Positions 1 through 64,000 of a DNA stretch of 64,000 bases are shown piece after piece. Position numbers and translations under genes: made by a program. Each line of letters opens with the position of its first letter. Position 1 is the stretch's first letter. The notes under the pieces are model-generated. The model saw only the letters and a program-made list of their open reading frames with translations. It was not told where the DNA came from and ran no database searches. The DNA comes from Bacteroidales bacterium (GTDB taxonomy: Bacteria; Bacteroidota; Bacteroidia; Bacteroidales; GCA-2748055), in assembly GCA_029931975.1 (NCBI GenBank), contig JAOZQY010000013.1:1-64000 (forward strand), given 5' to 3'.

Positions 1-75
1 TCCATAAGGCTTTAATTTTTTAGGTTAGTCAATTGGCAAAATGCTACCCTAATATAGCATATAATTTTAAAAAAA

Positions 76-486
76 TCACGAACACTTATCTTTGGCTATA
101 AATTGGTCTAATGTGGTGTTATTCAAAACTGTAAGAATATTTTCCCGGGTCTCCTGCCACATATCGTGCATTACACAAGCATGGTTGAAAGGGCATTTTT
201 TAAGCCCCATGATGCATGTGCTCAATACTTGGAGACCTTCTACCGAGTCAATGATCTCGGCCAAAACAATCTGATTGGATGGCTTTTGCAACTGAAATCC
301 TCCGTTTCGCCCCTGTGTACTGTAGATGAATCCACTTTTTGAAAGGGTGGTCAGCAATTGTCTCAAGTAGGGCCAGGGGATCTCCAGGAGTTCATGCAAT
401 TTCTTTGCAGAATATGTCTCATTGTCATGATTAGCCATAAAGCTTAGTACCGCCATGGCGTAAGATGTGGTCTTGTTGAAATTCAT
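76..486 (-). CDS. Rrf2-family transcriptional regulator with probable Fe-S cluster
   Basis: A 136-residue winged-helix regulator of the Rrf2 family (IscR, NsrR and CymR relatives). The N-terminus has the usual short helix followed by the winged helix, with the wing segment STQGRNGGF near residues 56-64. Three cysteines at C91, C98 and C104 have the spacing and place of the [2Fe-2S] or [4Fe-4S] ligands in IscR and NsrR, so it probably senses iron-sulfur status, NO or oxygen; that is inferred from the family. I start it at the ATG at 486 (MNFNKTTSY), because the 13 extra residues of the longer frame do not look like part of the family. It is divergent from the glycosyltransferase at 574. Its downstream partner, if any, lies outside the window. 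Confidence 0.85.
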   Translation of the reverse strand: MNFNKTTSYAMAVLSFMANHDNETYSAKKLHELLEIPWPYLRQLLTTLSKSGFIYSTQGRNGGFQLQKPSNQIVLAEIIDSVEGLQVLSTCIMGLKKCPFNHACVMHDMWQETRENILTVLNNTTLDQFIAKDKCS

Positions 487-546
487 TTTTTGTAATTGAA
501 TTGTGAAATTAATAATTCCGACCATAACCCTGATGAATATACATGT

Positions 547-554
547 TATCTTTG
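547..554 (+). promoter_or_regulatory. Possible -7 element for the glycosyltransferase gene
   Basis: TATCTTTG matches the Bacteroidota -7 consensus TAnnTTTG and ends 19 bases before the ATG at 574. I do not see a clear TTTG at the -33 position, so this is weak. Confidence 0.3.
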
Positions 555-573
555 TCAGAACGAAACATGATTT

Positions 574-1587
574 ATGCTGGGCTTATTACCAAAAGTATCG
601 GTTGTACTGCCATTTTATAATTCTGATAAGACGCTTTCTATAGCGCTACAAAGTATTTCAGATCAGGATTTCACCGATTTTGAGTGTGTGATGGTGGACA
701 ATAATTCCACTGACGGAAGCAGGAAGATCGCAGCCGGATGGGAAAGGGACGATTCGCGGTTCCGTCTACTTGAAGAGAAGAAACAGGGTGTGATGTTTGC
801 CTCCAACAGGGGCTGTGATGCAGCCCGGGGAGCTTATATAGCCAGGATGGATGCTGATGATGTGGCGCTTCCAGGACGGCTCAGATTGCAATGTGAGTTT
901 CTGGATCGTCAGCCGGATTATGGTGCCGTTGCCGGTCTGGTGAATCATGTGGGAGATCCTGAGACTACCGGGGGATTCAGGCGCTTTGTGGAGTGGAGCA
1001 ATTCGGTCATTACTTACGAGGAGATTTATAACAGGCGTTTCATCGAGGCTCCCATTGTTAATCCCACAGCCATGTGGAGAAGATACACCATGGAGCGCTT
1101 TGGACTATACCGTTCGGGCGACTTTCCCGAGGATTATGAAATGTGGTTGAGGTGGTTGGACCAGGGGGTGAAAATTGCGAAAGTTCCCGAGGTGTTGCTG
1201 GACTGGCACGATTCTGAAGGCAGGTTGACACGAACACACCCTATCTACAGTGACAGGGCGTTTTTTGAGATTAAGAGTCAGTACCTGGCTCATTGGCTTA
1301 CAGACAACAATCCCTTTCATCCTGCAGTCTGGGTCTGGGGAGCCAGCAGGATCTCCCGTCGCCGGGCCAGGATGCTGGAAGACAAGGGTGTACAGATAGA
1401 TACTTACATTGATACTAAAAGGAGTCGTCAGATCGACAGGCAGCTAATCTATTATGAAGATTTGCCCAAGGCCGGAGAAAGATTTATCCTTACTTATATC
1501 AGGCAAATGGACAACCGGGAGAAAATACAGGCCTTCCTGGAGATGAGGGGATATGTGGAGGGGAAGGATTATCTGCTTGTATCGTAA
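574..1587 (+). CDS. Family 2 glycosyltransferase with C-terminal extension
   Basis: A 337-residue GT-A fold glycosyltransferase (GT2). Residues 8-110 show the typical VSVVLPFYNSDKTL start, the VDNNSTDGS loop and the metal/nucleotide-binding MDADD motif near residue 92. These enzymes move a sugar from a nucleotide-sugar donor to a glycan or lipid acceptor on the cytoplasmic side. After the GT2 core, about 90 residues beginning VWGASRISRRRA look like a small Rossmann-like add-on of unknown role; the glycine-poor loop makes nucleotide binding uncertain. There is no other sugar-polymer gene nearby, so it is not part of a visible polysaccharide locus. The substrate cannot be predicted. Confidence 0.85.
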   Translation: MLGLLPKVSVVLPFYNSDKTLSIALQSISDQDFTDFECVMVDNNSTDGSRKIAAGWERDDSRFRLLEEKKQGVMFASNRGCDAARGAYIARMDADDVALPGRLRLQCEFLDRQPDYGAVAGLVNHVGDPETTGGFRRFVEWSNSVITYEEIYNRRFIEAPIVNPTAMWRRYTMERFGLYRSGDFPEDYEMWLRWLDQGVKIAKVPEVLLDWHDSEGRLTRTHPIYSDRAFFEIKSQYLAHWLTDNNPFHPAVWVWGASRISRRRARMLEDKGVQIDTYIDTKRSRQIDRQLIYYEDLPKAGERFILTYIRQMDNREKIQAFLEMRGYVEGKDYLLVS

Positions 1588-1668
1588 AAGAGGGTAACAT
1601 TCTCCACCCTCATAAAGTGCTTACAAATTCTTCATGTTTCTTAGGGGTATTCAACTCTTATTTTATTC

Positions 1669-2121
1669 ATGAAAACAATGAATAAAGAATCCACAAGACT
1701 GAGAGGGAAGGTTCTGACTGCCCTCTACACTAAGAAATATGTAAAAGGAGACAAAAAGGCTCTGGAGATTATTCCGGACCTGATTCTGACAGACCTGATG
1801 ATGCCAAAAATGGATGGCGGAGAGCTATGTTTAAAGATCAGATCCAACGACGCGACCTCTCATATTCCAATTATTATGCTTACCACAAAGGATACACTTG
1901 ATGATAAGATAAGCGGATTGCAGAGCGGTGCAGATGATTACATTTCAAAGCCATTTCATATGGCAGAGCTAAGAGTTAGACAAGAAATGAATCTCAGCAG
2001 GAGCACTCTTTCCAGGAAACTTCATGCTCTCACCGGTCAGTCACCCACTGAATTTATCCGGACTATTCGTCTGAAAAGGGCAGCCAGTTTATTGGATCAG
2101 AATTTCCCACAGCTTTTTTGA
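1669..2121 (+). pseudogene. Remnant of a hybrid two-component regulator (REC plus AraC HTH)
   Basis: The readable product joins the second half of a receiver domain (PDLILTDLMMPKMDG with the phospho-acceptor Asp, then the GADDYISKPF Lys loop) directly to an AraC-type helix-turn-helix (MNLSRSTLSRKLHALTGQSP, then TIRLKRAASLL). In intact hybrid two-component systems of the Bacteroides type, a linker of some 60-70 residues separates the two and a large sensor, HisKA and ATPase precede them. Here the sensor, the kinase, the start of the receiver, the linker and the last helices of the HTH are gone, and the frame ends in unrelated residues. I read it as a decayed gene rather than a novel small regulator. 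Its former target may have been the adjacent decayed gene at 2156 or the sugar genes beyond, which is inference. Confidence 0.8.
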
Positions 2122-2155
2122 AAGGTAGCCTGCTATAATTGTAACTATCTGACAC

Positions 2156-2974
2156 ATGAAGCAAACCAGAATTCAAACCATCTGTTTTACCGTTCTTCTG
2201 TTATTAAATAATGGGTGGATCCAGGGCCAGAAAAGCTAACTGCTTTCGATTTTAACCTGAGTGCGGCCGGGCAAAAAATGGACCTGAAGCACCTGGGCGA
2301 TTACCAGTGGGATTTTAACTGGAACGGGGTGTGGGACGGTGCCACTTCCCTAAGTGATTCAGGTTGGGTGGCGGAGATGCGGATCCCCTTCAGCCAGATA
2401 AGGTATGTCAATCAGGAGGAGCACGAGTGGGGGATGCATGTCTGAAGGTGGATAGATCGCAGACAGGAAGAGGATCAGTGGCAGTATATTCCCATTGATC
2501 CACCCGCCATGGTCTATCTTTGCGGTGAGTTAAAGGGAATACAAAACATCAGAGAGTCGCGCCAGGTAGAATTTCTACCCTATGTGCTTAGCTCGCTTAA
2601 GAAAGTAGCCGGAGAAGATGGATTTGACCCAATTAAGCTAAATGGAGGCATTGATGCCAAGGTGGGGATCAGCAGTGATTATACTCTGGACCTACTTTTC
2701 CGGGCAATTGGAATGGCCAGAGATTTCGGAATTACCCAACAGGACCACCATATTGGGTGCAGCCAAGCTGACCGGTAAAAGTAGCAAGGGTTTGTCGGTA
2801 GGACTACTCAACTGGGAGTATAACCTGGGCTCCATATTTTACCTGGTTTGGGTCCATGTTCGTTCAGCTTGGGAGGGAGCCTATAATCCGTCATCTGAAA
2901 TTGTGGGAGATCTGTTTGGGATGAAGGGGAACAATATTTTTATGTTTAAACTTAGTTTCTGGTTCTCATTATAA
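2156..2974 (+). pseudogene. Decayed DUF5916 / CBM9-type outer-membrane-associated protein
   Basis: Starts with an intact signal peptide (MKQTRIQTICFTVLLLLNNG) that hits a stop after about 23 codons. From about 2230 another frame reads FDFNLSAAGQKMDLKHLGDY and WVAEMRIPFSQIRY, typical of DUF5916. A TGA at 2443-2445 sits where the family has Trp (HV-stop-RWIDR). The same frame continues to about 2720, then a shift to the next frame gives TTILGAAKLTGKS, and a jump leads to the conserved tail ending MFKLSFWFSL at 2974. The family is usually over 700 residues, so most of the middle is lost. At least one nonsense change, two frame changes and large deletions make it non-functional. Confidence 0.85.
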
Positions 2975-3043
2975 AGCCTATCAAAGGAATAATTTATTAC
3001 TTTTAAGTTCGTCGAAAACTTTCAACTATTTAAATCTTATCCT

Positions 3044-3964
3044 ATGCAACGCAGATCTTTTCTTAAAAGCAGTGCAGTGGCCACTGGAGCCATTGTAACA
3101 GGAGGAATGGCACATGCTTCTGCAGCTTCAGCAACAATTCCTGCTGCAGGTAAACATACATTTAAACTGAAATATGCTCCTCATTTTGGCATGTTTAAAC
3201 ACTCTGCGGGGGAGGATCTTCTGGATCAGCTCCATTTTATGGCAGATCAGGGTTTTACGGCTTTTGAAGACAACGGAATGATGGGACGTGAGCCGGCACT
3301 GCAGTCAAAAATTGGAGAAACTCTTGCTAAGCTAAATATGACGATGGGAGTTTTTGTGGTTGACAAAGGGGGAAATTTGGCGAATACACTTGCAGCAGGG
3401 AAACAAGAATATATCGATATATTTTTGGATGGTTGTCGCCGTGCAGTTGATGTGGCTAAACGCGTCAATGCTAAATGGATGACCGTTGTTCCCGGTGGTT
3501 TTGAAAGAAAACTGCCCATAGGAATTCAGGATGGAAATGTTATTGACGCGCTACGTCGTGGAGCAGAAATTCTTGAACCGCATGGACTGACGATGGTTCT
3601 TGAACCACTTTCTGATTCTCCGGATCTTTACCTGCGCACTTCGGAACAAACATACATGATTTGCAAAGCGGTGAACAGCCCGGCATGTAAAATATTATAC
3701 GATATCTACCACATGCAAAAAAATGAAGGAAACCTGATTCAAAATATCGGTCTCACCTGGGAAGAAATCGGATACATTCAGATTGGTGATAATCCGGGAA
3801 GAAAGGAACCTACCACGGGAGAAATCAATTACAAAAACGTGTTTAAATATATTTACGACAAAAAATTTAAAGGAATCCTGGGAATGGAGCACGGGAACTC
3901 ACAACCGGGAAAAGAGGGGGAGATGGCCGTTATAGAAGCTTACGCCAGGTGCGATCAGTTTTAA
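3044..3964 (+). CDS. Exported TIM-barrel protein, hydroxypyruvate isomerase-like
   Basis: A 306-residue protein with a twin-arginine signal (RRSFLK, then a hydrophobic stretch ending near ASAASA at residue 30). The rest is a xylose-isomerase-like TIM barrel: GFTAFEDNG, then MTVVPGG, the metal-binding Glu in VLEPLSD, YDIYHMQ, and the late GMEHGNS segment fit the hydroxypyruvate isomerase (Hyi) group. The reaction is probably isomerisation or epimerisation of a sugar-like keto-acid; the substrate is unknown. It follows the decayed DUF5916 gene and is convergent with a Tat-exported Gfo/Idh/MocA oxidoreductase, a common partner of such enzymes. Codons look richer in A and T than in neighbours, which may hint at a separate origin but was not measured. 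Confidence 0.8.
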   Translation: MQRRSFLKSSAVATGAIVTGGMAHASAASATIPAAGKHTFKLKYAPHFGMFKHSAGEDLLDQLHFMADQGFTAFEDNGMMGREPALQSKIGETLAKLNMTMGVFVVDKGGNLANTLAAGKQEYIDIFLDGCRRAVDVAKRVNAKWMTVVPGGFERKLPIGIQDGNVIDALRRGAEILEPHGLTMVLEPLSDSPDLYLRTSEQTYMICKAVNSPACKILYDIYHMQKNEGNLIQNIGLTWEEIGYIQIGDNPGRKEPTTGEINYKNVFKYIYDKKFKGILGMEHGNSQPGKEGEMAVIEAYARCDQF

Positions 3965-4004
3965 GTTATTTTGGCATTCCTGTCAATGTTACAGGACCCA
4001 ATGA

Positions 4005-5354
4005 CTATTCAGGGGCTGAGCCGGCAACGGGGATGGTCTTATCCATGTCAACAGGACCCAGTTTTATTTCACCTTTGGGTCCGATCTGAAGGTCTGATCC
4101 CATCATATCTTCCCAGGTTACTTTCTTGCCTGTATAGGCCGATTCACGGCCCATGATGGCAGTCAGTACGGAGATGGCTGTCTGTTCTGCCTCTACGATC
4201 TGATTCCCTGTCCGGATGGCATTAATCAGGGCGATGTGTTCCTGTACATAGGGGCTGGTTTCGGTCTTGTTACCATCAGCATCAACAGGGGATTCCCATT
4301 TGTAAAGCTCGTTGCCTTCATAATCAAAGAGATCAAAGACATCGTGGTTATTTGTCAGCAAGTATCCTTTGGTCCCTCTGATATATTCGCTCACGTTGGT
4401 GGCACAGTCGTTGATCTGGCGGCACATGGAGTTCATATGAACGCTTTTGTCATAAATAAAGTCCACACTGAAGTTATCGTAGCAATCGCCCGTGGGCCTT
4501 CTTAGCCTGGAGCCCATTCCAACGGCTTCCAGTGGATGGTCTCCCACAAACCAGTTACTGACATCAATGTTATGAACATGCTGTTCTACAATATGGTCGC
4601 CCGAGAGCCAGGTCCAGTTTACCCAGTCGCGAAGCATAAACTCCATTTCGGTCCACGTGGGTTGCTTTTCCTTGTGCCAGAGCTTGTTCTGATTCCAGTA
4701 AACGTTGGTGGAGGTAATATCACCAATCATTCCTGCCTTGACTCGTGCGTATACATTCTGGTAGCTCCAGGCATGGCGGCGCTGGGTTCCTGTAACCACA
4801 CATAAACCTGCGGCTTCGGCCTGCTTGGAGGCGGCCATTACAGCACGTGCTCCAACAGGATCAACAGCTACGGGTTTTTCCATAAATACGTGTTTTCGGG
4901 CTTCCACACATGCCTGGAAGTGCTCGGGACGAAAATAGGGAGGTGTGGCCAGAATCACCAGATCCAGGTCCACTTCAAGTAGCCTTTTGTAGGCATCAAA
5001 GCCGGTAAAGCAATTGGCGTCGGGAATTTCGACGTCTTTTTCTTTCTTCAGTTTACCACGGATGCCATCGATCCTGTCCTGGAAAACATCGGCTATGGCC
5101 ACAATGCTCAGCTTGGGACCTGCATCAAGGAAATTGATGGCTGCCCCGGAACCACGTCCGCCGCAACCAACCACGCCAGCACGAATGGGCTGACCGTCAG
5201 GAGCGGTATCAAGAATGTTGGGTACAACTACTTCGGCGGTAGATTCACCTGTTGTACATGATTGAAGAAGTTGACTGGCGCCGATTACTCCAATGGCACC
5301 CATGGCACCGTTCTCAAGGAATCTGCGCCTGCTGGTTTTTTTGTTTGGTTTCAT
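4005..5354 (-). CDS. Tat-exported Gfo/Idh/MocA family oxidoreductase
   Basis: A 449-residue NAD(P)-dependent dehydrogenase of the Gfo/Idh/MocA family. The N-terminus has a twin-arginine motif (SRRRFLENG) followed by a hydrophobic stretch ending LLQSC, so it may be a Tat-exported lipoprotein. The Rossmann fold starts at VGVVGCGGRG-like residues around 60 (RAGVVGCGGRGSG), and the signature EKPVAVD near residue 155 carries the conserved catalytic-site Lys. The second half has the alpha/beta substrate domain with a DISNW/HNIDVSNW-type segment. It likely oxidises or reduces a sugar or cyclitol, with nicotinamide cofactor bound before export. It is convergent with the TIM-barrel gene at 3044 and followed upstream by the cytochrome-FGE fusion. 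Confidence 0.88.
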   Translation of the reverse strand: MKPNKKTSRRRFLENGAMGAIGVIGASQLLQSCTTGESTAEVVVPNILDTAPDGQPIRAGVVGCGGRGSGAAINFLDAGPKLSIVAIADVFQDRIDGIRGKLKKEKDVEIPDANCFTGFDAYKRLLEVDLDLVILATPPYFRPEHFQACVEARKHVFMEKPVAVDPVGARAVMAASKQAEAAGLCVVTGTQRRHAWSYQNVYARVKAGMIGDITSTNVYWNQNKLWHKEKQPTWTEMEFMLRDWVNWTWLSGDHIVEQHVHNIDVSNWFVGDHPLEAVGMGSRLRRPTGDCYDNFSVDFIYDKSVHMNSMCRQINDCATNVSEYIRGTKGYLLTNNHDVFDLFDYEGNELYKWESPVDADGNKTETSPYVQEHIALINAIRTGNQIVEAEQTAISVLTAIMGRESAYTGKKVTWEDMMGSDLQIGPKGEIKLGPVDMDKTIPVAGSAPE

Positions 5355-5398
5355 AATATATCAGTCGTTAGTAGGTTATGGTTATTAAAACAGTTGAA

Positions 5399-6925
5399 TC
5401 ATTCCTGGTTTGCTCCTGGCTCTTCAAATTCACACACCACCCTGAAACCCACATGCAGGCAGTCGGAGTACCACCAGATACTCTTGGGCATCTGGGGATC
5501 TGTTTTCAGCCAGGGAACGCTTCGGGTATAATCCCTGGAGGCACAACGTACATCTTCGGCCCCATCACGGTAGGATCCGCCCCTGACTACATGCTCCTCT
5601 CCTGCTGCAGGTCCCTGAGGATCGAGTAGTACATCTGTGCCATATTGTGCATAGGCATCTTCGGCATACCAGTCTGAACAGAATTCAGCCACATTCCCCA
5701 GCATATTCACCAGTCCAAATGGATTTTCCATTTTTGTCTCAGGTGACACTGACCTGGCTCCGCTGTTTTCCATATAGGCAATGTAGGTGTTTATCCCCGA
5801 TGTATCCACTCCAAAAAGTTTGTTCCTCAGACCCTGTTTTACATAGCGTTTCGGATCGCCTTCAAAAAAATAGGGTGTACTTGAACCTCCCCTGGCAGCA
5901 TATTCCCATTCAGCCTCGGTGGGAAGCCTGTATTTCTTCCCGGTAATCTTGGTCAGCCACTGGCAATACACCTCTGCTGCCTGGTGGGTCATGGTCATGG
6001 CCGGCATGGAGCTTTTCCCCCAACCCTGGTCGGGCGCACCCCACGGAGGGGTAGGCCCCGATATGGCATCCACATCGTCATTGACCACGTTGAGGTAAGC
6101 ATCAGATGTTTTTCCTTTGGCCCCGGTCTGCTTGAAAAAGGACAGGTATTCATCCCATGACACTTCGGTTTTGGCCATAAAAAAGGGACTGATCTCAACT
6201 TCCTTCACAGGACCTTCATTCGTGTTTCGGAAGGGTTCATTTTCCGGACTACCCATCATATATGTTCCTCCGGGAATGGCAATCATTTCAAAGCTTACCG
6301 TTGATCCGGTAATATACTCGGTGAAATTAGTGTGGCCTTCCATCACCCCAGGTTCAGTATAGAGTTCTGTATCAGCAGTTTCAATAATTCCAAAATCCAT
6401 GTTTTTGGCATGCAGCCTGTTGGGGTCGTAATGACCCACGGTAATATGGCAATTGATGCAATGCAGTTCACCGGCCTGTCGTTCATAATAGAGGTGAGCT
6501 TCACGACCTTCTTTAGTCAGCCCCAGGGGATAATTGTTCTGGTGACAATGGATGCAGGAGACTTCGAAGGCATGTCCTTTTGCATATTCGATCTGCGATT
6601 TGGCTTCCCAGTTGAAGCTTTCCGAATCTTTAAAGGTATTCGACCAAAGATCCCGAATACCGGTCTTTGCCTTCTCAGGCAGGTATCTTTCTCCATGTGG
6701 AGGCAAATGACAATCCACACAATGCACATGTATACCTCGTTTGTTGTCGTAATGGGTGGAGAGTTTCCAGCTCTGTGTTGAATGTGGATGAATATGGCAG
6801 GATGCACAATATTCATCTGTGGATGTTTTTATAACTGCTTTATTGCCCAGGAAGATGAAAAGGGCTGTAACCAGGATGCCGGAAAGGAATATCCATCTGC
6901 TGGATTTTTTTCTTTTTGGTCTCAT
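5399..6925 (-). CDS. Tetraheme NapC/NrfH-type cytochrome c fused to an FGE-like domain
   Basis: A 508-residue fusion. After a short basic start (MRPKRKK) comes one membrane helix (about 11-28), then four CxxCH heme sites: CASCH (about 40), CVDCH, CIHCH and CINCH within the first 165 residues, as in NapC/NirT/NrfH quinol-dehydrogenating cytochromes. From about residue 215 to the end is a sulfatase-modifying-factor/FGE fold: IPGGTYMMGS, RLPTEAEWEYAARGG, NMLGNVAEF, VVRGGSYRDG and HVGFRV. The two catalytic cysteines of true formylglycine-generating enzyme are absent, since the SYRDGAEDVRCASR segment lacks them, so the domain is more likely structural or ligand binding, as in GldK. The protein would be anchored in the inner membrane facing the periplasm and pass electrons from quinol to an unknown partner. 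I start it at 6925, not at the ATG 24 bases upstream. Confidence 0.87.
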   Translation of the reverse strand: MRPKRKKSSRWIFLSGILVTALFIFLGNKAVIKTSTDEYCASCHIHPHSTQSWKLSTHYDNKRGIHVHCVDCHLPPHGERYLPEKAKTGIRDLWSNTFKDSESFNWEAKSQIEYAKGHAFEVSCIHCHQNNYPLGLTKEGREAHLYYERQAGELHCINCHITVGHYDPNRLHAKNMDFGIIETADTELYTEPGVMEGHTNFTEYITGSTVSFEMIAIPGGTYMMGSPENEPFRNTNEGPVKEVEISPFFMAKTEVSWDEYLSFFKQTGAKGKTSDAYLNVVNDDVDAISGPTPPWGAPDQGWGKSSMPAMTMTHQAAEVYCQWLTKITGKKYRLPTEAEWEYAARGGSSTPYFFEGDPKRYVKQGLRNKLFGVDTSGINTYIAYMENSGARSVSPETKMENPFGLVNMLGNVAEFCSDWYAEDAYAQYGTDVLLDPQGPAAGEEHVVRGGSYRDGAEDVRCASRDYTRSVPWLKTDPQMPKSIWWYSDCLHVGFRVVCEFEEPGANQE

Positions 6926-7178
6926 AATCAGCAAGGTTAAAGAAAGCAAATTTTGTCCTCAGATTCAAGTCAGATGTATTTGGCACACTTATTTAAATAG
7001 ATTCTAATGTTTGGGATTTATAACTATACTGAAACAGTTATGGAAATAGTACGTATAATTGTTTTGGAATTCAACTGCTATCGGTCCGAATACAGGGCAA
7101 GATATAAGCCAATTTAAAGGCAATCAGTTATTTGTTATAGTCAACATATTTAATATAACTATTAATTGCATAAAACTT

Positions 7179-8072
7179 ATGTGCCCCTCTGTAATTCTCA
7201 ATCAGCTCTCATCAGAAGATCAAAAATTTCTTAATGCACTTGTCAAAAAGGGTGGCCCTGAGCCACATGAATATCTGGAATTAACAGCTATTATTAACAA
7301 CCTGGAGGATACAGAACTGGAATACTTCAGGGATACGATCAAGGAATCGCTCAATGAGAATACCCTGATTGGTCATGGTTATATAAAACCCTTCGGGTAT
7401 CCCGGCGATTTTACCATCATCCATAACATTTATAAGTTGTATGTGAATCCCGATGAAAAATATTCAAACTGGGACAGGTTTTTTCAGGACCAGGCAGGAG
7501 CTCATGCTGTACGTAACAGGAAGGACTATTTTCTCAAACGTTGTGCTGAGGTTGAACAGCAGGAAGGAGATGAGAAGAGGATACTGATCCTTGGTTCCGG
7601 ACCTGCGACGGATGTGAATGAATACATGAGGAACAACCCTCATAGTAAAATCAAGTTTGACCTGATCGATTTTGACCAGAATGCAATCGATTTTGCAAAA
7701 AATCAGAATGCTGATTTTACTGATTCCATTGAATATTTCAAAATCAATGTGCTGAGATTTAAGCCCTATCATTGGTACGATCTAATCTGGAGTGCGGGTT
7801 TGTTTGATTACTTCAAGGACAAACACTTTGTTTATATGATAAACAAGTATTATAAGTACCTCGTAAGCGGAGGTGAATTTATCATTGGGAATTTTTCCCA
7901 TAGCAACCCTACCAGGCGACTGATGGAGGTCTTGTCAGACTGGTACCTGGTTCACCGGTCCAAGTACGATCTGGTCCGTATGGCTCTTGAAGCTGAGACC
8001 AAAGAAGAGCAGGTTGAAGTGGAAATGGAAGAATTGGGAGTGAACCTGTTTTTAAGAATTAAAGCAGCGTAA
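7179..8072 (+). CDS. SAM-dependent methyltransferase, resembling Phc-type fatty-acid methyl ester synthases
   Basis: A 297-residue class I methyltransferase. The SAM-binding motif I is ILILGSGPATDV (about residues 135-146), followed by an acidic strand FDLIDFDQNAIDFA, and DLIWSAGLFDYF as the motif IV region. The N-terminal part holds IKPFGYPGDFTIIHNIY (about 69-85), a signature I associate with proteins annotated as 3-hydroxypalmitate methyl ester biosynthesis (PhcB-like). One base separates its stop from the ATG of the hybrid kinase, and the kinase overlaps the response regulator, so the three form one operon. I use the ATG at 7179 (MCPSVILNQL) because the 40 residues of the longer frame starting at 7059 look like untranslated AT-rich leader. 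The lipid-signal role is inference from the motif and context. Confidence 0.75.
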   Translation: MCPSVILNQLSSEDQKFLNALVKKGGPEPHEYLELTAIINNLEDTELEYFRDTIKESLNENTLIGHGYIKPFGYPGDFTIIHNIYKLYVNPDEKYSNWDRFFQDQAGAHAVRNRKDYFLKRCAEVEQQEGDEKRILILGSGPATDVNEYMRNNPHSKIKFDLIDFDQNAIDFAKNQNADFTDSIEYFKINVLRFKPYHWYDLIWSAGLFDYFKDKHFVYMINKYYKYLVSGGEFIIGNFSHSNPTRRLMEVLSDWYLVHRSKYDLVRMALEAETKEEQVEVEMEELGVNLFLRIKAA

Positions 8073-8073
8073 A

Positions 8074-10059
8074 ATGTTAAATCTCAAATCAATGCTTAGG
8101 GTAAACTCTTTTGGGATGCCTACAACTGGCCAGGACGATTGGAAACTAAATCCTTGGACGCTGGCTTTCTCTGGAGAAATTAAAAAATATGAGAAGGCCT
8201 TCCGGGACGATTATTTTACCCACTCTCTCAATCCGATGCGGTTTTCGCTGGTACTTTCCCTTTTTTTCTTCGGGATTTTTGCTTTTTTGGATGCACTTCT
8301 GCTGCCCGAGTTAAAGAGAATGTTCTGGATTATCCGCTTTGGGCTCATATCACCCCTTCTGACCGGAGTGATTGTATTTTCCTTTACCCCCGCTTTTAAA
8401 AAGGTTATGCAACCGGTACTGGCAGCCTTGATGTATATCACGGGCCTGTCCATTATTGTTATGACAATTTTCGCGGCTAACAAGGCCGGGAACTATACCT
8501 ACTATGCTGGCTTGTTCCTGATTTTCATTATTGGTTATACTTTTATCAAGTCACGTTTTATTTATGCCACCATTGTTGGCTGGTCCATTGTGGTTTCCTA
8601 CTTGGTCGCTGGCATATGGCTCTCCGATACGCCACTGGAGATTCTGATTAACAACAACTTTTTTTTCATCAGTGCCAATGTTATCGGTATGTTTATCTCT
8701 TATTTCATGGAGCAATCGGCTCGAAAGGATTTCTATATGAGGATTTTGCTTGAGAAGGAGCAGAAAAAGGTTCAGGCAGCCAATAATGCGCTTGAAAAAC
8801 GCGTACAGGACCGGACCAGGCTGCTTACCCTTGCAAACAAGGATTTGAAGAAGGAGATTGAGATTAGAAAACGGCATGAAGAGGAAAAAACTAAGTTGGA
8901 GGGTCAGCTGGTACAGCTACAAAAGATGGAAACCATCGGAACGCTGGCTGGTGGGATTGCACATGATTTTAATAATATCCTGACTCCTGTACTTGGCTAC
9001 ACAGAGATGGCCCTGGAGGAGTTATCTCAGGAGAGCACCCTTCGTTATGACATTGAACAGATCAATAATGCAGCACTAAGGGGCAAGGACCTTGTACAGC
9101 AGATACTGACCTTCAGTCGCCAGGTAGATGTTGAAAAAAAGCCAATGAGGCTGGATATGGCGGTAACTGAAGTACTGAAGCTTATAAGGGCTTCTTTCCC
9201 TTCCAATATTGAAATAGTACAGGAACTGGATAGAGAATGCGGAACCGTCATAGCCGATTCTACTCAGATGCACCAGATTATTATGAATCTGTGCACCAAT
9301 GCCTATCATGCCATGATAGGCAAAGGAGGTGTTCTAACTGTCAGGCTGGACACACAGAAAGTGGGAACAAGGCTTCTAAATGCTTCGGACAAAATTCAGA
9401 AAGGAACCTATGTGCGGTTAATCATTAGCGATACAGGGCACGGAATGGATAAGCGAACTGTGGAAAGGATTTTTGAACCCTTCTTTACCAAGAAAGAAGT
9501 GGGCTCCGGTACGGGACTGGGTTTATCTGTGGTTCATGGTATTGTGAGTAGTAGCAATGGAGCTATTGTGGTTGAGAGTGAGCCCGGGAAAGGCTCCACA
9601 TTTATAATTTATCTTCCCCAGCATTCTGAGCATTATATGGAGGAAAAGGATAACTCACAGGAACTTAAAAAGGGTATAGGAAGCATTTTATTTGTGGATG
9701 ATGAAAAAGAAATTACATTTATGGGCAAAAGAATGCTGGAGACTCTGGGTTACACAGTGGATATAAAGACAGACAGCCTGGAGGCTCTGAAGGTTTTCAG
9801 GCAGGATCCTCAGAAATATGATCTTATTGTCACCGACCAGGCTATGCCGAAGATGATGGGGACCGAATTAGTAGTAGAGCTTAAACAGATCAAGCCCGAT
9901 GTGAAGGCTATTATTATTACAGGTTACCAGGAGTCTATCCCAGCCAATGCTATAGAACAGTACGAAATTGCAGATATTATTTCAAAACCTCTTATTCTGA
10001 GTGAGTTTAGTGAATTGATCGGAAAAGTACTCAGCCAGGATAATAAAATAGCTTCATGA
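8074..10059 (+). CDS. Six-TM hybrid sensor histidine kinase with receiver domain
   Basis: A 661-residue membrane kinase. About six hydrophobic helices occupy residues 48-215, without a large periplasmic loop, so the ligand is probably membrane-soluble or sensed within the bilayer. A coiled coil (about 222-285) leads to HisKA with phospho-acceptor H297 in GGIAHDFNN, then the ATPase with the N box (MNLCTNAYHAM), DTGHGMD and GTGLGLS. A receiver domain follows (FVDDEKE start, acceptor D588 in VTDQAMP, Lys in ISKPL). It is translated right after the methyltransferase (1-base gap) and its end overlaps the regulator start by 4 bases (ATGA). The architecture resembles PhcS/LqsS-type quorum-sensing kinases, which also have multi-TM sensors, but six-TM kinases are diverse, so the ligand is unknown. 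Confidence 0.85.
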   Translation: MLNLKSMLRVNSFGMPTTGQDDWKLNPWTLAFSGEIKKYEKAFRDDYFTHSLNPMRFSLVLSLFFFGIFAFLDALLLPELKRMFWIIRFGLISPLLTGVIVFSFTPAFKKVMQPVLAALMYITGLSIIVMTIFAANKAGNYTYYAGLFLIFIIGYTFIKSRFIYATIVGWSIVVSYLVAGIWLSDTPLEILINNNFFFISANVIGMFISYFMEQSARKDFYMRILLEKEQKKVQAANNALEKRVQDRTRLLTLANKDLKKEIEIRKRHEEEKTKLEGQLVQLQKMETIGTLAGGIAHDFNNILTPVLGYTEMALEELSQESTLRYDIEQINNAALRGKDLVQQILTFSRQVDVEKKPMRLDMAVTEVLKLIRASFPSNIEIVQELDRECGTVIADSTQMHQIIMNLCTNAYHAMIGKGGVLTVRLDTQKVGTRLLNASDKIQKGTYVRLIISDTGHGMDKRTVERIFEPFFTKKEVGSGTGLGLSVVHGIVSSSNGAIVVESEPGKGSTFIIYLPQHSEHYMEEKDNSQELKKGIGSILFVDDEKEITFMGKRMLETLGYTVDIKTDSLEALKVFRQDPQKYDLIVTDQAMPKMMGTELVVELKQIKPDVKAIIITGYQESIPANAIEQYEIADIISKPLILSEFSELIGKVLSQDNKIAS

Positions 10060-10493
10060 TGCTTAGAATATTGATTATTGATGATGATCACCACATCTTG
10101 CTGATGACTAAGAAAATGCTTGAACGGACAGGGTTCGAGGTGGAGCTGGCTTCCAATGGGAATGAGGGACTGGAGCTTTTTAAAAGGATGCCGGTTGATC
10201 TTGTGATCACTGATATTATTATGCCCGAGAAAGAAGGGCTTGAAACAATCCGGGCGATGAAAAAGCTGCGCCCGGACCTGAAAATTATAGCCATGTCGGG
10301 TGGTGGAAAAATTTCGTCCGACAATTACCTGGATGCAGCAAAGATATTCGGAGCTACCAGGGTTCTGGGGAAACCGTTTTCACAGAAACAGATGGTTTCA
10401 ATTGTTCATGAATTGCTGGATAATCCTTTGGACGAAAGTCTCTATAAGGAGAAGAGTGATCAAGATGAATTAGAAAAGAAGCAGGGCAGATAG
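10056..10493 (+). CDS. Single-domain response regulator
   Basis: A 145-residue CheY-like receiver with no output domain. The acidic pocket is D9-D11, the acceptor Asp is D53 in LVITDIIMP, and the conserved Lys is in LGKPFS. The last 25 residues are a charged tail. The start codon overlaps the stop of the hybrid kinase (ATGA), implying translational coupling. It would relay phosphate between the kinase and an unseen output, or act by protein-protein contact. Its 3' end overlaps the convergent TauE/SafE gene by 24 bases, so no separate terminator fits between them. Confidence 0.88.
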   Translation: MMLRILIIDDDHHILLMTKKMLERTGFEVELASNGNEGLELFKRMPVDLVITDIIMPEKEGLETIRAMKKLRPDLKIIAMSGGGKISSDNYLDAAKIFGATRVLGKPFSQKQMVSIVHELLDNPLDESLYKEKSDQDELEKKQGR

Positions 10494-11234
10494 CAAAGTA
10501 GTGGCGATAACCAGTAGGCGGTAGTATTTTTCCGGTAGCAGACGCACCAGCCATATACCGAGGAAAGCTCCTGCAGCAATGCTAGGAAGCACCATAATAT
10601 CCAGCAAAACAGTATTTACCGTGATGGTTTTCCACGACCAGATATGTAGCGGAACTTTGGAAAGGTTCACAATAAAGAAGAACCAGGCTCCGGTTCCAAT
10701 ATAACTGTTCTTTGGTAAGCGCATGGAGAGCAGGTAAAGCGCCATCACCGGTCCGGCAGCATTCCCAATCATGGTTGAAAAACCACCCAAAAGTCCCAGT
10801 ACCCCGGCAAACCATCTTGATCGTGGAACTTTGATCTTATCAGATTTGATATCGCGCCAAATGAGGATTGCGATCCCTCCCATAACCAGGGCTGCCAGCA
10901 GCCTGTTGAAGCTTTGGTCTGAAATGGACTTTCCTATCAGGGTAGCCAGTACAATGCCAGCAAAGGCCCATGGCAGCAGGCGAAGAATATGTTTCCATTG
11001 CGCATGACGGTGGTACCAGGTAACGGCGAAGACATCTGCAAATAGAAGGATGGGTAATAGTAGTCCAACCGATGGGCGGCCCCCGAAGGCATTGGCAAGG
11101 ATGGGGACCACCATCAGTCCTACTCCTGAAATACCCGTTTTCGACATGCCAATCAGCAAGCCGGAGAGTCCCATCAGCACCCATTGCAGGGTAGTCAGAT
11201 CATAGGATTGAAAAAAGGGTGCAAGGTTCTGCAA
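10470..11234 (-). CDS. TauE/SafE family membrane permease
   Basis: A 254-residue protein with about eight hydrophobic helices and the duplicated TauE/SafE pattern. Each half carries a conserved glycine-rich stretch, seen as GLSGLLIGMSKTGISGVG (about 18-35) and GVLGLLGGFSTMIGNAAGP (about 143-161). The family is proposed to move sulfite, sulfonates or other small anions across the inner membrane; the actual substrate of this member cannot be told. It lies 7 bases downstream of the HGSNAT-like acetyltransferase gene on the same strand, so the two are probably co-transcribed. Its 3' end overlaps the convergent response regulator. Confidence 0.85.
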   Translation of the reverse strand: MQNLAPFFQSYDLTTLQWVLMGLSGLLIGMSKTGISGVGLMVVPILANAFGGRPSVGLLLPILLFADVFAVTWYHRHAQWKHILRLLPWAFAGIVLATLIGKSISDQSFNRLLAALVMGGIAILIWRDIKSDKIKVPRSRWFAGVLGLLGGFSTMIGNAAGPVMALYLLSMRLPKNSYIGTGAWFFFIVNLSKVPLHIWSWKTITVNTVLLDIMVLPSIAAGAFLGIWLVRLLPEKYYRLLVIATTLLSALLLF

Positions 11235-11241
11235 TAGCTAC

Positions 11242-12357
11242 CTAAACTTTGATAAATATTTTTTTCCTGTACAAGATCAGGGCCGGTACAAAAATGATCA
11301 GCATATACATGACTGCATAGAGCAGGGAGGCAAAACGGGGATCAAAGCCCACAGAAGTCAACCCATCCATGAACCGGCCACTGAGTGCCGATCCCCCGAA
11401 TTTAAACTCGTAAAATATTACGGTCAGCATCCCTGCCAGCACATAAGAGGTAATGGCATTGGCTCCATACACCCTTCCAAGGAAGGTCCATTTTGTATAT
11501 CCCCACATATCCACAATCAGGATGCAGGTGGCCAGCGCCAGTGTACCCAGTCCTGATGTATAGAGAACATAAGAGCTGGTCCAGAGGTTCTTATTGATGG
11601 GAAATAACCAGTTCCAAAGTCCGCCCGCCAGAAACATGGAGAAGCCAATAAAGTAGAGCCAGACCAGTCTTTTGTTTTCCTCCTTCACACTCAGGTAGAG
11701 CTTACCGATAAGCATGCCGATAATTCCCGAAACAATGGCAGGAAAGGTACTGAGGAGTCCCTCCGGGTCCCAGGTTTTTTGCCAGAGCACACCCGGGAGG
11801 AGTTGAAGATCAAGGAAGTTGGCCCAGTTTTTTCCAGGCACAGAGAGATCGGGTTTACCAATGCCTGGCACAGGGATATAGGCCATGACGATCCAGTAGA
11901 CCACCAGGATAATGGCCCCGATTTTGATTTGTTGTTTCCAGTTTGTGTTCAGGAAGATCAGTGCACAGGCCAGGAAAACCACTGCAATTCTGGGCAGGAC
12001 GCCCACCCACCGAATGGAGTGGAAATCAAATTGGGGGAAGAGCCATAGGAATATTCCCAACAGGTATATATTGAGTGAGCGGATAAGGATCTTTTTATAC
12101 ATGCTACGTTTTGGAGCACCGGCATCCAGTCGTTTGGAGTAGGCCAGGGTGATGGAAACACCAACAATGAAAAGAAAGAAGGGGAACACCAAGTCGGTAA
12201 TGGTACAGCCGTTCCACTCAGAATGCAGCAGAGGCCAGTAGACACTGTTCCAGCTTCCGGGATCATTGACAATCACCATGGCAGCAATGGTAAGTCCCCG
12301 GAGGGCATCCAGGGAAATCAGGCGTTTCTGTTTTATTGGTGTGGACATTTCACTCAT
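11242..12357 (-). CDS. HGSNAT-like membrane acetyltransferase (DUF5009/DUF1624 group)
   Basis: A 371-residue polytopic membrane protein with about ten hydrophobic helices. The start RLISLDALRGLTIAAMVIVN is typical of the acyltransferase group related to human heparan-alpha-glucosaminide N-acetyltransferase (also called NagX in bacteria). The conserved NDPGSW segment and the TDLVFPFFLFIVG helix are both visible. These proteins are thought to transfer an acetyl group from cytoplasmic acetyl-CoA to an amino sugar across the membrane. It is divergent from a GH20 beta-hexosaminidase, which fits a joint role in amino-sugar polymer breakdown; that is inference. Confidence 0.82.
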   Translation of the reverse strand: MSEMSTPIKQKRLISLDALRGLTIAAMVIVNDPGSWNSVYWPLLHSEWNGCTITDLVFPFFLFIVGVSITLAYSKRLDAGAPKRSMYKKILIRSLNIYLLGIFLWLFPQFDFHSIRWVGVLPRIAVVFLACALIFLNTNWKQQIKIGAIILVVYWIVMAYIPVPGIGKPDLSVPGKNWANFLDLQLLPGVLWQKTWDPEGLLSTFPAIVSGIIGMLIGKLYLSVKEENKRLVWLYFIGFSMFLAGGLWNWLFPINKNLWTSSYVLYTSGLGTLALATCILIVDMWGYTKWTFLGRVYGANAITSYVLAGMLTVIFYEFKFGGSALSGRFMDGLTSVGFDPRFASLLYAVMYMLIIFVPALILYRKKIFIKV

Positions 12358-12437
12358 ATCTGTTTATATTGAATGAATTTGTAGTTTTGTTGGGAGGCTA
12401 AAACTACAAAGAATTGCAGAATTAAATTTGCTTTACC

Positions 12438-15011
12438 ATGAAAAGATCACTCCTGTTATTTATGATTCCTTGCTTCATTATATCATGTAATCAGATGAAA
12501 GAATCCGCCATACCAAGCGGTGCTGAAGTAGCCCTGACCTGGGAGTTTGAGGGAAACCATGCCACAGATGGATATTACGATGCAGTGTTTACCCTGGAAA
12601 ACAGGGGAGATACTATCCTTGGAGCCAGGGCTTGGGCGATTTATGTGAACCAGCTGGGATCAGGCATCATTCAGGAATCGGTCACCGGGAAGGTGGCCAT
12701 TGATCATGTGAATGGCGATCTATTCAGGATCACTCCCACCGAAGAGTTTATACTGGCCCCTGGCGAGTCCGTGGAGATAGCCTACCGGAACCCTGGCCAG
12801 ATGATTAATATATCCGAGGTGCCGATGGGTCCCTATATTGTATATGGTGAGAACAAAGCAGATCAACTGGCAATTCTGATCGATCAATATGAGGTCTTGC
12901 CTTTTCCGGCACTTGAAAAAATCTTTCCTCCCGGATCAGGAATCGAGCTTCCCGATGCAGCCTGGGTTTATAAGCAGAACAGTGCTGTTTCGCTTCTTGA
13001 ACCAGGTGAAACCGGGAAGGTCCTGCCTACTCCAGTCAAAGAGATCTATTCGGAGGAGACCATCGTTCTGGATAGAAACCTAAAGATCTTCCAACAGGAT
13101 GGCCTGGAGAATGAAGCAGCTTATCTGGCTGAATGTTTCAAACAACTTACCGGGTCAGCCCCGGCGACCCTGGAAGGCGAAACAGGAGCATCCGGAATGA
13201 TTACCCTGATTAAGGATGATACAGGTATTAATGGCCCGGAGTCCTACCAGGTTTCTATTACAGCAGACAAGGGAATCGTTATTTCTGGGGGGAGTGATGC
13301 AGGAGTCTTCTATGGAATTCAGACCCTGCTTTCCATGCTTCCCCCGGAGGTATGGGCAGAAGAGGGTGGCAAGATTGAAGTAAGGACCGGGGAGGTTTTG
13401 GACCAACCTGCTTTTCAATACCGCGGCATGCATCTGGATATTGCCAGGAATTTTATTGAACCGGCCCATATTAAGCGATTGATTGATGCCATGGCCTATT
13501 ACAAACTGAATAAACTGCATTTGCATATGACCGATGATGAGGGTTGGAGACTGGAGATCCCCTCCATTCCAGAATTAACTGATCTGGGAGCTATTCGCGG
13601 ACATACACTGGATGAAAGGGATCATCTGACTCCAGCTTACGGCTCAGGTCCCGATCCAGCCGCGACAAGCAGCCATGGCAGCGGTTATCTTTCCAGGGAA
13701 ACCTTCATTGACCTGCTTCAGTATGCTGATGCACGTCATATTCAGGTGATTCCTGAAATTAATTTTCCTGGTCATGCAAGAGCGGCTATATATGCCATGG
13801 AAGCAAGGTATGAGCGCCTGATGAAAGAGGGGAAGCAGGAGGAGGCCGAATTGTACAGGCTGATTGATCCCTCGGATGCTTCAGTTTATAGTTCAGCGCA
13901 GATCTTTAACGACAATGTAGTTTGTGTCTGCACGGAAGGCCCCTACCGGCTTTTTGAAAAAGTAGTGGATGAAGTAAACCTTATGTACCAGGATGCAGGA
14001 CTGGTCCTCACCACCCTGCAGACCGGTGGAGATGAAGTTCCACGTGGTGTCTGGACCGCATCCCCTCTTTGCCAGGTTTTCCTGGAGGAGCACCCTGAAA
14101 TAGGTGGAGTTGAGAACCTGCAGGCCTATTTCGGGGAGCGATTGCTTGAGATCCTGGAGCGCAAGGATCTGGTCATGGCTGGCTGGGAAGAGGTAGCCAT
14201 GAAGAAAGATGCTTCCGGCAAATGGATTCCCAATCCAAAACTGCTTGGCAAGGATGTTCTTCCTTATGTGTGGAACAGTCTGGATAGCAACCTCGATTTG
14301 GGCAACAGGTTGGCCAATGCGGGTTTTCCGGTGGTGCTTTGCAATGTCAATAATTTTTATTTCGACCTGGCCTATACCCACCACCCGTCTGAACAGGGCC
14401 AGTTCTGGGGTGGATTTGTTAAAACACGTAGTGCCTTTGATTTTATCCCCTACGATGTTTTCAAATCGACTTTATACGATAAATGGGGTCATCCCTATGA
14501 TCCCGAATCTGACTTTAAAGGAATGGAGCAATTGAGACCTGATGCATATAAGAATATCATTGGTCTGCAGGCGGAACTATGGAGCGAAAAGGTAAAAGGA
14601 GGAACCATGCCTGAGTATTATTACCTGCCCAAACTTATAGGATTTGCAGAACGGGCATGGGTCGGACAGGCTTCATGGGGAACCATCCGGGAAAAGGAGG
14701 AGCGGGTGGCTGCCATGGATCTTGATTGGAATCGTTTTGCCAATATGGTGGGACAGCGTGAAATGCCACGACTCGACTATCTTTTTGGCGGATACAACTA
14801 CAGGCTTCCACCCCCGGGCGCCATAGTGAAGGAAGGCAAGCTTTATGCAAATGTTGATTTCCCCGGATTGACAATTCGATATACAACAGACGGAACCGAG
14901 CCGGGTGCTGGATCAGCTGCTTATTACCAGCCGGTAGATGTTTCGGGAAAGCTAATGATACGATCTTTTGACAGCCGTGGACGTGGCAGTCGCATATCAG
15001 TGGTGGAATAG
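12438..15011 (+). CDS. GH20 beta-N-acetylhexosaminidase lipoprotein
   Basis: An 857-residue secreted lipoprotein: signal peptide with lipobox ending FIISC (Cys at about 17). An N-terminal CHB_HEX-like beta domain (about 25-155) is followed by the GH20b domain (about 190-320) and the catalytic TIM barrel (about 325-750), starting FQYRGMHLDIARNF. The catalytic Asp-Glu pair is D532-E533 in TGGDEVPRG; AGWEEVAM and the Trp-rich AELWSEKV segment line the sugar pocket. A C-terminal CHB_HEX_C domain closes the protein (YTTDGTEPG). It removes terminal GlcNAc or GalNAc from chitin-like, glycan or glycosaminoglycan chains at the cell surface or periplasm by substrate-assisted catalysis. It is divergent from the HGSNAT-like gene. 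Confidence 0.93.
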   Translation: MKRSLLLFMIPCFIISCNQMKESAIPSGAEVALTWEFEGNHATDGYYDAVFTLENRGDTILGARAWAIYVNQLGSGIIQESVTGKVAIDHVNGDLFRITPTEEFILAPGESVEIAYRNPGQMINISEVPMGPYIVYGENKADQLAILIDQYEVLPFPALEKIFPPGSGIELPDAAWVYKQNSAVSLLEPGETGKVLPTPVKEIYSEETIVLDRNLKIFQQDGLENEAAYLAECFKQLTGSAPATLEGETGASGMITLIKDDTGINGPESYQVSITADKGIVISGGSDAGVFYGIQTLLSMLPPEVWAEEGGKIEVRTGEVLDQPAFQYRGMHLDIARNFIEPAHIKRLIDAMAYYKLNKLHLHMTDDEGWRLEIPSIPELTDLGAIRGHTLDERDHLTPAYGSGPDPAATSSHGSGYLSRETFIDLLQYADARHIQVIPEINFPGHARAAIYAMEARYERLMKEGKQEEAELYRLIDPSDASVYSSAQIFNDNVVCVCTEGPYRLFEKVVDEVNLMYQDAGLVLTTLQTGGDEVPRGVWTASPLCQVFLEEHPEIGGVENLQAYFGERLLEILERKDLVMAGWEEVAMKKDASGKWIPNPKLLGKDVLPYVWNSLDSNLDLGNRLANAGFPVVLCNVNNFYFDLAYTHHPSEQGQFWGGFVKTRSAFDFIPYDVFKSTLYDKWGHPYDPESDFKGMEQLRPDAYKNIIGLQAELWSEKVKGGTMPEYYYLPKLIGFAERAWVGQASWGTIREKEERVAAMDLDWNRFANMVGQREMPRLDYLFGGYNYRLPPPGAIVKEGKLYANVDFPGLTIRYTTDGTEPGAGSAAYYQPVDVSGKLMIRSFDSRGRGSRISVVE

Positions 15012-15067
15012 CTGTCCTGTCACTTAACAGCTGAAAGTTTATATTTGCTCCTCGAAAAATAGCTGGC

Positions 15068-15478
15068 ATGAAGATATTGATAGTTTGCACGGGAAATAGC
15101 TGCAGGAGCCAAATGGCCGAGGGATTTTTGAAGTCCTTTGATCCAAAACTGGAGGTAAATAGTGCAGGAACCGATCCATCGGATCGTGTACATCCCTTTG
15201 CCATTGAGGTGATGAGAAAGAAGGGTATAGATCTTTCGGATCATTATCCTCAGAAGGTTGATGACTTCCTGGATGATGCTTTCGATTACGTGATCACCGT
15301 ATGTAGTCACGCGAAGGAGAACTGTCCGGTATTCCTGGGTGAGGTGAAGCAACACCTGCACTTCGGATTTGATGATCCGGCAGAGGCCATTGGTACAGAG
15401 GAGGAGATAGTTGGAGAGTTCAGACGCATCAGGGATGAGATCCAGGAGAGAATGGGGGCATTTTTAACGTCCCTGTAA
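15068..15478 (+). CDS. arsC: Arsenate reductase ArsC, low-molecular-weight phosphatase fold
   Basis: A 136-residue protein of the thioredoxin-coupled arsenate reductase family. The catalytic P-loop CTGNSCRS is at residues 8-15. The later cysteines in TVCSHAKENCP (about 79-88) match the redox relay pair of the family, and the DP loop (DDPAEA) is present near residue 104. It reduces arsenate to arsenite in the cytoplasm. No arsenite pump of the ArsB or Acr3 type is adjacent, but an arsR-led operon on the other strand lies about 3-5 kb further on. The gene is short of neighbours on its own strand and appears to be a single-gene unit. Confidence 0.9.
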   Translation: MKILIVCTGNSCRSQMAEGFLKSFDPKLEVNSAGTDPSDRVHPFAIEVMRKKGIDLSDHYPQKVDDFLDDAFDYVITVCSHAKENCPVFLGEVKQHLHFGFDDPAEAIGTEEEIVGEFRRIRDEIQERMGAFLTSL

Positions 15479-15535
15479 CTATTTCTTCGTGATATACTTC
15501 TTAAATCTGAAACAAGAATATTGTTTAGTTCTGCT

Positions 15536-16002
15536 TCATTCCCCGAAAACCTCCTTATACTTCAGGACGATCTCCTTTGAGGTGGATAGGCACTCTTCAG
15601 GTTTTCCATATTCAAGGCCGCTCTGGCCACTGTCCAGGCAGCTTCATCTCTGACCACATGTACGCCCAGGCTGAAAAATCCCACGGATGACTTGATTACA
15701 AAAGGGAAGGGGAGTGCCTTCGGACCCAAATTTTGAATTTCATCCAGTTGAACCTGCCTGAAGATGAAATCCGGATAGGAAGCCTTTATCAATTCCCTGA
15801 ATTTTATCTTGTCTTTAAAAAGCCGGGCATGGACGGCAAAGGCTGAGTCGCCAAGGTGCTGGGCTACCCAGGACAGTGTATCGTCCTGGAGTAATTCTTT
15901 TGTCACTGGGGTTGAAACAACCTGGTATCTGTTCGTCCTGATTGTCTGCAGAAGAAAATCTGATACAAGGGGTTTGTCGATTAAAAATATAGTTCTAAGC
16001 AC
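15536..16002 (-). pseudogene. Truncated ATP-grasp protein
   Basis: The frame from 16002 reads an ATP-grasp N-terminal part: a long first domain, then KIKFRELIKASYPDF and the nucleotide-binding strand FPFVIKSSVGFFSLGVHVV. It ends after about 146 residues at KSAYPPQRRSS, while the family has some 350-400. In the frame two bases over, STSKEIVLKYKEVFGE followed by a stop at 15536-15538 looks like the natural C-terminus. The simplest reading is a large internal deletion that fused the ends out of frame and removed the catalytic second half. Its start overlaps the end of the MarR-GNAT gene by 22 bases, so the pair once formed an operon. Confidence 0.7.
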
Positions 16003-16937
16003 ATTATCTTTTCCATGCCTTCTGAAACCTGCATCTGTTCAGGCGCCTCCTGTTCAGAAAAACCAAATTTTGCATATAATTTTTCTTCCTCCGGGCTACT
16101 CATGCCTGATTGAAGCCATAGCTCATTGGCTTCGTTTTCCATACATCGGCTGATGCATCGCTCGATTAGTAAGGAGGCAATCCCAAGGTTTCGGTAATTG
16201 GGATTGATATATAGCTTGGTAAATTCGAAGCTGCTTTCGTCCAGTCTTTTTAATGCTACGCATCCTACAATTTGATCCCTGTACCTGGCATAGAACAAAA
16301 AGCCGCCTTCCATAAAGAAGCTTTCATCTGGATTTTGAAGCAGGAATCCGCCTTCTTCCTGAAGAGAGCCATTTTCCCCTCCGGTTAACCAGGGCCCGGC
16401 TAATTCATGGAAGTGGTTTTTAAGACTCGGCCTGTAGTCTATAATATGCACCGGTTCCGATTCCTGTTGAGCAGCTATTACATGGAGGGAATTCTTGTCA
16501 ATCTGACGATCGATGCGATTCAGAATATTCAAAAAGTCGGGATGTGCAGTTTGAAAAATTGTTTTCAATGCTGTAGCAATCGATATCCAGAGAGGCTTTA
16601 ATCTATAAAGTAGTTTTTGGCCCATGATTGACAGTGAAACTAATTTTGAGCGTTTGTCGGCTGGATTTACTTGAATGACAACCAATTCTGCCAATTCCAG
16701 TTCCCGGATAACATTCTTAACCGTGATATGGGAAAAATCAATCTGCCCGGCAATTTGCATAACAGTTAAGGGGGATTCAGATAGTGCCAATACATAATAT
16801 ACCGGAAACCAGCTGGCCTTAAAATTAATTCCAGCCTCTCTGTATATCTTATCCCCATCCACATACAGCTTTTCGCTGATGCGCCTGAAGCGAGTTACAC
16901 TGGCGAGATAGCCCAACTTTGAAATTGTACTAGACAT
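15981..16937 (-). CDS. MarR-type regulator fused to a GNAT acetyltransferase
   Basis: A 318-residue two-domain protein. Residues 1-145 are a MarR winged helix (SPLTVMQIAGQIDFSHITVKNVIREL as recognition region, then NPADKRSKLVSLS for the wing). Residues 165-318 are a GNAT acetyltransferase fold: a beta strand YARYRDQIVGCVALKR, then the acetyl-CoA loop NPNYRNLGIASLLIE. Such fusions are known in several phyla, and some acetylate small molecules. I choose the ATG at 16937 (MSSTISKLGY) because the 51 extra residues of the longer frame would run through the promoter and the repeat upstream. The promoter is embedded in a 39-bp palindromic element, suggesting autoregulation (inference). It is divergent from rsgA. 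Confidence 0.85.
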   Translation of the reverse strand: MSSTISKLGYLASVTRFRRISEKLYVDGDKIYREAGINFKASWFPVYYVLALSESPLTVMQIAGQIDFSHITVKNVIRELELAELVVIQVNPADKRSKLVSLSIMGQKLLYRLKPLWISIATALKTIFQTAHPDFLNILNRIDRQIDKNSLHVIAAQQESEPVHIIDYRPSLKNHFHELAGPWLTGGENGSLQEEGGFLLQNPDESFFMEGGFLFYARYRDQIVGCVALKRLDESSFEFTKLYINPNYRNLGIASLLIERCISRCMENEANELWLQSGMSSPEEEKLYAKFGFSEQEAPEQMQVSEGMEKIMCLELYF

Positions 16938-16953
16938 ATTAATGCAATTTATG

Positions 16954-16992
16954 AAAGTCCTTTTGTAAAAATACGAAAGACCTTTTATATAT
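16954..16992. repeat. 39-bp palindromic element, copy 1
   Basis: First of three near-identical 39-bp elements. It holds two decamers, AAAGTCCTTT (16954-16963) and AAAGACCTTT (16976-16985), 22 bp apart, and ends in TATATAT. It matches copy 3 at 35 of 39 positions. It lies between the divergent MarR-GNAT and rsgA genes and covers the MarR-GNAT promoter. Confidence 0.85.
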
Positions 16993-16996
16993 GCAA
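16966..16996 (-). promoter_or_regulatory. Promoter of the MarR-GNAT gene inside repeat copy 1
   Basis: On the minus strand, TTG (16994-16996), 20 bases, then TATTTTTA (16966-16973), close to the Bacteroidota pattern TTTG-N20-TAnnTTTG with a mismatch at the last base. The ATG follows at 16937. Both decamers of the repeat flank the -7 element, so a bound protein would block it. Confidence 0.45.
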
Positions 16997-17033
16997 GTTC
17001 TATTTTGAAAACATTTACGATCTTTAGAGAAAA

Positions 17034-18101
17034 ATGATGCTGGAAGATTTGGGATATGGAGCTGATATGGAAAACTACCGCCAGGAGCAAAATCTTGATT
17101 CATTGGGTGTTGGCAGAGTTATTGCAGAACACAGGGAGCGATATGAGATAAAATCAGCGCAGGGAGAATTTGAGGCTGAAGTTATTGGAAATTTAAGATT
17201 CTCTGCCCGGGAAAGATCCGATTTCCCTGCGGTGGGGGATTGGGTGGCTTTCTCCGAATATGAGGAGAATAAGGTGCTGATTCATGCAGTTTTTCCCAGA
17301 AGAACAGTCATTGAAAGGGAGGCTGTAGGAAAGTTTGGAGAGAAACAGATTATTGCTACAAATATCGATTACTCCTTTATCGTGCAGGCAGTTGATAGGG
17401 ATTTCAATATAAACCGGTTCGAACGATACCTGACCATCTGTAATGCATCCGGTGTTTCCCCGCTTGTTATTCTGAATAAAACTGACCTGATTTCTGATTC
17501 TGAGCTAAAGAGCATGGTGGAATCAGTGGATAAGAGAATACCGCAAGTCCCGATTATAGCTATCAGCAATGAAACCAGGGTTGGGTATGAGCTTTTATTC
17601 TCACATATTCAGAAGGGAAAGACCTATTGTTTGCTTGGTTCTTCCGGGGTAGGAAAATCTACCCTTATGAATAACCTGGCAGGCCGGGACCTTATGAAAA
17701 CTGATGCCATCAGTTCAAGTACCAGTAAGGGGCGGCATATTACCAGTCACCGGGAACTGATCCTTCTGGAATCAGGTGGAATCATCATTGATAATCCAGG
17801 GATGAGGGAGGTTGGGATTGCAGATGCAACGAAGGGATTGGAAGCTACATTTGAGGAAATTGTTTCCCTGTCATATCAATGCAGGTTTCAGGATTGTACC
17901 CATAATCATGAAAGTGGCTGTGCCATATTGGAGGCTGTAGAAAAAGGGGAGATCGATCGGGCTTCTTATGAGAATTACATGAAGATGGAGCGGGAGAAGG
18001 AGCATTTTGAATCGAGCGTGGCCGAAAGAAGAAAGAAGGATAAGGAGTTCGGGAAGATGGTCAGGAGTGTAATGAAGGATAAGAGGCAGAATAAACCATG
18101 A
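17034..18101 (+). CDS. rsgA: Ribosome small-subunit-dependent GTPase A
   Basis: A 355-residue circularly permuted GTPase (YjeQ/RsgA). An N-terminal OB fold (about 25-95) is followed by the permuted G motifs in the order G4 (LNKTDLIS), G1 P-loop GSSGVGKST (about 203-211), G2 region TSKGRHIT and G3 DNPGM. The C-terminal zinc knuckle is CRFQDCTHNHESGC. RsgA binds the 30S subunit near the decoding site and helps late maturation in a GTP-dependent way. The start is uncertain: ATGs at 17034, 17037 and 17067 are all in frame. It is divergent from the MarR-GNAT gene, with repeat copy 1 between them, and ends just before copy 2. It appears to be a single-gene unit. Confidence 0.93.
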   Translation: MMLEDLGYGADMENYRQEQNLDSLGVGRVIAEHRERYEIKSAQGEFEAEVIGNLRFSARERSDFPAVGDWVAFSEYEENKVLIHAVFPRRTVIEREAVGKFGEKQIIATNIDYSFIVQAVDRDFNINRFERYLTICNASGVSPLVILNKTDLISDSELKSMVESVDKRIPQVPIIAISNETRVGYELLFSHIQKGKTYCLLGSSGVGKSTLMNNLAGRDLMKTDAISSSTSKGRHITSHRELILLESGGIIIDNPGMREVGIADATKGLEATFEEIVSLSYQCRFQDCTHNHESGCAILEAVEKGEIDRASYENYMKMEREKEHFESSVAERRKKDKEFGKMVRSVMKDKRQNKP

Positions 18102-18130
18102 TGAACCATTCATATGGGCACCATGATACA

Positions 18131-18169
18131 AAAGTCCTTTCATAATAATATAAAAGGACTTTTATATAT
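18131..18169. repeat. 39-bp palindromic element, copy 2
   Basis: AAAGTCCTTT (18131-18140) and AAAGGACTTT (18153-18162), again 22 bp apart, followed by TATATAT. The two arms are exact inverse complements, so the RNA could form a 10-11 bp hairpin. It sits between the convergent ends of rsgA and the ArsP-like permease, where a terminator role is also possible. No promoter-like -33 box is seen here, unlike in copies 1 and 3. Confidence 0.85.
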
Positions 18170-18172
18170 TGC

Positions 18173-19201
18173 TTAGATGAATATTATGTAATTGAAAATC
18201 AGCCCAACAATAACAATACCCACCGCAACCACACCAACAAAAACACCTATTAATTGCCATTTCAGGACTTTCTTCAGGATGATGATCTCAGGAAGAGAGA
18301 GCCCAATGACAGACATCATAAATGCCAGTGCCGTACCCAGTGTCACCCCCTTTTCAATCAGGACGCTTACAATGGGTATGATGCCTGCTGCATTTGAATA
18401 CAATGGAATACCCACAAGGATTGCAAGGGGAACAGAATACCAGTGCTGGTTTCCTAAAGCTCCTGCCAGGTAAGCATCAGGAACAAATCCATGGGCTCCC
18501 GCTCCAACAGCAATACCAATTAATATATAGATCCAGATTTTGCCAACAATATCCCGTACTGCTGTTCCTCCGGCTGATATGCGCTGGTTGAAGGAAAGAG
18601 ATTCTTCCTTCTCCAGGTTTTGCTTTGCATGGGTTTCATAGACCCAGTCGGCCACATATCTTTTCAAGTTGAGTTTTTCCAGAAGGAATCCTGCCAGAAC
18701 TGCAATGGTCAGCCCGGTGAGCACATATATTAATGCAACTTTCCATCCAAACAGTCCGATGAGAAGTACTAGCGCCACTTCATTGATCATTGGAGCTGCA
18801 ATCAGAAAAGAAAAAGTAACACCCAGGGGAATACCCGCCTCCACAAATCCTATAAAGAGAGGAATGGCCGAACAGGAGCAGAAAGGGGTTACAATTCCCA
18901 ATAGTGCAGCCATTACATTCCCGGCGAACAGAGATTTTCCTTCAAGAGCCTTACGTGTTTTTTCCGCTGAAAAATAGGTCCTGATGATCCCCACGAAAAA
19001 TATGATCAGCACAAGAAGCATCATTACCTTGGGTACTTCATAGATGAAGAAACGAAAGGTCTCAGTTAAATGCGTTTCAGGGCGCATATGAAAAATCCGA
19101 AAGATGATGAAGTCAGAGATATCCTGAAGGTATTTGTACACCAGAACCCAGATCGGGATGAGGATCAGAACAAGTACCCATTTATTTTTTATTCTTTTCA
19201 T
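18173..19201 (-). CDS. ArsP/YraQ-type permease (DUF318)
   Basis: A 342-residue membrane protein with about eight to ten helices. The cysteine motif FCSCSAIPLF (about 110-119) and the GVTFSFLIAAPMINEVAL segment are hallmarks of the DUF318/YraQ permeases that include ArsP, the efflux pump for trivalent organoarsenicals. It is the last gene of the arsR-led operon (2-base gap after the arsG-like gene), which supports an arsenic role. Export of inorganic arsenite by this family is not established, so the natural substrate may be methylated or aromatic arsenic. Repeat copy 2 lies right after its stop codon. Confidence 0.85.
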   Translation of the reverse strand: MKRIKNKWVLVLILIPIWVLVYKYLQDISDFIIFRIFHMRPETHLTETFRFFIYEVPKVMMLLVLIIFFVGIIRTYFSAEKTRKALEGKSLFAGNVMAALLGIVTPFCSCSAIPLFIGFVEAGIPLGVTFSFLIAAPMINEVALVLLIGLFGWKVALIYVLTGLTIAVLAGFLLEKLNLKRYVADWVYETHAKQNLEKEESLSFNQRISAGGTAVRDIVGKIWIYILIGIAVGAGAHGFVPDAYLAGALGNQHWYSVPLAILVGIPLYSNAAGIIPIVSVLIEKGVTLGTALAFMMSVIGLSLPEIIILKKVLKWQLIGVFVGVVAVGIVIVGLIFNYIIFI

Positions 19202-19203
19202 TT

Positions 19204-19902
19204 TTAAAACCAGACGACAATAATGTAATAGATGCCCATTGCCATAAAGATCATGGCCACCATTTTTCTGAACCAGTATTCAAATGCTTTGATCCTTTTG
19301 TAAAGATTTCCCATACCTGAAAGGGTATAGGCAATCAACCAGGCAAAGATGATAACCGGTATGCCTGTTGCAATGGCATAAACCACTGGCAAGTGGAGTC
19401 CTGAAGTTGAAATTGTCAGGGGAATCAGCATGCCAAAATAGAGGACCCCACTATAGGGACAAAATGCAAGGGCAAATACTGCTCCCAGCAGGAAGACATC
19501 CCGGTAACTGAATCTTTTTTTACGCTGGAAGCGCTCTGTCAGGGTATTAAAAGTCGGAAAATTGATCCTGATGATACCAAGCATAATGATTCCAATCAGC
19601 AGCAGGAATGGTCCAATAATTTTCTCGCCATATTGTTGAAACAAGCCTGAAATTTTCAATTGATCTGCACCAAGAAATAGTGCAAGTGCAAGGACAGTAT
19701 AGGATGCAGTTCTACCCAGCGTGTACATCAGTCCATTATAGAAAACCCTGTTCCTGTTTCCCAGGTCCTTTCCTATATATCCAATGGCAGTGATATTTGT
19801 TGCCATGGGACATGGACTGATGGCTGTTAGCAAACCCAATACAAGCGCCGATACGATGGGGGCAGATGTATTTGAGTACAGATTATTGAGAAGCTCCTCC
19901 AT
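19204..19902 (-). CDS. ArsG-like/CcdA-fold membrane transporter
   Basis: A 232-residue protein with six to seven hydrophobic helices in the CcdA/DsbD fold: LLTAISPCPMATN near residue 25-37 and ALAFCPYSGVLYFGML near 143-158 give the paired Cys-Pro sites of the fold. Members found between an ArsF-like protein and an ArsP permease are named ArsG, described in Shewanella putrefaciens as part of arsEFG for export of aromatic arsenicals. Alternatively it could pass electrons to the periplasm, as CcdA does. Gaps of 2-3 bases to both neighbours show tight operon structure. Confidence 0.82.
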   Translation of the reverse strand: MEELLNNLYSNTSAPIVSALVLGLLTAISPCPMATNITAIGYIGKDLGNRNRVFYNGLMYTLGRTASYTVLALALFLGADQLKISGLFQQYGEKIIGPFLLLIGIIMLGIIRINFPTFNTLTERFQRKKRFSYRDVFLLGAVFALAFCPYSGVLYFGMLIPLTISTSGLHLPVVYAIATGIPVIIFAWLIAYTLSGMGNLYKRIKAFEYWFRKMVAMIFMAMGIYYIIVVWF

Positions 19903-19905
19903 GCA

Positions 19906-20328
19906 CTAGAGAAGTTTGTCTATTTCTGCTCTTAAGATTTCGTGAAATTTGGTGGGATTAGTTCGGGCATTCATAAATCCTTCATTGGTCAGATTCACCC
20001 GGGTTTTACCTTTTACGATTAAAAGAGTCTGAGCTGATACCTGGAGTGACTGAGCCATCTCTTTTCCATCTTTCTCTTCAAGATTCAGAGAGGTAAAACC
20101 CATGGTCCCTGCCTTCATATTCTCTTCATAGAACATTTCCAGAGCCACCCGGGTCTCATTTTCAACTGCATTGCAGGTGGCACATCGTTTAGTATTGTGA
20201 AAATAGTAGACCTGGACGTCTTCAGAAATTTCAGCAACAGTTTTTTGATTTTCAGTTGCCTGCGTGTTGCAGGAGCTCAGGGCTAAAGCAACGAACACGA
20301 TCAGTAGTGAGGGTTTTAAGATTTTCAT
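19906..20328 (-). CDS. ArsF-like lipoprotein with thioredoxin-like fold
   Basis: A 140-residue putative lipoprotein: signal peptide with lipobox ending ALSSC (Cys at 20). The body has VYYFHNTKRCATCNAVE, a CxxC pair in a thioredoxin-like position, followed by a conserved run to the end. This matches the ArsF family, reported as a nitroreductase subunit for nitro-aromatic arsenicals, although its small size suggests a redox partner rather than a full enzyme. It overlaps the next gene upstream by 4 bases (20325-20328) and precedes the arsG-like gene. The presence of the Cys lipobox places it on the outside of the inner membrane. Confidence 0.8.
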   Translation of the reverse strand: MKILKPSLLIVFVALALSSCNTQATENQKTVAEISEDVQVYYFHNTKRCATCNAVENETRVALEMFYEENMKAGTMGFTSLNLEEKDGKEMAQSLQVSAQTLLIVKGKTRVNLTNEGFMNARTNPTKFHEILRAEIDKLL

Positions 20329-20570
20329 AGCTTATTCTTAGTGTTTAACAATGCTCTTAATTCTGAGACCTTTGGCACCTGTCCTGATAGAACAACCTTT
20401 TCATCAATGACAAGAGCAGGAGTACGCATTACAGCATATTCCATGATCTTTTGAATATCTTCAACTTTCTCTACTGTAGCTTCAAGATTCAACTCTTCTA
20501 CAGCCCTTCTGGTAACCTTTTCCAGCGATTTGCATTTGGCACACCCCGTGCCTAAGACTTTAATTTCCAT
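20325..20570 (-). CDS. Small thioredoxin-like redox protein (ArsE-like)
   Basis: An 81-residue protein of the redox-active disulfide protein 2 type. It begins MEIKVLGTGCAKCKSLE with the CxxC site at about residues 10-13 and keeps the cis-Pro segment MRTPALVIDEKVV of thioredoxin folds. I start it at the ATG at 20570; the ten additional codons up to 20597 do not resemble the family. It sits between arsR and arsF and overlaps arsF by 4 bases. A role as cytoplasmic thiol donor for the arsF/arsG pair is plausible from context only. Confidence 0.82.
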   Translation of the reverse strand: MEIKVLGTGCAKCKSLEKVTRRAVEELNLEATVEKVEDIQKIMEYAVMRTPALVIDEKVVLSGQVPKVSELRALLNTKNKL

Positions 20571-20624
20571 GGCCTTTCTCCAATTCGTTATTCGCAAAAT
20601 TACGAACTATATTATTAAATTTTT

Positions 20625-20924
20625 TTACCCATTCATGAGTTTGTTAAACAGCCCCTGAGCCAGCTTCCAGTTCTCCTGATCCAGGCAGTATTTGATTTTT
20701 GGTGCTTCAATTTCTCCCTTTATCAAGCCCGCATCTTTTAACTCCTTGAGGTGCTGTGAGAGGGTAGACTTTGCTATGGGGAGATCTTCAGTCAGGTCTC
20801 CACTGTAGCAGCAGGACTGTTTCGATAGTAATTCAAGAACATACATACGAATGGGATGCCCCATTGCTTTAGCAAAGCGTGCAATGATCTTCTGATCTTC
20901 GGATATTGCCTCTTTTTTATACAC
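20625..20924 (-). CDS. arsR: ArsR/SmtB-family repressor
   Basis: A 99-residue winged-helix repressor. The DNA-reading helix is PIAKSTLSQHLKELKDAGLI (about 48-67) and the wing follows with GEIEAPKIKYCL. Cysteines C37-C38 in KQSCCYSGDL, near the start of helix 3, are a likely arsenite site of the ArsR type. The start codon is GTG at 20922-20924. It leads the ars operon and has a perfect inverted repeat at 20926-20947 overlapping its own promoter, so it should repress the operon and release DNA on binding trivalent arsenic or antimony (family knowledge). Confidence 0.9.
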   Translation of the reverse strand: MYKKEAISEDQKIIARFAKAMGHPIRMYVLELLSKQSCCYSGDLTEDLPIAKSTLSQHLKELKDAGLIKGEIEAPKIKYCLDQENWKLAQGLFNKLMNG

Positions 20925-20925
20925 G

Positions 20926-20947
20926 TTGTTCGTTAAACACCGAACAA
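20926..20947. promoter_or_regulatory. Probable ArsR operator
   Basis: A perfect 7-bp inverted repeat, TTGTTCG (20926-20932) and CGAACAA (20941-20947), with an 8-base spacer. It lies directly upstream of the GTG start of arsR and overlaps the -7 element at 20945-20952, the expected place for an autorepressor site. Confidence 0.7.
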
Positions 20948-20975
20948 AGATATGCTAACTTTTGACTTCAGCAAA
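20945..20975 (-). promoter_or_regulatory. Main ars operon promoter
   Basis: On the minus strand, TTTG (20972-20975), 19 bases, then TATCTTTG (20945-20952), a full match to the Bacteroidota promoter consensus. The start of arsR follows about 20 bases later. Confidence 0.72.
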
Positions 20976-21000
20976 TTTTGAAGGCCTATATTTATTTATA

Positions 21001-21039
21001 AAAGTCCTTTCGTAAAAATATGAAAGGCGTTTTATATAT
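21001..21039. repeat. 39-bp palindromic element, copy 3
   Basis: AAAGTCCTTT (21001-21010) and AAAGGCGTTT (21023-21032), 22 bp apart, ending in TATATAT. It matches copy 1 at 35 and copy 2 at 34 of 39 positions. It lies upstream of the ars promoter and just downstream of the tRNA-Arg terminator. Confidence 0.85.
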
Positions 21040-21043
21040 ACAA
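21013..21043 (-). promoter_or_regulatory. Second possible ars promoter, inside repeat copy 3
   Basis: Minus strand TTG (21041-21043), 20 bases, TATTTTTA (21013-21020): the same arrangement as in copy 1. It would fire toward arsR from about 80 bases upstream of the main promoter. Confidence 0.4.
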
Positions 21044-21064
21044 AAAAACCCTTGTCCAAAAGGG
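21042..21064 (-). terminator. Terminator of tRNA-Arg
   Basis: Read on the minus strand, a 5-bp stem CCCTT/AAGGG with a 6-base loop is followed by seven T, 18 bases after the tRNA 3' end. The stem is short, so strength is uncertain. Confidence 0.5.
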
Positions 21065-21081
21065 CAAAGGCTTTTACTTTG

Positions 21082-21153
21082 TAGCTCCACCAGGAATCGA
21101 ACCTGGATCTACGGTTTAGGAAACCGCTATTCTATCCATTGAACTATGGAGCC
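21082..21153 (-). tRNA. tRNA-Arg (CCT anticodon)
   Basis: A 72-base cloverleaf. The acceptor stem GGCTCCA pairs with TGGAGCT, followed by the discriminator A; the anticodon stem GCGGT/ACCGT holds the loop TTCCTAA with anticodon CCT (reads AGG), and the T arm has TTCGATT between CCAGG and CCTGG. The terminal CCA is not encoded. Confidence 0.95.
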
Positions 21154-21211
21154 AAATCCTGCAATGATTGAGGTTTGCTGCCTTTTGGCAGCCGGCCTCA
21201 ATTTGAGGGGA

Positions 21212-21243
21212 CAAATTTAGCTTAATTATGATTTATAGCCAAA
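21212..21243 (-). promoter_or_regulatory. Promoter of tRNA-Arg
   Basis: Minus strand TTTG (21240-21243), 20 bases, TAAATTTG (21212-21219), an exact consensus match about 60 bases upstream of the tRNA. Confidence 0.6.
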
Positions 21244-21315
21244 TATCATTCTGATTTACTGAATGAAGCATGAAGAAGTGTATTTTCCCCTAATTGTATT
21301 TTTTAAAATGCACTT

Positions 21316-21556
21316 ATGATCTTTAATCGACTTTTTCTTATCATCGCTATTCTCCTGCTGAATTCAGGGTAGTAGCCCGCAGGGATGATCTCCCCCGGAA
21401 GGGCAGGGACTGGAATGAGCTGATGGGACTTCAGCTCCCTGATTCCAATTACGAAACTTATTTGTCTCTCTGCGGGGAGACAACGTACGGGTCTCTATCA
21501 ATGTATTTAATACAGAAGAGGATGTGCAGGAATTGATTGCTGCGCTGGATCAATAA
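21316..21556 (+). pseudogene. Scrambled remnants, including a class V aminotransferase tail
   Basis: The 470-base stretch between the tRNA and the peptidase gene has no intact gene. From 21316 a signal-peptide-like run (MIFNRLFLIIAILLLNSG) ends in two stops. From about 21470 to 21556 a frame reads LRGDNVRVSINVFNTEEDV and then ELIAALDQ with a stop, which resembles the last 28 residues of class V PLP aminotransferases (NifS-like fold). A frame change separates it from the upstream RRDDLPRKGRDWNELMGLQ segment. These look like leftovers of one or two deleted genes. The assignment rests on a short match. Confidence 0.45.
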
Positions 21557-21624
21557 ATTTCATAGGAGGGGAGGAACCTTGAAAATGATTTTACTATCAG
21601 GGATGGCCGGGAGGAGTTTCCGGT

Positions 21625-23214
21625 TTAATATGCTTCGTAGAGAAGCCAGGTATCAGGATCGAGGTGAATCTGCTTTGCTTCAAAGGGCACTTCAATCCTA
21701 AAATCCTGCTTTGATGCATTCACCTGGAGCGTTTTTCTCAAAGATTCTCCCGCATTGCCTGTAATCTCTACCTCCAGGGGGAATTCGAAGATGTACTGTT
21801 CCTGGTGTTGCAGGATGCTCAGTTCCACCTGGCTCCTTTTTTGCTTCCAGTTGCTTGAAAGTACCGGGTGGCCTGTCTGGTAGTACCATTGACGGAAGAA
21901 AGCATCATAGTTTTTCCCGCTTACAGATTCAACCACGGCCTTGAAATCTTCTGTCAGGGCATTGCCGAACCTGAATTTTTCGTAAAAACTTCGAACACAC
22001 TCCCTGAATTTCTCATCCCCCAGTTCATGTCGTAACATATGAAGTACCCAGCCAGCTTTCTCATAGGAGTTTTTATTGAGCAGGCGAATGGATACGGGAA
22101 GAGTTGTATCCACAATGGGGGCCAGTCTGCGGCGGGCAAATCTCAATACCTGCTCCTTTTCATCCAACATGGAGGCTACAAAAGCTTCACGGCCATGGGT
22201 TTGTTCGATATAGATATCTGTCAGATAGGTGGCAAATCCTTCGCTTAGCCATATATGATGCCAGTTCAGTTCAGAAACAGCATCTCCAAACCACTGGTGT
22301 GCGATCTCATGGGCAAAAAGAGTTTCCTGATCCTGGTTGCCAGTGACGGTGCGTTCATGGTAGAAAATACAGCTGGCATTTTCCATGCCGCCATAGACTG
22401 TCTTAGATTGAACATTGGCCAGCTTTGCATAGGGATAGGGGGCAATATAGGATTCGTAAAAATCAAGAGGTTTGCAAGCAATGCTATAGTCCAGGAAGCC
22501 CTCCTCGCTGTTCTGTGGATAAACCCAGGTGGAGACAGGTATACCAGACTGGCTTTCCATCTCCTCTACCGCGAATGGACTAAGCCCTATAACCATCAGC
22601 TTGGAGGAAAGGGGAACCGTAGTAAGCCAGTGGGATCTTACCCTGCCGTCCTCCCTTTTTTCAGAAAGGTTCTGTCCGATCGAAACCACCCCATAATGTT
22701 CCGGAGCCGAAATAATAAATTCTACTACGGCCTTATCTGAAGGATGATCCACCAGGGGTAGCCAGTGATGACCACGGTTGGGCCAGTTGTCTCCAAAGAA
22801 GGTCCGGTCGCCAAATTTGTTTCTGGAGATAATCAAGCCATCTGTGGGAATCCCGCTGTAGATGATCCTGTAGCTTCGTTTTATTCCCTTAGTTGCCCCT
22901 GAAACCGTAAGGCTGATCTGATCGTCGCGTTGGAGAAAAAGCGCTTCCTTGCCATCCTCGGTGATCTGTTCCACCTTCATTCCACTGCTGTCTTCAAGAC
23001 TATAAGATAAATCCAGTTGAAACTGTTCCACATCTTTCAGGAATGCAATTTCAATATCAGCAATACCCCGGATCACATCGGTGGTATCGTTCAGATCGAT
23101 TTCAAAACGGTAACTGAGCACATCAATGGCTTCGAATCGATCGTGATGGTCCTGACCCTTAAGAGGGAATAAAAGTAGAACTGCCAGTAAATTAAGAAGC
23201 AGGCGTTTTTGCAT
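21625..23214 (-). CDS. Secreted M1-family zinc aminopeptidase
   Basis: A 529-residue protein with a signal peptide (MQKRLLLNLLAVLLLFPLKG). An N-terminal beta-saddle domain (about 25-215) precedes the thermolysin-like catalytic domain with the zinc site HEIAH (H302, E303, H306), the third ligand Glu in WLSEGFATYL, and the exopeptidase region VYGGMENAS (GxMEN) about 30 residues before HEIAH. It is shorter than most M1 enzymes because the C-terminal helical domain is lacking, and it ends in a small beta domain. It removes N-terminal residues from peptides in the periplasm or outside. It stands alone on its strand, with the ABC genes starting 84 bases upstream. Confidence 0.9.
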   Translation of the reverse strand: MQKRLLLNLLAVLLLFPLKGQDHHDRFEAIDVLSYRFEIDLNDTTDVIRGIADIEIAFLKDVEQFQLDLSYSLEDSSGMKVEQITEDGKEALFLQRDDQISLTVSGATKGIKRSYRIIYSGIPTDGLIISRNKFGDRTFFGDNWPNRGHHWLPLVDHPSDKAVVEFIISAPEHYGVVSIGQNLSEKREDGRVRSHWLTTVPLSSKLMVIGLSPFAVEEMESQSGIPVSTWVYPQNSEEGFLDYSIACKPLDFYESYIAPYPYAKLANVQSKTVYGGMENASCIFYHERTVTGNQDQETLFAHEIAHQWFGDAVSELNWHHIWLSEGFATYLTDIYIEQTHGREAFVASMLDEKEQVLRFARRRLAPIVDTTLPVSIRLLNKNSYEKAGWVLHMLRHELGDEKFRECVRSFYEKFRFGNALTEDFKAVVESVSGKNYDAFFRQWYYQTGHPVLSSNWKQKRSQVELSILQHQEQYIFEFPLEVEITGNAGESLRKTLQVNASKQDFRIEVPFEAKQIHLDPDTWLLYEAY

Positions 23215-23297
23215 GGCGAAATTTAAATTTTTTTAGTAAGGACAACGCTCAAACTAAGCACTAACCACTATCTACCAGGCACTATTCTGGCACTATC

Positions 23298-24614
23298 TTA
23301 CCCTTTAAATGCATACTTATAAAGGGTGGCAAATGTGGGTTTCTGTCCCTGTATCAGGATGGCGGTTCTGAATATCCGTGCTCCAATCCAGACCGTAAAA
23401 GTGGTATAGAGGATTACCCCAATTAATCCTACCACGGGCTGCCACATGGGAATGGTGACCGAAGAAGCCATTCGCATTACCATAACGGTGGGTGTGAAGG
23501 GTGGGATCAGGGCTATGGTAGTGGCAAGGGGGCCTGTGGGGTCCGCAATAATCGGTGCAATCAGGAACATGGGGATTATGGCAGGCAATATACCGGGGAA
23601 GGTAAGCGACTGGGCATCCTTGTTGTCGTTACAGGTGGCGCCCAGGGCAGCCATGCCGGATCCAACCATAAGGATAAACAGGATGGTATAGATAAAGAAC
23701 CAGGGTAGCACCTCCATTGGGATCAACGACTCCATCCCCATATAGTTCAAAGTAAACACACCAGCAGTAACATAAATGGCAGCAGTGGTGAGCGAGACGC
23801 CAATGCCTCCCATGACCTTTCCCATCATGAACTGGAAGGGAGTAACGGTTCCCAGCAGGACTTCTGCAATCTTTTCATTTTTCTCCTCCATCACACTGCT
23901 TAGTTGTGGAATGGCACTCATCATTACCAGCATAAACATTATGATCAGGAGTACATAGGGTACCAGGAAGCTTTGCATTTCATTGGTTTTTTCAGCCTCC
24001 TGCTGCTCCCCGGTTTTTTTATTTACGGTAACCAGTCCCATTCCTTCCACATTGATCCACCAGAGCAAGTCCTGGGCCTGGGCCTCATCCAGGTTTAATT
24101 CAGCAGCACGAATTTCCCGGAGATTGTTGTTGACCACGTTTTGAAACCAGTAGCGGATCTGGTCATTGAATGAGTGCTGGGAATAGTATTTCAGGTAGGC
24201 CTCTTTTTCTTCCCCGGTGGGGTGCAGAATATCAGGACCAATTTCAATGAAGGCGTGTAGCTCCTGGCTTTCCACTCTGTCTGATAATGCCAGCTGCTGA
24301 GCTTTCTGGTTCTGGATATCCGGCTCCATGAACTCAACGACGTAGGCGGCATCAATCTTCTCGCCTGTATGCGAGTGAAAAATATCTACGCTATTTCTTG
24401 TCTCCAGTGCTTTTTGAAGCGGCGCGGTCATCAATCCGGAATGGTCGATCACCACGAAATGCTTGTCATCCGTATCCTTGTTATTTTCCATGATGATCAT
24501 GGCTGCGAATCCTCCGCCCATCATAATGGGGACCAGCACCAGACTGATAATGAAACTTTTGGTTTTTACCGCAGCACGGTACTCCCGTTTAAAAAGGGTC
24601 CATATTTTATACAT
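23298..24614 (-). CDS. ABC-2 type transporter permease (NatB-like)
   Basis: A 438-residue membrane protein. One helix at the N-terminus (SFIISLVLVPIMMGGGFAA) is followed by a large extracytoplasmic region (about 45-215) and then five to six helices (from about 217). The mix of one early helix, a long loop and a C-terminal bundle is typical of NatB/ABC-2 permeases that export sodium or small lipophilic compounds. The segment QLSSVMEEKNEKIAEVLLGT, a conserved coupling stretch, is present. It overlaps the ATPase gene by 8 bases and forms a two-gene exporter with it. Confidence 0.88.
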   Translation of the reverse strand: MYKIWTLFKREYRAAVKTKSFIISLVLVPIMMGGGFAAMIIMENNKDTDDKHFVVIDHSGLMTAPLQKALETRNSVDIFHSHTGEKIDAAYVVEFMEPDIQNQKAQQLALSDRVESQELHAFIEIGPDILHPTGEEKEAYLKYYSQHSFNDQIRYWFQNVVNNNLREIRAAELNLDEAQAQDLLWWINVEGMGLVTVNKKTGEQQEAEKTNEMQSFLVPYVLLIIMFMLVMMSAIPQLSSVMEEKNEKIAEVLLGTVTPFQFMMGKVMGGIGVSLTTAAIYVTAGVFTLNYMGMESLIPMEVLPWFFIYTILFILMVGSGMAALGATCNDNKDAQSLTFPGILPAIIPMFLIAPIIADPTGPLATTIALIPPFTPTVMVMRMASSVTIPMWQPVVGLIGVILYTTFTVWIGARIFRTAILIQGQKPTFATLYKYAFKG

Positions 24615-25518
24615 TGACAGCCTCCTTTCTTTCCGGAGATGCTATCCGGATAAATATATCGTTGAGTGATGGTTTGGTGATTTCAAATTTACTGATACGT
24701 GTAATTTTCAATAGCTCGGCCAGGATAAGTTGAGGATCAGCGCCCTCCTCCAATCGGATTTCCTGTAGTTGTCCGAAATTATTTATGCTCTCAATACCCT
24801 TCATCCCGTTCAGTGCGTTGGCACCCATATCTGACTGGATACGCAGGGTATCATTGCCATACTCGTTCTGGATATGATCCAGGGTGCCATCCAGTACTTT
24901 TTTCCCTTTGTAGATCATAAAGATGTAATCGCACATTCGCTCTGCCATGGCCATGTCGTGGGTGCTGAATATGATGGTGGCTCCCTTTTCTTGGAGCTCC
25001 AGGATAATGTCCTTCATCATATCAGCATTGATCGGATCCAGGCCGCTGAAAGGTTCATCCAGGATAATTAGCTCGGGCTGATGCAGAATGGTGGCAATGA
25101 ACTGGAGTTTCTGACGCATCCCCTTGCTGAGGGTTTCCACCTTTTTATCCTTGTATGCTTTCAGTTCCAGTCGTTCAAGCCAGTAGTTGATCTGCCGGGG
25201 AAGATCGCTTCCCTTGTTTAACTTACCGTGAAACTGGAGCAGCTCCCCGATTTTCATCTTCTTATAGAGTCCGCGATCCTCCGGAAGGTAGCCCACATTC
25301 TCAAGACGTTCAAAATTGTGATCCTGACCATTGACCAATAGTGTACCTCTGTCCGGGTACATGATCTTCATGATCATACGGATTGTGGTGGTTTTTCCAG
25401 AACCATTGGGACCGATAAAACCATAAATGCTTCCCTTGGGGACTTCCAGGGAGAGATCATTGACGGCCAGCACAGATCCGAATGTTTTGCTTATACCGGA
25501 TAGTTCGATTATGTTCAT
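24607..25518 (-). CDS. ABC transporter ATPase (NatA-like)
   Basis: A 303-residue ATP-binding subunit. Walker A is GPNGSGKTTT (about 36-45), the signature is TLSKGMRQKL, Walker B is LIILDEPFSGLDP, and the switch His is in IIFSTHDMAMAE. About 75 C-terminal residues form the extra domain seen in NatA-type drug and ion exporters. The stop overlaps the start of the permease gene, so the pair is co-translated. No regulator is next to it. Confidence 0.92.
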   Translation of the reverse strand: MNIIELSGISKTFGSVLAVNDLSLEVPKGSIYGFIGPNGSGKTTTIRMIMKIMYPDRGTLLVNGQDHNFERLENVGYLPEDRGLYKKMKIGELLQFHGKLNKGSDLPRQINYWLERLELKAYKDKKVETLSKGMRQKLQFIATILHQPELIILDEPFSGLDPINADMMKDIILELQEKGATIIFSTHDMAMAERMCDYIFMIYKGKKVLDGTLDHIQNEYGNDTLRIQSDMGANALNGMKGIESINNFGQLQEIRLEEGADPQLILAELLKITRISKFEITKPSLNDIFIRIASPERKEAVNV

Positions 25519-25563
25519 AATGGAAAATAACTGTTGAGTATTCCGAAGATATGAAATATTTCT

Positions 25564-26232
25564 TTACTCCTCCAGGGTACTCAGATCGCCTTCTTCCTGT
25601 CCCAGGGCTCTTGCTATTAACACCCGTCCGATAATCCATACGTATCCATCCTCATCCATTTTGGCTGAATTGCCCGTGAGGTACCAGCCCTGTTTCTTGT
25701 ATAAGGTCCAGTATTTCTCAATAAATCTGTCAGGATCACCAAGAATGGTCCGGGTTTGGTGGCCGATCCCGGCTTCAAAGGGGTGATGGGAAGGGGAGTG
25801 ATCATGAACCTGCCTGTTTCGGTTTGCCACCAGCGATTGGGATGGGGTGATTGGGAGCTCCCTCGTACAGAAGGATGGTGGCTCCGTTGATCAGCGGTCC
25901 ATATAACATTCTTCATTGGTTCGCTTGACTGTGATACAGACATCGATGGTTGGGGAGCGGCGCATGGCTTTGTCGGCAATGGCTTTAAGGACATTGGCCA
26001 CCACATTGGTCTTGCCCCCGGTAAACCATTTGTAAAAAGGAGAGCCACTGTCATCCAATACAGTTTCCCAGGGCTTATACCAACTTAGCTCTTCAGTTTC
26101 CCTGGACCAGAAGCCCTCCCGGTCTTTGATGGATTCCTGGTAGAGTTTGTCATAGTCTTTAATGCGTGCTTTCTTCTTTACCTCTTTGGACGGGTGATAG
26201 AATGAATTCCCTGGTTTCTGATCGATCGACAT
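25564..26232 (-). pseudogene. Decayed acetyl-CoA synthetase (AMP-forming)
   Basis: Reads as four scattered pieces of one Acs gene. The N-terminal domain (26232 to about 25980) has YDKLYQESIKDREGFWSRET and KWFTGGKTNVV. Then comes the short [12 protein letters not shown] segment, and in another frame [20 protein letters not shown], the conserved core after the adenylation site. Finally LTGNSAKMDEDGYVWIIGRV runs straight into the C-terminal tail ARALGQEEGDLSTLEE. Intact enzymes have about 630-650 residues; roughly two thirds is missing, with at least one frame change. Acetate activation by this copy is lost. The ends are well conserved, so the loss looks fairly recent. Confidence 0.87.
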
Positions 26233-26335
26233 ACCCCTATAATTTTTGTTTATAGGAAGTAAATGAGCATCTTAATAACTGAAACACAAATTTTTAACTT
26301 TCGTAACAGTTGAGCGGAACAGCTCCGTGGCTGGC

Positions 26336-27382
26336 TTATTTCTTCACCCCGCATTTTTTGAATCCCTGCATTTGGAGTTCCAGATCGAAATTGGGATTGT
26401 ATTCCAGGTTGTCGGTATAGATCACATTTCCCAGATCGTCAACCCAACGGTGATCCCACTGATTGCTTCCCCGTTCCACCTCTGCTGTATGTGGATTGAT
26501 ATAGTCCTCCTGGTCGGTCAGATTCAGATAAGCCTGGTGGTTGATCTTTGAGTTGGTCTCCGCATGTCCCTTCTGAATTTCCTGTCCGATCCGATTGATA
26601 TCGTTCATGGTCTTGATCATGGTACTCCCTCTTTGCATCTGGCCCTTCAGTTCTGCCTGAACCCATTGTGGATTCAATTTTACAGATGCCCCGATTTCCT
26701 GAAAGAGGGCTTCCCAGTCATTGAAACATTTCTCAGGAGCCCGAATCACTACAGTGTTGCGGTTTTTCCACATGCCGGCTGTATATGGCCCCATATTATG
26801 GATAATGCAGAAGGCCCGTTCGCGATATAAAACCCCGTTTTCGCTATAGGTATAATCCGTAACTGCAGAGGAGTAGCGGCTTTGCAATTCTTTGACAATA
26901 TCTGTTTCGTAACAGAGCTTTTCGATATCGGGCAGAACACGTGAATCTAAGAGCGAGATCTGAAGATTGGGATGAAGGTAGGTTGCCAGATACTTTTGGA
27001 TGAAGGTGGTGGCATCCATTTTATGCAGAACGGGCATTCCGTTATAGAAACTGCCTTCCGGAAACATCCCGGCTGCCATGGAGCCGGTCATATCCACAAA
27101 ATAGATGTCGGGTAACCAGTGAATCTGTATACTGCCCTGGGGGTCGCTTTTTAGTGTGAAATCAATTTTGGCTTCAATAGCATTGGCCGCTCCCCCCATG
27201 CTCACCGGGTCCCATCTGGATATACCGCCTTCTGCCACCCATCCTATGGGTTTAAGGATAGTGAAGGCTTTTTCCACGGGCTCATGGATCTTTTCCATGA
27301 TAAGCCTGTCAGGGAGTTGACCGGGAAGGCGGGATGTGGCGAGCAACATCCCACCCACAAGGATAAGAGGGAAAGATTTCAT
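26336..27382 (-). CDS. Secreted protein of unknown function
   Basis: A 348-residue protein that I do not recognise. A signal peptide (MKSFPLILVGGMLLATS) is followed by a mixed alpha/beta body with no clear catalytic motif. It contains many aromatic and charged residues and, near the end, KINHQAYLNLTDQEDYINPH and WDHRWVDDLGNVIYTDNLEYNP, a pattern of short Asp/Asn-rich stretches that recalls SH3-like or ligand-binding domains. It sits between the decayed acetyl-CoA synthetase and the HAD phosphatase, on the same strand as the latter but 24 bases downstream, so it may be in that operon. Function unknown. Confidence 0.8.
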   Translation of the reverse strand: MKSFPLILVGGMLLATSRLPGQLPDRLIMEKIHEPVEKAFTILKPIGWVAEGGISRWDPVSMGGAANAIEAKIDFTLKSDPQGSIQIHWLPDIYFVDMTGSMAAGMFPEGSFYNGMPVLHKMDATTFIQKYLATYLHPNLQISLLDSRVLPDIEKLCYETDIVKELQSRYSSAVTDYTYSENGVLYRERAFCIIHNMGPYTAGMWKNRNTVVIRAPEKCFNDWEALFQEIGASVKLNPQWVQAELKGQMQRGSTMIKTMNDINRIGQEIQKGHAETNSKINHQAYLNLTDQEDYINPHTAEVERGSNQWDHRWVDDLGNVIYTDNLEYNPNFDLELQMQGFKKCGVKK

Positions 27383-27406
27383 GGATAAAAGTTATGAAAA
27401 ATCGAC

Positions 27407-28063
27407 TTACAAGAGAATGGGCCACATGTGTTTAGCAGCAATTTTTTTAAGTCGCCTGTCAGGAGATACGGCAACCGGATTTCCTACGGCTTCCATCACA
27501 TACCTGTCAGTGTGGGAATCACCATAATACCATGCTTTGCGTGGATTGCTTCCGGTTTCCCGGCAGAATTCGAGCATCCTTACTTTTTTCTCTGGTCCGT
27601 ATACCAGCTTGCCATTGGTGTGTCCTGTTAGTATCCCGTTTTTTACTTCAAGCCGGGTGCAGATCATCTCATCCAGGTTCATGTATCGGGTTACCGGCTG
27701 GCAGATGGGCGTGGTGGCAGAGGAAAGCAGGACCACAGAGCCATTTTTGGAGCGGTGTTCCCTTATGGTATCCAGGATTTCCGGCCTTATTGTCTCTTTA
27801 ATAATCGAGCTGAATATCTCCTCGCTCAACTGATTAATGTCTGATTCCCTCAGCCCCTTCAGCCAGGAGAGCATCCGGTTAATCATTTTTGTGTGGTTCC
27901 CGATGTTGAGTTTATAGAGAATGGAGAGCCAGACTGCTTGTTGGTACTGCCTTTCACTCATCACTCCCCGTTTGCGGGATTCCATAACCAGATGGGTTGC
28001 ACTGTTCCCATCCAGGATGGTGTGATCCAGGTCATAGAAGGCGGTATAAGAGTAACTACTCAT
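27407..28063 (-). CDS. HAD-IB family phosphatase (SerB/CicA-like)
   Basis: A 218-residue HAD hydrolase of subfamily IB. The nucleophile motif is FYDLDHTIL (about 9-17, DxD), motif II is VVLLSSATTP, the Lys is in PEKKVRML, and motif IV is YYGDSHTDRYVMEAVG. The cap contains helices as in phosphoserine phosphatases and in the lipid-phosphate phosphatases often found next to or fused to PlsC. It overlaps the acyltransferase-kinase fusion by 8 bases, which points to a phospholipid substrate rather than phosphoserine; that is inference. Confidence 0.87.
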   Translation of the reverse strand: MSSYSYTAFYDLDHTILDGNSATHLVMESRKRGVMSERQYQQAVWLSILYKLNIGNHTKMINRMLSWLKGLRESDINQLSEEIFSSIIKETIRPEILDTIREHRSKNGSVVLLSSATTPICQPVTRYMNLDEMICTRLEVKNGILTGHTNGKLVYGPEKKVRMLEFCRETGSNPRKAWYYGDSHTDRYVMEAVGNPVAVSPDRRLKKIAAKHMWPILL

Positions 28064-29627
28064 TAAAAAAATGTTTCCCTTCAGGATTAAAAATGATATG
28101 GAGGGCCGAAGGCAGTAAACTTACTTTAAAGTGAGTATCAAAATAGAGTTCTCCATCCACATGAAAGGGTACTTTTTTCTCAAAATCGACGTTTATTTTT
28201 TCGGTCTGGTAATAATCCACCTTTTTGTCCCTTACATGGGTCCCTTTGGGTACCATGGATAGAATTTTAAAACGTTGTAAGAGGTTTAGTTTCCTGATCA
28301 TGCATACGTCCAGGAGTCCGTCGTTGGCAATAGCTTCAGGTGTCAGGAAAAAACTGCCGGCGAAACGACGTCCAACGGAAATGGTATTGATAAAACAGTC
28401 GCTTTCCTGCTGTTTGTCACGAGAAGTGATGGTGACCTTACCTTCTTTGTAGAAGAGAAGGGTTTTGACTATGTGCCAGATATATTTTCCTTTGCCGCTG
28501 GCCTTTGCTACCTCACCAGGCTCCACATAGTTCTCTGCTGCTACCTGGGCATCAAAACCCAGTCCCATCCCATTGAGAAAGTGAAGTCCGTTTACCTGTC
28601 CCACATCCATATGGATACTACTTTGCCTGAAAAAGATATCCCAGTCAGTCTCGCTGAAACGATCCGGAAAGCCCAGGATCTGAATAAAATCATTTCCGGT
28701 ACCAGCAGGAATCAGACCGGTGGTAAGCTGTTTCTGACCAATCAGGGGCCGGGCCACCTCATTCATGGTGCCATCTCCTCCTACTGCTATGATATGGGTA
28801 CATCCATCTTCCAGGCAACGCTTTGAAAGCTCAATGGCATGATTGTGTCGTTCAGTAAGAAGGATGGTCGCATCCAGGGTCCTCTTGGCCAGTTGTTCTT
28901 CCAGCCGGGGAATTAGCTTTTTTCCTGATCCACCACCTGCAGTGGGATTTACGATAAAACACCATTTTTCTTTGTTTGCCATCTTCTTTCCTTCAAGGGG
29001 CGGATGAATGAAGACCTCAAGACGGGAACCAAAATGGATGCTGAACCTGTTTTTTGGTTTCAGTTTGTAAAACCCGTTCAGGGTCACAGGAAGAATATCA
29101 TGCTCGGTGGCTCTGAGCAGGTGGATAAAGCCTCTATAGAAAGAGTTAAGCTTTCCATCAAGGGTACGGGTTCCTTCCGGAAAGATAGCCACAGTTCGAT
29201 CTTTTGCCTTCTCTTCCAGATTATTAAGCATAATTCTGGTATTCCTTATATTGTTGATGTGCATTGGAATATAATCGGTTATTAAAAGCATCTGTTTAAA
29301 TAATGGAATCCGTAACAGACGCTCATGACCAAACCAGCTTACATCGGGGTAGAAAGCCATGATTGCCATAATATCGAACATACTGGCATGATTAGCAAGT
29401 AGAATATACCGCTCCCCCTTTTTGATGTTTTCTTTTCCTTTAATATGTACTTTTTTTCCGATAAGCGGAAAGATGGACCTGGCCCAAAAGCCCGACAGGA
29501 GCCTGACACCTCTTCTGCAGTGCAGGTAGGCCATTATCAGGATCAACAATACCACCACGACTGTATATACGTAGAGCATCAGATATACAGGTGCAGAGAG
29601 GATGATATGTATCTTTCGATTGGGCAT
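28056..29627 (-). CDS. Fusion of PlsC-type acyltransferase and diacylglycerol/lipid kinase
   Basis: A 523-residue two-enzyme fusion. After one or two membrane helices (about 8-45), the acyltransferase half (to about 215) has the catalytic NHASMFD (NHxxxxD) and FPEGTR motifs of 1-acylglycerol-3-phosphate acyltransferases. The second half (about 220-523) is a DAGK catalytic domain (YegS/LCB5 type) starting CFIVNPTAGGGSGKK, with GGDGTMNEVA and GTGNDFIQILGFP, then the beta domain ending in VDGE. Both activities would yield phosphatidic acid, from lysophosphatidate or diacylglycerol. I start it at 29627 (MPNRKIHI), because the upstream 22 codons lie in the nuclease gene. The HAD-IB gene follows with an 8-base overlap. 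Confidence 0.9.
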   Translation of the reverse strand: MPNRKIHIILSAPVYLMLYVYTVVVVLLILIMAYLHCRRGVRLLSGFWARSIFPLIGKKVHIKGKENIKKGERYILLANHASMFDIMAIMAFYPDVSWFGHERLLRIPLFKQMLLITDYIPMHINNIRNTRIMLNNLEEKAKDRTVAIFPEGTRTLDGKLNSFYRGFIHLLRATEHDILPVTLNGFYKLKPKNRFSIHFGSRLEVFIHPPLEGKKMANKEKWCFIVNPTAGGGSGKKLIPRLEEQLAKRTLDATILLTERHNHAIELSKRCLEDGCTHIIAVGGDGTMNEVARPLIGQKQLTTGLIPAGTGNDFIQILGFPDRFSETDWDIFFRQSSIHMDVGQVNGLHFLNGMGLGFDAQVAAENYVEPGEVAKASGKGKYIWHIVKTLLFYKEGKVTITSRDKQQESDCFINTISVGRRFAGSFFLTPEAIANDGLLDVCMIRKLNLLQRFKILSMVPKGTHVRDKKVDYYQTEKINVDFEKKVPFHVDGELYFDTHFKVSLLPSALHIIFNPEGKHFFNE

Positions 29628-29653
29628 TGCCGAGTGTTCATTAAGGTACAATA

Positions 29654-30466
29654 TTAATTCCAGTTGCCTGGTTCCATCTGCTGCTCCAGCCACTCAATGA
29701 CATCCTGATCGGGGGCCTCATAAAAAAAATCATAGCCAGACAGCATTTCCAGGGAATCAACCGTAAGGGCAAAAAGGCTTAGTTCGGCTTTGGAACCGGC
29801 ATTGGGTAGCACAAAGGCAATCATATCATGATCCGGTGGCGAGAGATCAACAAGCACCTTGAAGTATGAAGTTGGAACACCGACTCCGTTTAAGCCGATA
29901 AGGGAATCGCCCGGAGTAAAAAGTGGACCTGTGATTACAAAGAGACTGTCTTTTTCAATGGCCCAGTTTCTGATCCTGGTTTCCAGCCGACGCCATACTC
30001 CCCGGTTGAATGCTGGTAGCTGGGGACTCATATTGGACATAAAAAATGATTGGCTCATGGCCGTTTTACTCCAGGTCATATCTCCCGCCGGGGCCAGGTG
30101 CCCACGGTCAAATCCTGATGCACGGTAATCCGCCAGGGAAGCTGATCCGGTGATAATGGAGGGGTCGGGACGGAAATTATTTTTACGGGAGAAAGCACCC
30201 GATTCGGCCTCTTCCCTGGTGAGAACGTAGGCCACCCAGGCAGCCTGTTCAAATTTTTCGTTGTAGCCCAGGTCAAATCCCTCATAAGAAAGTATGGTAT
30301 CGGTTGTTGGAGCCAGGGGGTAGCCTGAGGCCAAATTGTTCCATTGGATGCTAATCATTGCTGGTTTAGAAGATTTCTTCCATGGTTCCGTGGTCACCAG
30401 GTAGGCGGCGATGAGCATGATGAAGAAGAAGATAAGTCCGAATCGTTGGTTTTTGGTCATTGACAT
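29654..30466 (-). CDS. DNA/RNA non-specific endonuclease, membrane-anchored
   Basis: A 270-residue nuclease of the NucA/EndoG (beta-beta-alpha metal) family. A hydrophobic N-terminal stretch (about 9-24) is an uncleaved signal anchor. The catalytic DRGH motif is in SGFDRGHLAPAGDM (about 118-131), with the metal-binding Asn in MSNMSPQLPAFNRGVW. The enzyme cuts both DNA and RNA in the periplasm or outside, and could serve in nutrient scavenging. The gene ends 27 bases before the acyltransferase fusion, so the two may share a transcript. Confidence 0.9.
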   Translation of the reverse strand: MSMTKNQRFGLIFFFIMLIAAYLVTTEPWKKSSKPAMISIQWNNLASGYPLAPTTDTILSYEGFDLGYNEKFEQAAWVAYVLTREEAESGAFSRKNNFRPDPSIITGSASLADYRASGFDRGHLAPAGDMTWSKTAMSQSFFMSNMSPQLPAFNRGVWRRLETRIRNWAIEKDSLFVITGPLFTPGDSLIGLNGVGVPTSYFKVLVDLSPPDHDMIAFVLPNAGSKAELSLFALTVDSLEMLSGYDFFYEAPDQDVIEWLEQQMEPGNWN

Positions 30467-30508
30467 GAGGCAAAAATAGAATTTTTAGTACTTTAATTGC
30501 TTACTACC

Positions 30509-31381
30509 ATGAAGAATTACTGGTTCATAGGAGATATTCACGGAGAGATTGGTCTGCTCGATAGCTTGCTTGATGCTATTTTAAAGTATAAGCCAGATCA
30601 TATTACATTTTTGGGTGATTATATCGATCGGGGACCGCACTCCAGAAAGGTGGTGGACCGGATCATGGGAATGGAGGTCCCCGTGACCTGCCTGATGGGA
30701 AATCATGAACTCATGATGCTGAATGCCATGGAGGATTCGATTTATGGTAATAATCCCATGGAACTCTGGTACCGAAACGGTGGAGAAGCAACCCTCTTAT
30801 CTTTTGGTTTTCCAGGTTTTTTTAGTTTCCTGTCGCAGATGGAGGAGGAGTACCTGGATTTTTTCCGGACCCTTCGTATGAGTCATATGTTGGAACCCTG
30901 GGGAGGCATGAAAATTCTGGCCACCCATGCAGGCGTATCACCTGCCATTCCGGTAACAGATCAACTATTACTGAAGGATTACCAGGATCTTCAACAATAT
31001 ATGCTGGATAAAGAGTTGGATCAGAGCGATTCGTTCCTCTGGGCCAGGGAAAATTTCTTCGATGCTTCACCGGACCTGTGGAAGGGTTATCTGGTGGTTC
31101 ATGGGCATACCCCTGCCCTGAAGCTGAGAAGGTATATGCAACAGGACTTTCGTCCTGATTTTCAATTTGTGGATAATGATCTGGCTATCCGCAGGAATGG
31201 AGAATGGGGAGAGATTGTTTCGGTTTGTATAGATTCCGGATCTACCATCAGCGGCAGGTTATCGGGAATTGGAATCTTTGCTGACGGGAAAGACCCAAAT
31301 ACAGCCCCGGGGACTATGCGGAGCATCACAGTAGCACGAGAGGAAATCATTCCACGGGAGCTGGGACCCATCGGGCCATAA
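30509..31381 (+). CDS. Serine/threonine-type metallophosphatase (ApaH/PrpE-like)
   Basis: A 290-residue metallophosphoesterase. The metal-binding motifs run in order: FIGDIHGEIG (about 5-14), FLGDYIDRGPH, LMGNHELMML and VVHGHTPAL. This is the PPP-type signature shared with PrpE and ApaH, so it may dephosphorylate proteins or hydrolyse nucleotides. I use the second ATG (30509, MKNYWFIGDI) as the start; an ATG at 30497 is also in frame. It is divergent from the nuclease and is followed by a HAD-like gene on the same strand. Confidence 0.88.
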   Translation: MKNYWFIGDIHGEIGLLDSLLDAILKYKPDHITFLGDYIDRGPHSRKVVDRIMGMEVPVTCLMGNHELMMLNAMEDSIYGNNPMELWYRNGGEATLLSFGFPGFFSFLSQMEEEYLDFFRTLRMSHMLEPWGGMKILATHAGVSPAIPVTDQLLLKDYQDLQQYMLDKELDQSDSFLWARENFFDASPDLWKGYLVVHGHTPALKLRRYMQQDFRPDFQFVDNDLAIRRNGEWGEIVSVCIDSGSTISGRLSGIGIFADGKDPNTAPGTMRSITVAREEIIPRELGPIGP

Positions 31382-31414
31382 TCATTACCTTTGGATTCAA
31401 ATTTTCTGAATATC

Positions 31415-31960
31415 ATGATAGAAGGGATAGAGGTGATTGGCTTTGATGCCGACGATACGCTCTGGGTCAATGAGCCCTATTACAGGGAGGCTGAGGCGGA
31501 GTTTATTCAGCTTGTGGCTTCTTATGGGGTCAATGGAAATATAGCAGGGGCACTTTTTGAAACAGAGATTTCCAATCTGCGTTTGTATGGATATGGTATC
31601 AAGGCCTTTATGCTTTCCCTGGTGGAACGTCCCATTGAGCTGCTTGGTGAAGTACAATCAGTATTAGAGAAACTGGCTCCCCATTACAGGCTGATCGTTG
31701 CCACCAAAGGGGACCTGCTGGATCAGGAAAGAAAGATGCGCCGGTCTGGCATTGCCGATTACTTTCATCATATAGAGGTGATGATTGGCAACTCACTGAA
31801 ATCAGATATTGTGCCTCCGCTGGAACTCGGTGCCTGGGGAGTATATGTTCCTTATCACACAACCTGGGCCCACGAAGAGCTTGACAGGGAGCCGGAATCA
31901 TCCCGCTATTTCAAATTGGAAAAACTCTGGCAGGTCCTGGATCTTTTACCTGTTTCATGA
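31415..31960 (+). CDS. HAD-like hydrolase with internal deletions, probably degenerate
   Basis: A 181-residue relative of the HAD hydrolases of about 230 residues. It keeps the nucleophile motif IGFDADDTLW (about 6-15), the threonine motif IVATKGDLLDQERKMRRSG and the acidic motif IGNSLKSDI. However, HHIEVM runs straight into IGNSLKSDI, so the stretch of about 25-30 residues that should hold the catalytic Lys is gone. Another stretch of cap residues seems missing between FMLSLVE and RPIELLGEV. All deletions are in frame, so the reading frame is intact, but phosphatase activity is doubtful. It follows the metallophosphatase by 33 bases. I call it a gene in decay; a very compact functional variant is possible. 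Confidence 0.65.
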   Translation: MIEGIEVIGFDADDTLWVNEPYYREAEAEFIQLVASYGVNGNIAGALFETEISNLRLYGYGIKAFMLSLVERPIELLGEVQSVLEKLAPHYRLIVATKGDLLDQERKMRRSGIADYFHHIEVMIGNSLKSDIVPPLELGAWGVYVPYHTTWAHEELDREPESSRYFKLEKLWQVLDLLPVS

Positions 31961-31977
31961 TAGTGATTTCCACACTG

Positions 31978-32643
31978 CTAGCCGTTGAAATTTCTAACCC
32001 TTTCGATGCGCATGGCAAAAGGTACATCGTTGTGTGAGAACTCATACACAACGGCATGGCTTCCTTCTGACCGGCCGCTTAACTGTAGTTCAGCCTTTTC
32101 CAGAATGGCTTCCATTTTACCGCTGAACTGTTTTTCAATCACCATGCGGATGGTTCCGTAATAGAGTTCTGTGATCATATAGACCCGTCGGATACTGCCA
32201 TCATATTCATTCCAGTGGGAGGCCTTCATCTGCTCCAGAAATTGATCAATCTTAATACGCACCAGGTCGTCCATCTCACGCATTTGCAGGTCCCCGAAGG
32301 TGAACTTGTTTATGTTCTCGGTTCTGAAATCGCCGGATATTTTCCCAATTGTAGGGTGTTCCAGTTCACTCACAAACTCCACATTCACATCCACGTTTCG
32401 GGTTGCAAAATGGGCGCTCACAAGGGGAGTATCCTGGCTTTCCTTCCGGAACTGTTCCCAATCTTTGTCATCGATCAGTGCGGCATCCAGGAAGGCAGTA
32501 TAGATGGTATTGGGCATTCCCTTTCTGGAGAAATCCGGTGGGCCCAGAATGGGATCCCATACCAGGTCGCCCAGAAAGATACCTTCGTGCGAAGCCGGAA
32601 TCAGTTCCAGCTTGTACTCCGATCTAAATTTTCTGATCTCCAT
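31978..32643 (-). CDS. Conserved-looking cytosolic protein of unknown function
   Basis: A 221-residue protein without signal peptide or membrane helix. I do not recognise its family. The sequence starts MEIRKFRSEYKLELIPASHE and has a charged, mixed alpha/beta character with several Phe-Asp-rich stretches and a late YVFE-like pattern (AVVYEFSHNDVPFAMRIERV). It is convergent with the HAD-like gene (17 bases apart) and starts 129 bases from cvpA on the opposite strand. No neighbour suggests a function. Confidence 0.75.
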   Translation of the reverse strand: MEIRKFRSEYKLELIPASHEGIFLGDLVWDPILGPPDFSRKGMPNTIYTAFLDAALIDDKDWEQFRKESQDTPLVSAHFATRNVDVNVEFVSELEHPTIGKISGDFRTENINKFTFGDLQMREMDDLVRIKIDQFLEQMKASHWNEYDGSIRRVYMITELYYGTIRMVIEKQFSGKMEAILEKAELQLSGRSEGSHAVVYEFSHNDVPFAMRIERVRNFNG

Positions 32644-32772
32644 GGCTGATTTTTTTAGAAGGTTATGATGACCTTAATATCTAAATATCAGCTTTTTTTT
32701 GATCCAAGGCAAGCAAAAACATTATCAAATCTCCAAAGAATTCCGTTAATTTGTGCCGTTTAAGAATCCTGC

Positions 32773-33318
32773 ATGAATATCCTTGATATTATTTTCCTTG
32801 TTCCCCTGCTCCTTGCCCTTTACAGAGGCTTTAAGAAGGGCATCATCCATATGGTGGCATCATTGGTGGCGTTAATACTTGGAATCCTGGGGGCCATGAA
32901 GCTGAGACCGCTTTATGCCTCTCTTCTGGATTCTATTTTTGATATTTCGCCCGATTACATGAATGTGATCGCTTTTTCGGTGGCTTTTGTCTCCATTGTG
33001 ATGGTGGTACATTTGGTGGCATTTCTTGTGGAAAAAGTAATAAAGGCTGTGGCACTCAGTTTTGTGAACCGCCTGCTGGGGATGGGATTTGGATTGCTGG
33101 TGACCGCCTTTGTAATAAGTATAATTCTCTGGCCGGTGAACCAGGTGAATGCAGAGAGGCAGATTATTAAGTCTGAGCGTATTGAAGGCTCCTTTTTATA
33201 CAAGCCCTTGTCGGCTTTCGCCCCTGCAGTTTTCCCCTATCTGAAAAAGCAGGATTGGAAAGAGTTTATTCCAGAGAAGAAGGAGAATGTTGAAAAAGCG
33301 CAGGAGGTAGCAATATAA
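32773..33318 (+). CDS. CvpA family membrane protein
   Basis: A 181-residue inner-membrane protein with four hydrophobic helices (about 4-22, 27-45, 63-85 and 102-122). The start NILDIIFLVPLLLALYRGFKKG is typical of CvpA, a conserved protein linked in E. coli to colicin V production and to stress tolerance. Two G-rich turns (RGFKKGI and RLLGMGFG) are conserved in the family. The C-terminal 45 residues are cytoplasmic and charged. It is followed 37 bases later by tyrS on the same strand. Confidence 0.85.
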   Translation: MNILDIIFLVPLLLALYRGFKKGIIHMVASLVALILGILGAMKLRPLYASLLDSIFDISPDYMNVIAFSVAFVSIVMVVHLVAFLVEKVIKAVALSFVNRLLGMGFGLLVTAFVISIILWPVNQVNAERQIIKSERIEGSFLYKPLSAFAPAVFPYLKKQDWKEFIPEKKENVEKAQEVAI

Positions 33319-33370
33319 TGAAGGTTAATCGGTTAGTAAGTTAATTAGTTAGTAAATGGTGGCAAATAAT

Positions 33371-34669
33371 ATGGAGAAACATTTGGTTGAGGATTTGAAG
33401 TGGAGAGGAATGATCCACGATATTATGCCAGGTACAGAAGAACTTCTGGCCAAAGAACAAGTAACAGCCTATGTGGGGATCGATCCCACAGCCGATTCGC
33501 TTCATATCGGGCACCTGGTGGGTGTGATAATGCTGAAGCGTCTACAGCTTGCTGGGCACAGGCCCATTGCACTGGTGGGAGGCGCCACAGGAATGATTGG
33601 TGATCCCAGTGGGAAGTCCCAGGAGCGCAATCTGCTGGATGAGTCTACCCTTAGACAAAACCAGGATGCTTTAAAGAAGCAGATCTCCAGGTTTCTTGAT
33701 TTTGAAACAGAAGGCTCCAACAAGGCTCTGATGGTGAACAATTATGACTGGATGAAAGAGTTCTCCTTTCTCGACTTCATCAGGGATATTGGCAAGCATA
33801 TTACCGTCAACTATATGATGTCCAAGGATTCAGTAAAGAAGAGGCTCGGATCAGACAGTAACTCGGGCATGTCCTTTACGGAATTCACTTACCAGCTTGT
33901 ACAGGGTTATGATTTCCAGGTTCTCTACCGCGATTTCCAGTGCAAGCTGCAGATGGGGGGGTCCGATCAGTGGGGAAATATTGTAACCGGCACAGAGCTG
34001 ATCAGACGCATTGAGCGGGGAGAGGCATTTGCTCTGACCTGGCCCCTGATCACCAAGTCGGATGGCGGAAAATTCGGGAAAACTGAGGAAGGCAATGTTT
34101 GGCTCGATCCGGCAAGGACGACCCCCTATAAGTTTTACCAGTTCTGGCTCAATGTATCGGACGAGGATGCTGAAAGATATCTGAAGATATTTACCATGCT
34201 TGAGAGGGAGGAGATTGAGGTCCTCGTTGCCGAACATGGAGAGGCGCCACATATCCGCGCGATGCAGAAAAAACTGGCCGAAGAATTAACGGTGATGGTT
34301 CATTCCCGTGAGGAGTATGACATGGCAGTGGAAGCCTCCGGCATTCTATTTGGAAAAGGTAGCACTGAAACCCTGAGAAGTATTCGTGAAGATGTTTTTC
34401 TTTCCGTTTTTGATGGAGTGCCCCAGTTCGAGATTTCCTCAGCGGAGATGGACCTGGACGTGCTGGAGCTGCTGGCTGTTAACACTGGTGTTTTCAGCTC
34501 CAAGGGTGAAGCCAGGCGCATGGTAAGCGGAGGTGGGGTCAGCATCAATAAGCAGAAGCTAAGTGGACCGGAACAGCGGATTACAGCAGAAGATTTTATT
34601 AATAATAAGTATTTGCTGGTTCAGAAAGGAAAAAAAAATTACTACCTGATCAGGGTAAAAGAATACTAA
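33371..34669 (+). CDS. tyrS: Tyrosine-tRNA ligase
   Basis: A 432-residue class I synthetase of the bacterial TyrRS type. The HIGH motif appears as LHIGHLVGV (about 42-50) in the context [12 protein letters not shown], and the KMSKS-equivalent is KFGKTEEG near residue 238. The tyrosine site has [10 protein letters not shown] and [11 protein letters not shown]. The C-terminal S4 RNA-binding domain (about 365-432) is present. I start it at 33371 (MEKHLVEDL); the ATG five codons earlier lies in a short AT-rich stretch with two GTTAGTAA units. The Wzz-like gene follows 11 bases later. Confidence 0.95.
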
Positions 34670-34680
34670 GGGTTATTATT

Positions 34681-35652
34681 ATGGAAAACACAAAACAGTC
34701 AGCTTACAATTTCAATTCAGTCGATCTTCTGATCTATATATGGAAGAAAAAGTTTGTATTGATAGGAGTCGGATTGATAGCGGGGATCGCTTCAATTATC
34801 ATCTCATTTATGATCACCCCCATGTTTCAATCCTCAGTGATTATGTTTCCGACCACCAATGCATCGATCTCCAAGGACCTGCTTTCCAGGACCTATTCGG
34901 GCCGACAGAATGTGCATGGTTTTGGGGAAGAGGAGCAAGCCGAACAGCTGCTGCAGATACTCAATTCAGAACCCATCCGCGGACGAATCATCCAGAAGTA
35001 CAATCTGATGGAGCATTATGAAATCGAAGCCAGTGATAAATATCCTTTGACCCATCTGTACGAGCAATACCAGTCCAATATTAATTTCCGGCTTACAGAA
35101 TTTATGTCAGTGGAGATCTCCGTAATGGATAGAGATCCGGAGTATGCTGCCAATATTGCCAATGATATTTCCGCCCTGGTCGATACTGTATTCAATAGTA
35201 TGAAGAAAGAGCGGGCCCGGGAGGCTTTTCGCCTGGTGGAAAGGGAGTATCTGGAGTCTGCCGCACACCTGGCTTCATTAAGGGATTCAATGAACATGCT
35301 TAGTAAACAGGTTTCGAAGAACCTGAAGACCAGCGGAGATCCCACGAATAATATGATCAAGGCCATATCAGAAAACGGGGCTCTCTATATAACAATGATG
35401 AATCTTGTCCGGTATGAAACAGCTCTGGTTTCAGACCTGAGTCTTAAGTACAAAGAGGCCAGGCTTGAAGTCGAACAGAATTTGCCTCATAAGTTTGTGG
35501 TTGAACAAGCCTATCCTTCAGAGAAAAAGGCTTATCCGAAGAAATCGTTGATTGTAATTGTATCCACATTTGCTTCGCTTCTTTTCGCATTGATAGTGCT
35601 GATTGTTATTGATAACGTGAGGACTCGCGTGGCCATTCAGGAAGAGAAATGA
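34681..35652 (+). CDS. Wzz-type chain-length determinant protein
   Basis: A 323-residue protein with two membrane helices (about 24-45 and 285-305) flanking a periplasmic, partly coiled-coil domain. This is the plan of polysaccharide co-polymerases (Wzz) that set the length of surface polysaccharides. It has DLLIYIWKKKFVLIGVG at the start and the KKAYPKKSLIVIVSTFASL proline region before the second helix. There is no C-terminal tyrosine kinase domain. Its stop overlaps the start of the O-antigen ligase-like gene (ATGA), so the two work together. Confidence 0.87.
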   Translation: MENTKQSAYNFNSVDLLIYIWKKKFVLIGVGLIAGIASIIISFMITPMFQSSVIMFPTTNASISKDLLSRTYSGRQNVHGFGEEEQAEQLLQILNSEPIRGRIIQKYNLMEHYEIEASDKYPLTHLYEQYQSNINFRLTEFMSVEISVMDRDPEYAANIANDISALVDTVFNSMKKERAREAFRLVEREYLESAAHLASLRDSMNMLSKQVSKNLKTSGDPTNNMIKAISENGALYITMMNLVRYETALVSDLSLKYKEARLEVEQNLPHKFVVEQAYPSEKKAYPKKSLIVIVSTFASLLFALIVLIVIDNVRTRVAIQEEK

Positions 35653-37130
35653 TAAACGGAATCCAGGAGAGGTATCCGAAGGGTCTTTTGTGGGGGGTCC
35701 TGATTTCCTTCGTGGTATTGAACAGCATCATGCTAGCGTTGGAAATATTCTATTTACCCCTGGTTCCAGCAGTACTATTGTTCCTGGCCCTGGCTCTGGT
35801 ATCTGTTGATAAGTACTTGCTGGTAATCGTCTTCTTCGTTCCCCTCTCCGTTCCCTTGAGCAGATTGATGGAGGGTCTCTCCATTGATATGTACCTTCCT
35901 ACAGAACCATTGCTTGCCGGCTTGCTGCTTCTCTACATGTTGAAGTATCTCCTGGGCGACAGGATCGATTTGAAAGTGCTCCGGCACCCTGTAACACTGG
36001 CCATATATTTTCACCTGGCTTGGTTGTTTATCACCAGCCTGACAAGTACCGATATGCTGGTTTCCTTCAAAATGCTCGCTTCTCGACTCTGGTTTATTGT
36101 GGGTTTCTACCTGCTGGCCACACAATTGTTCAGAGAGGAGAGGCGCATGCACAGCTATGTATGGCTTTTTGCAATTGCATTTACGGGGGTGATTATCTAC
36201 ACAATCATAAACCACATTCCTTACGGCCTGGATAACCAGGTGATGGCACACCGGGTGGCAGCTCCTTTTTATAAGGACCACACCTCATATGGTGCTACGC
36301 TGGGCTTTATATTACCCGTTTTGGTGGCCTTTTTCCTGTTTATAAAAAGAGGGGATATCAATACCAGGTTCCTGATGGCGCTGTTAATCCTGCTCTATAT
36401 TTTTGCCACCGTGGTTTCCTATACCCGGGCTACCTGGCTAAGCATCCTGGCTTCCATAGTATTCTGGGCCATCCTTAAATTAAAGGTCCGTTTTGAAATT
36501 GTACTGACGGGCTTTGCTATCCTGCTCATCTTATTCTTTTCTGTCCGGACCGATATGATGGTAAAGCTGGAACAGAACCGGGTTGAGTCATCTGGCGAAT
36601 TTTCAGAGCACGTGCAATCCATGTCAAATATATCCACCGACCAGTCGAATCTTGAAAGAATCAACAGGTGGAGTTGTGCCCTGAGGATGTGGCAGGACAA
36701 GCCCTTCTTCGGATTTGGTCCAGGAACCTACCAGTTTGAATATGGGCGCTATCAGCGTTCCTATGAAAAGACCAGGATCAGCACCGACTTTGGTACCAGT
36801 GGAAATGCGCATAGTGAGTACTTTGGACCTATGGCAGAAGCAGGAGTATTTGGATTGTTGAGTATTTTGCTGGTGATTGGAACCACAATCTATACAGGTG
36901 TCCGGGTCTATCTAAGTTCGAAGAAGAACTCCATCAGGATTTTTTCTCTGGCTGTACTTGTAGGATTGGTATCCTATTATCTGCATGGATTGCTGAATAA
37001 TTTTCTTGATACGGATAAAATTTCGGTTCTCTTCTGGGGATATACGGCTATGCTTGTGGCTATGGATGTCTACCACCGGGATAAACCGGAGGAGAGTGTG
37101 GAGAATGAAGGAGAAATCCTGCCTAGCTGA
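35649..37130 (+). CDS. O-antigen ligase/polymerase family protein
   Basis: A 493-residue polytopic protein with about twelve hydrophobic helices and a larger periplasmic loop (about 310-380) holding the Wzy_C motif region GFGPGTYQFEYGRYQRSYEK and NAHSEYFGPMAEAG. The conserved Arg in RATWLSILASIVFW and His in NAHSEY fit the ligase/polymerase family (WaaL or Wzy). It joins or polymerises surface sugar chains on the outer leaflet of the inner membrane. It is coupled to the Wzz-like gene. No flippase or glycosyltransferase is adjacent, so the chain it handles is made elsewhere. Confidence 0.88.
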   Translation: MINGIQERYPKGLLWGVLISFVVLNSIMLALEIFYLPLVPAVLLFLALALVSVDKYLLVIVFFVPLSVPLSRLMEGLSIDMYLPTEPLLAGLLLLYMLKYLLGDRIDLKVLRHPVTLAIYFHLAWLFITSLTSTDMLVSFKMLASRLWFIVGFYLLATQLFREERRMHSYVWLFAIAFTGVIIYTIINHIPYGLDNQVMAHRVAAPFYKDHTSYGATLGFILPVLVAFFLFIKRGDINTRFLMALLILLYIFATVVSYTRATWLSILASIVFWAILKLKVRFEIVLTGFAILLILFFSVRTDMMVKLEQNRVESSGEFSEHVQSMSNISTDQSNLERINRWSCALRMWQDKPFFGFGPGTYQFEYGRYQRSYEKTRISTDFGTSGNAHSEYFGPMAEAGVFGLLSILLVIGTTIYTGVRVYLSSKKNSIRIFSLAVLVGLVSYYLHGLLNNFLDTDKISVLFWGYTAMLVAMDVYHRDKPEESVENEGEILPS

Positions 37131-38367
37131 AAACGTCTTTCCCTGGAAATTGTGCTCCGATGATGGAGATATCATCAAAAATGGAAGCTGACCCTTCAAG
37201 GATCTTCTGGTTTTTAATTATGGTCTGGATATTTTCTTCCAGGGGCAGCGCATTGCTTAGCTCCCTTTCCAGGTTCTCCGTTCCAAATTCAACTCCCGAA
37301 TCCTGGATGACCTCAACCAGTCCGTCCGTATAACAAAATAACTTTGCAGGTTCATCCATTGTGAGCACAGCTTCATTCACAAAGGGAAGTTCGTCCAGCA
37401 TACCCATCCCCACGCAACCACTTGCCAGAGGGGTCATTTTTTTCGTCCCGGGTTCGTAGAGCAGTGGTGGATTATGACCTGCATTGATGTATAATAACTT
37501 CCTGGTCTTGAAGTTATAACGGGCTATGAAAAGTGTAATGAATTTCTCCCCTTTGGCACTGTTCATCACAGTTGTATTCAGACGGTGCAGGGTATTGGTA
37601 AGTCCATGTTGAGCTGTAAAGAGGGCCCGCAAATTGGCCTGGAAGTTTGACATCAGAATGGCTGCAGAAATTCCTTTTCCGCTAACATCTGCAATGCAGA
37701 ATCCCACTTCGTCCCTACTGAGCTGGATTACATCGTAATAGTCACCCCCCACCTCGAAATGAGGATGGTAAAAAGCCTTAATACGAATGTATTTATTTGA
37801 GGGAAGTTTCTCATCTTCGGGGATCAGCATGCTCTGCATCTTACTGGCCAGTTCCATCTCCCGCTTTATGGCTTCCTGTCGCAGTGTTTCCTGGAACAAC
37901 CTCTTGTTCTCAATGGCAACAACGATAATATTGGAAAGGGTTTGAATGAATCGAAGGTGTTTTATGATGGGACTGACCCCTTCTCCTTCCTCCTCAATAT
38001 CTCCTATCAGCACAAAGGCTACGGCTTCATCCTTATGAGATACCGGAATGACAATATCCACGAGTTCAGGAAAATGCTGGGGTTCAGATGTAATAAACGA
38101 AATCTCTTCAAAGGGAAGGAGATCCCGCTTCATATCTATCTTATCGAAAAAACTATGCCCGAATCCCGAGTTAAGCAGGCACTCCCATTTGTCAGAGAAT
38201 TTAAGGACAATGACCTTCCCGATATCCAGGTCATCGGTAAGCATTTTTTCATAACGTCGGATTAGCTCACTGGTCGATACATTGTCGTTGATAGCAAGTG
38301 TAATATCAAGCAGAGCGTTTAACTTGAACGTGGAAAGCTTGAGCCGGTTATCAGAAATTTTGCCCAT
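37123..38367 (-). CDS. SpoIIE/RsbU-type PP2C serine phosphatase
   Basis: A 414-residue cytosolic phosphatase. Residues 1-165 form a GAF-like sensory part (VSTSELIRRYEKMLTDDLDIG, then VIPVSHKDEAVAFVLIGD). A short helix leads to the PP2C-like SpoIIE domain (about 195-405) with the metal-binding GGDYYDVI and DVSGKGISAAILM motifs and a late FCYTDGLVEV. It would dephosphorylate an anti-anti-sigma factor, but no SpoIIAA/RsbV gene is close. Its 3' end overlaps the convergent O-antigen ligase gene by 8 bases. efp follows upstream on the same strand, 15 bases away. Confidence 0.9.
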   Translation of the reverse strand: MGKISDNRLKLSTFKLNALLDITLAINDNVSTSELIRRYEKMLTDDLDIGKVIVLKFSDKWECLLNSGFGHSFFDKIDMKRDLLPFEEISFITSEPQHFPELVDIVIPVSHKDEAVAFVLIGDIEEEGEGVSPIIKHLRFIQTLSNIIVVAIENKRLFQETLRQEAIKREMELASKMQSMLIPEDEKLPSNKYIRIKAFYHPHFEVGGDYYDVIQLSRDEVGFCIADVSGKGISAAILMSNFQANLRALFTAQHGLTNTLHRLNTTVMNSAKGEKFITLFIARYNFKTRKLLYINAGHNPPLLYEPGTKKMTPLASGCVGMGMLDELPFVNEAVLTMDEPAKLFCYTDGLVEVIQDSGVEFGTENLERELSNALPLEENIQTIIKNQKILEGSASIFDDISIIGAQFPGKDVFS

Positions 38368-38382
38368 ACTGTTGGTGCGATC

Positions 38383-38952
38383 TTATTTTTTTACTCTTTC
38401 GGAATAGGAGCGGTCCCGTGTGTCGACCTTGATGATCTCGTCGGTATTGATAAAAAGTGGTACCATGATCTTGGCTCCGGTCTCAAGCTCTGCAGGCTTC
38501 AGGGCTGAGGTGGAGGCTGTGTTCCCCTTTTCACCGGGTTCGGTATAAGTTACCTGAAGTTCTACAAAGGGAGGGAGATCTACTGTAAGAGGTGTTTCAG
38601 TGTCTGCGTGAACCACGATTTCAACCGATTGGCCTTCTTTCATCAGGTCGGCATTTTCGATCATTTCGATCTGAATGGATATCTGTTCGAAAGTCTCCAG
38701 GTGCATAAAGTTTAATCCCAGGTCGTCAGTGTAGAGGTACTGGTAGGGTCTTCTCTCTACCCGTGCAGTGTTCACCTTCACACCTGCGGAAAAAGTATTT
38801 TCAATGACTTTGCCGGTGGTCAGGCTCTTCATCTTTGTTCTGACAAATGCAGGCCCCTTTCCGGGTTTAACATGTTGAAACTGAACAATGGTATAGAGGT
38901 CGTTATTAAATTCGAGGCATAATCCGTTTCTGAAATCTGATGTTGAAGCCAT
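38383..38952 (-). CDS. efp: Translation elongation factor P
   Basis: A 189-residue EF-P with three beta-barrel domains. The tip loop of domain I reads [14 protein letters not shown], with the Lys at about position 34 where post-translational modification occurs in many bacteria. The family relieves ribosome stalling at proline runs. The C-terminal signature [13 protein letters not shown] is standard, and the length is normal. It lies between a SpoIIE phosphatase and tsaB on the same strand. Confidence 0.95.
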
Positions 38953-39005
38953 ATGGTTGGTTTAGAATGTAAATATATCATTATATTATTTGATTGTTAG
39001 TCAGC

Positions 39006-39725
39006 CTATAGTACCTTTTTCCTGGGAATGGTAGCTACAAAGTCTTTCAGGTAGAAGGGTTCGAAATAAGCCACATCTTCAAACTGTTTCAGACGATACC
39101 TATCCAGTACAGGAACAATCATGGAAGCTGCTGAGGGATTTATGCCCTCAATAAAGTGGGCATTTGGATGTTCCAGGATCGCTTTACACTTCTGAGCGCC
39201 ATTACCAAAGAAACAGACAGGATGCGATTTCAGGATCTCCCGGTAGCTCTGTTCATCGATGATATCGGCTCTCACCTGTCTGCTTACCTGGTTTGTAAAG
39301 GTGTAAAATCCGGCGTATACTTCCATTCTTCTGGCGTCCAGCATGGGACAGAGCAATACCTTCTCCCCATAAGAGGCTTCCAGTTTTTTTATAGCTTCGT
39401 TTGAATGAGCACCGATGGCCATATTCTCGAGTGTACCTGATGCCAGCAAAGGTATTTCAAGGGCATAGGCGAGACCTTTGGCCGTGGAGACACCAATTCT
39501 TAAACCGGTATAAGATCCCGGGCCCTTGCTAACGGCTATGCCATTCAGTTCCTTCAAATCCTTGCCCGCTTCGGCCACGGCCTGCCGGATGAAAGTGTTT
39601 AGCAGGGTTGCATGTGAGCGTTCCTGGCCGCTTTCAATAAGCGAAAGTTGACGCTTCCCCTGCGATAGCGCGACAGAACATATATCGGTGGCTGTTTCAA
39701 TATGTAGAATCAGGGGACCGGTCAT
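39006..39725 (-). CDS. tsaB: tRNA threonylcarbamoyladenosine biosynthesis protein TsaB
   Basis: A 239-residue ASKHA-fold protein of the TsaB/YeaZ family. The start LILHIETATDICSVALS and the signature KGPGSYTGLRIGVSTAKGLA (about 68-87) are diagnostic. It forms a complex with TsaD and TsaE to make the t6A modification at position 37 of ANN-decoding tRNAs. The efflux adaptor gene ends only 2 bases upstream of its start, so it may be read from the same transcript as the efflux genes, an unusual pairing. Confidence 0.93.
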   Translation of the reverse strand: MTGPLILHIETATDICSVALSQGKRQLSLIESGQERSHATLLNTFIRQAVAEAGKDLKELNGIAVSKGPGSYTGLRIGVSTAKGLAYALEIPLLASGTLENMAIGAHSNEAIKKLEASYGEKVLLCPMLDARRMEVYAGFYTFTNQVSRQVRADIIDEQSYREILKSHPVCFFGNGAQKCKAILEHPNAHFIEGINPSAASMIVPVLDRYRLKQFEDVAYFEPFYLKDFVATIPRKKVL

Positions 39726-39727
39726 CC

Positions 39728-41080
39728 TTAGTCTTTCTTCTTCTTTTTATCTCCCGCGAAAAGCTCTTCCTCGCTAACAACCTCCACATTCAAATCATTT
39801 TTCAGCTGTCTGGAGATGGCCGAATAGGGAGCCACAATGATTTCAGCATCAGTATCCAGGCCCTCTGTTATTTCAATATAGTTGTTGTCCTGGATCCCGG
39901 TCTTCACCGGTTTCATCCAGGCTTTACCTTCCGATACGATAAATACCACTACCATCGGTTCATCGCTGCTTGCTTTCTCTTTAGGGGGAAGAGAGGCATT
40001 ACTGACTGATCCGTCGGAACTTACAGAGCCTATCTGCTGATCTGCCTTAATATCAGCACTACCCGTGGTATCCATTCTGGTGGTAACAGCCTGTATGGGA
40101 ATCGAGTATATGCCAGTTCTGCGATCTGTTTGTATTTCAGCTGTGGCTGACATCCCCGGACGTAAGGGGTAGGGATTACTTTCGGAGATTTTATCTTCGT
40201 AGGATTCTGTCAGGAGCAGGATCTTTACCATGAAATTAGTAACCTGGTCGGTGGTGACTCCAATGGTATTGGCGGAGACCGGTATTTCTGACACCACTCC
40301 CTTGAACCTGGTGTCGGGATATGCATCTACCTCAATATAGGCAGTATCCCAGCCGGAGACCCGTACAATATCGTTCTCGTTTACCTCTACTTCGACTTCC
40401 ATCCGGTGCAGATTAGCAATGCGGAGCATTTCAGTTCCTGACATCATGGATGTTCCAACCACACGTTCTCCAAGTTCAACAGAAAGGCTCGAAATTGTGC
40501 CGGACATGGGAGCATAAATGGAGGTCTTGGTTAGACTTTCATCGGCTTCATCCAGGGAGGCCTGGGCACTCATAACCATGAATTCAGAAGCTTCTTTTTC
40601 TGCAAGGGAAGTATTGTAGGCCGTAAGGGATTGTTCAAACTCTGCTTGTGAAATAGCATCGTCTTCGAAAAGCTGCTTATTTCTGTTATAGTCCAGTTTG
40701 GCCATTTCCAGTTGTGCCTCCGCCTGCTTTTGCCTGGCCCTTGAATTATTCAATGAGGCTTCGGCTCGGTTTCGTGCCATCTGGTAAGCCTCCGGTTTGA
40801 TTTTAAGCAGGTATTGACCTTTCTTCACCTCTTCCCCTTCTTTGACCACAAGATCTACGATTTCGCCCGATACATCGGGGGATATGGCCACTTCAGTTTC
40901 AGGCTGGATTTTCCCGTTTGCGGTAATGACCTCCACAATCTCTCTTTCAATACCAGTTTCAACAGCTACTTTCAGGTATCCTTCATTGCCGAACCAACCC
41001 TGCTTTTTTCCCACAGCCAATACGGCCAGGAGTACTACAGCTGATATGCTTATGATGATGATTAATCTTTTTGATTTCAT
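39728..41080 (-). CDS. Efflux pump periplasmic adaptor (HlyD/MacA/RND-type)
   Basis: A 450-residue membrane-fusion protein. One N-terminal helix (about 6-24) is followed by the biotinyl-lipoyl-like half (VEVITANGKIQPETEVAISPDVSGEIVDL), a long coiled-coil hairpin (about 110-190), the second lipoyl half (APMSGTISSLSVELGERV) and a beta barrel. It bridges an inner-membrane pump and TolC. The TolC-like gene lies 12 bases upstream, on the same strand. No pump ATPase or RND protein is in this operon, so the inner-membrane partner is encoded elsewhere. The C-terminus ends in a run of Lys and Asp (GDKKKKKD). Confidence 0.88.
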   Translation of the reverse strand: MKSKRLIIIISISAVVLLAVLAVGKKQGWFGNEGYLKVAVETGIEREIVEVITANGKIQPETEVAISPDVSGEIVDLVVKEGEEVKKGQYLLKIKPEAYQMARNRAEASLNNSRARQKQAEAQLEMAKLDYNRNKQLFEDDAISQAEFEQSLTAYNTSLAEKEASEFMVMSAQASLDEADESLTKTSIYAPMSGTISSLSVELGERVVGTSMMSGTEMLRIANLHRMEVEVEVNENDIVRVSGWDTAYIEVDAYPDTRFKGVVSEIPVSANTIGVTTDQVTNFMVKILLLTESYEDKISESNPYPLRPGMSATAEIQTDRRTGIYSIPIQAVTTRMDTTGSADIKADQQIGSVSSDGSVSNASLPPKEKASSDEPMVVVFIVSEGKAWMKPVKTGIQDNNYIEITEGLDTDAEIIVAPYSAISRQLKNDLNVEVVSEEELFAGDKKKKKD

Positions 41081-41092
41081 TGATTTGGAATG

Positions 41093-42520
41093 TTAAAGTG
41101 TTAAGGGTTCTCCCTGATAGAAATTGAGAATTTTTGTTCTGAAAATAAAATCATATTTGGCCTGGAGCAGGTCAGATTGAGTAGAAATAAGCTGGTTCTT
41201 TGACATGTTATAGTCCACAGTGTTAACCAGTCCTACTTCAAATTTTTTTTCGGTGTATTTAAAAGACTCCTCCATGGAGGTCAGCGCCTGCTGTGTGGCG
41301 TTAAACTTTTTCAGGGCAGCCAGCGCATCGGCATAGGCCTGTTGAATACTTGCATAGAGAGTAAGTTTCCTGCTTTGCAGATCAAGTTCTGCATTTTTAT
41401 GCATGATCCTGGCATTGGCAATGCTTGTATTCACCTGCCAACCATTGAATATGGGAATGGAAAGCCCCATTCCAATCCCGGTGGATGTATTGTCGCGCAG
41501 CTGCTCAAAGAAAGGATAAGCACCATACTCAGGAATCCCCTGGGGGTTGGTGGTAAAAACGGTTTCCCCACCGGCGGTAACCCCAATGGGAATCTGTACC
41601 GGATCACTCACGTTTACCACCTGCTCGCGAATATCGGAGTATCCGGTGTTGATGTTGGCCGACAGGTAAAGCTGGGGAGATCTTCTGCCTTTGGCTATGG
41701 CCAGTCCTTTTTCGGCACTCTCCAGGCCCAGCATGGCACTTTTGATTTCGGGCATCTCCTGTTCAGCCGTTCGGTAAACGTCCAGGGCATTGACCACCAG
41801 GGGATCTTCATCCGGGTCGGCCAGTTCGGGAATGACCACATCAAAGGCCGTATCGATGGGAAGATCCAGTGTCTGCTGCAGGTTCAGCAGGGAGATGGCC
41901 AGCTGGTTTTCAGCATTAACAATATTGAGTTCTTCAGAGGCAAATTGTGCCTGCAGTTCCAGGAAGTTTCCCCTGGCAAGTTTTCCTGCATCCACCATCT
42001 TTTTGGTACGTTCCACCTGTTGCCCGGTAATCTCCAACTGGCTGCGTGTAACGGCCAGGAGCTCTTTGTTGAACATAATGGTCAGGTAAGCAGCGGCTAT
42101 GTTAAGTGAGATGTCGTTTCTTACTTTCTGAACATCCTCATAACTGGCTAACAGATTCAGTCTGTTCTGCTGGATGGTATTTCGTACCTGCAGTCCGTTA
42201 AAAAGATTTGTATAGGAGCTGAGTCCCATGCCGACAGAGCTAATTTGCTGATTGTCTGTATACTGATAGGTAGTCTGGTCCAGGGCACGTCCCCAGGAGT
42301 AAGTGTAGTTTGCGCTTCCACTCAAATTGGGGATCTGTCCCAGCTTTGACTGCTTCAGCAGGTTTTCATTATATTCGGTGTTCAAAACCGATTGTTTGAT
42401 CTGAATGTTGTTTTCCATGGCATACTGAATGCAGTCTTCCAGCGACCAGGCCTGCTGGGCGGAGAGGGAAAACCCCAAACCAAACAGTAAAAAGGAGAAG
42501 ATGATTGAATTACGAATCAT
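41093..42520 (-). CDS. TolC family outer-membrane efflux protein
   Basis: A 475-residue TolC-like protein with signal peptide (MIRNSIIFSFLLFGLGFSLSAQ). Two tandem OEP repeats (about 25-225 and 260-460) form the alpha-barrel tunnel and beta-barrel pore; the repeats start with WSLEDCIQYAMENN and LDVYRTAEQEMPEIKSA. The helical tip segment with ALAALKKFNATQQALTSMEE closes the second repeat. It gives the outer-membrane exit for the adaptor gene 12 bases downstream. The first gene of the adaptor operon, it likely carries the operon promoter just upstream. Confidence 0.9.
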   Translation of the reverse strand: MIRNSIIFSFLLFGLGFSLSAQQAWSLEDCIQYAMENNIQIKQSVLNTEYNENLLKQSKLGQIPNLSGSANYTYSWGRALDQTTYQYTDNQQISSVGMGLSSYTNLFNGLQVRNTIQQNRLNLLASYEDVQKVRNDISLNIAAAYLTIMFNKELLAVTRSQLEITGQQVERTKKMVDAGKLARGNFLELQAQFASEELNIVNAENQLAISLLNLQQTLDLPIDTAFDVVIPELADPDEDPLVVNALDVYRTAEQEMPEIKSAMLGLESAEKGLAIAKGRRSPQLYLSANINTGYSDIREQVVNVSDPVQIPIGVTAGGETVFTTNPQGIPEYGAYPFFEQLRDNTSTGIGMGLSIPIFNGWQVNTSIANARIMHKNAELDLQSRKLTLYASIQQAYADALAALKKFNATQQALTSMEESFKYTEKKFEVGLVNTVDYNMSKNQLISTQSDLLQAKYDFIFRTKILNFYQGEPLTL

Positions 42521-42571
42521 TATATGGGTTTTTTAAAAGTCATTAAAGTTAGAGTAAAGAGTTTAATCTGA

Positions 42572-43240
42572 ATGCAAAAATCGCAAAATATATTGTATTA
42601 CAAAGGGATAGGCGATGTGAATTTTGTACGGAGTTCCCGCGCAAGGAACCTTTCTATCCGAATTAATCAACAGGGAGAGGTAAGAGTTACCAGGCCACCT
42701 CACGTGAGCCAGAAGCGGGCAGAGCTGTTTTTTCTTTCAAAACGGGAGTGGATAAGTAAAAAATTAGGCGAGACAGGCAGGGTTGAATGCAGTGAGAATC
42801 TGCCGGCTATAGGGGAATTTATTCAGATCAGGGACAGAAAGATTCAGGTGCGCTTGTTGAAGAGTGATGAAAATGCAGAGACTGCTATCTGGCGGGTTTT
42901 GAAAGAAGAGGCAATTCTGTATTTACCAGGCAGAGTGTCGGAACTTTCTGAAAAACATGGATTTAGCATAAGCGGACTTAAGATTAGAAAGATGAAGACG
43001 CGGTGGGGGAGCTGCACCGCAAAAAAAAGTATCAACCTGAATAGCTGGCTTGTCATGCTTCCACAGCATCTATCCGACTATGTAATTTTGCACGAACTGG
43101 CACATACCAGGTTTCCCGACCATAGCAGAAAATTCTGGAATGAGCTTGATGGTGTATGTGGAGGGGAATCTCTTAAGTACAGGAAAGAGTTACGGAACTA
43201 TCGGATCATGTGTTTTCCAGGGGAACCTCCAGGTCAATAA
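42572..43240 (+). CDS. YgjP-like metallopeptidase (DUF45)
   Basis: A 222-residue zinc peptidase-fold protein. The zinc site is HELAHTRFPDHSRKFW (HExxH plus the third His), and the preceding conserved segment is MKTRWGSCTAKKSINLNSWL. This places it in the YgjP/DUF45 family, related to SprT and wss1-type proteases. Its substrate is not known; in other bacteria these are small cytosolic proteases. It is divergent from the TolC-like gene and overlaps the convergent outer-membrane protein gene by 7 bases. Confidence 0.88.
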   Translation: MQKSQNILYYKGIGDVNFVRSSRARNLSIRINQQGEVRVTRPPHVSQKRAELFFLSKREWISKKLGETGRVECSENLPAIGEFIQIRDRKIQVRLLKSDENAETAIWRVLKEEAILYLPGRVSELSEKHGFSISGLKIRKMKTRWGSCTAKKSINLNSWLVMLPQHLSDYVILHELAHTRFPDHSRKFWNELDGVCGGESLKYRKELRNYRIMCFPGEPPGQ

Positions 43241-43857
43241 ACCCCGAAAATTAATTCGGCAGTAAGCGTAATGGAATTGTAAGCTCTGTCGGCTCTCAGA
43301 TCTATATTATACGAAGGGACAATATTCAGAAACATGTGCTTGTCCAATTGTCGCTGGTAGCCTATACCGATCCCCAGGTTGGTTTTAGTCCGGGTATGGA
43401 AATCTGAGGCTTTGAGAACAATTTCACCGTACTCCTCCGAACTCTCTTTCACATTGATTGCCATCATGGCTTCAAGGGTACCTGTAATAAGTATAGTATT
43501 GGCATCCCATTCATAGGGTCGGAAATATATGGTTAAGGGAATTCCTATGGCCTGTTCCCTGAATGTGATATTGATTTTATCATCTGGATTTTCCGGTATA
43601 ACACCATAGTCTTCCGCGTAATCCAGGATGGTGGAAGTTTTATTGGTATAGTCAATGCCGGCTTTAATGAACCAGTATTCATATTCCCAGTAAACGAAAC
43701 TGAATCCTGCACCAAATCCGGGTTCCATGGTTTGTTCATCTCCCCTGATCCAGGAGTAGTTACCCTGAAGATTTCCTCCCATGTACACATTGATCTGTGC
43801 CTGCAAAGGCACAGATATAAGAAAAAGAACAGCCAGGTAAACAGCCTTTTTAAACAT
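43234..43857 (-). CDS. Outer-membrane beta-barrel protein
   Basis: A 207-residue protein with a signal peptide (MFKKAVYLAVLFLISVPLQAQ) and alternating hydrophobic strands with aromatic residues typical of small PorT/OmpA-like barrels (eight to ten strands). The end, AELIFGVY, with a terminal aromatic residue, is a beta-barrel assembly signal. The start at 43857 is preferred to two earlier in-frame ATGs. It has no recognisable binding motif. It stands in its own unit, its 3' end overlapping ygjP-like. Confidence 0.8.
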   Translation of the reverse strand: MFKKAVYLAVLFLISVPLQAQINVYMGGNLQGNYSWIRGDEQTMEPGFGAGFSFVYWEYEYWFIKAGIDYTNKTSTILDYAEDYGVIPENPDDKINITFREQAIGIPLTIYFRPYEWDANTILITGTLEAMMAINVKESSEEYGEIVLKASDFHTRTKTNLGIGIGYQRQLDKHMFLNIVPSYNIDLRADRAYNSITLTAELIFGVY

Positions 43858-43952
43858 AATCATCAAGGTATTTACACAAAACTAACACAATATTTGTTTG
43901 AATGAACTGGAACTTATCAAATGAATATTAAGACAAAGGTCTGAATACCGGA

Positions 43953-44417
43953 CTATTGCTTATCAAAGACAAATGTCTCCTCTATTTCGCCCATGTCTGA
44001 AGTAGCTTCTGATTCCACGATGAGATTTCCTTCCTTCATGGAGTATACCTGGGTGAGCGTATAGCTCATGCCCTGAACAGTACCCTCGGTGACGATTTTA
44101 ATGGTTTTTGCCTTTTTGTCAAAGACAGCTGTCGACTTTGTAACAGAATCTTCAAAACCGGGATTTTCACATACTTCTCCGTTCAGGGTAAAGTGTAGTT
44201 TGCTCTCAATCTCCTGTCCATCCCATTCGCTTACATTGATCTGGTCAAAGGTCTTCCGGGTATGTTCCAGGGTCATTGTTCCAGGAGCAAGACTGAATTC
44301 ATAGCCCAGTTCACTTTTGTCCTCATTGAGTTTCCATTCTCCAGAAAAGTTCACTTTCTGAGCAATAAGAGTGGAGGATAGCAGCACAAGAGCAAGTCCT
44401 AAAATGATGTTTTTCAT
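43953..44417 (-). CDS. Secreted lipocalin-like protein of unknown function
   Basis: A 154-residue protein that starts with a signal peptide (MKNIILGLALVLLSSTLIAQ). The mature part has repeated beta strands, including WKLNEDKSELGYEF and KTIKIVTEGTVQGMSYTLTQ, resembling small lipocalin-like or DUF4488-type periplasmic proteins. I do not recognise a function. The start at 44417 is preferred because the 19 extra codons upstream would read through the terminator of tRNA-Gln. Confidence 0.75.
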   Translation of the reverse strand: MKNIILGLALVLLSSTLIAQKVNFSGEWKLNEDKSELGYEFSLAPGTMTLEHTRKTFDQINVSEWDGQEIESKLHFTLNGEVCENPGFEDSVTKSTAVFDKKAKTIKIVTEGTVQGMSYTLTQVYSMKEGNLIVESEATSDMGEIEETFVFDKQ

Positions 44418-44454
44418 ATTTACAAATGGTTCTTTGGTGTTTGATACAAGATAT

Positions 44455-44489
44455 AAAAAAAAGCCCTGTCTCATTACGAGACAGGGCTT
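44455..44489 (-). terminator. Strong terminator after tRNA-Gln
   Basis: A perfect 12-bp stem (AAGCCCTGTCTC and its complement) with a 5-base loop, flanked by a run of A on one side and T on the other, so it can work in both directions. It lies 11 bases beyond the tRNA-Gln 3' end. Confidence 0.88.
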
Positions 44490-44500
44490 TTTTCTTCTGT

Positions 44501-44572
44501 TGACCCGCCAGGGCTCGAACCTGGACTCTTCTGAACCAAAATCAGATGTGTTGCCAATTACACCACGGGTCA
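44501..44572 (-). tRNA. tRNA-Gln (TTG anticodon)
   Basis: A 72-base cloverleaf. The acceptor stem TGACCCG pairs with CGGGTCA; the anticodon stem TCTGA/TCAGA holds the loop TTTTGGT with anticodon TTG (reads CAA), and the T loop is TTCGAGC. Terminal CCA is not encoded. Confidence 0.93.
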
Positions 44573-44595
44573 GGGGTGGTTACGAAAACCGGGTG

Positions 44596-44627
44596 CAAAT
44601 ATACGTAATATTAAAATTAATTTGCAA
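44596..44627 (-). promoter_or_regulatory. Promoter of tRNA-Gln
   Basis: Minus strand TTG (44625-44627), 21 bases, TATATTTG (44596-44603), matching the Bacteroidota consensus. It overlaps the last codons of the PspC-domain gene. Confidence 0.55.
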
Positions 44628-46188
44628 TTTTTTCCAGGCCTTCCTCGGTCATAAGCCAGGATTTTCCAGCCATATTCCAATCTGAAAGGCGATTCACATT
44701 GCGAACACCCTCCAGAATGTCCCTGGTTTCACGATCGAGCACAACCACTTTTCCTTCCGGAACCCGTACAATGGTTTCTACCCTGGGGAACCTCCACTTG
44801 TGATCAAGATCCACTGAGAAGTAGGGGTCCAGCACCAGTGTATTTCCTTTTGTACGAAAGTGATAGTCTATATTGGCAGCATTTTCACCAGCATACTCCC
44901 AGGTTCTTCCCTTGGACTCCTTTTCTATTTCGAGCAGGAAGTTGTCCCCCTCGGTTTTTTCAATATCAAGGCTTATTCGCCCGTAAAAAGCCTCGGCATC
45001 TTCCAGGAGGACCCACTTGTCGTCCAGGTCGAAAATGGATTCATCATCCAGATATTCATCCTGAGTTTCGTTGATGCTGATATAGAGTGTGTCGGAGTCC
45101 GGGAGCAGTTCCTGCGAAAAGCTATCGCGTCCAAAGTCCGAAAAGTTATTGCTTTCAAAGGCAGCAATGCCGATAATGCAGAGCAGGCTTACTATCCAGA
45201 GCGTCAGGGCCCCGAAGGCCAGTCCCTTGTTCTGTGTTTTCAGGTTGAAGATCAGCTTAACCAGTCCGTAAAGCATGGCTGCAACAGGAATCAGAATTAG
45301 CAGGGTGGTTGAAATCACCAGGAGGGTAACAGAAACAGGATCGGTAAATGGAATCAAAATATCACCCAGGGAAAAATTATACGATTCGAACGGAAATACA
45401 TGTAGTCCAACAAATGGAAGGGCGATTAATCCGATTAGAAGCCCAATGCCTGCAATGACCAGGCTGGTTCCGATGATAATTAAGATGACCTTAACAAACA
45501 CCAGAAGTATTTTTCCCAAAACTTCAAAAAAATCCGAGGTGGCCCTTTCCGTTTTTCTGTAAGTTTCAGAACTTTTGGCCTTTGAGTACCCATCCTTCAC
45601 GTTATCTTTTACACTTTCGTACTCTTCACGAATTTTTTTTTCGATGTTGGAGACATTCACTTTCTCCCCACGCATTTCAAGTTTTTGAGCGGCAGTTTCT
45701 GCTTTGGGGAGAACGATCCATAGAATAGCATAGACCAGGATGGAAGCACCTCCGGCAAAGAAGAAGATTACAAACAGCAGGCGAAAGATGACCGGATCCA
45801 CACCAAAATATGCAGAAAGGCCCCCACAGACCCCCCCGATTACCGAATTCTCAGGATCCCGGTAAAGCCTGCGGCTTCGGCTGTATGATTCATGGAAGGT
45901 TCGGTGCCCTTCAGCTTCCTCGCCAGAATCAGCAATATCTTCCGGATTGCCCATGATATCAATGACTTCATTTACAATCAATAGTGAAATTACCTGGTTC
46001 TCTTCAGTAATTCTCTCCTGGAACAGCTCGGCAATTCTCGTCTCAATATCATCAATAATCTCCTTGCTTTCCTGTTTGTTGGAGAAGTGCCTGGAGATGG
46101 TGTCCAGGTATGTTTTTAGCTTTTCATAAGCATCATCATCGATATGGAAGATGAGTCCGCTTAAATTGATTTTGATCGCTTTCTTCAT
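44617..46188 (-). CDS. PspC-domain envelope-stress protein
   Basis: A 523-residue membrane protein. The N-terminal 85 residues (SGLIFHIDDDAYEKLKTYLD) form a domain found before PspC in Bacteroidota. The PspC domain follows (RLYRDPENSVIGGVCGGLSAYFGVDP, about 105-165) with one helix. Three or four further helices lie at about 225-345. The C-terminal about 150 residues are an extracytoplasmic beta-rich domain. PspC proteins sense inner-membrane stress. It follows a PadR regulator (11-base gap), which probably represses it. The start at 46188 (MKKAIKINL) is chosen because the longer frame would overlap the padR gene. Confidence 0.87.
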   Translation of the reverse strand: MKKAIKINLSGLIFHIDDDAYEKLKTYLDTISRHFSNKQESKEIIDDIETRIAELFQERITEENQVISLLIVNEVIDIMGNPEDIADSGEEAEGHRTFHESYSRSRRLYRDPENSVIGGVCGGLSAYFGVDPVIFRLLFVIFFFAGGASILVYAILWIVLPKAETAAQKLEMRGEKVNVSNIEKKIREEYESVKDNVKDGYSKAKSSETYRKTERATSDFFEVLGKILLVFVKVILIIIGTSLVIAGIGLLIGLIALPFVGLHVFPFESYNFSLGDILIPFTDPVSVTLLVISTTLLILIPVAAMLYGLVKLIFNLKTQNKGLAFGALTLWIVSLLCIIGIAAFESNNFSDFGRDSFSQELLPDSDTLYISINETQDEYLDDESIFDLDDKWVLLEDAEAFYGRISLDIEKTEGDNFLLEIEKESKGRTWEYAGENAANIDYHFRTKGNTLVLDPYFSVDLDHKWRFPRVETIVRVPEGKVVVLDRETRDILEGVRNVNRLSDWNMAGKSWLMTEEGLEKIAN

Positions 46189-46199
46189 AATATATGGCT

Positions 46200-46529
46200 T
46201 TATTTGTAGTTCTTGATTGACTTTACAGAATTGATCAGGGAGTCCCAAGAATCATCCATTTCTTTTAAATAGCTGCGTCCGATCTCAGTCAGACTGTAAT
46301 ATTTCCGAGGCGGACCCTGCGTACTTTCCTCCCATCTGTAGTTAAGTAGTCCGGCGTTTTTTTGCCGGGTTAGCAGCGGATAGAGTGTGCCTTCAACCAC
46401 AATCAGGTCGTTTTCTTTCAGGGCACGGATGATATCTGAGGTATAAAAATCCTTTTTAGCCAGGATGGATAAGATGCAATACTCCAGAACCCCTTTCCGC
46501 ATCTGAGCTTTTGCGTTATCTATATTCAT
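46200..46529 (-). CDS. PadR family transcriptional regulator
   Basis: A 109-residue winged-helix regulator of the small PadR type. The core LEYCILSILAKKDFYTSDIIRAL (about 15-37) and the wing VVEGTLYPLLTRQKNAGLLNYRWEE are diagnostic, and the C-terminal helix drives dimerisation. Upstream (7-base gap) is a small secreted-protein gene and downstream the PspC-domain gene. PadR-PspC pairs are frequent in Bacteroidota; the regulator likely represses its own operon until a membrane-stress or ligand signal appears (inference). Confidence 0.92.
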   Translation of the reverse strand: MNIDNAKAQMRKGVLEYCILSILAKKDFYTSDIIRALKENDLIVVEGTLYPLLTRQKNAGLLNYRWEESTQGPPRKYYSLTEIGRSYLKEMDDSWDSLINSVKSIKNYK

Positions 46530-46535
46530 AGGTCT

Positions 46536-46916
46536 TTATTTTAATGCGGTGATGTAAATTAATATTCTAAATGGACTGATACTTCTGTTAACCAGGGAGC
46601 TTTTCGTTTTTATTTTTTTGCGATCAGCGTCCTCCTTATTGCGAAATATGGAATCGAAGGAAGGACCAATCTGGCGAAGCTTCTTTTTCCCGGATTTATC
46701 TTTTAGTTTTTGCTCCTTTTTTGGAGCCGACTGGATGCATATAGTGTCGTAATTTGAGGGGTGTACGGAAAAACCAGTATCGATAATGGCCTCCGGATGC
46801 CTGTACTGCTGGTGGGATGTGATCAGGTCGATGGCAGGCTTCTGTGCGGCCAGCGTTGAGACCCAGGTCAGAAACCCGATCGCCATTATTATTTTATATA
46901 CTACTATGTTTCTCAT
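46536..46916 (-). CDS. Small secreted protein of unknown function
   Basis: A 126-residue protein with a hydrophobic N-terminus (IIMAIGFLTWVSTLAAQ) that looks like a signal peptide. The mature part is rich in Lys, Ser and Asp, with a KKEQKLKDKSGKKKLRQ stretch, and has no recognised domain. It is the first gene of the padR-pspC operon, 7 bases before padR, so it is likely to be controlled with it. Function unknown. Confidence 0.7.
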   Translation of the reverse strand: MRNIVVYKIIMAIGFLTWVSTLAAQKPAIDLITSHQQYRHPEAIIDTGFSVHPSNYDTICIQSAPKKEQKLKDKSGKKKLRQIGPSFDSIFRNKEDADRKKIKTKSSLVNRSISPFRILIYITALK

Positions 46917-46947
46917 GCTATATGCCTATACAAGCAATATTTCTATA

Positions 46948-46979
46948 CAAAGATATGTAAAAAAAGCAATACCATGCAA
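46948..46979 (-). promoter_or_regulatory. Promoter of the padR-pspC operon with direct repeats
   Basis: Minus strand TTG (46977-46979), 21 bases, TATCTTTG (46948-46955). Two direct repeats CTATACAA (46926-46933 and 46943-46950), 17 bp apart, lie downstream of and partly over the -7 box and could be PadR sites. Confidence 0.42.
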
Positions 46980-47032
46980 TACATAGTAGTAAAAATATCA
47001 AAAAAAGTTCAAATTTCCTTATCTTCGAAAAC

Positions 47033-47265
47033 ATGGAATACATTGGAAACATCCGGAAAATGGAGGGCTCACGAAGGGGTGGCCCGTGATATGGATTATG
47101 CAGAAAAGCATTGCCTGAGTGAGCAGCCGGTGAAGCTGGAATATCCGGTGCTTCAATACCCGGAAAAAATCAAGAGTCTGAATTTTGATAAGGATCCTAA
47201 GGTCATAGGAACCTTAACCGGCATCAAGGGACAATATCTGATGTTGGACCAGAACAGGGCGCTTA
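47033..47265 (+). pseudogene. Decayed DUF2797 gene
   Basis: The ATG at 47033 reads MEYIGNIRKMEGSRRGGP and then a stop, the expected start of a DUF2797 protein. In the frame one base away, PVKLEYPVLQYPEKIKSLNF followed by DKDPKVIGTLTGIKGQYLML and DQN matches the conserved C-terminal half. The family is about 260 residues long, so about 170 residues of the middle, including the cysteine-containing zinc-binding part, are gone and the two ends are joined out of frame. It is convergent with the pfkB gene, whose end it touches. An in-frame stretch from 46974 to 47345 is open but has no coding sense outside this fragment. Confidence 0.8.
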
Positions 47266-48246
47266 TTAAGCCTCGAGGGATGCAATTTCTCTGCGCAGGT
47301 TCTCCCAGTTGGCTTCATCCATCTTGGCTCCTATCAGTTCAATGACTCTGCCAGCAAGGACGGCTCCCATCTTGCCGCAGATTTCTGCCGGCAGGCCCTT
47401 CATGAGCCCGTAAATGAAGCCAGCTGAATAGAGATCTCCAGCCCCGGTTGTATCCAGGGCCTTTGCAGGCCTGACGCCAATTCGGACCATGCCATCATCA
47501 CAAACACAGAATGAACCTTCGGCCCCCAGCTTGATGGCCACGATATCGCATAGCTCCTTAATTTCATTCGCTCCTTCTTCGGGCAACTTGTTGGTTAAGG
47601 CCCGGATCTCTTCTTCATTGGCAAAAAGGATATTCACATATTTAGCGATTATGGACTTAAAGAACTCCATGTTTTCGGCAACAATGTTGTAGCTGGACAG
47701 ATCGAGACAGATTTTTAAGCCAGCCGTGGCAGCAAGTCGAAGTGCTTTTTCGAACATCTTCTGGTCCTGCACCAGGTAGCCTTCTATATAGAAATAATCA
47801 TATCCTTTAAATATACCGTGAGTAATATCCTCGGACGAGAGATCAACTGCTGCACCCAGATAAGTGGCAAAGGTTCGTTCAGAGTCTTTGGAAATCAGGG
47901 CCATGGCTCTACCGGTTTCGGTCATGGAGCGAAAGAGAATGGGATTGATCTTATTAACCATCATATCTTTCTTAAAGAAGGTTCCCATATCATCGTTTCC
48001 CACTTTCCCCACAAAGCCGGTATCAATGCCCAGGTGGGCCAGCCCATGAATGGTATTGGCTGCAGATCCGCCAGAAGCTTTGGATTTGGTCATGCCAGCT
48101 GTTTCGGCATGAATAAAATTAGAAGTATCCAGGTCCACAAGGGTCATGCTTCCCCTGGGTAAGCCAAAACTCTCCAGAATTTTATCGTTTTCAATCTGCG
48201 TGATAATATCCACCAGCGCATTTCCCATTCCAAGTACTCTAGCCAT
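47266..48246 (-). CDS. PfkB-family carbohydrate/nucleoside kinase (adenosine-kinase-like)
   Basis: A 326-residue ribokinase-fold kinase. The N-terminal VLGMGNALVDII, the conserved GGSAANTIHGLAHLG (about 59-73) and the C-terminal signature DTTGAGDLYSAGFIYG (catalytic Asp in GAGD) are clear. The length and the SGGSAANT context are those of adenosine-kinase-like members. It would phosphorylate a sugar or nucleoside with ATP; the substrate cannot be fixed. A weak -7 element TATATTTG lies at 48264-48271, about 20 bases before the start. The gene stands alone. Confidence 0.87.
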   Translation of the reverse strand: MARVLGMGNALVDIITQIENDKILESFGLPRGSMTLVDLDTSNFIHAETAGMTKSKASGGSAANTIHGLAHLGIDTGFVGKVGNDDMGTFFKKDMMVNKINPILFRSMTETGRAMALISKDSERTFATYLGAAVDLSSEDITHGIFKGYDYFYIEGYLVQDQKMFEKALRLAATAGLKICLDLSSYNIVAENMEFFKSIIAKYVNILFANEEEIRALTNKLPEEGANEIKELCDIVAIKLGAEGSFCVCDDGMVRIGVRPAKALDTTGAGDLYSAGFIYGLMKGLPAEICGKMGAVLAGRVIELIGAKMDEANWENLRREIASLEA

Positions 48247-48333
48247 TTTTCAAAATTTTGGTACAAATATATAGTTATTCAAATTCTATAAGCCTTACTC
48301 AACTTGCTTTATCAAGGTTTTTTGTGAAATGTA

Positions 48334-48364
48334 TTGTTTTATTGATGAAAAGCAACTATTTTTG
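48334..48364 (+). promoter_or_regulatory. Promoter of tRNA-Asn
   Basis: TTG (48334-48336), 20 bases, TATTTTTG (48357-48364), an exact fit to the Bacteroidota pattern, 38 bases before the tRNA. Confidence 0.6.
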
Positions 48365-48402
48365 CGCTGCTTATTTAAGCATAGTTTATAAGACTGTAAA
48401 AT

Positions 48403-48476
48403 TCCTCAGTAGCTCAGTTGGTTAGAGCGGCGGACTGTTAATCCGTAGGTCGTAGGTTCAAGTCCTACCTGAGGAG
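48403..48476 (+). tRNA. tRNA-Asn (GTT anticodon)
   Basis: A 74-base cloverleaf with acceptor TCCTCAG/CTGAGGA, D arm GCTC/GAGC, anticodon loop CTGTTAA with anticodon GTT (reads AAC/AAU), T loop TTCAAGT and discriminator G. No CCA is encoded. Confidence 0.96.
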
Positions 48477-48481
48477 CTTTT

Positions 48482-48507
48482 AGGCCCGGAATTCCCGGGC
48501 CTTTTTT
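48482..48507 (+). terminator. Terminator of tRNA-Asn
   Basis: An 8-bp GC-rich stem AGGCCCGG/CCGGGCCT with a 5-base loop and six T, starting 6 bases after the tRNA. Confidence 0.88.
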
Positions 48508-49351
48508 AATAGCTTAACATTTTCAACACGCCTCTCACATAGCCCACCGATTCGGCAAGTCCGTCCAGGGGATCCTTCCCGTCTTTTTCGTATTCAAAAC
48601 TGACTACTTTGCTGTAATTCTCTTCAAGCAGCATACGCAGGAAGCCCGGTATGTCAATGACTCCATGACCTATTTCACAGGTAGAGCCTGAGGCTTCGGC
48701 TTTGTCTTCGTCCTTGAGGTGGATATCATGAACGCGCTCCATATATTTCCTGGTATTTTCGATGGGATCCACTCCGGATCGAACTGTATGGCCAATATCC
48801 ACACATAGCCCCATGCCCGGATCCATATCTTTAATCAGGCTGAAGGCGCTTTCAGGGGTGGGGTAACGTTTGTCGCCCGGACCATGGTTGTGGATGGCCA
48901 GGTTGATACCGGTCTCCTTTACTTTCTTATTACAAAGTTCAAGCAGTTCATGTTCCGGTACTCCCACAATGACTTTCATTCCTGCATTCAGGGCATAGGC
49001 AAAGGCATTTTCCACCTCTTCTACGTTTTTCATATAGATTACACCCCCTCCATAGAGATTGATACCGGCTTTTTGCACTTTACCGGCCATTATTTTGATC
49101 TCTTCAGGACTTGCATCCAGGGGCATATGCATGCTTTTCAGACAAAGGTTTTTAATGTCAAGCCGGGTTGTCATGTCAATGGTTTCCTCCAGGGTGAACT
49201 CCCTGAAAGTGTATGATGCGATTCCCAGCTGAAAAGGAACACCCCTTCCTTCCTCAGGGAATGCTTGTTTTGCCATCAGTATTGAAGGAGCCTGGGAGGC
49301 CATCAGGCCGGTACCGGAGAGTCTCAGAAAATTGCGTCGGGAAAAATGCAT
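48506..49351 (-). CDS. Exported sugar phosphate isomerase/epimerase-like TIM barrel
   Basis: A 281-residue xylose-isomerase-like TIM-barrel protein. A twin-arginine motif (SRRNFLRLSG) at the N-terminus and a hydrophobic run mark Tat export. Metal-binding-type positions are seen in IAIHNHGPGD, LCVDIGHTVR and HDIHLKDEDKAE. It is distantly related to the TIM-barrel protein at 3044, about 45 kb away. Its likely role is isomerisation or epimerisation of a sugar-like compound in the periplasm; the substrate is unknown. It is a single-gene unit, ending at the tRNA-Asn terminator. Confidence 0.85.
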   Translation of the reverse strand: MHFSRRNFLRLSGTGLMASQAPSILMAKQAFPEEGRGVPFQLGIASYTFREFTLEETIDMTTRLDIKNLCLKSMHMPLDASPEEIKIMAGKVQKAGINLYGGGVIYMKNVEEVENAFAYALNAGMKVIVGVPEHELLELCNKKVKETGINLAIHNHGPGDKRYPTPESAFSLIKDMDPGMGLCVDIGHTVRSGVDPIENTRKYMERVHDIHLKDEDKAEASGSTCEIGHGVIDIPGFLRMLLEENYSKVVSFEYEKDGKDPLDGLAESVGYVRGVLKMLSY

Positions 49352-49500
49352 GGTCAGTCGTTTTTTTAACTATTGTGGTTTTAAACGAACTTAAATTATA
49401 AAAAAACTGTTTAAGGGCAGAATATAAGATATATTTTTCTCCTTAACTTCATTCTGCCAAAAAATGGCAAGCAGAACATGTTTTTAATTAACGATGTGAT

Positions 49501-52329
49501 ATGAAAAAATTTAAATTGTTGTTGTCGGTTATATTACTGACAGTTGTTTATGTTACTTCTTTGGCGCAGGTCGACCCGATGTCGCCCATGCCTAATGATG
49601 AGAGTGTACGCCAGGGTGTACTGGAAAACGGGATGACCTATTACATTAAGGCCAATCAGGAACCCAAAGAGCGGGCCTCTTTTTACATTATTCAGAATGT
49701 AGGGGCATTGCTTGAAGAGGATCACCAGAATGGATTGGCCCATTTCCTGGAGCATATGGCCTTTAACGGAACCGAGCATTTTCCGGAGAAAGGGATTATT
49801 GATTTCCTGGAGAGGCATGGAGTGGCTTTCGGGGAGAACATCAATGCCTATACCAGCCAAAACCAGACTGTTTATAACCTTTCGGATGTGCCGGTGACAC
49901 ATCCCGGCATCCTGGATAGTTGTCTGTTGATTCTGAATGATTGGTCCAACTATCTATTGTTAACCGAGGAAGAAATTGATGCTGAACGTGGCGTGATCAA
50001 GGAGGAATGGCGCACACGAAGGACCGCCCAGTTCAGGATGTATTCAGCCTCCATGAAGTACCTCTATCCAAATTCAAAGTTTGCTGAAAGGGATGTGATT
50101 GGTGATCTGGATGTGATTGAGAATTTTGAGTATGATGCACTCAGGGATTTTTACCATCAATGGTACAGGTCCGACCTTCAGGCCATCGCCATGGCCGGAG
50201 ATTTTGATGCAGATGAGATGGAAAAGAAGGTTATTGCTCTGTTCTCAAAAATTCCAAAGGTTAAAAATGCACCCGAACGGCCATTCTTTGAAATTCCGGA
50301 TCATGCCGAGCCGATATTTGGACTGGTGACCGATGCGGAAGCCGACCAGACCATGATCCGGTATATGATTCGCCACAGGAAAGCCGAGAGCGGTGCAGAG
50401 ACATTTATGGATCACAGGGAGCAATATATCCATGAACTGTTTAATGCCATGATGGGGCAAAGGGTCCAGGAGCTGGTGCAAACAGGAGTCCCTCCCTTTG
50501 TGGTTGGTGTTGTTAATTACGGAGATTTTGAAAGGGGCTATGAAGCCTTGATGGCCATAGCAATTCCAAAACCAAACATGGAAGAGGAGGGCTTAAAGGC
50601 GCTGATGACAGAAGTAGAGCGGGTGAAAAGATATGGTTTTACTCAGGGTGAACTGGATCGTGCCAAAGCTGAGATTATGTCTCAATGGGAAAAGTACTAT
50701 AAGGAGCGTGACAAAATCAGCAATGAAGAATATATTAATTCTTACGTTGATAATTTTCTGGAAGGAGATGCCTATCCCTCCACAGAGTTTGCTTACCAGG
50801 CTGTTCAGGCCATTCTGCCTACCATTTCACTGGCAGATTTTAACCAGCGTCTGACCAAGTGGATCACGGGTGAGAACCAGGTTCTGGTGATACAGGGGCC
50901 GGAAGGAGAAGGTGTGGAGCATCTGTCGGAGGCAGCTTCCATGGCCATTCTTGAGCAGGTGTCCAAAGCCGATGTGGAGCCTTACGAAGATGAAACATTG
51001 GCCGAATCGCTGGTCCCCGAGGAGCTCGCTCCTGCAGCAATAGTAAATGAGAAGAAGATTGAAGAGCTGGATGCAGTGGAGTGGACCCTGGAGAATGGGG
51101 CCCGCGTTGTTTTCAGGCATGCAGAATATGAAAAGGACCAGGTGCAGATCAGGGCCTATAGCAAGGGAGGAAGTTCCATCTATGGAGATGATGATGTACC
51201 CACCACCGATATGCTTACTTCCCTTATTTCGTTTTATGGTGTGGGAGATTTTGATGCCATGGGGCTCCAGAAAATGCTGACAGGTAAAAATATTTCCCTC
51301 CAGTTGAGCCTGAGAAGTCTTTCGGAAGGATTAAGCGGAACGGCCAGTCCCAAGGATATGGAAGCTATGATGCAGCTGATTTATCTTCATTTCAACCACC
51401 CCAGGTTTGATAAGGAGGCTCATGAAACCATCATAGCCCGCTACATGGCCCTGGTGGAGAATATGAATAACAATCCCCAAAAGGTGATGAGCGATTCATT
51501 AAGCCTGATTTTGACCGATTATCATCCCCGGACCAGGGTGATGGACCAGGAGTTCCTGGAAGATGTGAATTACGATCGTCTTGAACAGGTATATCTCGAA
51601 AGATTTGCAGATGCAAGTGATTTCTTCTTCATCATCGTGGGAAATATGGAGCAGGAAGAGGTGAAGTTGATGGCTCAGAAATACATTGGAGCCATTGGTA
51701 ATCAGGACAGGAATGAGACCTGGATCGACCGTAAAGTAAATGAACCGGAAGGAAGGGTGAATAAAACCATCGCTCTGCCTCTGGCAATTCCCAAGGCCAG
51801 TGTGAATATTGTAATCAACCAGGAGATGGCCTACGATCCTTATCACCAGATGGTCTTGAGGGTTATAGAGGGCATTCTGGACCTCAGGTATGTGGAGTCG
51901 ATTCGTGAGGAAGAAGGGGGGACTTATGGTGTGAGTGTCCGCACTTCATTGGAAAAGTGGCCCCTTGAGAAGGCAAGCATGCAGCTAAGGTTTGACTGCG
52001 ATCCTGCACGAGCCGCTGATCTGAAAGAGAAGGTATTTGCAGAACTTGAGAAGCTTGCCAGGGAGGGCTCAACGGAAGAGGACCTCTCCAAAACCGTGGA
52101 GAATATTCTGAAAAGCAGGGAAGAAAGCAAGGAGCACAATGCTTATTACCTCTCAAACCTGTACAGCTATTATCTCTATGGAATCAATTATGATGATCCG
52201 GTCAATTATGAGAATATCCTCAAGGGCCTTACAGTTAAAGATGTAAAACAGGTCATGAGCGCCTTCTATGATAATCCCAATATTGTTGATGTGGTATTTG
52301 TGCCCAAGGAGGAGACTCCCGCAGAATAG
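49501..52329 (+). CDS. M16 family zinc peptidase (pitrilysin/insulinase-like), secreted
   Basis: A 942-residue protein with signal peptide (MKKFKLLLSVILLTVVYVTS). The active site is HFLEHMAFNG (inverted HxxEH, about 82-91), with the third ligand Glu in GVIKEEW about 75 residues later. The protein holds two M16 halves of about 450 residues (the second begins at TLENGARVVFRHAEY and has lost the zinc motif), as in the single-chain M16B/pitrilysin type. It cuts small peptides in the periplasm. A terminator follows at 52359. Confidence 0.92.
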   Translation: MKKFKLLLSVILLTVVYVTSLAQVDPMSPMPNDESVRQGVLENGMTYYIKANQEPKERASFYIIQNVGALLEEDHQNGLAHFLEHMAFNGTEHFPEKGIIDFLERHGVAFGENINAYTSQNQTVYNLSDVPVTHPGILDSCLLILNDWSNYLLLTEEEIDAERGVIKEEWRTRRTAQFRMYSASMKYLYPNSKFAERDVIGDLDVIENFEYDALRDFYHQWYRSDLQAIAMAGDFDADEMEKKVIALFSKIPKVKNAPERPFFEIPDHAEPIFGLVTDAEADQTMIRYMIRHRKAESGAETFMDHREQYIHELFNAMMGQRVQELVQTGVPPFVVGVVNYGDFERGYEALMAIAIPKPNMEEEGLKALMTEVERVKRYGFTQGELDRAKAEIMSQWEKYYKERDKISNEEYINSYVDNFLEGDAYPSTEFAYQAVQAILPTISLADFNQRLTKWITGENQVLVIQGPEGEGVEHLSEAASMAILEQVSKADVEPYEDETLAESLVPEELAPAAIVNEKKIEELDAVEWTLENGARVVFRHAEYEKDQVQIRAYSKGGSSIYGDDDVPTTDMLTSLISFYGVGDFDAMGLQKMLTGKNISLQLSLRSLSEGLSGTASPKDMEAMMQLIYLHFNHPRFDKEAHETIIARYMALVENMNNNPQKVMSDSLSLILTDYHPRTRVMDQEFLEDVNYDRLEQVYLERFADASDFFFIIVGNMEQEEVKLMAQKYIGAIGNQDRNETWIDRKVNEPEGRVNKTIALPLAIPKASVNIVINQEMAYDPYHQMVLRVIEGILDLRYVESIREEEGGTYGVSVRTSLEKWPLEKASMQLRFDCDPARAADLKEKVFAELEKLAREGSTEEDLSKTVENILKSREESKEHNAYYLSNLYSYYLYGINYDDPVNYENILKGLTVKDVKQVMSAFYDNPNIVDVVFVPKEETPAE

Positions 52330-52358
52330 GAAAGTTCTAAAGTAGAATCAGAATTTTT

Positions 52359-52389
52359 GAACGGGCTGATTATCGGCCCGTTCTTTTTT
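52359..52389. terminator. Terminator after the M16 peptidase gene
   Basis: An 8-bp stem GAACGGGC/GCCCGTTC with a 9-base loop and six T, 30 bases after the stop codon of the peptidase. Confidence 0.85.
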
Positions 52390-52429
52390 ACTCCATTTTA
52401 AGCGGAGAGATAGCATGATGGAGCGGAGA

Positions 52430-53044
52430 CTAAAATAATCCGTGGATCTGTGCGTTGATGTTGTCCATAACCGAGCTCAGATCTTCAGGCTTATCGCGGA
52501 AGTTGAGGTTATTCACATTCACAATCAGCAGCTTGCCCAGGTTGTAGGTCTCCACCCAGGCTTCGTATCTTTCGTTCAGGTGTTTCAGGTAGTCAAGCCG
52601 GATATTGTTCTCATACTTACGGCCCCTTTGCTGTATCTGCTCCACCAGGGTGGGGATTGAGGCGCGCAGGTAGATGAGAAGGTCGGGAGGCTCAATCAGG
52701 GAACTCATAAGATTGAAAAGGGCAAAGTAGTTTTCAAAATCCCTGGTACTCATTAATCCCATGCTATGCAGGTTGGGGGCGAATATGTAGGCGTCCTCAT
52801 AAATGGTCCGGTCCTGGATAATCTTCTTACCCGATTCACGAATCTGGATAATCTGGCTAAATCGGCTGTTGAGGAAGTAGATCTGCAGGTTAAAGGACCA
52901 GCGTTGCATGTCCTGGTAAAAATCGTTCAGATAGGGATTGTCATCTACATCCTCATAGTGAGCTTCCCATTTATATTGCTTTGATAATAAATTTGTTAAT
53001 GTGGTTTTTCCAGACCCGATGTTTCCTGCTACAGCTACATGCAT
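52430..53044 (-). CDS. Deoxynucleoside kinase
   Basis: A 204-residue P-loop kinase of the dNK/dGK family. The P-loop GNIGSGKTT (about 7-15) and the substrate-site ExxxxNPYLNDFY region (about 35-47) are clear. The DRTIYED segment holds the conserved Asp-Arg pair, and the lid has RGRKYE. It phosphorylates deoxynucleosides for salvage. It lies in a run of minus-strand housekeeping genes (GH3, queA, truB) and has a 45-base gap to the next gene upstream. Confidence 0.9.
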   Translation of the reverse strand: MHVAVAGNIGSGKTTLTNLLSKQYKWEAHYEDVDDNPYLNDFYQDMQRWSFNLQIYFLNSRFSQIIQIRESGKKIIQDRTIYEDAYIFAPNLHSMGLMSTRDFENYFALFNLMSSLIEPPDLLIYLRASIPTLVEQIQQRGRKYENNIRLDYLKHLNERYEAWVETYNLGKLLIVNVNNLNFRDKPEDLSSVMDNINAQIHGLF

Positions 53045-53089
53045 ATATTCCTTGATTTATTGGGTGAGCCAGACTAAAGATAATAACTT

Positions 53090-54604
53090 TTATTGGCTTA
53101 GAATGTCACTTAGCTCATCTAAATATTTCCGGTCGTTGGCCAGCCTTGGTATTTTGTTCTGGCCACCCAGTTTTCCACGTTTCTGCATCCAGAGGTAAAA
53201 GGTGCCGGGCTTAAGAGAATTAACTTTTGGCAGCAAAAGAGTTAGGTTTTTATGTCGTTTTGCTTCATAATCAGAGTTCACCGATTTCAGGGTGTCATCA
53301 AGCACCCTTGTAAACTGCTCCAGGCTTCCAGGTGGTGTTTCAAACTCTATCATCCATTCATGTCCCCCTTTGGAATTTTCACTCATGTAGAGTGGACCTG
53401 CAGTGTACTCCTTGATGAGCGCTCCGGTTTCTTTGCATGCACTCATTAGTGCTTTTTCGGCATTATCCATGATCACTTCCTCACCAAAAGCATTGATGTA
53501 ATATTTGGTACGTCCCGATATCTTAATTCTGTGGGGAAACAGGCTGGTAAAAACTACGGTATCGCCAATCATATAGCGCCACAGGCCTCCATTGCTTGAA
53601 ATGATCATGGCGTAGTTTACTCCCGGCTCCACATCCGCAACGGTATAGACGGGAGGGTTTGGCCTATCCAGTTTATCCAGGGGAATAAATTCATAAAAGA
53701 CTCCCAGATCAAGCATCAGCAGCATATCGTCCCGTTCCAGGTCATCCTGAATTCCGAAAAAACCTTCCGATGCGTTGTAGGTCTCCAGGTAGTTCATCTC
53801 ATCGGAAGGAATCAGCTTTTTAAAGGATTCACGATATGGGGTAAAACTGACTCCTCCGTGGGTAAAGAGCTCCAGGTTGGGCCATACCTCCAGGATATTA
53901 TTTTTTCCGGTGAAATCTAGGACTGCTCTCAGAAGTACCAGGTTCCAGGAGGGAACCCCGGCAATACTGGTTACATTTTCAGCGATCGTATGCCGGGTGA
54001 TTCTAGCTATTTTCTCCTCAAAATCGGGAATTAATGCAATTTCTGATGCTGGTGTACGGATGAATTGTGCCCAGAAAGGCAGGTTTTCAATGAGCACAGC
54101 CGACAGATCACCGTAATAGGATTGGTTGCTGAATTTATTCACCTCGGCACTTCCACCCAGGGTCAGGGATTTGCCTTTCAAAATGGCGCTATCGGGTTTT
54201 TGTTTCGTATAGAAGGCAATCACATCCTTTCCTCCTCGGAAGTGGCAATCTTCCAGGGCTTCATTGCTCACCGGAATAAACTTGCTCTTGTCGGAAGTGG
54301 TGCCGGATGATTTTGCAAACCACTTGATCTCAGTGGGCCACAGCAGATTCTGTTCCCCCTCCCGGAGCCGGTTGATATATGGTTTCACATCATCGTAAGT
54401 GCTGATGGGCACGCTCCGTTGAAAATCTTCTATTGAAGAAATGGAGTCGAAACCGTATTGTACACCCCAGGTGGTTCGTAGCGCCTGCTCAATCAATTTC
54501 TCAAAGACCTCCTGCTGCACATCAAAGGGGTATTTCATGAACAGTTCAATCTGGTGAAGTCGTTTCACATTCACCCAGGAGATAATAGAATTAAGCAGAG
54601 GCAT
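53090..54604 (-). CDS. GH3 auxin-responsive-promoter-family acyl-adenylating enzyme
   Basis: A 504-residue protein of the GH3/JAR1 family, a branch of the acyl-adenylate superfamily. The ATP loop FAKSSGTTSDKSKFIP (about 94-109) is the family's P-loop-like motif, and the second motif YNASEGFFGIQ lies near residue 280. The C-terminal GRTKYYINAFGEEV is the third motif. Plant members conjugate amino acids to hormones; the bacterial role is unknown. It is placed between dNK and queA in the same direction, with queA 10 bases upstream. Confidence 0.88.
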   Translation of the reverse strand: MPLLNSIISWVNVKRLHQIELFMKYPFDVQQEVFEKLIEQALRTTWGVQYGFDSISSIEDFQRSVPISTYDDVKPYINRLREGEQNLLWPTEIKWFAKSSGTTSDKSKFIPVSNEALEDCHFRGGKDVIAFYTKQKPDSAILKGKSLTLGGSAEVNKFSNQSYYGDLSAVLIENLPFWAQFIRTPASEIALIPDFEEKIARITRHTIAENVTSIAGVPSWNLVLLRAVLDFTGKNNILEVWPNLELFTHGGVSFTPYRESFKKLIPSDEMNYLETYNASEGFFGIQDDLERDDMLLMLDLGVFYEFIPLDKLDRPNPPVYTVADVEPGVNYAMIISSNGGLWRYMIGDTVVFTSLFPHRIKISGRTKYYINAFGEEVIMDNAEKALMSACKETGALIKEYTAGPLYMSENSKGGHEWMIEFETPPGSLEQFTRVLDDTLKSVNSDYEAKRHKNLTLLLPKVNSLKPGTFYLWMQKRGKLGGQNKIPRLANDRKYLDELSDILSQ

Positions 54605-54614
54605 TCGTGTTGTT

Positions 54615-55664
54615 TTACAGGATCAGCATAGCATCCCCATAAGTGCCAAATTGGTATTTTTCCTTAATGGCTACCTCGTAAGCATGCATCAGGTAATTAT
54701 ATCCGGCAAATGCAGATACCATCATCAATAATGTTGAATAAGGCAGGTGGAAATTGGATACCATTCTGTTGGGGACACTGAATTCGTAGGGTGGAAAAAT
54801 AAACTTATTGGTCCAGCCATCAAATTCTTTGAGGAAGCCATCTGTGGAGACTGAGCTCTCGAGGGTACGCATTACCGTGGTGCCTACTGCGCAAATATTT
54901 TTTTTCTGATCTTTTGCACCATTAACCAGTTTTACGGCAGCCTCCTGTATATTGATTCTTTCGGAATCCATCTTGTGCTTGGTCAGGTCCTCCACATCGA
55001 CGGTTCTGAAGTTTCCCAGACCCACATGAAGGGTGATATAAGCAAAGTCAACTCCTTTAATCTCAAGACGCTTTAGGAGCTCCCTGCTGAAATGCATCCC
55101 CGCAGTAGGTGCAGCAACAGCTCCTTCATGCTTGGCATATACAGTCTGGTAACGATCTTTGTCCTCCGGCTCCACCTTTCTTTCAATGAATTTGGGAAGT
55201 GGTGTTTCCCCCAGGTTAAAAAGGGTCTTTTTAAAATCATCATAGTTCCCGTCAAATAAAAAACGAAGGGTTCTTCCCCTGGAAGTGGTGTTGTCGATAA
55301 CCTCGGCAACCAACATATCGTTCTCCCCAAAATAGAGTTTGTTGCCAATTCTTATTTTACGGGCAGGGTCTACCAGTACGTCCCAGAGACGTTGTTCACG
55401 GTTTAGCTCTCTAAGCAGGAACACTTCGATTTCCGCACCGGTTTTCTCTTTATTTCCATAGAGACGTGCCGGGAATACTTTGGTATCATTGAATACCATT
55501 ACATCACCATCGTCATAATATTCGATGATTTCCTTAAAAGTCCTGTGCTCGATTTTTTCAGTGTCGCGGTGCAAAACCATTAACCTTGATTCATCACGAT
55601 TTTTAGCCGGGAATTTTGCAACCAGCTCAGGGGGCAAAGTAAATTTATACTGGGATAACTTCAT
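54615..55664 (-). CDS. queA: tRNA preQ1 S-adenosylmethionine ribosyltransferase-isomerase
   Basis: A 349-residue QueA. The start [17 protein letters not shown] and the family signatures [16 protein letters not shown] and [10 protein letters not shown] (about 183-192) are diagnostic, together with [10 protein letters not shown]. It transfers the ribosyl part of SAM to preQ1 on tRNA (queuosine pathway). It belongs to the same-direction run truB-queA-GH3-dNK. Confidence 0.95.
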
Positions 55665-55726
55665 ATGATAGATTGTGAATTATTTATCTGACGCGAGCCT
55701 CGTTATACGTAAGAAACGCTTTTTTG

Positions 55727-56428
55727 TTACAAAAGTTTAAGATTTTTTATAAAGTCTTCTACCAACATGGCTTTTTCCACATGATAAGGACCAATTCTCG
55801 TTCGCCTGAGACCGCTTAAATGAGCACCGGAATCAAGTTTAGAACCCAGGTCCCTGGCCAGGGATCTGATATAAGTACCTTTGCTGCATTCCACATGGAG
55901 GGAAAGATCGGGTAGGTTTTCGGAAATCAGTTGAATTTGGGATATATGCACCAGGGAAGGTTTCAGCTCCACCGTCTTTCCTTTTCTGGCCATGACATAG
56001 GCACGTTTTCCATCCACACTTTTGGCTGAAAAGATGGGAGGCATTTGCTCTTGATCGCCAGAAAGTTCTGATAGCGCCTTCTTGATTTTTTCTGTGGAGA
56101 TATGTTCCCATGGATAGGTCTGATCCTCTTTTGTCTCCAGATCAAAGGAAGGCGTGGTGGCCCCCAGCCTGATCTGAGCCGTATAAGCCTTATCCATGTC
56201 CTGGTATTGCATGATCTGTTTAGTAGCCTTCCCGGTACAGATAATGACCAGTCCGGTTGCCAGTGGATCCAGCGTTCCGGCGTGACCTACCTTGATTTTT
56301 TTGATTCCCAGAATGTACTTCAGCGATTGCCGGATCTTATTGACCACATCAAACGAGGTCCAGGTCAGGGGCTTGTCAATATAAAGAACCGCACCTTCCA
56401 GGTAGGTTTCGGGACGAGTATACTCCAT
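55727..56428 (-). CDS. truB: tRNA pseudouridine-55 synthase
   Basis: A 233-residue TruB. The start LYIDKPLTWTSFDVV and the catalytic GHAGTLDPLATGLVI (Asp at about 66) are clear, with YAMARKGKTVEL-type core and SKGTYIRSLARDLG region. It makes pseudouridine at position 55 of tRNAs. I prefer the ATG at 56428; a longer form from 56482 would overlap uppP by about 50 bases. The gap to uppP is then 4 bases. Confidence 0.93.
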   Translation of the reverse strand: MEYTRPETYLEGAVLYIDKPLTWTSFDVVNKIRQSLKYILGIKKIKVGHAGTLDPLATGLVIICTGKATKQIMQYQDMDKAYTAQIRLGATTPSFDLETKEDQTYPWEHISTEKIKKALSELSGDQEQMPPIFSAKSVDGKRAYVMARKGKTVELKPSLVHISQIQLISENLPDLSLHVECSKGTYIRSLARDLGSKLDSGAHLSGLRRTRIGPYHVEKAMLVEDFIKNLKLL

Positions 56429-56432
56429 AAAA

Positions 56433-57218
56433 TCAGGCAAAGATGATTGAAACGATTCCAACAAGCGCACAGTATATGGCAAACCAGTAGAGCTTACCCT
56501 TTTTTACAAGATTGATCATCCATGTGCAGGCCAGGTATCCCGAGAGATAAGCAGCCAGGAAACCTATAATAAGAGAACCTGTGGCAATTCCGGATTCGGA
56601 AGGAGAGGATGACATAGAGAGAATATCCAGTAATGCGGCTCCGATGATGGGTATCAGCACCATCAGGAAGGAGAACTTTGCCACATCACTGCGTCCGTTT
56701 TTTAATAAGAGGCCGGTGGCTATGGTTGCTCCGGAACGGGAAATACCCGGGACAGTTGCAATGGCCTGGGCAATGCCCATAAGAAGTGCATCCAGGAAAG
56801 GAATTTTCTTTTTGCCAGGTTTGACCAGCTGGGTGGAGATCAACAGCAGAGCGGTTAACAGCAGGGCACTGCCTACCAGTAACAGGTTTCCGGAAAAGAG
56901 TGATTCCACCTCATCCCTGAACATTACTCCCACAAAAAGAACAGGAATCATGGAAACCAGGATCTTGGAGACATATTTAGTTTCTTCGTTCCATTTGAAC
57001 TGAGAAAGGCCCACGAAAAGTTTCTTAATCTCCTTGTAGAAGACGGTGATTGTGCTCAGAACTGTCGCAAAGTGCACCAGTACAGTAAAGGTGAGACTTT
57101 CTTTGACTTCTACATCTAACAGGACCTTCCCGATTTCAAGATGTCCGCTGCTGCTAACAGGGAGAAATTCTGTGAGTCCCTGGACCAATCCAAGGATTAA
57201 TGCTTCAAACCATGTCAT
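56433..57218 (-). CDS. uppP: Undecaprenyl-diphosphatase (BacA type)
   Basis: A 261-residue membrane protein with about seven to eight helices. The two catalytic regions are GLVQGLTEFLPVSSSGHLEI (about 10-29) and VPGISRSGATIA (about 154-165). It recycles undecaprenyl diphosphate to the monophosphate carrier for peptidoglycan and polysaccharide synthesis. The start overlaps the DUF3098 gene by 4 bases. Confidence 0.95.
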   Translation of the reverse strand: MTWFEALILGLVQGLTEFLPVSSSGHLEIGKVLLDVEVKESLTFTVLVHFATVLSTITVFYKEIKKLFVGLSQFKWNEETKYVSKILVSMIPVLFVGVMFRDEVESLFSGNLLLVGSALLLTALLLISTQLVKPGKKKIPFLDALLMGIAQAIATVPGISRSGATIATGLLLKNGRSDVAKFSFLMVLIPIIGAALLDILSMSSSPSESGIATGSLIIGFLAAYLSGYLACTWMINLVKKGKLYWFAIYCALVGIVSIIFA

Positions 57219-57469
57219 TTGCTATCTGATTTGGGCTTTTTCATAATGGCCCAAATCTCGAAGATAAATCCTGCAAGAACGACAATGGGTGCCAGCGTTA
57301 TACGACGAAAACTGAATATTTCCTCTTCATTGAAAATGGTAGGATCTTCGGATTTCCCCCCGATCATCAGGATAAATCCCAACACAATGATGGCAAATCC
57401 GATGATAAGAAGTATGTAATTCTCCCTGGCCAGCGCAAAGCTCTCTTTTTCTGTGCTTTTCTTATTCAT
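57215..57469 (-). CDS. DUF3098 small membrane protein
   Basis: An 84-residue protein with two hydrophobic helices (about 18-37 and 55-75). The family is found in Bacteroidota between ftsX and uppP, as here. Its function is unknown; the constant position suggests a link to cell division or envelope synthesis. It overlaps uppP by 4 bases and lies 10 bases after ftsX. Confidence 0.88.
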   Translation of the reverse strand: MNKKSTEKESFALARENYILLIIGFAIIVLGFILMIGGKSEDPTIFNEEEIFSFRRITLAPIVVLAGFIFEIWAIMKKPKSDSK

Positions 57470-57479
57470 TTTGACGGTA

Positions 57480-58355
57480 TTAGTAAAGCTTATCTGTTTT
57501 AATATTCAGGTATTTGTTTACTGCAAAAAAGGTGGATATCCAGTTAAGAGCAATACCTGTAAGGATTACCCCCAGTGCCAGAATGGCCAGCATGTCATAA
57601 TCCCTGAGTGAAATCACCCCTTCAAACTCTTCCTGCAGAAGGTAAACCAGACCGAATAGTGGTGCAAGGGCTATGAGGCTTCCTGTAAAACCGCTGACTG
57701 CACTTTTGAACAGAAAAGGCTTCCGGATAAAAGCCCTTGTGGCGCCCACAAGCTGCATGGTATTAATAATAAATCGTTTGGAATAGATAGATAGCCTGAT
57801 GGTGTTGTTAATCAGGGTAACCGAAATCAGGGCAAGCAGGATGGAGAATCCCAGAATGATGAATGTGATCTGGCGGATATTCTCATTCACCGCGTATAAC
57901 AATGATTTTTTATAATACACTTCCTCGATGGAGTTATACTTCATCAAATTCTGTTCAATGATCATCACTGAGTCGGGATTGGCCCAGGGTTGATACAGCC
58001 TGACCCTGATGGATGGGGGCAGGGGATTGTAGCCCAGGAAACGGATGAAATCCTCACCCAGCATCTGCTCGGTCTCCAGGGCAGCTTCCTCCTTAGTGAT
58101 GTACTCGGTTGATAGTATAAACTCCCTGGAATCCAGGATCTTTTGAAGTTGATATATATCGGCCTCCTTCACATTCTCTTTGAGAATTACATTGAAGCCA
58201 ATGCTCTCCATAACCTGCTGGCGGATATTACGGCCATTAATCAGCAAAAGACCAACCATCCCGAGCAGTAATAATACCAGAGATATGCTGATGACCGAGG
58301 TAAGCTGGGAGCTACGGATTCTCCGGGAATATGTCCTGTTTTCCTTCTTTGACAT
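57480..58355 (-). CDS. ftsX: Cell-division permease-like protein FtsX
   Basis: A 291-residue protein with one N-terminal helix (about 18-38), a periplasmic ECD domain (about 45-160) and three C-terminal helices, the FtsX plan. Conserved are the GENIRQITFIILGFSILLA-like helix and the late EFEGVISLRDYDML segment. FtsX works with the ATPase FtsE to activate cell-wall hydrolases during division; no ftsE is adjacent here. It leads into DUF3098-uppP-truB-queA. Confidence 0.92.
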   Translation of the reverse strand: MSKKENRTYSRRIRSSQLTSVISISLVLLLLGMVGLLLINGRNIRQQVMESIGFNVILKENVKEADIYQLQKILDSREFILSTEYITKEEAALETEQMLGEDFIRFLGYNPLPPSIRVRLYQPWANPDSVMIIEQNLMKYNSIEEVYYKKSLLYAVNENIRQITFIILGFSILLALISVTLINNTIRLSIYSKRFIINTMQLVGATRAFIRKPFLFKSAVSGFTGSLIALAPLFGLVYLLQEEFEGVISLRDYDMLAILALGVILTGIALNWISTFFAVNKYLNIKTDKLY

Positions 58356-58388
58356 GCCTGAAAAAATGGCTGTCGCAAAGATAGGAAT

Positions 58389-59405
58389 TTAATCGAGGAT
58401 TTTGGTCCACCCAAAGGAATCCTCCAGATCACCGTTCTGGATGCCCAGTAGGGTTTCGTAGAGCCTGCTTGAAACCGGCCCCGGATTAATACCATCCCCA
58501 AAGGAATAGTTGATTCCTTTCTCTACATCTGCCACCTTTCCAATGGGCGAAATGACTGCTGCTGTGCCACACGCTCCTGCCTCTTCAAAAGTACTAAGCT
58601 CTTCAACAGGAACGGGACGTACCTCCACCTTCATACCCATCTCTCTGGCCAGTGTCTGAAGGCAGCGGTTGGTGATGGAGGGAAGGATGGAGTGTGACTC
58701 GGGGGTGATGTAGGTGTTATCTCTGATTCCAAAGAAGTTGGCCGGCCCACATTCATCTATGTATTTTTTTTCTTTAGCATCGAGGTATAAAGCTGTGGAA
58801 AAACCAGCCTGATGTGCATCGGCAATGGAACCCATGCTGGCTGCATAGTTCCCCCCGACCTTTAGATGTCCTGTTCCAAGGGGGGCCGCCCTGTCATGAT
58901 CTCTGCAGATCATTACATTTACCGGTTTGAATCCGGCCTTAAAATAAGGACCTACCGGCATCACAAATATCAGGAAAGTATATTCGTTTGCGGGTTTTAC
59001 ACCAACTTCAGGTCCGGTTCCGATGAGAAGGGGACGGATGTAGAGAGATGCTCCTGTACCATAAGGAGGAACAAAGCGTTTATTCAAGACTACCACCTTT
59101 TCCACCGCTTCCATAAACAATTCTACAGGGACTTCGGCCATATGAATTCCTTGGGCCGAAGTGATCATTCTTTTTGCATTCTCGTCATGCCGGAAAAGTC
59201 TGATGCGTCCATCCTTGCCAGTAAAGGCTTTTAGTCCTTCGAAAGATTCCTGTCCGTAATGCAGGCAGGTGGCTCCAATATGAATGGGAAGATATTGGTC
59301 CGAGGAGACTTCCAGTTTGCCCCAGGCGCCATCCTTATAGACGCATCTCACATTGTAATCGGTCTTCATTATTCCGAAGCCAAGATTTTTCCAGTCAAGT
59401 TCCAT
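58389..59405 (-). CDS. ilvE: Branched-chain amino acid aminotransferase
   Basis: A 338-residue class IV PLP aminotransferase. The PLP Lys lies in LYLDAKEKKYIDECG (about 209-213), and the signature ECGPANFFGIRD follows. The N-terminal segment CLHYGQESFEGLKAF and the RPLLIGTGPEVGV region match the IlvE (type II/mitochondrial-like) group. It makes or breaks down leucine, isoleucine and valine with 2-oxoglutarate. I start it at 59405 (MELDWKNL); the 19 codons before are leader. A promoter precedes it. Confidence 0.93.
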   Translation of the reverse strand: MELDWKNLGFGIMKTDYNVRCVYKDGAWGKLEVSSDQYLPIHIGATCLHYGQESFEGLKAFTGKDGRIRLFRHDENAKRMITSAQGIHMAEVPVELFMEAVEKVVVLNKRFVPPYGTGASLYIRPLLIGTGPEVGVKPANEYTFLIFVMPVGPYFKAGFKPVNVMICRDHDRAAPLGTGHLKVGGNYAASMGSIADAHQAGFSTALYLDAKEKKYIDECGPANFFGIRDNTYITPESHSILPSITNRCLQTLAREMGMKVEVRPVPVEELSTFEEAGACGTAAVISPIGKVADVEKGINYSFGDGINPGPVSSRLYETLLGIQNGDLEDSFGWTKILD

Positions 59406-59431
59406 GATGATCAGAGTTGTTAGTAAGTGAT

Positions 59432-59459
59432 CAAAAGTAATCAAACAAACCCGCTGCAA
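59432..59459 (-). promoter_or_regulatory. Promoter of ilvE
   Basis: Minus strand TTG (59457-59459; another at 59460-59462), 17 or 20 bases, TACTTTTG (59432-59439), matching the Bacteroidota consensus, 27 bases before the ATG. Confidence 0.45.
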
Positions 59460-59490
59460 CAATAGAGAAATGATGTTTTAAAATGATGTT

Positions 59491-62400
59491 TTATATCCAT
59501 CTTTCCTCTTCAAGGGTAGTCATTTGATCGCTACCTGAGACCTCTCTCAATCGCCTGGCGGCTACTGTATAGAATTCAAAACTGAAGAGCATTTCCAGTT
59601 GCTGTTTTTTGAACTGCTGCCCATTGATTTTTGAGCCGGCTTCTTTCAATTCCTGGTATAAGAGTTTTATATGAGAAGTGTAATCAGGTCTGCCAATGAA
59701 ATCCATCCTGGCGTCAATCAGGATTTTTTCAAGGCGGTTATTTGGCTCGAAGGGAAGTTTGGTTGCCATGATCAGGTTGCAAATCTGATCAATCTGGCTT
59801 TCTGAATAGCTGAATCCGGGAAGGATTTCTCTACAGATGACAGAGGAGCGATTTTCGAAGTTATGATACTCTTGTGTGAGCCCTGTAAAAAGCATTAAGG
59901 CGGCTGTTCTTACAAGGAGCCTGTCCTCCTGTTCTATTTCCTCCGACCGGCAGAGCAGGTAGCTTTGGTCATAGACTTTTTTGGCATACTCTATGTTGTG
60001 AAAGTGAAGCGATTCGGGTAATTCTTTGTACAGTTCCTCCAGCACTTTCTCCTCAAGGTCTCCCAATCTCAGAAGTTGTAGTTTGATATAGAAGCGCTTG
60101 TTGGGTCTGTCCTTCAGGTCGATCGAAAGCTCGGGCCGCAGTCCGTTCACATAGTACATATCGATATTCCCTTTGTATTTAACCGGAAGCTTGCCCCTGT
60201 ATTCACAAATAAAGTATTCCTTGACCATGCCATAGGTAATACCTGAGATATTCACTTTTCCGGGGGTGCCAGAGGATTCCATTCGCGAGGCAGTGTTTAC
60301 CGTATCGCCCCAGATGTCGTAGGATATTTTTTTATGACCCACCACACCGGCAATAACCGGACCTGTATGAATCCCTATCCTCAAGTCCCAGATATCAGTT
60401 CTGGAGGATTTCAATTGTTGCATATACGATTGCATCTCCAGAGCAGCCAGTACCACTTCAACCGGATTGGTGCTGTTTTTATGGGGGATGCCACCCGCAG
60501 CCATATAGGCATCTCCAATGGTTTTTATCTTTTCAATATTGTACTTTTCCACCACCGAGTCAAAATGAAAAAAAAAGGTATCCAGTTCATCGATCAGAGT
60601 CTCTGGATTCATTTCCTCTGCAATTTTTGTAAATCCCTGAATGTCAGAGAAAAGAACCGTTGCCCTTTCATATTTATCCCATTTGGCTTTCCCCTTGGTT
60701 TTGATCTGGGAGGCGGTATTTTCCGGAAGGATATCTGCCACAAGTTTATCTGACTGCTCCTTTTCAGCAGCGAGGGTTTTAATTTTGATCTCCATTCGCT
60801 CCGCAACCCTGGATTCGGCCCGCTGGTAACTAAGTAATCTCCATTTTCGCAATAAGAAAAGTAGTACCAGTGAAAGGATCCCGTAAAACACATATGCATA
60901 CCACGTCAAATAGAAAGGAGGAGCCACTGTAAATGGTCTCTGTGAGGCCTCTGTTATGCGGCCATAAAGATCCATGGCTTCCGCTTCAATGCTATACTTT
61001 CCATGTTTTAATCCCGAGACAGTATAATCTCTGCTGGTGCTCCACCTGGACCATGATTGATTACCTGGCAATAGACGGTATCTGAAAAGCGGAGCAGGCA
61101 TACGTTGTAATTCAAGTCCGGAGAAGTGAAAATGGAATACCTCATCCGTAGAGTCTGCATGCAAAATACGAAAGGGAGTCTCTTCAGGGGCTTCCTTCAG
61201 ATAGCGCAAATCAAACAGAGCAATTTTATCTTTTCCTGTCAGGTATAATACACTGTCGGCAAATGCCATATCAATGATTTCTCCAAGATTTTGCAGCACT
61301 GGTATGCCAAAGTAGGCGGAAGTTGATTCATTCAGATCGCTCATGTGTAGTACCCTGGAAAGAAAGTCTTCATTGTTTTGAAGTATCCAGAAGGTGCCAT
61401 CGCTTACCGGTAGGATGATATTTGATCCAGACAGAAGTTCGGACCTGTGATTGATGAGTAGAGGTTGAAAAGTCTCTTCGTTTTCTTCATAGCGGTATAC
61501 CTGTTGACTGCTCACCAGGAGTAGTTTCTCATCTATCAGAAGTAGCCTGTAAAGCAGCTCATCTGAATGAAAGGGAACCGGATTGATATTGTCTGCCCTT
61601 TGGTTGATCCTGAATACTCTGTTATTGCATAGAAAGAAGGTGTGATTCCCGTATTCTGTAAATGAATATGAGTTTTGAAGAGAAGGGTCAATAAGGGTGG
61701 ATTTCCAATCAGATTGATCCAGCCGGTACCTTAGAATTCCCATTTTTCCCGAGGCCAGAACGCTTCCTTTTTTGAGGGCCTTTATCCCTGTAAATGTGCC
61801 TTTGTCGATTTCTTCCGCATGTTCCCCGGATAGCAGGTAGAGCCCATCAGCCCCTGCAGCAAATATCTGCTCACCAGTGGCAGCAAACAGGTGTATTGAA
61901 TGCTCCGATTCGGGAAGCATGTTGCTAAGGGTCCAATGATCTTTCTGTTGAGGGTCCTTTGTAATGCTATATATGCCCTTTGATGTACCAATCAGAATAC
62001 GATCTTTCAACACCATGGATTTCAGGATACGTCCCGTCAAGACAGAGCCTGCTTCAAAGAGATTAAGTGGTGAAGGATCATAAAACAGGTGAAGCGAATA
62101 GGCGCTCAGTATCCAGATTTCGGATTTATCCCAAACAAAAATCTGCCTGATCCCTGAGGCGGGGATTCCAATTTCTTCTCCTATCCTGTCAAGGACATCC
62201 AGGTTAAGAACCGAGTCCACAGGAGCTTGCTCAGCCAGGGCCTTCATGCTGACTTGAAATTTTATTTCTGATCTGGACAGACGGCAGACTCCAATATCAG
62301 TGTAAACTGAAACAGCCCCATCTTTGTATTGAATACCTCCGGGAATAAATGTTCTAAGTGACACGGGAAGAAGGTGGATGCGGGAAACCGTCCTGAAGGA

Positions 62401-62751
62401 TTCATCTTCACCCCTAATAAGAAAGCCCATATCATTTTTGGATACGTAGAACAAAGTATCGCTACCATCTTCGCAAACATAAACCGGTCCGGGCATATGA
62501 AAATGGCGGACCTCTCTACCCTTTATAATGCTGAGGCCATTGCTTTTTCCAACAAACAGGGTTCCCAGGTGATCTCGAAAGAAGGTTTCATTGGGAATTT
62601 CACTGTACTGAGATGGCAGATTTATTTCCTGAATCCAGGGGGTCAGTTGGAGCTTGCTTTCTTGTGCAATTCCTTGATTGATGCCGGATACACAAGTAAT
62701 GAGCAGAAAAAAAATAAAGTAAATCCTGTAAGACTTGAAAAATAAATTCAT
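59491..62751 (-). CDS. Large membrane adenylate cyclase with sensor propeller and HD-like tail
   Basis: A 1086-residue protein. A signal peptide or helix (to about 29) is followed by a long periplasmic part (about 30-615) with beta-propeller-like repeats (regulator propeller type) and a Y_Y_Y-like beta domain (FRYRLLPGNQSWSRW). A helix (about 619-640) and coiled coil lead to a class III cyclase domain (about 693-870): metal-binding FSDIQGF, the adenine-selecting Lys in IKTIGDAYMA, then DIWGDTVNTASRMES with the Asn and Arg of the transition state. Residues 895-1060 resemble an HD phosphohydrolase (IMATKLPFEPNNRLEKILIDA), but the HD pair is missing (AALMLFTGL). It likely makes cAMP in response to an external signal. 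Confidence 0.87.
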   Translation of the reverse strand: MNLFFKSYRIYFIFFLLITCVSGINQGIAQESKLQLTPWIQEINLPSQYSEIPNETFFRDHLGTLFVGKSNGLSIIKGREVRHFHMPGPVYVCEDGSDTLFYVSKNDMGFLIRGEDESFRTVSRIHLLPVSLRTFIPGGIQYKDGAVSVYTDIGVCRLSRSEIKFQVSMKALAEQAPVDSVLNLDVLDRIGEEIGIPASGIRQIFVWDKSEIWILSAYSLHLFYDPSPLNLFEAGSVLTGRILKSMVLKDRILIGTSKGIYSITKDPQQKDHWTLSNMLPESEHSIHLFAATGEQIFAAGADGLYLLSGEHAEEIDKGTFTGIKALKKGSVLASGKMGILRYRLDQSDWKSTLIDPSLQNSYSFTEYGNHTFFLCNNRVFRINQRADNINPVPFHSDELLYRLLLIDEKLLLVSSQQVYRYEENEETFQPLLINHRSELLSGSNIILPVSDGTFWILQNNEDFLSRVLHMSDLNESTSAYFGIPVLQNLGEIIDMAFADSVLYLTGKDKIALFDLRYLKEAPEETPFRILHADSTDEVFHFHFSGLELQRMPAPLFRYRLLPGNQSWSRWSTSRDYTVSGLKHGKYSIEAEAMDLYGRITEASQRPFTVAPPFYLTWYAYVFYGILSLVLLFLLRKWRLLSYQRAESRVAERMEIKIKTLAAEKEQSDKLVADILPENTASQIKTKGKAKWDKYERATVLFSDIQGFTKIAEEMNPETLIDELDTFFFHFDSVVEKYNIEKIKTIGDAYMAAGGIPHKNSTNPVEVVLAALEMQSYMQQLKSSRTDIWDLRIGIHTGPVIAGVVGHKKISYDIWGDTVNTASRMESSGTPGKVNISGITYGMVKEYFICEYRGKLPVKYKGNIDMYYVNGLRPELSIDLKDRPNKRFYIKLQLLRLGDLEEKVLEELYKELPESLHFHNIEYAKKVYDQSYLLCRSEEIEQEDRLLVRTAALMLFTGLTQEYHNFENRSSVICREILPGFSYSESQIDQICNLIMATKLPFEPNNRLEKILIDARMDFIGRPDYTSHIKLLYQELKEAGSKINGQQFKKQQLEMLFSFEFYTVAARRLREVSGSDQMTTLEEERWI

Positions 62752-62782
62752 AACTTGTGAATCAGTGCAAATGCTACTGTCC

Positions 62783-62814
62783 TTGGGATTATCAAAAATA
62801 AAAAAATATATTTA
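62783..62814 (+). promoter_or_regulatory. Possible promoter of the universal stress protein gene
   Basis: TTG (62783-62785), 21 bases, TATATTTA (62807-62814), one mismatch at the last base, 32 bases before the ATG at 62847. Confidence 0.4.
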
Positions 62815-62846
62815 CCCGTCATTGATAACCAAACAAAAGGATATTT

Positions 62847-63686
62847 ATGGAAAAGTTAGAAAGGCCAATTATTGTACCTTGGGATTTCTCAGAGGTGGCT
62901 GAGAACGCTTTTCAGTATGCTGTAAATATATCCAGGGTGCTGAACCGAGAAATTCTTCTTTTGCATATTGTGCATGAAGAGAAGGATAGGGATTCAAAAA
63001 AGGGCGAACTGGAGACTTCAACAGAAAAACTTGGGAACGAGTACGGAAAAAAACCCCATTATGAGGTCGTGTCGGGTTCTATTTTTCATGCCATTGGAGA
63101 AACGGCAAAAGAGTTGAAAGCAGAGATGATCATCATGGGAACCCATGGATTAAGGGGTGCTCAGAAACTCTTTGGAAGCAGGGCCCTGAAAGTTGTCGTC
63201 TCTTCCCGCATTCCATTTCTGGTGGTTCAGGGCAAGCCAGGCAAAAAGACTATTGATACCATTCTGCTTCCCATAGATTTCAAACGTGAAAACAAAGAGA
63301 AAGCCAACTGGATTTACTATCTGGCCAGGAACTTTGGGGCCAAGTTTATTATCTTGAAATCAGCTGCCAGGGACAAGGGTTTCAAGCGGAAGATACTCTC
63401 CAACATCAAATATGTCGAAACCTTTCTTAAAGGACATGATGTTGAGTATGAAATAGTTACAGCTCCAGGTAAGCAGAGTTTTAAAAAGGAGACCATCGCC
63501 TTCGCCAAGGAACACAGTGCCGATCTGATTTTGATCATGGCCACACGCGATATCAAATGGGTCGACTATATCCTCGGTGCGCCGGAACAGTATATTCTCT
63601 CCAATCCAGAGAATCTGCCTGTGATGTGTATGAACCCCAGGCCAGCAAAAATTGCAGGTGGATTCAGGGCGGCAGGTGGCGCATAA
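62847..63686 (+). CDS. Tandem universal stress protein (UspA family)
   Basis: A 279-residue protein with two UspA folds (about 5-133 and 140-270). The first has the start [15 protein letters not shown] and the nucleotide-binding [20 protein letters not shown] (G-2x-G-9x-G(S/T) pattern). The second starts [19 protein letters not shown] and has a degenerate ATP loop ([19 protein letters not shown]). These proteins rise under stress or starvation and help survival, often binding ATP. A terminator follows, and the gene is a single unit divergent from the cyclase. Confidence 0.92.
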
Positions 63687-63711
63687 CAATTTCAAAATAT
63701 GTAAATTCAAG

Positions 63712-63738
63712 GCCGCAAACAGTTGCGGCTTTTTTTTT
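63712..63738 (+). terminator. Terminator of the universal stress protein gene
   Basis: A 7-bp stem GCCGCAA/TTGCGGC with a short loop and nine T, 25 bases after the stop codon and just before the next start at 63746. Confidence 0.88.
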
Positions 63739-63745
63739 GTGCTAT

Positions 63746-64000
63746 ATGGAAATTGTATTTGCTACAAACAACCTTCATAAACTTGAAGAGATTGGATCCC
63801 TGTTGGGAGAGAAGTTTCAACTGCTGGGACTGAAGGATCTTAATATTGAAGAGGAGATCCCCGAGGATCATGATACTCTTGAAGAGAACGCTTCTCAGAA
63901 AGCCTGGTATATTTATAAGCGAACCGGCCGTAACTGTTTTGCAGATGATACAGGGCTGGAGGTTGAGGCTCTGAATGGCGCCCCTGGTGTCTATTCTGCA
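63746..64000 (+). CDS. rdgB: Non-canonical purine NTP pyrophosphatase (RdgB/HAM1), partial
   Basis: The first 85 residues of a HAM1/RdgB protein, cut by the window end. The start [20 protein letters not shown] and the motif [19 protein letters not shown], then [20 protein letters not shown] (about 65-84), are diagnostic: the catalytic-site Asp pair and the GAPGVYSA substrate loop. The enzyme removes ITP, XTP and dITP from the nucleotide pool. It starts 7 bases after the terminator of the upstream gene, so its promoter probably overlaps it. Confidence 0.93.

Follow-up and report, generated by a model that had tools for sequence, protein, structure and literature searches.

Lipid signaling of the Phc type has been described chiefly in Ralstonia and related bacteria. 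The ligands of the LuxN and CqsS receptors are made by other synthases, and LqsA is no methyltransferase. Published accounts give PhcB a length of 464-468 amino acids and name 3-hydroxy fatty acid methyl esters as the products of PhcB enzymes, the only relatives of the methyltransferase described below that have both a known function and its gene partners. Other publications describe CqsS with a six-TM plan and report, recently, that adenylyl cyclase membrane domains are lipid receptors with fatty acids and related lipids as ligands. Our searches of the open-access literature, judged mostly from listings, turned up no account of PhcB/PhcS-type signaling among Bacteroidota.

Here, we analyze a three-gene operon in the window, that is, the whole 64,000-nucleotide stretch of Bacteroidales DNA under study. 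Its features are the following:

7030..7057, + strand: TGAAAC-N16-CGTATA box, candidate promoter, upstream of the operon
7179..8072, + strand: PhcB-like class I SAM-dependent methyltransferase (MT), candidate signal synthase, 297 aa
7395..7412, + strand: codons of the GYPGDF motif, MT residues 73-78
8074..10059, + strand: six-TM hybrid histidine kinase with HisKA, HATPase, and REC, 661 aa
8074..8763, + strand: N-terminal six-TM sensor domain, kinase residues 1-230, PhcS / MASE8 / adenylyl cyclase AC_N-like
10056..10493, + strand: single-domain response regulator, receiver only, 145 aa

The MT gene starts with the ATG at 7179 and stops at 8070-8072. A single base separates it from the kinase gene, which the regulator gene, with its ATG at 10056, overlaps by 4 bases. 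In the kinase, HisKA spans residues 290-349, HATPase 395-516, and REC 538-646, with His297 as the candidate phospho-acceptor. Mean hydropathy over 47 aligned rows, including the window, places TM segments at residues 59-77, 84-102, 115-133, 147-165, 166-184, and 190-208, and the structure model of the sensor has six long helices and short loops. The regulator possesses one receiver domain (residues 5-117), and a domain search found no output domain in its 145 residues. These results bear out the architecture proposed in an earlier sequence-only reading: a tight layout of three genes, a kinase with six TM helices and hardly any periplasmic part, and a receiver-only regulator. Upstream lies the promoter candidate, which we take to resemble an ECF sigma type promoter; GAAAC-N-CGTAWA (spacer of 15-18 allowed) is present in 11 of the 12 loci of the genus. 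In the window's own genome, the strict pattern occurs once and the reversed control also once, and therefore no regulon can be drawn.

The sequence-only reading had connected the MT to PhcB by its motif and the gene order, and profile searching upholds the connection. Specifically, a profile of 24 type-A Bacteroidales loci matches 12/12 PhcB-type loci (E 5.2e-37 to 2.5e-31), and hhalign gives a probability of 99.9 against the PhcB-type MT. Identity to PhcB-type domains is 25% (L055) or 23% (profile alignment). G73, Y74, G76, and D77 of GYPGDF are invariant in all 76 aligned rows, comprising the window and 75 of 80 loci (L095, L104, L109, L116, and L139 left out). In an alignment of 13 rows that includes one PhcB-type MT (L055), K70, P71, G73, Y74, G76, D77, R112, R114, G207, D210, Y211, G232, N238, W255, and R260 never vary; the window MT carries the residues of PhcB-family class I MTs, namely KPxGYxGD, RxR, GxxDY, N, and WxxxxR. 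In the MT tree, from which L095, L104, and L116 of the 80 loci were left out, the nine rows of PhcB type group together in a single clade (group-table support 100/98), and the window falls outside it, in a Bacteroidales clade, a placement that carries a warning about long branches. PDB and structure searches with the MT named no substrate class, and its model resembles many O-, N-, and C-MTs that act on small molecules. The libraries searched yielded no closer characterized relative acting on a known non-lipid substrate. The drift of substrates among class I MTs is a caution for assigning function by homology. Elsewhere, this MT domain occurs in fusion proteins, with a cyclic-nucleotide-binding domain (L052) or with polyketide-synthase parts.

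Our Phc references are, in place of an exact Ralstonia genome, a Paraburkholderia graminis plasmid (L055) and 11 further loci, presumably from Burkholderiales, that we recognized because they resemble L055 and because of their gene order, lengths, and landmarks. L195 and L202 have the full series of MT, six-TM kinase, REC-kinase, and REC protein, and L055 has a near version. Lengths and some landmark residues agree with published Phc. R22 of PhcB occurs in six of eight MTs checked, the remaining two having longer N-termini. The PhcS phosphohistidine is at position 230 in one of six proteins and at positions 231-237 in the others; the published residues L161 of PhcS and R154 of PhcQ are found in 1/6 and 0/4, respectively. 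PhcB-type proteins with a clear start are 463-501 amino acids long.

Going beyond the sequence-only reading, profiles and structure models place the sensor with the membrane domains of adenylyl cyclases. The sensor profile matches AC5 (E 4e-6) and ImcA, a diguanylate cyclase (E 2e-4), and both are also structural matches (AC5: Z 14.5, 228 residues, 3.7 A; ImcA: Z 16.8, 227 residues, 5.4 A). Among 47 sensor members (46 of 50 loci plus the window; L076, L083, L106, and L130 left out of the alignment), Pfam detects AC_N in 15 and MASE8 in seven, the MASE8 matches lying below the curated cut-off wherever one is given. The window's sensor sequence alone had no Pfam match, and the PhcS-type profile had none in the PDB. 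Residues R56, D73, R88, Q113, Y143, and R161 of the six-TM domain are invariant. An open-access literature search on MASE8 returned no paper containing that word among the matches listed. The six-TM domains align with the PhcS-type sensor by hhalign at probabilities of 96-98% (E 5e-9 to 4e-12), versus at most 0.5% for four decoy membrane families. A type-B sensor profile matches 11 of the 12 PhcS-type loci, and the type-A profile alone only three. In the sensor tree, the branch leading to PhcS is very long, and MT-less sensors separate those of type A from those of type B/C. Thus, these data fall short of showing one old pairing.

The three genes are kept together in related genomes. Specifically, the kinase comes next after the MT in 13/13 MT-bearing loci of relatives, and the lone regulator is present in 12 of them, the thirteenth contig stopping within the kinase. 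A close sensor (at least 63% identity) exists in 14/14 MT-bearing relatives versus 0/47 MT-less ones. More widely, the sensor family occurs, in several layouts, in 50 of 80 loci; these are the 80 best matches, by likeness to the window, among at least 576 MT relatives, and the fraction therefore does not describe the MT family as a whole. Thirty of the 80 loci have an MT with no such sensor nearby, and six of the 30 are cut off where a sensor could be: the contig ends before the sensor's place in L094, L095, L101, L104, and L105, and L091 is cut off upstream. Within the sensor-linked MT clade, 47 of 52 rows have a sensor in the locus, in three layouts, and L109 is the sole clear negative. In the phylum sample, the four further MT loci that we read (L049-L052) all have no such sensor; likewise, 10 of 11 MT loci read in a sampled proteobacterial class have none nearby. 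Conversely, the six-TM family is found with no MT match in seven of the 47 MT-less relatives and, leaving aside the window's genome, in 12 of the 13 genomes of the phylum sample that carry a sensor. One such MT-less member carries a SpoIIE phosphatase domain.

The MT-sensor pairing is no isolated case: many Bacteroidales have it, and other forms of it occur in Chlorobi-type genomes, Proteobacteria, and a cyanobacterium. Other Bacteroidales carry type-B loci, in which the same MT and sensor families are found beside a LytTR DNA-binding regulator; type-B relatives also encode a receiver plus HisKA_2 protein. These type-B loci come from metagenome genomes, and Draconibacterium is a candidate for a cultured relative. 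In Syntrophaceae, a single protein (L139) fuses sensor, PAS, GGDEF, and MT. Among five plasmid loci, hand-picked from 75 records with a match, the protein adjoining the MT belongs to the six-TM family in four (L055, L056, L057, and L058), by a profile that includes PhcS-type seeds. On viral contigs, none of 11 pattern matches codes for a relative. In Chlorobi-type loci, the MT stands beside a LuxN-like hybrid kinase in seven of eight, the eighth being cut off. LuxN is the best NCBIfam model for 4/4 of these kinases tested (E 5e-75 to 3e-99; next-best model 7e-37 to 6e-55), with all matches far under the model's own cut-off and covering the kinase part. These kinases bear a different six-TM domain: membership of the Chlorobi-type sensor in the window's six-TM family found no support, as no relation is detectable (hhalign probability under 1).

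Our best reading of these sequence comparisons is that the operon probably encodes a putative self-made lipophilic signal of the methyl-ester type together with its receptor, a module of the PhcB/PhcS kind. By homology to PhcB, the MT would methylate a fatty-acyl substrate at its carboxyl group and so yield a lipophilic methyl ester; the likeliest substrate would be a 3-hydroxy fatty acid or the carrier-bound form of one. The ester would enter membranes, including those of neighboring cells. As PhcS homology and the reported lipid-receptor role of adenylyl cyclase membrane domains suggest, the six-TM domain may bind the ester inside the membrane and switch the kinase. His297 could then pass phosphate to the fused receiver, the lone receiver protein, or both; the domains and residues are present, and the direction is presumed. 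With no output domain, the lone receiver must presumably act through a partner protein encoded elsewhere, a mode already suggested for PhcR and PhcQ.

An unlikely alternative is a signal pair with different chemistry, in which the MT methylates a non-fatty-acid carboxylate, a hydroxyl, or a polyketide and the six-TM kinase senses the product. Outside the sensor-linked clade, Chitinophaga MTs adjoin flavin monooxygenases in 4/4 loci (Pfam FMO-like in L126, the one tested), Dyadobacter-type MTs do so in four of the five loci of their clade (styrene-monooxygenase domain in L124, the one tested), and an Enterobacter polyketide synthase terminates in the same MT domain; the MT model's resemblance to many kinds of small-molecule MT also fits. 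Yet the sole relatives that combine a known function with these gene partners yield, in published accounts, 3-hydroxy fatty acid methyl esters, and the sensor resembles membrane domains reported to respond to fatty acids. Still less probable is a role for the MT as an output or feedback enzyme within the kinase system, methylating protein or membrane lipid in CheR-like fashion. The L139 chain, the cyclic-nucleotide-binding member L052, and a weak CheR match in L055 (E 0.001) would agree with such a role, but, as in phcBSRQ, the MT gene leads the operon, and the PhcB relatives that share its partners are described as producing diffusible signals. Finally, accidental proximity of an ordinary two-component system and a hitch-hiking housekeeping MT is highly improbable and was set aside because of MT-sensor linkage across loci: the regulator indicates no target and sensor-less MTs exist, but the 47 of 52 clade rows in three layouts, the L139 gene fusion, and the separate pairings in PhcB-type and Chlorobi-type loci come close to refuting it.

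If the methyl-ester signal reading is true, a signal class found mainly in Ralstonia and relatives extends to Bacteroidales. We consider the adenylyl cyclase link weightier than this wider range. Because receptor and presumed ligand synthase share one operon, the question of the natural ligand becomes testable. A broader idea, possible in our view and rather doubtful, is that PhcB-type MTs and adenylyl-cyclase-type six-TM domains constitute an old, phylum-crossing module with a methylated fatty acid as cognate ligand and freely swapped outputs. Those outputs would be a histidine kinase, a diguanylate cyclase or phosphodiesterase, and LytTR circuits. If so, receptors of a family that animal adenylyl cyclases also use would here be linked genetically to the synthase of their own ligand, which would offer a direct route to the ancestral ligand type, and fatty-acid-ester communication would exist in many uncultured Bacteroidales.

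Among known systems, PhcBSRQ (3-OH PAME / 3-OH MAME) has an MT and a six-TM kinase homologous to those of the window operon. The kinase adjoins the MT in both, its homology to PhcS being weaker by the type-A profile, and both share the synthase-sensor-regulator order and regulators with no DNA-binding domain. In contrast to PhcB of 464-468 amino acids, the window MT has 297, at 23-25% identity; the part missing is the N-terminal part of about 200 residues, which received no Pfam name in two proteins tested. The window kinase is a hybrid, and one receiver-only protein takes the place of PhcR (receiver plus kinase domain) and PhcQ, neither of which is in the operon. The two sets of proteins occupy separate clades in both the MT and sensor trees. 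A LysR substrate domain (PhcA) has no match in the window's genome, which is 96% complete, versus matches in 10 of 14 control genomes. The operon is therefore not a complete Phc system, as the N-terminal part of PhcB, PhcR, and the LysR-type PhcA are missing. The Phc/Lqs plan of the sequence-only reading survives for Phc in gene order and in MT and sensor homology, not as Phc as such, and for Lqs only as a likeness of layout. LuxN-type kinases (with CqsS and LqsS as six-TM receptors of related plan) find their likeness in the MT-paired hybrid kinases of Chlorobi-type relatives, which also share the six-TM plan of CqsS. Adenylyl cyclase membrane domains (AC_N, MASE8; AC5, AC9; ImcA) have the six-TM fold in common with the sensor; in the window, by contrast, that domain drives a histidine kinase and adjoins the presumed synthase of its ligand.

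The sequence-only reading proposed a tight operon of methyltransferase, hybrid kinase and receiver-only regulator, and all three genes are borne out in the window:

7179-8072, methyltransferase, the candidate signal synthase
8074-10059, hybrid kinase with an N-terminal six-TM sensor domain
10056-10493, receiver-only regulator
7030-7057, TGAAAC-N16-CGTATA box upstream of the methyltransferase

Pfam methyltransferase matches to the first protein are all sub-threshold, the N-terminal part of the kinase has no Pfam match, and no output domain was found in the regulator. The methyltransferase model (pLDDT 95) has the common class I fold, and structure comparison of that fold names no substrate. A LysR substrate-domain search of the window's own genome (4.76 Mb, 366 contigs) gave no match. 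Elsewhere in this genome (contig C234, locus L220), another six-TM kinase-type gene, a distant one at 25% identity, adjoins a kinase that in its core shares 56% identity with the window kinase.

The upstream box, in the form GAAAC-N-CGTAWA (spacer of 15-18 allowed, 16 or 17 seen), precedes the operon at 11 of the 12 genus loci and occurs once in the window against 0.01 expected. It is one of several conserved intergenic blocks; the rest are closer to the divergent gene. The box resembles promoters of some ECF sigma factors, and is a candidate ECF-sigma-like promoter. The divergent gene itself (5399-6949) joins a NapC/NirT-type cytochrome part to a formylglycine-generating-enzyme part; it adjoins the operon at 10 of the 11 other genus loci, the eleventh being at a contig edge.

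Among 61 genomes of the genus, family and order, the methyltransferase is present in 14, own genome included: 12 of 18 in the genus, 1 of 10 other family members and 1 of the 33 remaining order members. Five of the six genus genomes that lack it are 58-83% complete, and the sixth, G013, is 97% complete. Outside the window there are 13 such loci, and in every one the kinase follows the methyltransferase; the lone regulator comes next in 12, the thirteenth contig stopping inside the kinase. The 14 genomes with the methyltransferase all have a close sensor (at least 63% identity) too. The other 47 lack one, and 7 of them hold a distant sensor relative only. In one relative (L064, 6888-8871), the kinase gene is apparently split into two ORFs of 420 and 234 aa.

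The linkage extends to named genomes. The genome collection yielded at least 576 relatives; the 80 best loci were kept, and 50 of these contain a member of the six-TM sensor family. Three layouts recur:

Layout A (24 loci): methyltransferase, six-TM hybrid kinase, lone regulator
Layout B (19 loci): six-TM kinase, (regulator), receiver/HisKA_2 protein, receiver/LytTR protein, methyltransferase
Layout C (4 loci, Pfam on 2): six-TM/PAS hybrid kinase, then methyltransferase

The layout A regulator is present at 21 of 24 loci, and the remaining 3 contigs stop in the kinase. Layout B loci were assigned by sensor position, with the full order read in all eight inspected and Pfam names taken from L081. 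Further sensor loci are L130, L138 and the fusion L139 (3883-6870), in which one Syntrophaceae protein runs six-TM, PAS, PAS, GGDEF, methyltransferase. In the methyltransferase tree, A, B and C lie in one clade (52 rows, 100/98), and the sensor is in the locus for 47 of these rows, window included. Among the other five, three are cut by contig ends, L091 is cut upstream, and L109 is a clear negative. Judged by gene content, the Bacteroidales type-B loci (L080-L107) look like complete signal circuits with their own DNA-binding output.

Each partner also occurs without the other. The six-TM family is found on kinases and one SpoIIE-type phosphatase without any methyltransferase match, and methyltransferases without the sensor exist, some adjoining flavin monooxygenases: FMO-like flavoproteins in Chitinophaga (L117, L123, L126, L132) and a styrene-monooxygenase-like protein at Dyadobacter-type loci (L122, L124, L127, L133). 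The Dyadobacter-type loci also carry a very large protein (about 1,460-1,500 aa) that combines protein kinase, AAA and GAF parts. In the phylum sample, L049-L052, the four methyltransferase loci read besides the Chlorobi-type ones, have no six-TM-family protein in reach.

Other partners bear six-TM domains as well. Of the eight Chlorobi-type loci (group f52) in the phylum sample, seven have the methyltransferase adjoining a hybrid kinase that bears a six-TM domain; L054, the remaining one, is truncated upstream and has no such kinase downstream. The Chlorobi assignment is based on L114 (Chlorobiaceae) and L128 (Chlorobaculum), two named loci that share this gene set. The six-TM domain of these kinases has no detectable relation to the window's (hhalign under 1%), and the kinases beside these methyltransferases (L043-L048, L053, L114, L128) have a LuxN-like kinase part: LuxN is the best NCBIfam model for all four tested (E 5e-75 to 3e-99; next-best 7e-37 to 6e-55), with all scores far below the model's own cut-off. 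In Chlorobi-type genomes, some methyltransferase copies (G241:C48, G127:C100, G209:C5) are interrupted by at least one in-frame stop, which suggests decay there.

On plasmids, scanned with a six-TM profile that includes PhcS-type seeds, the gene adjoining the methyltransferase matches in Pseudanabaena (a kinase, 5e-28), Rhizobium (a GGDEF phosphodiesterase, 1e-8), Roseateles (a diguanylate cyclase/phosphodiesterase, 2e-7) and Paraburkholderia graminis; matches include L056:2415-4439, L057:2676-4712 and L058:5882-7273. The methyltransferase is divergent from the GGDEF-type protein in Roseateles and Rhizobium and convergent with the kinase in Pseudanabaena. On an Enterobacter ludwigii plasmid (L059, 2619-5756), a type I polyketide synthase ends in this methyltransferase domain after its carrier domain, possibly for methyl-ester release; that gene table lists no kinase or cyclase.

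The six-TM domain model (pLDDT 85.9) matches ImcA (Z 16.8, 227 residues, 5.4 A) and the adenylyl cyclases AC5 (Z 14.5, 228 residues, 3.7 A) and AC9 (Z 14.2, 208 residues, 3.0 A), with the first non-cyclase rows at Z 8.4 and Rv1625c at 7.4. Foldseek alone returned no match under E 0.001. Helical bundles can reach a Z of about 13 by chance, and therefore sequence evidence matters here. Against 177,635 PDB sequences, the sensor profile best matches AC5 (4.1e-6) and ImcA (1.9e-4), and Pfam AC_N and MASE8 match 15 and 7 of 47 family members. Among PhcS-type sensors, MASE8 matches 3 of 7, and no PDB chain matched. Two papers report adenylyl cyclase membrane domains as lipid receptors (PMC11606603; PMC12505454), and another reports that CqsS can functionally replace a cyclase anchor (PMC4821796).

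The Phc comparison uses 12 reference loci obtained by searching for operons of Phc layout. The P. graminis plasmid encodes a 468-aa methyltransferase, a 445-aa six-TM kinase, a 134-aa receiver protein and a second regulator of 344 aa. In a sampled class, 42 of 369 genomes had any match, mostly weak, and among 11 loci read only G567 has the order methyltransferase, six-TM kinase, receiver/kinase. Its family, presumably Burkholderiales, matched in 12 of 200 genomes, 11 strongly; in L195 and L202 the four-gene set is complete, including parts that resemble PhcR and PhcQ. Lengths are 463-501 aa for PhcB-type methyltransferases where the start is clear, and 384-419 aa for receiver/kinases and 323-344 aa for PhcQ-like proteins where the frame is not overextended; the published lengths (PMC8578825) are PhcB 464-468, PhcR 368-374 and PhcQ 336-337 aa. 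Of the published landmarks, PhcB R22 (PMC6989110) is matched in 6 of 8 methyltransferases, and PhcS H230 (PMC11960443) exactly in 1 of 6 sensors and within 7 residues in all six. PhcS L161 is matched in 1 of 6 and PhcQ R154 in 0 of 4.

The type-A methyltransferase profile matches all 12 reference loci (E 5.2e-37 to 2.5e-31; hhalign 99.9%). In hhalign, the sensors match PhcS-type sensors at 96% (type A, E 5e-9) and 97.6% (type B, E 4e-12), against at most 0.5% for decoys from four membrane families; the type-B profile matches 11 of 12 loci (worst 4e-4) and type A only 3 of 12. The sensor relation to PhcS is distant but clear. In a quick tree, PhcS is on a long branch and methyltransferase-less sensors fall between A and B/C, a pattern that does not establish one ancient pairing. 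The narrower identification of the signal as precisely a 3-hydroxy fatty acid methyl ester is a tentative proposal; a self-made, lipophilic signal of methyl-ester type is somewhat favored; and we are confident that synthase and sensor are homologous to PhcB and PhcS and functionally linked.
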